A DNA stretch of 33,462 nucleotides. It comes from an uncultured Anaerolineae bacterium (GTDB taxonomy: Bacteria > Chloroflexota > Anaerolineae > Promineifilales > Promineifilaceae). Under the pieces are notes generated by a model. The model ran no database searches, was not told where the DNA came from, and worked only from the letters and a program-made list of their open reading frames with translations. A program made the position numbers and the translations under genes. This document shows, one piece after another, positions 1 to 33,462 of the stretch (its first letter is position 1; every line of letters begins with the position of its first letter). Location of the stretch: NCBI GenBank assembly GCA_937949915.1, contig CALECP010000295.1, positions 1 through 33,462 of the forward strand. The letters run 5' to 3'.

Positions 1-10154: not shown

Positions 10155-10227
10155 AGACACAAGATTTTGTGTCTCCTCCCGTTCGGATGAAAAAATTAAG
10201 AAAAGACGCAAGATTTTGCGTCTCTAC
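10151..10227. repeat. Paired palindromes with outer GTAGAGAC/GTCTCTAC ends (MITE/REP-like)
   Basis: GTAGAGACACAAGATTTTGTGTCTC ... AGACGCAAGATTTTGCGTCTCTAC. Two hairpins sharing the xCAAGATTTTGx core. Confidence 0.85.
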
Positions 10228-10244
10228 AAAGAAAAAACACATTT

Positions 10245-10976
10245 ATGGCACAACATTCTGACAAAGCAGCCCTACGCGGCGAACCAGGTTACGTGTGGCG
10301 GTCGGGGCAAGACCGCCGTTTGCAGATGATCCGACAATGGGTCGATGTGCGCGGCCGGATACTGGACAACGGTACCGGGCTTGGCACTTATCTCGAACAA
10401 CTCGCCCCCTACAGCAACCAACGCTTCGGGCTGGAAGTAGAGTTTGAACGCGCCGTCCAAGCGATTCCGCGCAGCGACGGCATCACGCAAGCGGTGGGCG
10501 AAACGCTGCCATTTGCGGACAACACATTCGACTTTATTTTGAGCAATGAGGTGATCGAACATGTCGAAAATGATTTGCTGACAATGCGTGAAATGGTGCG
10601 GGTGCTGAAACAGTTCGGCCGGATCGTCATTTTTTGCCCCAATCGCTGGAATCCCACCGAGCAACACGGCATCTATTGGAAAGGCGAATATCACTTTGGC
10701 GACAAGCTATTCGTCAACTATTTGCCTGACTCGCTGCGCGACCAATTAGCCCCGCACGTTCGTACCTATACGAAGCGACAATTGACCAATTTGACATTTG
10801 GGCTGCCCGTTCGCATAGTTCATCACGGCCGCATCTATCGCGGCTGGGACAACATCGAAGCGCGGTTTGGCGGTGTCGGCCGTCTCTTCAAACAAACATT
10901 GTACGCACTGGAACGGCCGCCCTTCGACACACTCGGCATCTCCCATTTTTTGGTGCTAGAAAAAACGGCGCACTGA
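10245..10976 (+). CDS. Class I SAM-dependent methyltransferase (methyltransferase type 11)
   Basis: 'GRILDNGTGLGTYLEQLA', 'LPFADNTFDFILSNEVIEHV', typical motifs I and II/IV. Confidence 0.85.
   Translation: MAQHSDKAALRGEPGYVWRSGQDRRLQMIRQWVDVRGRILDNGTGLGTYLEQLAPYSNQRFGLEVEFERAVQAIPRSDGITQAVGETLPFADNTFDFILSNEVIEHVENDLLTMREMVRVLKQFGRIVIFCPNRWNPTEQHGIYWKGEYHFGDKLFVNYLPDSLRDQLAPHVRTYTKRQLTNLTFGLPVRIVHHGRIYRGWDNIEARFGGVGRLFKQTLYALERPPFDTLGISHFLVLEKTAH
10922..10976 (+). repeat. Upstream copy of 55-bp direct repeat (3' end of methyltransferase CDS), left boundary of island
   Basis: Matches 16185-16239 without gaps (48/54 identity from TTC to the stop codon). Encodes FDTLGISHFLVLEKTAH*. Confidence 0.93.
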
Positions 10977-11094
10977 TAATTGTACACATTTCAGCCGATC
11001 ATACTTAATTATGACGCAAGCGTTTTATATTTCATTATTAGAGTTCAAACTTTGACAAAATAATGTTACACATACCGTGGTGGAGGAATAAATT

Positions 11095-14000
11095 ATGGCA
11101 ACCGGGATCGAAGAAAAAATTCAATTGTTTCAGGAGCAGTTTGAGAGCTTGCAATCATTGATAGGGCATAGTGAAGCGACAGCAGACATCATTGAACGCT
11201 CGCTTGATTCTATCAACCATGAACTTCAAACAGCAAAAGAAAGTGCGGCTAACTTACAATTCTGGGATGCGTTAACCAAAGTTACAGAACAAATTCAAGA
11301 TATTACACAGGCAGGCCAAAGACGTGAGTTACTCAAAACAATTGCGGAAAGCGCAAATCAAATTTTGGGGGCAGATGTCACAACATTGTATGAAGGCGAC
11401 AATACAATGAAAACCGTTTATCCAAAGCCCGGATATGCTGGTAAATTATATTTTCCTACTGCGCTAGAGGGAGAGGTGCTTCAAACAAATACTGTTTTTC
11501 GCTATTTTGAGGAGAATGAAACAATATTTGTACCAAATACGGACAAAAGGGGTGATCTATCTGATAAACAACCCAATGTACATGAGGGACAACGATTTGC
11601 TGTACGAGAGAAAATTAAGTCAACTGCCATTGTTCCTCTAAAAGTACGTGGTGAAAAGGTAGGGCTGCTTTTTATCAATTATCGTCAGTCGCAAACATTT
11701 GATATTCAACAACAACAGAAAATAAAATTGTTCGGCCGACAAGTAGCCAATGCACTGCACAATATCCAACTACTACGCTTTTCTGTCCAACAATCAGATA
11801 ATCTACAAAGTCTGTTAAAAATTTCCCGCAATACAATACAAGGGAATCTCAATAATCACAAAACAATGTTTGCCTCTTTGATTACAGATGCTACAGAGCT
11901 TATGCAAGCCAGTGGGGGAGTTATTGTCTCATGGGAAAATGATCATAATGGTGAGGTCATTGCAGAATACAGTACAACATCGAACCAAACATCTACAATC
12001 ACAGATTTCACTACCCTCACTGATGATTCACTGAAAGAACGAATCCTCAATGGTGAAACTTTTCTACTCCAAAATATAGCAAACGATGTATCGTTAACCA
12101 AATCATTCCGTGAGTATTTACAAAAACAACAAATTCATTCTATACTCACTGCCCCAGCTATTCGTGAAGGCAAGGTCATCGCATCTATTGCAGTTTATCA
12201 AACAGATGAGTCACGCATATTTACCTCGCAAGATCAGAGGTTAATTGACAACTTAGCCAACCAAGTAGCAATCTCAACAGAATTAGCTAATTACCTACAA
12301 GGGCAAACGGAACTAAAGCAGCTACGAAAAATGCAAGAAAACACACTGACAGCAATTGAAAATCCTGAAAAGGTATTCGATCTTATTGTTAGTCAGGGCT
12401 TAGAGCTAATTGGTGCAACCAAAGGACAGCTTATGTTGCTAGAAAACAATCAGCTTGTCACGTATGCCTCAACAGTATTAGGGGAGGCAAAAAAGCGAAT
12501 TACTTATTCGCTAGACAATTCAATTACAGGTTATGTAGCGAAACACAACGAACCAGTTAATATCACCAATCTGCAAAATGATCCAAAATTCAAATCTTTG
12601 TATCAAGCTGGGCTTGACGAAGATATTGTCAGCGAAATGGCCGTTCCATTAACCTACCAGAATGAGGTGATCGGTGTCTTAAATGCAGAAAGTGAGTATG
12701 AAGGTGCATTCTCAGAGCGAGATTTTGATCTATGGAAAATTCTTGCCTCACAAGCAGTTAGCTCGATTCAGGTTTCCCGTGAGATTATTAAAAACCAACA
12801 ATTGCTTAAAGAGCAAGATGCAGTCGCGGATATTCAATATAGTTTACTGACAATAAGTGGCAACTATCCTGAAATCATCAAACAGACGCTTCAGAAAAGT
12901 CAAGAATTGGTTGGCGCAGAAGTAGGTCATATTCTCTTCAAAGAAGGTAGTAATGATGAATTACTTGTTGTTGAATCGACAGATGGTGAAGATATTGATG
13001 AACGTGTATCGATTCACCGTTCTGTTTCAGGCATTGCGTTGAAGGAAAAACGCATTGTACGAGTCAATGACACAAAAAAAGAAAAGCCTTACTGTGATGT
13101 CTATCAACCATTTTCACGACAAGACATGCGAAGCCAGTTAATCGCACCTCTCATGGTTAATGATGAAGCTATTGGCGTTATCAACGTTGAGAGTACAAAA
13201 CTAAATGCCTTCACACGTGATGATGAGCAAAGGTTTGAGCGCCTGAAACGACAATTGGCTTTGATTCTGCAAATTGAACGTGATGCACAAAGACGGAATG
13301 CAATACTAAACACCTATCAGAGCATCATCAAATCAGGTTTTGATTTGGAACAGGTACAACAATCAATTATCGAAACAGGTGTGCAATTGTTAGGGGCAGA
13401 AAATGGCTCGTTGTTGATCCTAGATGCTATTTTATTCAAAAATGATGTTCAGACACAACAAAGTAATTCTACGCAGGCATTGCTTGAAGGCAAACAATTT
13501 GATGAGACATCGACACTGACAGTAACGGCCGCCTATCATCCAGATAATACACCTACGACACGAGGAAGGAATTATCTTCTACATCGTTGTGTCAGTGGTG
13601 CGGCCATTCTTGAAGATCGCATTATCAACATCCCTAATCTGAAAACCAGTGAGAAATATAAAGGTATTTATCAGCCTATCGGTAAAGATATGCTGAGTGA
13701 GATAGTCGCACCATTAAAAGTAGAAGGGCGTATTATTGGTGCGATTAATTTTGAACATACAAAGGCAGGGGTGTTTAATTATCAAGATGAGCAATTATTA
13801 CAAGAATTGACAAGCGCAGTTGCTTTAGCATGGTCACAAGCTAATTTAAACAAACGCAATCAATCTCTGGAAGTAGAAAATCTGGAAACGCGATTAGGTG
13901 CGGAGGTTCTACATAGATTGAATAATCCACTTGGGGCAATACGACAATATGTGATCGATATAGAAACATTTGACAGAAAAATTTTAGCAGATAATCCAAG

Positions 14001-14607
14001 CTTAAATGATTCATTCAAAGAGATTAAGCGCAACGCCGAGCGTGCATCCGAACTCGCATTGGAACTACGAAAATCAGGACGACGGGCGCGTATTAAGCCA
14101 ATAAATGTTTCTCTTTTGTTGAACAATGCGCTTGAGCATTGTCAAAATAATAAAAGCGAACGTATGTTAGCTATCACGCCTCGTATTATTGAGCCGTCTA
14201 AGGAGATTCATGTATCAGCCACAAGTCGCCTTCAACAAGTCTTTATTGATTTGATGTCTAATGCGATAGAGGCAATGCCAGAGGGAGGCTCATTAACTTG
14301 TCAAATTCATCTTCCCATAGAAACAGATGAAAACAATGAGAAACAAGTGCAAATCGATATTACAGATACAGGGACAGGTATACCAGAAAACACAGTAGAG
14401 CATATCTTTGCTGATTGGTTTACAAGTAAATCGGGAGACGAGTTTGACATTGCACATGGCATTGGGTTATGGTGGGTTCGTAAGTATATCAACTCACTTG
14501 GTGGTAATATTGATGTTAAAAGCAAACTTGGTGAAGGAACAACCTTCACGGTATCTTTGCCTTACACATTAAATGAGGCAAGAAAAAATAAAACAAACAA
14601 TTACTAA
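11095..14607 (+). CDS. Soluble multi-GAF sensor histidine kinase
   Basis: About five GAF-like modules with repeated 'xxSEMAVPL...VIGVLNAES'-type strands. H-box-like 'EVLHRLNNPLGAI', N-box 'LMSNAIEAMPEGG', G1 'DITDTGTGIP', G2 'GIGLWWVRKYINSLGG'. RBS ggagg upstream. Confidence 0.9.
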   Translation: MATGIEEKIQLFQEQFESLQSLIGHSEATADIIERSLDSINHELQTAKESAANLQFWDALTKVTEQIQDITQAGQRRELLKTIAESANQILGADVTTLYEGDNTMKTVYPKPGYAGKLYFPTALEGEVLQTNTVFRYFEENETIFVPNTDKRGDLSDKQPNVHEGQRFAVREKIKSTAIVPLKVRGEKVGLLFINYRQSQTFDIQQQQKIKLFGRQVANALHNIQLLRFSVQQSDNLQSLLKISRNTIQGNLNNHKTMFASLITDATELMQASGGVIVSWENDHNGEVIAEYSTTSNQTSTITDFTTLTDDSLKERILNGETFLLQNIANDVSLTKSFREYLQKQQIHSILTAPAIREGKVIASIAVYQTDESRIFTSQDQRLIDNLANQVAISTELANYLQGQTELKQLRKMQENTLTAIENPEKVFDLIVSQGLELIGATKGQLMLLENNQLVTYASTVLGEAKKRITYSLDNSITGYVAKHNEPVNITNLQNDPKFKSLYQAGLDEDIVSEMAVPLTYQNEVIGVLNAESEYEGAFSERDFDLWKILASQAVSSIQVSREIIKNQQLLKEQDAVADIQYSLLTISGNYPEIIKQTLQKSQELVGAEVGHILFKEGSNDELLVVESTDGEDIDERVSIHRSVSGIALKEKRIVRVNDTKKEKPYCDVYQPFSRQDMRSQLIAPLMVNDEAIGVINVESTKLNAFTRDDEQRFERLKRQLALILQIERDAQRRNAILNTYQSIIKSGFDLEQVQQSIIETGVQLLGAENGSLLILDAILFKNDVQTQQSNSTQALLEGKQFDETSTLTVTAAYHPDNTPTTRGRNYLLHRCVSGAAILEDRIINIPNLKTSEKYKGIYQPIGKDMLSEIVAPLKVEGRIIGAINFEHTKAGVFNYQDEQLLQELTSAVALAWSQANLNKRNQSLEVENLETRLGAEVLHRLNNPLGAIRQYVIDIETFDRKILADNPSLNDSFKEIKRNAERASELALELRKSGRRARIKPINVSLLLNNALEHCQNNKSERMLAITPRIIEPSKEIHVSATSRLQQVFIDLMSNAIEAMPEGGSLTCQIHLPIETDENNEKQVQIDITDTGTGIPENTVEHIFADWFTSKSGDEFDIAHGIGLWWVRKYINSLGGNIDVKSKLGEGTTFTVSLPYTLNEARKNKTNNY

Positions 14608-14622
14608 CAACTAGAGGATAAT

Positions 14623-15492
14623 ATGATTAAGCCAAACAAACCAAAAGTGCTGGTAGTTGAGGACGAAGAAACATTTCGTAATCTACACATTAATAGACTC
14701 AGTAGATTGGGTTATTCTGTGCTTACGGCCGAAACCCAAGAGGAGGCAGTTATTTTAATCAATCGTCATTTTTTTCATGCAGCTATTTTAGATATTAGCC
14801 TCAATGTTGAAGATAACGCCAATCGGGAAGGGATGGAAATACTGGAACTAATTCATAATAAAAATAATGGAACAGGCATTATTATGGTGACAGCTTTTCC
14901 AAGACATACTTATGTGCGCGATGCCTTCAAAGATTTCAATGTTGTGGATTTCCTTGACAAAGCAACTTATGAGCTGCTCGATTTTATCAATGCGGCCGAA
15001 AAAGCGGTTGCGGCCGCAGAAATTATTATTTCAGAGAAAAAAGAAGCGTTTGAGCAATCAGTTTCTGCTTATGATAATTATTTTCAACAGTTAGCCAGTA
15101 GCTTGGCAGGCAGCGGCGCGATGCGTGTAACAAGAAAAGATGTATCACAACTTTTCAAGCGGCTTGTTAAACCGATGATACCTATTGTTGAAAAACATGA
15201 ACTTGCCAGAATTGATGAAGGAGATAATGAGACCGAAAAAGCAAGCCCTGTATTTGAGCATACTTACTGGAGTTACTTTTTTGGTGAGCTTGTGCGTATT
15301 CGCATCGGTCAAAGAGAACAAATTATCAAAGAAGTTGAAAAATTAGACGTGCTTAATCAGCTAAAAACCAGTGGTGAGTTAAGCGGTTATTTTCAAGTTT
15401 TGGATAACATAACCTACGAATCATTCACAAAAATTGATGATAGAGTAGAAGAAGTTAAAAAAGAAGAAAATGAGGAAACTACTCAAGCGTAG
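14623..15492 (+). CDS. Response regulator: receiver domain plus uncharacterised ~150-aa C-terminal region
   Basis: 'PKVLVVEDEETFRNL...HAAILDISLNV...IIMVTAF...VDFLDKA', REC signatures with the DIS phosphoacceptor. No recognisable output domain. Confidence 0.85.
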   Translation: MIKPNKPKVLVVEDEETFRNLHINRLSRLGYSVLTAETQEEAVILINRHFFHAAILDISLNVEDNANREGMEILELIHNKNNGTGIIMVTAFPRHTYVRDAFKDFNVVDFLDKATYELLDFINAAEKAVAAAEIIISEKKEAFEQSVSAYDNYFQQLASSLAGSGAMRVTRKDVSQLFKRLVKPMIPIVEKHELARIDEGDNETEKASPVFEHTYWSYFFGELVRIRIGQREQIIKEVEKLDVLNQLKTSGELSGYFQVLDNITYESFTKIDDRVEEVKKEENEETTQA

Positions 15493-15563
15493 CCACAGTG
15501 AATTATTAATCACCGTTTACTTATAATTGCAACAAACATCCATAATTATTTAATGGGGGCTAT

Positions 15564-16184
15564 ATGACTACAAAAATTCTGATCATTGAAAATGAACTTA
15601 CTTGGCTTAACATATTAAAAAAGCATCTAAATGTGGAGCAATCATTTGAAATCTCTACTGTATCATCAAAAGACGAAGCAATAGCAAGTATGCGAAATAC
15701 ATCTTTTGATGTCATAGTTTCAGATTTGCAGCTAGTTGATAACGCTTCTTTTGAAAAACAGATATTCGAAACACTTGCTGTAGTAGCGAGTGCCGGAAAA
15801 GATATTCCAATTGTTGTGGTAACTGGTGAACCAATATCTGAGTTTCAACTAATTGATGTTATAAATTCATTTCCAGGAGCAATTTATGGCTGGCATGAAA
15901 AAAACACAACATATCGTCAAGATCGTTTTATAACAAATATAAAACGCATTGTTGAAAAAACACAAGAGAAAGAACAGAAAAAAGCAAAAGAAAAAAAGGA
16001 TAGAGTAGCTAAGATATGGCAAATATTTATCATTTTATCATTGAGTGCAATCATTTTGGCAGTCACAATATATGCGATATTAGCTCCAGAAGGTGCAGCA
16101 ACAATCATTGCCACTGTATTTGTTCCAATGTTCGTTGCTATGCTTACAGGCATATATCTGTTGATAAACAATCTAAATAACTAG
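15564..16184 (+). CDS. Receiver-domain protein with C-terminal coiled coil and two TM helices
   Basis: 'TTKILIIENELTWLNIL...FDVIVSDLQL...PIVVVTGE...GWHEK', then a K/E-rich linker and 'IFIILSLSAIILAVTIYAIL' plus 'ATIIATVFVPMFVAMLTGIYLLI'. Confidence 0.82.
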   Translation: MTTKILIIENELTWLNILKKHLNVEQSFEISTVSSKDEAIASMRNTSFDVIVSDLQLVDNASFEKQIFETLAVVASAGKDIPIVVVTGEPISEFQLIDVINSFPGAIYGWHEKNTTYRQDRFITNIKRIVEKTQEKEQKKAKEKKDRVAKIWQIFIILSLSAIILAVTIYAILAPEGAATIIATVFVPMFVAMLTGIYLLINNLNN

Positions 16185-16239
16185 CTTCGACACTCTCGGC
16201 ATCTCCCACTTTCTGGTGCTAGAAAAAACGGCACAATAA
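16185..16239 (+). repeat. Downstream copy of the 55-bp direct repeat (orphan 3' fragment of the methyltransferase gene)
   Basis: cttcgacactctcggcatctcccactttctggtgctagaaaaaacggcacaataa translates in frame as FDTLGISHFLVLEKTAQ*. Starts 1 nt after the stop codon of the preceding CDS. Confidence 0.93.
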
Positions 16240-16243
16240 ATAG

Positions 16244-17041
16244 ATGAAAGCACCTGCAAAAGAACGACTCGACAAGTTGGTGGTAGACCGAGGCTTGGTC
16301 GCTACGCGCTCAAAGGCGCAAGCGTACATCATGGCGGGAGAAGTGCGTGTCGATGGTGAGAAAGCGACGAAGGCTGGCATGAAAGTCCCTATATCGGCCG
16401 CCATCACACTCACCGCCACCATGCCCTACGCCAGTCGCGGCGGCTATAAATTGGCTGGTGCGCTCGACCATTTTGCGCTCGATGTAGCCGGGTGCGTGTG
16501 TGCCGACGTGGGCGCATGTACGGGCGGTTTTACCGACGTGATGCTGCAACGAGATGCGGCGCGGGTGTATGCGCTTGATGTCGGATACGGACAATTGGAC
16601 TGGAAATTGCGGACAGACGAGCGCGTGATCGTGATGGAACGCACCAACGTGCGCTATGTCGATGCGTTGGATGAGCCAGTCGATTTTGTGGCGATTGATA
16701 CGTCATTTATCTCGCTCAAATTGATCTTACCGGCCGTCAAAAAGTGGCTACAACCAGATTACAACATCATCGCCCTGATCAAGCCGCAATTTGAGGCAGG
16801 GCGCAAGCAAGTGGGCAGTGGTGGCATTGTGCGCGACCCGGCCGTGCATCAGATGGTGCTGACAAACCTGCTCAGTTGGATGACGGCAAACGCGCTCTAT
16901 CCGGCCGGACTGACCACCTCCTCTATCGCAGGCAGCGACGGCAACCGTGAGTTTTTGGTGTGGCTACGGCCGTCCCCTACGCCCCACTTCGATGCGGCCG
17001 AAACCATCGCGCAACTGACCACCCCGCCAGAAGATGCGTAA
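16244..17041 (+). CDS. tlyA: TlyA family RNA methyltransferase (FtsJ-like plus S4)
   Basis: 'RLDKLVVDRGLVATRSKAQAYIMAGEVRVDG' (S4), 'VCADVGACTGGFTDVMLQRDAARVYALDVGYGQLDWKLR', 'LIKPQFEAGRKQVG'. Confidence 0.93.
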   Translation: MKAPAKERLDKLVVDRGLVATRSKAQAYIMAGEVRVDGEKATKAGMKVPISAAITLTATMPYASRGGYKLAGALDHFALDVAGCVCADVGACTGGFTDVMLQRDAARVYALDVGYGQLDWKLRTDERVIVMERTNVRYVDALDEPVDFVAIDTSFISLKLILPAVKKWLQPDYNIIALIKPQFEAGRKQVGSGGIVRDPAVHQMVLTNLLSWMTANALYPAGLTTSSIAGSDGNREFLVWLRPSPTPHFDAAETIAQLTTPPEDA

Positions 17042-18224
17042 CCTCCGGCCGTTTGTGCAGTGGCTGTGGCTGCCGCTAATCCTGTTGCTCCCGGCCGTCT
17101 TTTTTGTCGATAGAACAGGTGCGTGGAGCATGATCGCCCTCCCTGTTTTGGCAACGGTGCGCTGGCTGGCAACTGGACGGCCGATCCCCCAAACCCCGCT
17201 CAATCGATCTCTCGCGCTGCTTGCTCTTATGCTGTTTGTCAGCATCCTCATCACGCCCGACCCCGCCTTTAGCCTGACCAAACATGTGGGGCTTGCTTAC
17301 GGGATCGCGCTCTATTTTGCGGTTTTTGATGCGATTCCGGCCGTCAAGCAATGGCGTTTTGGCATCTTTTTGTTTGCGCTGGCAGGGGGTGGATTGGCGG
17401 CTGTGGGCATGTTAGGCGTACCGTTTGCCAGCTATAGTAAGTTCCCTTTGTTGTCCCGCCTGACGGGGCAGTTGCCCACCGTTTTGGTGCAGGGCAACCC
17501 CGTGAATGCCAACATGATCGGCGGCATGATGACATGGATTTTGCCTGTGGTGCTGGCGTTCGCAATCTGGGCATGGCGAGAAAAGCGCGGCCGCTTGATC
17601 ACGATAATCGCCTTGCTGATAACGGCCGCCATGCTTATCACCTCGCAGTCACGGGGCGCGATCTTGGGCGTGGGCGGTGCGCTGATCTGGGTGCTGCCAT
17701 TAATGCTGTGCGGCCGTGCCAAATGGCGGCTGCTCTTGCTAGGTAGCAGTGTCGCTTCATTGCTTCTCATCGTTGTCGCCGCCCTCTTTTTGCAAAACAG
17801 TGATGCGCTGCTCACCCGACTCGAATTATGGGATCGCGCCCTGCTGCTCATCGCCGATGCCCCGATCACCGGGCTGGGCATGAACATGTATCGTCGCGTC
17901 ATGCCATTGGTATACCCGCTCTTTCTCCTCAGCCCCACCCAAGACATGGCACACGCACATAACGCTTGGCTAACGGTTGCGGTCGATCTCGGTTTGCCCG
18001 GTTTGGTAGCATATTGTGCGCTGCTCTATGGCGCGTTGCGGCAAGCGATTGGCTCTGTGCGACGAACGGCCGCGCCCCACCATTTGCTCGCACTCGGTTT
18101 GCTGGGCAGTCTCATCGCCCATAGCCTGTATAGCGTGTGGGATGCGATTGCGCTGGGCGCGAAACCCGGTTTTTTGTTTTGGGTGTTGTTGGGGTTGGTG
18201 ATGAGAGGAAAGTGGGAAGGTTAA
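17034..18224 (+). CDS. O-antigen ligase family membrane protein
   Basis: Polytopic membrane protein with 'SQSRGAILGVGGALI' and 'HAHNAWLTVAVDLGLPGL'. Overlaps tlyA by 8 nt. Confidence 0.78.
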   Translation: MRNLRPFVQWLWLPLILLLPAVFFVDRTGAWSMIALPVLATVRWLATGRPIPQTPLNRSLALLALMLFVSILITPDPAFSLTKHVGLAYGIALYFAVFDAIPAVKQWRFGIFLFALAGGGLAAVGMLGVPFASYSKFPLLSRLTGQLPTVLVQGNPVNANMIGGMMTWILPVVLAFAIWAWREKRGRLITIIALLITAAMLITSQSRGAILGVGGALIWVLPLMLCGRAKWRLLLLGSSVASLLLIVVAALFLQNSDALLTRLELWDRALLLIADAPITGLGMNMYRRVMPLVYPLFLLSPTQDMAHAHNAWLTVAVDLGLPGLVAYCALLYGALRQAIGSVRRTAAPHHLLALGLLGSLIAHSLYSVWDAIALGAKPGFLFWVLLGLVMRGKWEG

Positions 18225-18304
18225 TTTTCCCTCTATCTCTATCTCAAAACTCTATCTGTAAACGTTTGGAGTAGATGGGGCATCTGAGTACAATGCGGGG
18301 AGAT

Positions 18305-19141
18305 ATGTATAGACGATTCAAAAAACGGAAATTAGGTAAGGGCATTGTCCTCAAAAACCAGCAAGAGGTGGAAAAAATGCGCGATTCGGGCAAATTGGTG
18401 GCCGATTGTTTCGCACTGCTCCACGAATCGATCCAGCCAGGGGTGCGCCTGAGCGAACTGGATCGCAAAGTAGAAGCGTTGATCATCGCGCATGGGGCGC
18501 AACCGCTCTACAAAGGGTATCAGGGCAATCCGCCAACGCACCCCCCTTTTCCCAGCGTGATTTGCGCCAGCGTGAACAATGTGATTTGTCATGGCCCGGC
18601 TACTGATCAGCGACTCCGCAAAGGGGACATCATCGGTATCGACATCGGCGTGCGCTACAACGGCTGGTGTGGGGATGCGTGTGTCACCTTCCCGGTTGGT
18701 GCGGTCAGCCCAGAGGTTGATCAACTGTTGCGTGTGAGCAAAGAAGCGATGGACAAAGGGATCGCGGCCGCACGGGTCGGCCGACGATTGGGCGAGATCG
18801 GTGTCGCGGTACAAAAACATGCCAATACACACGGCTACAGCGTTGTCCGCGAATGGGGCGGGCATGGGCTTGGCAAAGAGCTACACGAAGGCCCTTCTGT
18901 GCCACACACCGGCCCCAAAGCACAAGGAACGCGCATCAAGCCGGGGATGGTGTTCACCATCGAACCGATGATCAATGCCGGTGCGGCCGATTGCTTGTTA
19001 ATGGAAGATGACGGCTGGACGGTGGTCACGGCCGATGGATCGCTCTCTGCCCAATTTGAACACACGATAGCGATCACCCGCGAAGGCCCTGTCATTCTCT
19101 CCCCCTGGCATGAGACGATGAAAGGATTTGCCTACATCTGA
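18305..19141 (+). CDS. map: Type I methionine aminopeptidase
   Basis: 'VICHGPATDQRLRKGDIIGIDIGVRYNGWCGDACVTFPVG', 'GHGLGKELHEGPSVPHTG', 'FTIEPMINAG'. GGGGAG RBS just before the ATG at 18305. ORF extends to 18275. Confidence 0.9.
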   Translation: MYRRFKKRKLGKGIVLKNQQEVEKMRDSGKLVADCFALLHESIQPGVRLSELDRKVEALIIAHGAQPLYKGYQGNPPTHPPFPSVICASVNNVICHGPATDQRLRKGDIIGIDIGVRYNGWCGDACVTFPVGAVSPEVDQLLRVSKEAMDKGIAAARVGRRLGEIGVAVQKHANTHGYSVVREWGGHGLGKELHEGPSVPHTGPKAQGTRIKPGMVFTIEPMINAGAADCLLMEDDGWTVVTADGSLSAQFEHTIAITREGPVILSPWHETMKGFAYI

Positions 19142-19261
19142 TAAACCGTCATCTTTTTACTCTTTTCGCTTGCCTTCGCCTATGGTAACATCAAAGATGA
19201 TGGAACAGTTGTTTATATCAACTGTGCGCAACCCTGATCCTTTAAGGTAGGTCGCTGATCA

Positions 19262-20497
19262 ATGCAGAGATTTAGAAAACTCCCCTTGCTTCCCATTCTT
19301 GTTAGCCTCATCGCCGGGTTATTGCTCGGCCGATTCATTTTAGGCTGGTGGTTTCCTGTCAACCTGACCCGTACAGGCCCCCGCAACTTAGAACAGTCAG
19401 ATCGTATCGCCCACTTGGATAACTATGTGCGCGGCTTGCTGCCGTATGCCAGCACAGGCAACACGGCCGAACTCGGCCGCGCCTTGTGCTATCCGGTTGA
19501 CGACTTTGACGCAGTGAACGGCCGTGCCACCGCCCTCAAAGAGCTGATCACCAATGAACCAGCGCAACAAGGGCTGGTCGGTGAAACCCTCAACCAATAC
19601 AACACCGTTCTCGATGCCCTCTCCAGAGGGGGCGGCTGTGAAACAGTGCGCGCCGACATCGTGGGTGAGCCAGAGAACGTCGGTCTGCTCGGTGGATTGG
19701 GCGTACCGTGGCGAACTTGCCTGTTGGGGTTGATCGTTTTGGCATTGCTCATGGGCTTGCTTTGGTTCTTGGCTGGCTCACAAGCTGGTTCATCGCAAAG
19801 GCGATCCACATCAGAGGATGGGAACGATGACAAAGTAGAGCGAGGCGGCCGACGGCGCACAATCGGCGGCGGCAGATCGCGCCGGATGCCTGAAACACCT
19901 GCGGCCGCTGTTCAAGAACCATCGCTGGAGCAAACACGCTATGCCCCGCCTGTCATCGAGCCAGCCCCCGTTGTGGAGACGACCACGTATCAGCAATCGC
20001 CACCGCCTGAGCCAGAATCGTTCTCCAGTGCAGAAGCTGGTTTTGTCGCCACGTACACACGGGGCAACGAATCGTTTGAGCGCGTCTTTGAAATCTATGG
20101 CACAGATAACAACTATTTGGGCGACTGCTCTGTGCAGATAGCGGACACTGTCGGCAACGACCGGGGCAATGTGACGGCGTTCGAGATTCGCTTGTTTGAA
20201 GTGGGCAACCCGCGCTCTGTCACCAAATTAGTGATGAGCGAACATGCGTATAACGACAGCGCACTCCGCGCCCGGTTAGCGACACAAGGCACACCTGTTT
20301 TGGCAGAGCGGCATCAACCGATTATGCTGCAAGGCAACTTGATCACGATTGAGACAGACATCACAGAACTGATTTATGCCGCGATTGTGACCGAGCCAGA
20401 AAACAGCGTGTTTGACCGCTTCTCTGTCAAGCTGAAAGCATTTGTCAACCGGCCGAGCAGTAGTTCAGACCGCGCCAGCGATTGGCTGGATAGCTAA
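19262..20497 (+). CDS. Hypothetical protein with two TM segments and a basic Pro-rich linker
   Basis: N-terminal TM, second TM 'LLGLIVLALLMGLLWFLAG', RRxxGGGRSRR linker and a soluble C-terminal domain. Good coding composition. Confidence 0.6.
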   Translation: MQRFRKLPLLPILVSLIAGLLLGRFILGWWFPVNLTRTGPRNLEQSDRIAHLDNYVRGLLPYASTGNTAELGRALCYPVDDFDAVNGRATALKELITNEPAQQGLVGETLNQYNTVLDALSRGGGCETVRADIVGEPENVGLLGGLGVPWRTCLLGLIVLALLMGLLWFLAGSQAGSSQRRSTSEDGNDDKVERGGRRRTIGGGRSRRMPETPAAAVQEPSLEQTRYAPPVIEPAPVVETTTYQQSPPPEPESFSSAEAGFVATYTRGNESFERVFEIYGTDNNYLGDCSVQIADTVGNDRGNVTAFEIRLFEVGNPRSVTKLVMSEHAYNDSALRARLATQGTPVLAERHQPIMLQGNLITIETDITELIYAAIVTEPENSVFDRFSVKLKAFVNRPSSSSDRASDWLDS

Positions 20498-20524
20498 TGG
20501 CTAAAAGCTGTTAGCAAATAGCTT

Positions 20525-21739
20525 ATGCCCACAATTACACTTGATAAAATGGTACATGGCGGCAAAGCGATGGGACGTGACCCTGATGGGCGCGTCCTTT
20601 TTGTGTTGGGCGGGTTGCCAGGGGAACGGGTGCGCGTGGCGGTGGATAAGCCGGGAACACGGGCGACAGATGCGCTGCTCAAAGAGGTGCTAAAACGTTC
20701 GCCAGACCGCGTAGACGGCCGTTGCACTGAACCGACGCAATGTACTTTTCAACATATTCGTTATGATGCCCAGTTGCGCCTGAAAGAAGAAATCGTGCGT
20801 GACCAGATGGCACAAATGGGCTTGGAAGATGTGCGTGTGCGGCCGATCATACCATCGACCACCCCCTGGCAATATCGTATCGAGACGATTCTCAGCCCCA
20901 CCAAACAAGGTGGGCTGGGCTACTGGTCGCCACAAGAAAAACGGGTGATTCCGGCCGTGGCTTGCCATGCGCTTCATCCTGCGCTGACGGCCATCGTGCC
21001 ACAAATCGACTTGACGCTGCCCGGTTTACGCAAGCTGACAGTGCGCGTAGGAGCAGACGAGCATTTGCTGCTTGTCTTTGCCATCGACGAAGCGGAAGCA
21101 CCCGAAATTGTGCTAGATATACCGGTATCGGCCGCGATTGTGATGCCAGATGGCGTAGCCGCCAGTTTGCTCGGCGATCCGTACCTGGTGCAAAGGGTGA
21201 AAGAGCGTCATTTTCGGGTATCGCCCGGTTGTTTTTTCCATCCCAATGTGGCGGGGGCAACGCAATTAGTCGATACGGTACTTGATCTTGCCAAGCTAGA
21301 GGGGAACGAAAAAGTGGTCGAAGCGTGTAGTGGTGTGGGGATGTTGACGGCGTTTTTGGCACAGGAAGCGGCCGAACTACACGCCATCGAGAAAAACGCG
21401 GCCGCGATTGATGATGCGATAGCCAATTTGCACGATGCAGACAACGTTTCGCTATACGAAGACTGGGCAGAGGAGGCGTTGTGGGCGTTGTTGCCCGATG
21501 CTGATTTATTGGTGCTGGATACGGACCAAAAGGGGATTACGGAGGATATGGGTAATGCTATTTTGGCGTATTTGCCTCCGAAAATTATTTACAGCAATGG
21601 GGAGATCGGTAAGATGGCAGAAGATGCGGCCGAACTGGCGGCCGCGGGCTATCGACTAGCCGCTCTCCAACCGATTGATATGCTACCCCAAACGCACCAC
21701 ATTCATACTGTTACCGTCTGGACACACTCAAAAAATTAA
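20525..21739 (+). CDS. TrmA/RlmC/RlmD-family RNA m5U methyltransferase-like protein, catalytic motifs degenerate
   Basis: TRAM-like N-terminus 'DKMVHGGKAMGRDPDGRVLFVLGGLPGERVRV', 'HIRYDAQLRLKEEIVRDQM', 'VVEACSGVGMLTAFLA'. Confidence 0.82.
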   Translation: MPTITLDKMVHGGKAMGRDPDGRVLFVLGGLPGERVRVAVDKPGTRATDALLKEVLKRSPDRVDGRCTEPTQCTFQHIRYDAQLRLKEEIVRDQMAQMGLEDVRVRPIIPSTTPWQYRIETILSPTKQGGLGYWSPQEKRVIPAVACHALHPALTAIVPQIDLTLPGLRKLTVRVGADEHLLLVFAIDEAEAPEIVLDIPVSAAIVMPDGVAASLLGDPYLVQRVKERHFRVSPGCFFHPNVAGATQLVDTVLDLAKLEGNEKVVEACSGVGMLTAFLAQEAAELHAIEKNAAAIDDAIANLHDADNVSLYEDWAEEALWALLPDADLLVLDTDQKGITEDMGNAILAYLPPKIIYSNGEIGKMAEDAAELAAAGYRLAALQPIDMLPQTHHIHTVTVWTHSKN

Positions 21740-21742
21740 GTT

Positions 21743-21770
21743 GTAGGTACACGATGAATCGTGTACCTAC
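21743..21770. repeat. Intergenic palindrome, 13-bp perfect stem with 2-nt GA loop
   Basis: GTAGGTACACGAT-GA-ATCGTGTACCTAC between convergent CDSs. It contains the purN stop codon. Confidence 0.88.
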
Positions 21771-22375
21771 GTGATATTTTGGAGGGCGATATGCGTGGCG
21801 AGAACGATGGCACGATGTTCAATGGCGTGGAGGCGGCTCTCGAACGTCGCTTGTGTGTCGGTGGGGTGCATGGGGACAACGGCCGACACCAGCACCGGGC
21901 CTGCGTCTAGCTGTGGCGTGGCGTAATGCACCATGCAGCCAGTCTGCGTAATGTCGCCGCTCTGGAAAGCAGCCCACGCTTCGTCGATGGCGTGTGCGCC
22001 GGGGAACTGTCCGGGCAATGCTGGATGCAGATTGATGACACGGCCGGGGAATTGATCGAGAAAGGCGGCCGTGTTGATGTGCATCCAGCCAGCCAACACG
22101 ATCAAATCAGGTTGGTAGGGCGCGATGACGGCCGCTAGGGCTTCATCAAACTGCTCGCGCCAAGCGGGTAGCCCACGAAACGGGGTGCGCGGAAAGTAGT
22201 GCGTGGGAATCCCTGCTTTCTCGGCACGTACCAATCCGTATGCTTGCTTTTTGTTGCTGACGACAAGCGCGATCTCAGCATCGAGTGCGCCATTGGCGGT
22301 GGCATCGATCAACGCTTGCAGGTTTGATCCGCCACCGGAAATAAGGACAGCTATTTTAGATTGAGGCAATTTCAA
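21767..22375 (-). CDS. purN: Phosphoribosylglycinamide formyltransferase
   Basis: 'KIAVLISGGGSNLQALIDA', 'LAGWMHINTAAFLDQFPGRVINLHPALPGQFPGAHAIDEAW'. Probable TTG start at 22375. The longer ORF N-terminus (to 22603) is out-of-frame purM. Confidence 0.9.
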   Translation of the reverse strand: MKLPQSKIAVLISGGGSNLQALIDATANGALDAEIALVVSNKKQAYGLVRAEKAGIPTHYFPRTPFRGLPAWREQFDEALAAVIAPYQPDLIVLAGWMHINTAAFLDQFPGRVINLHPALPGQFPGAHAIDEAWAAFQSGDITQTGCMVHYATPQLDAGPVLVSAVVPMHPTDTQATFESRLHAIEHRAIVLATHIALQNIT

Positions 22376-23378
22376 CCCCTTCTCCCGCGATGATTTCGCC
22401 GACGATTGTCGCTTCTGGCAACAGGTTGAGTACGGCCGGGGCGGCGGCCGCATCGACCATGACCAACATGCCCAACCCCATGTTAAAAACACGGAACATT
22501 TCAGCGTCCGTAATGTCGCCCGTCTGCTGGAGAAGCGCAAACAGAGGCAATTCGTGCCATGTGCCACGCCGCACAATCGCGCCCGTACCAGCAGGCAACA
22601 CACGAGGCAGATTGCCCGGAATGCCGCCCCCCGTGATGTGCGCGAGACCGTGAATGGCGATTCCGGCCGTGCGAATAGCGTTGATTTCGTGCAAGTAGGA
22701 GCGGTGCGGGGTTGTCAGCACGTCGGCGATGGTTGCGTCCAGCGCGGGATGATGGGCGAACCAATCAGCATCTTGCAACAGGTGGCGGATGAGGGTGTAG
22801 CCATTGGTGTGTGCGCCGGATGAAGGCAGCCCAATAATGGTGTCGCCCGGTGTAATCGCCGATCCGTCAATCAATTGAGCGCGGTCAACCACACCGACGA
22901 CAGTGCCGACGAGATCGAGTTCGTCATCTTGATAGACTCCCGGCATTTCGGCCGTTTCGCCACCCAGTAGCGCACAGCCGTTTTGCTTACAGGCGGCCGC
23001 CACCCCGGTGACGACGGTCGCTATTTGCGCTGGCTGCAGTTGGCTAGAGGCCACATAGTCGAGGAAGAAAAGCGGCCGTGCGCCCTGCACCAAAATGTCA
23101 TCGACGCAATGATTGACAATATCGTGGCCAATGGTGTCCCAGCGGCCGACTTTAGCGGCGACCATCGTTTTTGTGCCTACGCCGTCGGTGGAGGCGACCA
23201 GCACCGGCTCGGCCATGTCGTGCAGGGCGGTGGTGGCGAACAGACCGCCGAACGAGCCTATGCCTGCCAAAACGTCTGGGGTATACGTTGATTTGACCGC
23301 ATCTTTCATCAGCGCGGTCGCTTTTTCGCCAGCGTCTAGGTCAACGCCAGCTTGTTTGTATGCACTCGGTTTGCTCAT
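22356..23378 (-). CDS. purM: Phosphoribosylformylglycinamidine cyclo-ligase (AIR synthetase)
   Basis: 'YKQAGVDLDAGEKA', 'STDGVGTKTMVA', 'GGETAEMPGVY', 'GLPSSGAHTNGYTLIR', 'HITGGGIPGNLPRVLP'. Confidence 0.95.
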   Translation of the reverse strand: MSKPSAYKQAGVDLDAGEKATALMKDAVKSTYTPDVLAGIGSFGGLFATTALHDMAEPVLVASTDGVGTKTMVAAKVGRWDTIGHDIVNHCVDDILVQGARPLFFLDYVASSQLQPAQIATVVTGVAAACKQNGCALLGGETAEMPGVYQDDELDLVGTVVGVVDRAQLIDGSAITPGDTIIGLPSSGAHTNGYTLIRHLLQDADWFAHHPALDATIADVLTTPHRSYLHEINAIRTAGIAIHGLAHITGGGIPGNLPRVLPAGTGAIVRRGTWHELPLFALLQQTGDITDAEMFRVFNMGLGMLVMVDAAAAPAVLNLLPEATIVGEIIAGEGVEIASI

Positions 23379-23920
23379 GTGTCTATTGTCTCAGGATCGA
23401 GCGTCGCAAGCCACTGCTGCACGGCCGTCGGGCTGTCCAAACAAATCCAGGTAAGATGCGGAAAACGATTTTCACGCATCATCTTTTGATAGTCGCGGCG
23501 CACGATGGCGTGTCTTGTCCACACCCAGTACGGCATCGACTCTTTGCTGAAAAACAGGTTTGTCAATGTCTCGCGGTTGCCATTCCACAGCTCGGTGCGG
23601 CGGATCGCACGGCCGAGGCTGCGCCATGTGACGCGCCATAGGCAGAGCGAGAGCGGCATGTTGAGCCAGATGATGGTGTCGGCGAGCGGCCAAGCGGCTT
23701 CGAGTGAGCCGGAGCCGCGATAGTTGCCGTCGGCCACCCATTGCGCGGCCGATTGGGTGGCTTGGTGCAAATCACGCTTGAAATCGGGGTTCGGCCGCCA
23801 GTTGGGTAAATGGCGGATCGCGTCCATTTCGATATGCTTGATGTCTCGTTTGGCGGCGATGGCTTGGGCTAATGTTGTTTTGCCAGAGCCAGACATGCCG
23901 ACGACGATGATGCGGTTCAT
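23375..23920 (-). CDS. P-loop nucleotide kinase-like protein (FlaR/adenylate kinase-like)
   Basis: 'RIIVVGMSGSGKTTLAQAIAAK' Walker A, 'HIEMDAIRHLPNW'. ATGA overlap with purM. Confidence 0.78.
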   Translation of the reverse strand: MNRIIVVGMSGSGKTTLAQAIAAKRDIKHIEMDAIRHLPNWRPNPDFKRDLHQATQSAAQWVADGNYRGSGSLEAAWPLADTIIWLNMPLSLCLWRVTWRSLGRAIRRTELWNGNRETLTNLFFSKESMPYWVWTRHAIVRRDYQKMMRENRFPHLTWICLDSPTAVQQWLATLDPETIDT

Positions 23921-23944
23921 AACGGTATTTTACGGCCGTACCGT

Positions 23945-23974
23945 CGTAGGGTCACGGCGAGCCGTGACCCTACG
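23945..23974. repeat. Intergenic palindrome, 14-bp perfect stem with 2-nt GA loop
   Basis: CGTAGGGTCACGGC-GA-GCCGTGACCCTACG between divergent CDSs. Confidence 0.88.
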
Positions 23975-24072
23975 GTGTGCGTCGTTCCGCATTGCTGTTA
24001 CCATATAATTGATCAGCATAATTGATCAATTTGGTGTCTGGTATTTTCGATGATGAACGTGAGAGGAATGCG

Positions 24073-24891
24073 ATGATTTTAGTCAGTGGTGCGGGTGGCA
24101 AAACGGGGCAAGCGGTAGTGGCGGCTTTGGTGGCGGCCGGGTATGATGTGCGGCCGTGGCTGCGAAGGGCAGATGCTGCACGGCCGCACGCCTTTGTCGG
24201 GGATATGCGTTCGCAAGATGATTGGCTGGCGGCGATGGCGGGGGTGAGCAAGCTGTATCACATTTGTCCCAACATGAACGAGGATGAGATCGAGATCGGC
24301 CGTTGCGCCATCACGGCCGCACAACAATCCGGGATCGCTCATTTTGTTTACCATTCTGTGCTACATCCACAAACGGAGAAGATGCCGCACCATTGGCAAA
24401 AGCTGCGGGTAGAGGAAATGCTGTTCGAGAGCGGGTTACCATTTACGCTAATGCAGCCGGGGGCGTACATGCAAAATATCGACGTGGCGACGATTATGGA
24501 GACGGGGGTGCTGGTACGGCCGTATCCGTCTCACACGCGCTTGTCGTTGGTCGATTTGCAGGACGTGGGGGAAGCGGCCGCGATTGTGCTGCGCGATGAG
24601 CAGTTGGTGGGGGCGACGTTGCCGTTGGTGGGGACACGGCCGCTCACACAAACAGAGGTGGCGGCAACGATTGAACAGGTGATCGGCCGTGCTGTGACGG
24701 TGCGTGAACAGTCGATTCAGTCATGGGAAAGTGCGAATGCGCTGTTGCCAGAGTACGGCCGGAACAGCTTGATCGCTATGTTTGGCTACTATGCGGCTTA
24801 CGGCTTTGTCGGCAACCCATTTACCCTAAAAGCGGTGCTAAAAAGAGAGCCAACCACGCTAGCGGCGTGTATCCATAGATTGATCGTATAA
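24073..24891 (+). CDS. NmrA-like NAD(P)-binding Rossmann-fold protein
   Basis: 'MILVSGAGGKTGQAVVAALVAAGYDVRPWLRR', 'FVYHSVLHPQTEKMPHHWQKLRVEEMLFESGLPFTLMQPGAYMQN'. RBS gagagg before 24073. Confidence 0.85.
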   Translation: MILVSGAGGKTGQAVVAALVAAGYDVRPWLRRADAARPHAFVGDMRSQDDWLAAMAGVSKLYHICPNMNEDEIEIGRCAITAAQQSGIAHFVYHSVLHPQTEKMPHHWQKLRVEEMLFESGLPFTLMQPGAYMQNIDVATIMETGVLVRPYPSHTRLSLVDLQDVGEAAAIVLRDEQLVGATLPLVGTRPLTQTEVAATIEQVIGRAVTVREQSIQSWESANALLPEYGRNSLIAMFGYYAAYGFVGNPFTLKAVLKREPTTLAACIHRLIV

Positions 24892-24953
24892 TAGGTCGCT
24901 TGTCCGGTAGCTAAAAATACGGATAATCTTGCCTTCTAATTCTTACTATCTGC

Positions 24954-26390
24954 TTGCATGACATTATGATTGAAGAAAAAACTGTTTCCGAAGACCCAAC
25001 GCCTCCACAATCAGCATTTGACGAGCCTGGTACGGGGAATAGTCGGCTGAAAAAACTAGCTCTTAAAGGGGCGTTTTGGTCGTTCTTGGGCTTTGGTGTC
25101 GTTTACGTTTTGCGCTTCTTTAGCTGGCCGATTATGACACGGCTGCTGGGCGGGGACGAAGAAGCGAAAATTTTACTCGGTGCGATGGCAGTTGTCGATA
25201 CGTTTATGCTCGGTCTGATCTTTTTATCAGATGTGGGGATCAATCTCAGTGTGATTCGCAATGAGCGAGGATCAGAGGCCAGTTTCCAAAATACGGCGTG
25301 GACAATTCAAATGATGCGCGGTGTCATTTTGTTTGCGCTCACATTGCTGCTGGCACGTCCGGCGGCCGAGCTGCTAGGGCAAAATTTCACACCGGAGCAA
25401 GTCGATTTGGTGACAACAGCGCTGATGGTGTCTGGCTTTTCGTCTATCTTGCTGGGCTTGCAATCGACAAAATGGGCGATTGCCCAGCGCGATCTCAATA
25501 CGAGGGCGATTGTTGGCATCGAAGTAGGATCATATCTTTTCAGCTTCCTTGTGCGCGTCTGTTGGGTGATTATCAGCCCGACGATTTGGGCGTTGGTGGC
25601 GGGGGGCTTGGCAGAGAATGTGCTTAAAGCAGGTCTGTCTTGGATGTTGCCCAATGGGGTACGCAACAAATTTGCATGGGACAAAGAAGCAGCGAAAGAG
25701 ATATGGGTGTTCGGCCGGTGGATCATGCTTAGTTCTGCGCTCACCTATGCAGCACGTGAAAGTGGGCTGTTGGTAATGACGGCGCGTACTGATCTCAACT
25801 TTATCTCCGAATTTAAGTTGTCATGGTTATATGCGTCGCTGGTAGTGACAGCCATTATGCAAATGGGATACAAAGTGATGTACCCCACTTTTTCTGATCT
25901 GCTCAAGCAAGGCAAGCACGATTCGTTTATGAAAGCATTGACCCGTGCGCGGCTGGCGGTGATCGCGCTGACGTGGGTGGCGGCGATAGGCGTGATGTTG
26001 GTCGGCCCGTTTGTGGCGGGCTATTTGTTCGATGACAATTGGTATCGTTTCGAGTGGATTATGCCGATCATGGGCGCGGGGGTTATGTTTGTCATCATCG
26101 GCTCTAGCTATGATCACGCGATCATTGCGAAGGAAGAGACGATGATCAATGCACTGCTTCAAGGCGTGTACTTTGTGGTGTTGGTAGCGGCGATTTTGGT
26201 GGGCTTTCGTATCAATGGGCAGATCGGGGCAGTGACCGGTTTTGCGGCCGTCAGTTTGATCCACTATCCTTTCAAAGCGTATTGGCTGAAAAAAATCGGC
26301 ATCTGGCAACCACGTATCGACTTGCCTTTGTTGGTGGTCGCGGCCGCTATCATCGCCCCCACCTTGTGGTTGGCGTTCAGAATTTATTGA
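24954..26390 (+). CDS. Oligosaccharide flippase family (Wzx-like) membrane protein
   Basis: 'LKKLALKGAFWSFLGFGVVYVLRFFSWPIMTRLLGGDE', polytopic MOP-superfamily style. The start may be 24966. Confidence 0.83.
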   Translation: MHDIMIEEKTVSEDPTPPQSAFDEPGTGNSRLKKLALKGAFWSFLGFGVVYVLRFFSWPIMTRLLGGDEEAKILLGAMAVVDTFMLGLIFLSDVGINLSVIRNERGSEASFQNTAWTIQMMRGVILFALTLLLARPAAELLGQNFTPEQVDLVTTALMVSGFSSILLGLQSTKWAIAQRDLNTRAIVGIEVGSYLFSFLVRVCWVIISPTIWALVAGGLAENVLKAGLSWMLPNGVRNKFAWDKEAAKEIWVFGRWIMLSSALTYAARESGLLVMTARTDLNFISEFKLSWLYASLVVTAIMQMGYKVMYPTFSDLLKQGKHDSFMKALTRARLAVIALTWVAAIGVMLVGPFVAGYLFDDNWYRFEWIMPIMGAGVMFVIIGSSYDHAIIAKEETMINALLQGVYFVVLVAAILVGFRINGQIGAVTGFAAVSLIHYPFKAYWLKKIGIWQPRIDLPLLVVAAAIIAPTLWLAFRIY

Positions 26391-26497
26391 GTTGTGTGCC
26401 GTCCGGACACGATTGATCATGTTTTTCAGCGACTGTAAGATTGTTTGACAGAATGACCCTGTAAAGTACGAAATGTGATTCCTTCACAATTAAATAG

Positions 26498-26631
26498 ATG
26501 GCTTGCTCACTGCACAATTTCAATTTGGGATTCAATTCATGGAGCAGTTCTTTTTTTGGTTCATAATAGCAGATAGATTGATGTAGTAGCAGAGAGTAGA
26601 CGTGCAACATTCGGTGTGGTGAGCAAGCCAT
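26498..26631. other. 13-bp perfect inverted repeat with a 108-bp spacer in the intergenic region
   Basis: ATGGCTTGCTCAC (26498-26510) and GTGAGCAAGCCAT (26619-26631), upstream of the terminator at 26659. Confidence 0.6.
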
Positions 26632-26658
26632 TTTATTCATATCTACCGAACTCATTTG

Positions 26659-26691
26659 AAAATCTCCCCCCCAGAGGGAGATTTTTTTTTT
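26659..26691 (+). terminator. Rho-independent-type terminator
   Basis: aaatctccc-cccaga/gggagattt stem of about 9 bp followed by a run of ten T's. Confidence 0.85.
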
Positions 26692-26706
26692 GCAAAGCCG
26701 CTATAA

Positions 26707-29647
<2,941 letters not shown>

Positions 29648-29653
29648 TAGCGA

Positions 29654-30454
29654 TCAGCCATTCGCCATTAATGCCCCTGCTTCTTCTATATTGTTGACGA
29701 TGTTGAGAATTTTGTCGAAACCGACCATGCTGAATATCTCTTGCAATGGCAGGTTGAGACCGGCCAAAACGAGATCACCGTCGTGCTGGCGTGCTTCGCG
29801 CCATGCCGCGACGATGATGCGTAGCCCACCGCTATTGGTGTAGGTTGTTTCGCTGAGGTCGAGAATGATGTTGTAGCGGGATTGTGCCAGCAGGGCTTGC
29901 AGGTGTGTTTCTAGGTCGGGTATGGTTGTTTGGTCTAGGCGGCCGATTACGCTGACGATGTGTATTTGTTCGTCTATTTGGTCTGTGAGCGGCCGTGTCG
30001 ATACGGCCGTGTCATTTTGCTCTGGTATGTTTTTCACAAGAGTTACCTTATTGCCATTGTCATCAAATTGATAGATGACATCGTCCATCAATGTCCGCAT
30101 AAAATGAACGCCTAGCCCACCGATGGAGACTGCTTCGATGGGGGTATTTTCGTCTACGGGGGCGACGGCCGGAACGGTTTCCGGCCGGAACGATTGTCCT
30201 GTATCGGCGAATGTGATGCGAAACGTTTTGTCCACGATTGCCCATGTCACCACAATATCGCCCGGTTTCCCTTGATACGCATGTTCAATGATGTTGCTGG
30301 CTGCCTCATCACACGCCAATTCGATATGGGCGCGGTTTTTAGCTGTCAGTGCGGTCTGTTCTGCCCCTGCCAGCACAAACTGACACAGGTGCTGTACCTG
30401 CTCTGCTTGTGCGTGGAAAGTTTGGGTGCGCGTCATGTCACTTTCATTATACAC
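29654..30454 (-). CDS. RsbW-like anti-sigma ATPase fused to a STAS (anti-anti-sigma) domain
   Basis: 'IELACDEAASNIIEHAYQGKPGDIVV', 'DTGQSF', 'GGLGVHFMRTLMDDVIY' (HATPase). C-terminal 'VIGRLDQTTIPDLETHL...IILDLSETTYTNSGGLRIIVAAWREAR' (STAS). Probable start a few codons inside (MTRTQTF). Confidence 0.88.
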   Translation of the reverse strand: MYNESDMTRTQTFHAQAEQVQHLCQFVLAGAEQTALTAKNRAHIELACDEAASNIIEHAYQGKPGDIVVTWAIVDKTFRITFADTGQSFRPETVPAVAPVDENTPIEAVSIGGLGVHFMRTLMDDVIYQFDDNGNKVTLVKNIPEQNDTAVSTRPLTDQIDEQIHIVSVIGRLDQTTIPDLETHLQALLAQSRYNIILDLSETTYTNSGGLRIIVAAWREARQHDGDLVLAGLNLPLQEIFSMVGFDKILNIVNNIEEAGALMANG

Positions 30455-30593
30455 ACTCCATTCGCTAGAAAATGATTGATTTGGGTTTTAATTGTGATAA
30501 AATGCACACAAGGTTTCAATAATTATTGAACGAATTGAATGTATCGACCGGATTGTATCGGGGCGATATATTCCACAAAAAACGGAGTGAAAC

Positions 30594-31436
30594 ATGCGTG
30601 GTTTTGTTGAAGATATTGGTGAAATTAAATGGGAAAAAGTCAAAGAGTATAGCGAGATCATTTACGAACATTTTGATGGGATCGCAAAGATAACAATGAA
30701 TCGGCCGCGGGTGTACAACGCTTTTACGCCGGTGACAGTAAACGAGATGATCGAAGCGTTTGACCATGCGTGGCAGGATCAAGCGATTCGCGTAATCGTG
30801 TTTACCGGTGCGGGAGACAAGGCGTTTTGTTCGGGCGGCGACCAGAATCATCGGCAGCATGGTGGCTATGTGAGCGGTGAAGATGTGCCGCGCTTGAATG
30901 TGCTGGAGTTGCAACGGCGTATTCGTACCTGTCCGAAGCCGGTGATCGCGGCCGTGAATGGGTATGCGATTGGCGGTGGGCATGTGCTACACGTTGTGTG
31001 TGATTTGTCGATTGCGAGTGACAATGCGATTTTCGGGCAAACAGGGCCGAAAGTGGGCAGCTTTGATGGTGGATTTGGTGCGTCTTATTTGGCGCGACAC
31101 ATCGGGCAAAAACGGGCGCGTGAGATTTGGTTTTTGTGCTTGCAGTACACGGCGGCCGAGGCGCACGAGATGGGCATGGTGAATGCGGTTGTGCCGCTCG
31201 AAAAGCTGGACGAGGAAGTGGTACGCTGGGCAAAAACGATCATGCTCCGCAGTCCAATTGCGATTCGGATGCTCAAGTCAGCGTTTAATGCGGAATTAGA
31301 TGGTCAGGCGGGTATTCAGGAACTGGCGGGTAATTCGACGCTGCTTTATTACTTGACAGATGAGGCGAAAGAAGGGCGCGATGCGTTCTTGGAAAAGCGT
31401 GATCCCGATTGGATGCGCTTCCCGCAGTTCCCGTAG
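30594..31436 (+). CDS. menB: 1,4-dihydroxy-2-naphthoyl-CoA synthase
   Basis: '[15 protein letters not shown]', '[64 protein letters not shown]', C-terminal '[21 protein letters not shown]', specific to MenB within the crotonase family. Confidence 0.93.
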
Positions 31437-31448
31437 GGAGTAAGACAG

Positions 31449-31478
31449 TTTAACGCAGAGGCGCAGAGATTCGCAGAG
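31449..31478. repeat. CGCAGAG-type intergenic repeat
   Basis: tttaacgcagaggcgcagagattcgcagag. A related string (ttaaccgcagaggcgcggag) occurs at 33281-33300. Confidence 0.75.
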
Positions 31479-31542
31479 TTTTTTGTGAAGCTTTGCGCCG
31501 TTATTTAATGTTGTGATTTTTGAGTAAATGGAGTGATGCGCG

Positions 31543-32736
31543 ATGGATATGTTGACGAAAGCGAACGAGATTAAAGACGAGATTGTACGATTGCGGCGAG
31601 ATATTCACGCGCATCCTGAGTTGGGGTTTGAGGAAGTGCGGACGGCGAAGCTGGTGGCCGATACGCTGCGTGAGATTGGGATGGAGGTGACAGAGGGTGT
31701 CGGCCGAACGGGCGTGGTTGGGCAACTGGGTGCGGGTACGGGCCCGACGATTGCGATTCGGGCCGATATGGATGCGCTGCCGATTGAGCAAGAAAGTGAT
31801 GCGCCGTATAAATCGACTGTGCCGGGGGTGATGCACGCTTGTGGACATGACGCGCACACGGCGATGCTGCTGGGGGTGGCGCATTTGTTGAAACAGAGCT
31901 TGGCGACGGAAAAGTGGCAGGGCAATGTGCGCTTTTTGTTTCAGCCAAGTGAGGAGGCTTGGGGTGAGGATGGGATTAGTGGTGCGACGGCGATGATCAA
32001 TGATGATGCGATGAACGGGGTGGATGCAGTGATTGCGTTGCATGTTAATTCGCTGAAGGAGACGGGCGAACTTAACTTTGCGGATGGGATTGCGCTGTCG
32101 GCCGTTGATTCGTTTGAGGCGTGGATTCGGGCGACTGGGTCGCATGGGGCGAGTCCGCATAAGGGGACGGATGCGAATTATATGTTGTCGCATGTGTTGC
32201 CTGCGCTGTATGCGATTCCGTCACGGATGATCGATCCGTTGCAGCCGACGGTTGTGAGTGTGGGGCGGATTGAGAGCGGGAATGCGACGAATGTGATTCC
32301 GGCCGAGGTGTATGTGAATGGCACGATTCGGTCGCGTGATGAGGGTGTGCGGGAGCAACTTTGGGCGGAGATCGAGCGGGCGTTTGCGCTGGCGGAGCAT
32401 TTTGGTGGGTCGAGTGAGGTGGTGATTCATAAGGGCTACATTGCGATGGAAAATGATGTGGGCGTGAATGATTGGATGCGGGATGTGGTGTCTGATTTTG
32501 GGCTGGCTGATGGCATTGTGAACAAGACGTTTGGGATGGGCGGCGAGGATTTTGCGTATATGACGAAGGCTGCGCGAGGGGCGATGTTTATGTTGGGGGC
32601 GGCGACGAAGGATGGGGTGATGCGGGGGCATCATACGCCGTTGTTTGATATTGATGAGGATGCGTTGCCGGTTGGGACGGCGGTGTTGGCGGAGACGGCG
32701 CGGCGGTTTGTTTTGGGAGAGGTTGGGAAAGAATAG
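31543..32736 (+). CDS. M20 family metallo-amidohydrolase
   Basis: 'RRDIHAHPELGFEE', 'IRADMDALPIEQESDAPYKSTVPGVMHACGHDAHTAMLLGVAHLL', 'FGMGGEDFAYMTKAARGAMFMLG'. Confidence 0.92.
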   Translation: MDMLTKANEIKDEIVRLRRDIHAHPELGFEEVRTAKLVADTLREIGMEVTEGVGRTGVVGQLGAGTGPTIAIRADMDALPIEQESDAPYKSTVPGVMHACGHDAHTAMLLGVAHLLKQSLATEKWQGNVRFLFQPSEEAWGEDGISGATAMINDDAMNGVDAVIALHVNSLKETGELNFADGIALSAVDSFEAWIRATGSHGASPHKGTDANYMLSHVLPALYAIPSRMIDPLQPTVVSVGRIESGNATNVIPAEVYVNGTIRSRDEGVREQLWAEIERAFALAEHFGGSSEVVIHKGYIAMENDVGVNDWMRDVVSDFGLADGIVNKTFGMGGEDFAYMTKAARGAMFMLGAATKDGVMRGHHTPLFDIDEDALPVGTAVLAETARRFVLGEVGKE

Positions 32737-32761
32737 AACACAGATTGGACGGATAAAACGG

Positions 32762-33462
32762 ATGAAGACGGATTTTTTGACGGTTTGTGGAGATGTGTTT
32801 GATCTGGATTGGATTCGGGATGAATTTGATGCGGGGTCTTCGCGGCTGTCTGATTATCAGATGGTGGTGTTGGGGTTTTGTCAGCGTTGGTTGCGGGGGG
32901 AGGATGTGTTTGAGATTCGGACGAGCGGGAGTACGGGTCGGCCGAAGGTGATTGCGTTGCGGCGGGAACGGATGATTGCGAGTGCGCGGGGGACGGCGGC
33001 GGTGGTGGGTCTGAAGGCGGGTGATCGGGCGTTGGTGTGTTTGGATGTGCGCTATGTGGGGGGGATGATGATGGTGGTGCGGGGGCTGGAGATTGGGTTG
33101 GCTTTGACTGTGATTGCGCCTGTGGGTCGGCCGTTGGCGGGGTTTGATGCTGGGTTTGATTTTGTGGCGATGGTGCCGATGCAGGTGGGGGCGAGTTTGG
33201 ATTTTGATGCGGATGTTTTGATGGGGTGTGGGGTGGTTTTGATTGGGGGGGCGGCTGTTTCGGAGGAGTTGGAAGAGGGATTAACCGCAGAGGCGCGGAG
33301 GGGGGAGGACGTTTCTTCTCTCTCTACTCCTCACTCTTTACTTTGTACTTTTTTCCACACGTATGGGATGACGGAGACGGTGAGCCATGTGGCGTTGCGG
33401 CGGGTGGGGGTGAGTGAGTGGTTTGAGGGGTTGCCGGGGGTTGAATTGCGTTTGGATGGGCG
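32762..33462 (+). CDS. menE: AMP-binding acyl-CoA ligase, MenE (O-succinylbenzoate-CoA ligase)-like, truncated by the window end
   Basis: Hand translation is open from the ATG at 32762 to the window edge (so absent from the ORF track). 'IRTSGSTGRPKVIAL' P-loop and 'TYGMTETVSHVALRRV'. Located downstream of menB. Confidence 0.78.
   Translation, partial: MKTDFLTVCGDVFDLDWIRDEFDAGSSRLSDYQMVVLGFCQRWLRGEDVFEIRTSGSTGRPKVIALRRERMIASARGTAAVVGLKAGDRALVCLDVRYVGGMMMVVRGLEIGLALTVIAPVGRPLAGFDAGFDFVAMVPMQVGASLDFDADVLMGCGVVLIGGAAVSEELEEGLTAEARRGEDVSSLSTPHSLLCTFFHTYGMTETVSHVALRRVGVSEWFEGLPGVELRLDG
33281..33340. repeat. Probable in-frame insertion of CGCAGAG-type/pyrimidine-rich intergenic sequence within the menE-like gene
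   Basis: ttaaccgcagaggcgcggag followed by ttctctctctactcctcactctttactt. Sharp change in composition and codon usage within the ORF. Confidence 0.65.

Follow-up and report, generated by a model that had tools for sequence, protein, structure and literature searches.

A low-GC three-gene signalling block between two copies of a methyltransferase gene tail, a probable small non-autonomous island

The e14 prophage of Escherichia coli encodes its own integrase. It integrates at the 3' end of icd, supplies the 3' codons of that gene and leaves the original end behind as a pseudo-fragment (PMC6379469). The microcin H47 island of E. coli is small and has no recombinase gene, yet it carries extensive imperfect direct repeats, excises and integrates, and forms hybrid sites at several stretches of identity (PMC3191183). 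None of the host recombinases tested was required for its mobility (PMC5426353). Small modules, toxin-antitoxin pairs and signalling cassettes among them, evidently move, and the movement of those that lack an integrase is mostly obscure. To our knowledge, integrase-less elements at gene ends are little described in the bacterial group considered here.

The window, the whole stretch of 33,462 nucleotides that was analysed, comes from an uncultured Anaerolineae bacterium (genome G000) and has three genes lodged between two copies of a methyltransferase gene 3' end. It was compared with a family sample of 52 genomes and a class sample of 396. The locus comprises the following features:

9516..10154, plus strand: uracil-DNA glycosylase family gene (PF03167, 1.3e-31), 5' neighbour of the target gene and upstream of the methyltransferase in many relatives
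10245..10976, plus strand: class I SAM methyltransferase, the target gene (PF08241, 2.2e-14; orthologues in the family 61-67% identical)
10923..10976, plus strand: tail copy A, 48/54 match to 16186-16239; putative hybrid of chromosomal and element sequence and left attachment junction
10974..10980, plus strand: TGATAAT, the stop codon and first bases of the insert, common to the unrelated insert in G016
11095..14607, plus strand: cargo gene 1, for a soluble histidine kinase that has about five GAF domains (PF13185 and PF01590, five stretches each; PF02518; GC3 0.31)
14623..15492, plus strand: cargo gene 2, receiver (PF00072, 9.4e-14) with a C-terminal domain that has no assigned type
15564..16184, plus strand: cargo gene 3, receiver-like (PF00072, 3.7e-7) with two long, partly hydrophobic C-terminal helices
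16186..16239, plus strand: tail copy B, putative stranded original methyltransferase 3' end and right attachment junction, by analogy with the second tail in G016 and the native ending in G030
16244..17041, plus strand: tlyA (S4 and FtsJ domains; PF01728, 6.3e-43, and PF01479), chromosomal and now 3' of the island; orthologues in the family 59-70% identical

At 16186-16239, the sequence repeats the 18 terminal codons of the methyltransferase gene (10923-10976) without a gap. The copies are identical at 48 of 54 positions, with mismatches at repeat positions 9, 24, 28, 48, 51 and 53 and a longest exact run of 19 bp. They translate as FDTLGISHFLVLEKTAH (10923-10976) and FDTLGISHFLVLEKTAQ (16186-16239), each followed by a stop; the last residue is the sole amino-acid difference, and the stop codon changes from TGA to TAA. 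A direct repeat of the target gene 3' end is present at both island edges with its reading frame kept, and similarity is lost abruptly at either edge of the repeat. Copy B starts 1 nt past the stop codon of cargo gene 3 (16182-16184) and ends 4 nt 5' of the tlyA ATG at 16244. Under an independent-bases model, the chance expectation of such a repeat is ~1e-17 for the whole window. A sequence-only reading of this DNA had described a duplicated 18-codon tail around a block of three genes of different composition, and re-alignment reproduces that description to the base.

The three cargo genes have a GC content of 0.33-0.39 and a GC3 of 0.23-0.31; for the six flanking genes measured, the corresponding values are 0.52-0.58 and 0.51-0.69. 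Their different composition, already remarked on from the sequence, is evident in both measures. tlyA and its neighbours are host-like in composition. A separate feature of the window is that its GC skew is strongly positive at 31000-33000 (0.33 to 0.48), unlike the remainder.

By content, the island is a two-component signalling module, with a histidine kinase that has a catalytic domain and receiver proteins in one cluster. A structure model of cargo gene 3, of low-to-moderate confidence, places its helices at residues 116-173 and 178-205, and a C-terminal membrane segment is predicted. The model of the cargo gene 2 protein (pLDDT 43) was too poor for a structure search. The GAF-sensing histidine kinase would presumably signal to two response regulators, one of them membrane-bound. 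A domain search of the island genes found no integrase or other recombinase gene, in agreement with what the sequence-only reading had said of the integrase; we therefore do not class the island as an autonomous integrative element.

We think that 10977-16185 is probably a small non-autonomous island, integrated by a single crossover at a tail-shaped attachment site. The final ~35-54 bp of the methyltransferase gene would form this site. A circle is the simplest form for the incoming DNA, which would bring its own copy of the methyltransferase tail; one crossover within the tail would insert the island and replace the 3' end of the gene by a working one (copy A). The same crossover would strand the original 3' end (copy B) just 5' of tlyA. 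The circular intermediate, the single crossover and its agent are inferred. The element would then have supplied the 18 terminal codons of the methyltransferase, in whole or in part, and copy B would be the original end of the gene, as a comparable case suggests.

This second case is found in G016 (L022, 1783-2609), where the methyltransferase tail is likewise duplicated, the copies lying 827 bp apart with two genes between them. The insert of 0.8 kb encodes a TumE-type toxin (PF20126, 1.7e-9) and an HVO_A0114-type winged-helix protein (PF25212, 1.4e-19). The tail copies share an exact repeat of 35 bp, and their differences are confined to the last 7 of ~43 nt. The congener G030 (L031, 2100-2300) lacks the insert. 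Its methyltransferase ends in ...LVLEKV-TAA and runs straight into divergent HTH_3/Gp49 genes that are also found downstream in G016. Those HTH_3/Gp49 genes, beside the insert in G016, are a further, native toxin-antitoxin-like pair.

The downstream copy in G016 reads EKV-TAA as in G030, whereas the gene itself now reads EKM-TGA. Since the downstream copy matches the G030 ending and the gene copy does not, it is the native end that was stranded, and the new end came with the insert. The 35 exact bases followed by 7 differing ones are as expected if a tail-bearing element crossed over within the common stretch. The tail duplications of G016 and G000 are independent and enclose unrelated cargo at the same methyltransferase 3' end. 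The proposal that the G000 block integrated at a gene 3' end and carried in a replacement end had been made from the sequence, and it gains support from the comparison of G016 with G030, from the foreign composition and from the absence of the cargo gene 2 domain from the other family genomes sampled.

None of the other family genomes sampled has a match to the distinctive C-terminal domain of cargo gene 2. Two genomes of a different family in the class are the only ones with distant homologues, 31% identical over the aligned proteins, which form part of a histidine kinase-receiver pair in other surroundings; the domain is absent from the rest of the 400 phylum genomes searched. Close cargo relatives were not found in the scan of genome contigs beyond one receiver-domain match, and viral contigs and plasmids yielded nothing past generic receivers. 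No further copies of the island were found within G000. The cargo did not correspond to a known anti-phage defence system in PADLOC, where its matches were weak, some of them through the receiver domain.

The methyltransferase is found across the family, with best matches at the identity given above, and the uracil-DNA glycosylase gene often lies 5' of it. Many relatives share the gene order glycosylase-methyltransferase-(variable)-pdxS and have tlyA at another place; pdxS lies 0.1 to 6.6 kb 3' of the methyltransferase at many, though fewer than half, of the family sites examined. This interval is a variable region that extends beyond the cases of tail duplication, and in several genomes it contains toxin-antitoxin-like genes. 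Across genera (L122-L159), its 0.1-6.6 kb hold toxin-antitoxin-like, acetyltransferase-like and other genes. G061 (L159) has a small ribbon-helix-helix-like gene and a PIN-like gene 3' of the methyltransferase. In G060 (L158), the methyltransferase apparently runs, through a deletion, into the final ~9 codons (AKLETAGHS) of this small ribbon-helix-helix-like gene, and the PIN-like gene is left alone. About 1.5-4.0 kb past the methyltransferase in G016 (L122) is a gene for an 834-aa leucine-rich-repeat protein whose GTPase-like segment resembles Roc/COR on visual inspection.

The tlyA orthologues of the family never adjoin the methyltransferase; this adjacency is unique to G000 among the genomes searched. 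A relative with an empty methyltransferase-tlyA site was sought and none was found among them; an empty-site comparator is available for the G016 insert, in G030. The tail is not part of a conserved tlyA leader, a possibility that the sequence-only reading had raised against its own proposal: the tail is missing upstream of tlyA at all 29 loci in relatives.

With a degenerate pattern whose reversed control gave near zero, the tail was found in 47 of the 52 family genomes, and twice only in G000 and G016. The class sample has it in 188 of 396 genomes, with no further true double recognised. Two dissimilar matches to the pattern lie on different contigs of G296. The two tails of G309 (C252, C573; L120, L121) were considered as an insertion and set aside: they sit on two contigs that stay near-identical well past the tail, probably a strain mixture. 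Searches of viral, phage and plasmid collections did not find the tail; one viral contig with the pattern was a chance match within another gene, in a different frame. A fine search of ~500 kb downstream of 41 homologous family genes revealed no other tail repeats except that of G016. Furthermore, no other gene with its 3' end repeated around an insert was found in about 0.9 Mb (~2,900 stop-to-stop frames), comprising methyltransferase neighbourhoods and sampled contigs of G000 and G016, with repeat proteins and dispersed repeats set aside.

Although sampling was centred on the methyltransferase, the finding of two cases there and of none at other genes favours a site over random events. The methyltransferase 3' end looks like a recurrent, rarely occupied docking point for small modules, taken up in 2 of the 47 tail-bearing family genomes. 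Both inserts begin with TGATAAT, and among the methyltransferase tails listed TGA-TAAT occurs only at the two occupied sites; this motif was picked post hoc, and the match is a lead. An inverted repeat in tail A (TTTTTT-8-AAAAAA), tried as a core-site candidate, was dropped because it is not common to G016. A broader reading would make the methyltransferase 3' end a common attachment site of minimal recombinase-free cassettes, with a gene-tail core, a TGATAAT terminus and unrelated cargo (signalling or toxin-antitoxin), moved in trans by a recombinase whose gene lies elsewhere. We offer this tentatively and regard it as somewhat unlikely.

A search for the crossover agent in the DNA 3' of the methyltransferase at 41 family sites (up to ~15 kb, contig permitting) brought up no tyrosine recombinase. 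Elsewhere, G000 encodes five tyrosine recombinases above the family cut-off that could act in trans. A tyrosine recombinase near tlyA in G001 was rejected as a candidate: it is chromosomal, resembles one of those in G000 and has no tail nearby. A site-specific recombinase acting in trans is a plausible agent, a little short of probable and likelier than general recombination. RecA-dependent or RecA-independent recombination between short repeats is an unlikely one. The 54-bp repeat is 89% identical, which is poor for RecA-type recombination and counts against the model. Further points against it are the missing integrase, the failure to find the tail in viral, phage or plasmid records, the lack of an empty site for the G000 island among the genomes searched, and a record of two cases whose tail starts lie 6-9 nt apart. 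Homologous recombination between diverged strains, which the sequence-only reading had put forward as an alternative, may have served as the crossover agent, but alone it leaves the presence of two unrelated cargos at one 3' end unaccounted for.

Import of linear DNA by homology-facilitated illegitimate recombination is the alternative that survives best. Here a donor methyltransferase and the three genes would have entered through a left crossover inside the methyltransferase, and the right end would have been joined illegitimately in the recipient methyltransferase tail. Such an import accounts for the replacement tail and the stranded original without a circle or a recombinase, and it fits the synonymous differences and the missing integrase. 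However, it predicts a right junction anywhere in ~700 bp of gene, whereas the tail starts of G000 and G016, the two known cases, differ by 6-9 nt. Both right junctions, moreover, abut the last cargo stop codon, which lies 1-2 nt before the right-hand tail in each insert, and no donor with the methyltransferase-histidine kinase gene order was found in the genomes searched. We consider linear import quite unlikely.

Insertion with a long target duplication, in which both repeat copies stem from one target sequence, is known for restriction-modification genes of Helicobacter pylori (PMC1643837). In G016, this is at odds with differences that fall in the last 7 of the ~43 nt and with the fact that the changed copy is the gene rather than the stranded one. 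In G000, it is at odds with 16 codons that show no residue change despite 6 differences. A simulation of one duplication, with the gene copy under selection, the stranded copy free and equal mutation rates, gave a probability of about 0.009 for 6 differences that leave the first 16 residues unchanged by divergence in place. The endings of G016 and G030, together with the simulation, speak against an origin from one target and favour two tails that came together after diverging in separate intact genes. A long target duplication is accordingly improbable.

It is more improbable still that the island is native and that the side with tail B and tlyA was imported or translocated. tlyA adjoins the methyltransferase in G000 only, so the right side was rearranged in the G000 lineage. 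Against this, the three genes are foreign in GC and GC3 while tlyA and its neighbours are host-like, and the distinctive domain of cargo gene 2 is unmatched in the other family genomes sampled. An assembly artefact or strain chimera is hardly credible: the G000 assembly is fragmented (425 contigs) and in G309 a mixture of strains did look like a second tail, but the copies share no exact run above 19 bp, a single 33 kb contig holds both junctions in its interior, and the independent genome G016 has the same architecture.

Integration of a non-autonomous island at the methyltransferase tail predicts an excised circle with a hybrid tail. Two unrelated modules at one gene-end site, with an empty comparator for one of them, provide a concrete attachment sequence. 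Furthermore, gene-tail duplication is a signature by which integrase-free islands can be scanned for automatically.

Among described systems, e14 at icd shares with this locus the 3' end of a protein gene, the near-synonymous replacement of a tail and the stranded original (PMC6379469); it differs in being a prophage with a repeat of about 163 bp, whereas the repeats here span 35-54 bp and enclose three or two cargo genes and no integrase. The H47 island resembles the G000 island as a small recombinase-less island between imperfect direct repeats, which are present at both ends here. It differs in its 13 kb and microcin cargo, in a mobility that is experimental where ours is inferred, and in repeats that the portion of the report drawn on here does not describe as a gene 3' end (PMC3191183). 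The H. pylori restriction-modification insertions likewise place a module between long direct repeats with no obvious transposase (PMC1643837), but the repeat is a target duplication there, and here one copy is insert-borne on the sequence evidence. SGI1-like islands (trmE, yicC, dusA) also sit at conserved gene ends and are mobilised in trans by helper plasmids (PMC8409611), although they have their own integrase and many more genes. Thus, e14 provides a precedent for the tail-replacing site and H47 one for integrase-free mobility between imperfect repeats. The G000 island is best filed with the known non-autonomous, gene-end-targeting islands, as a variant of them.
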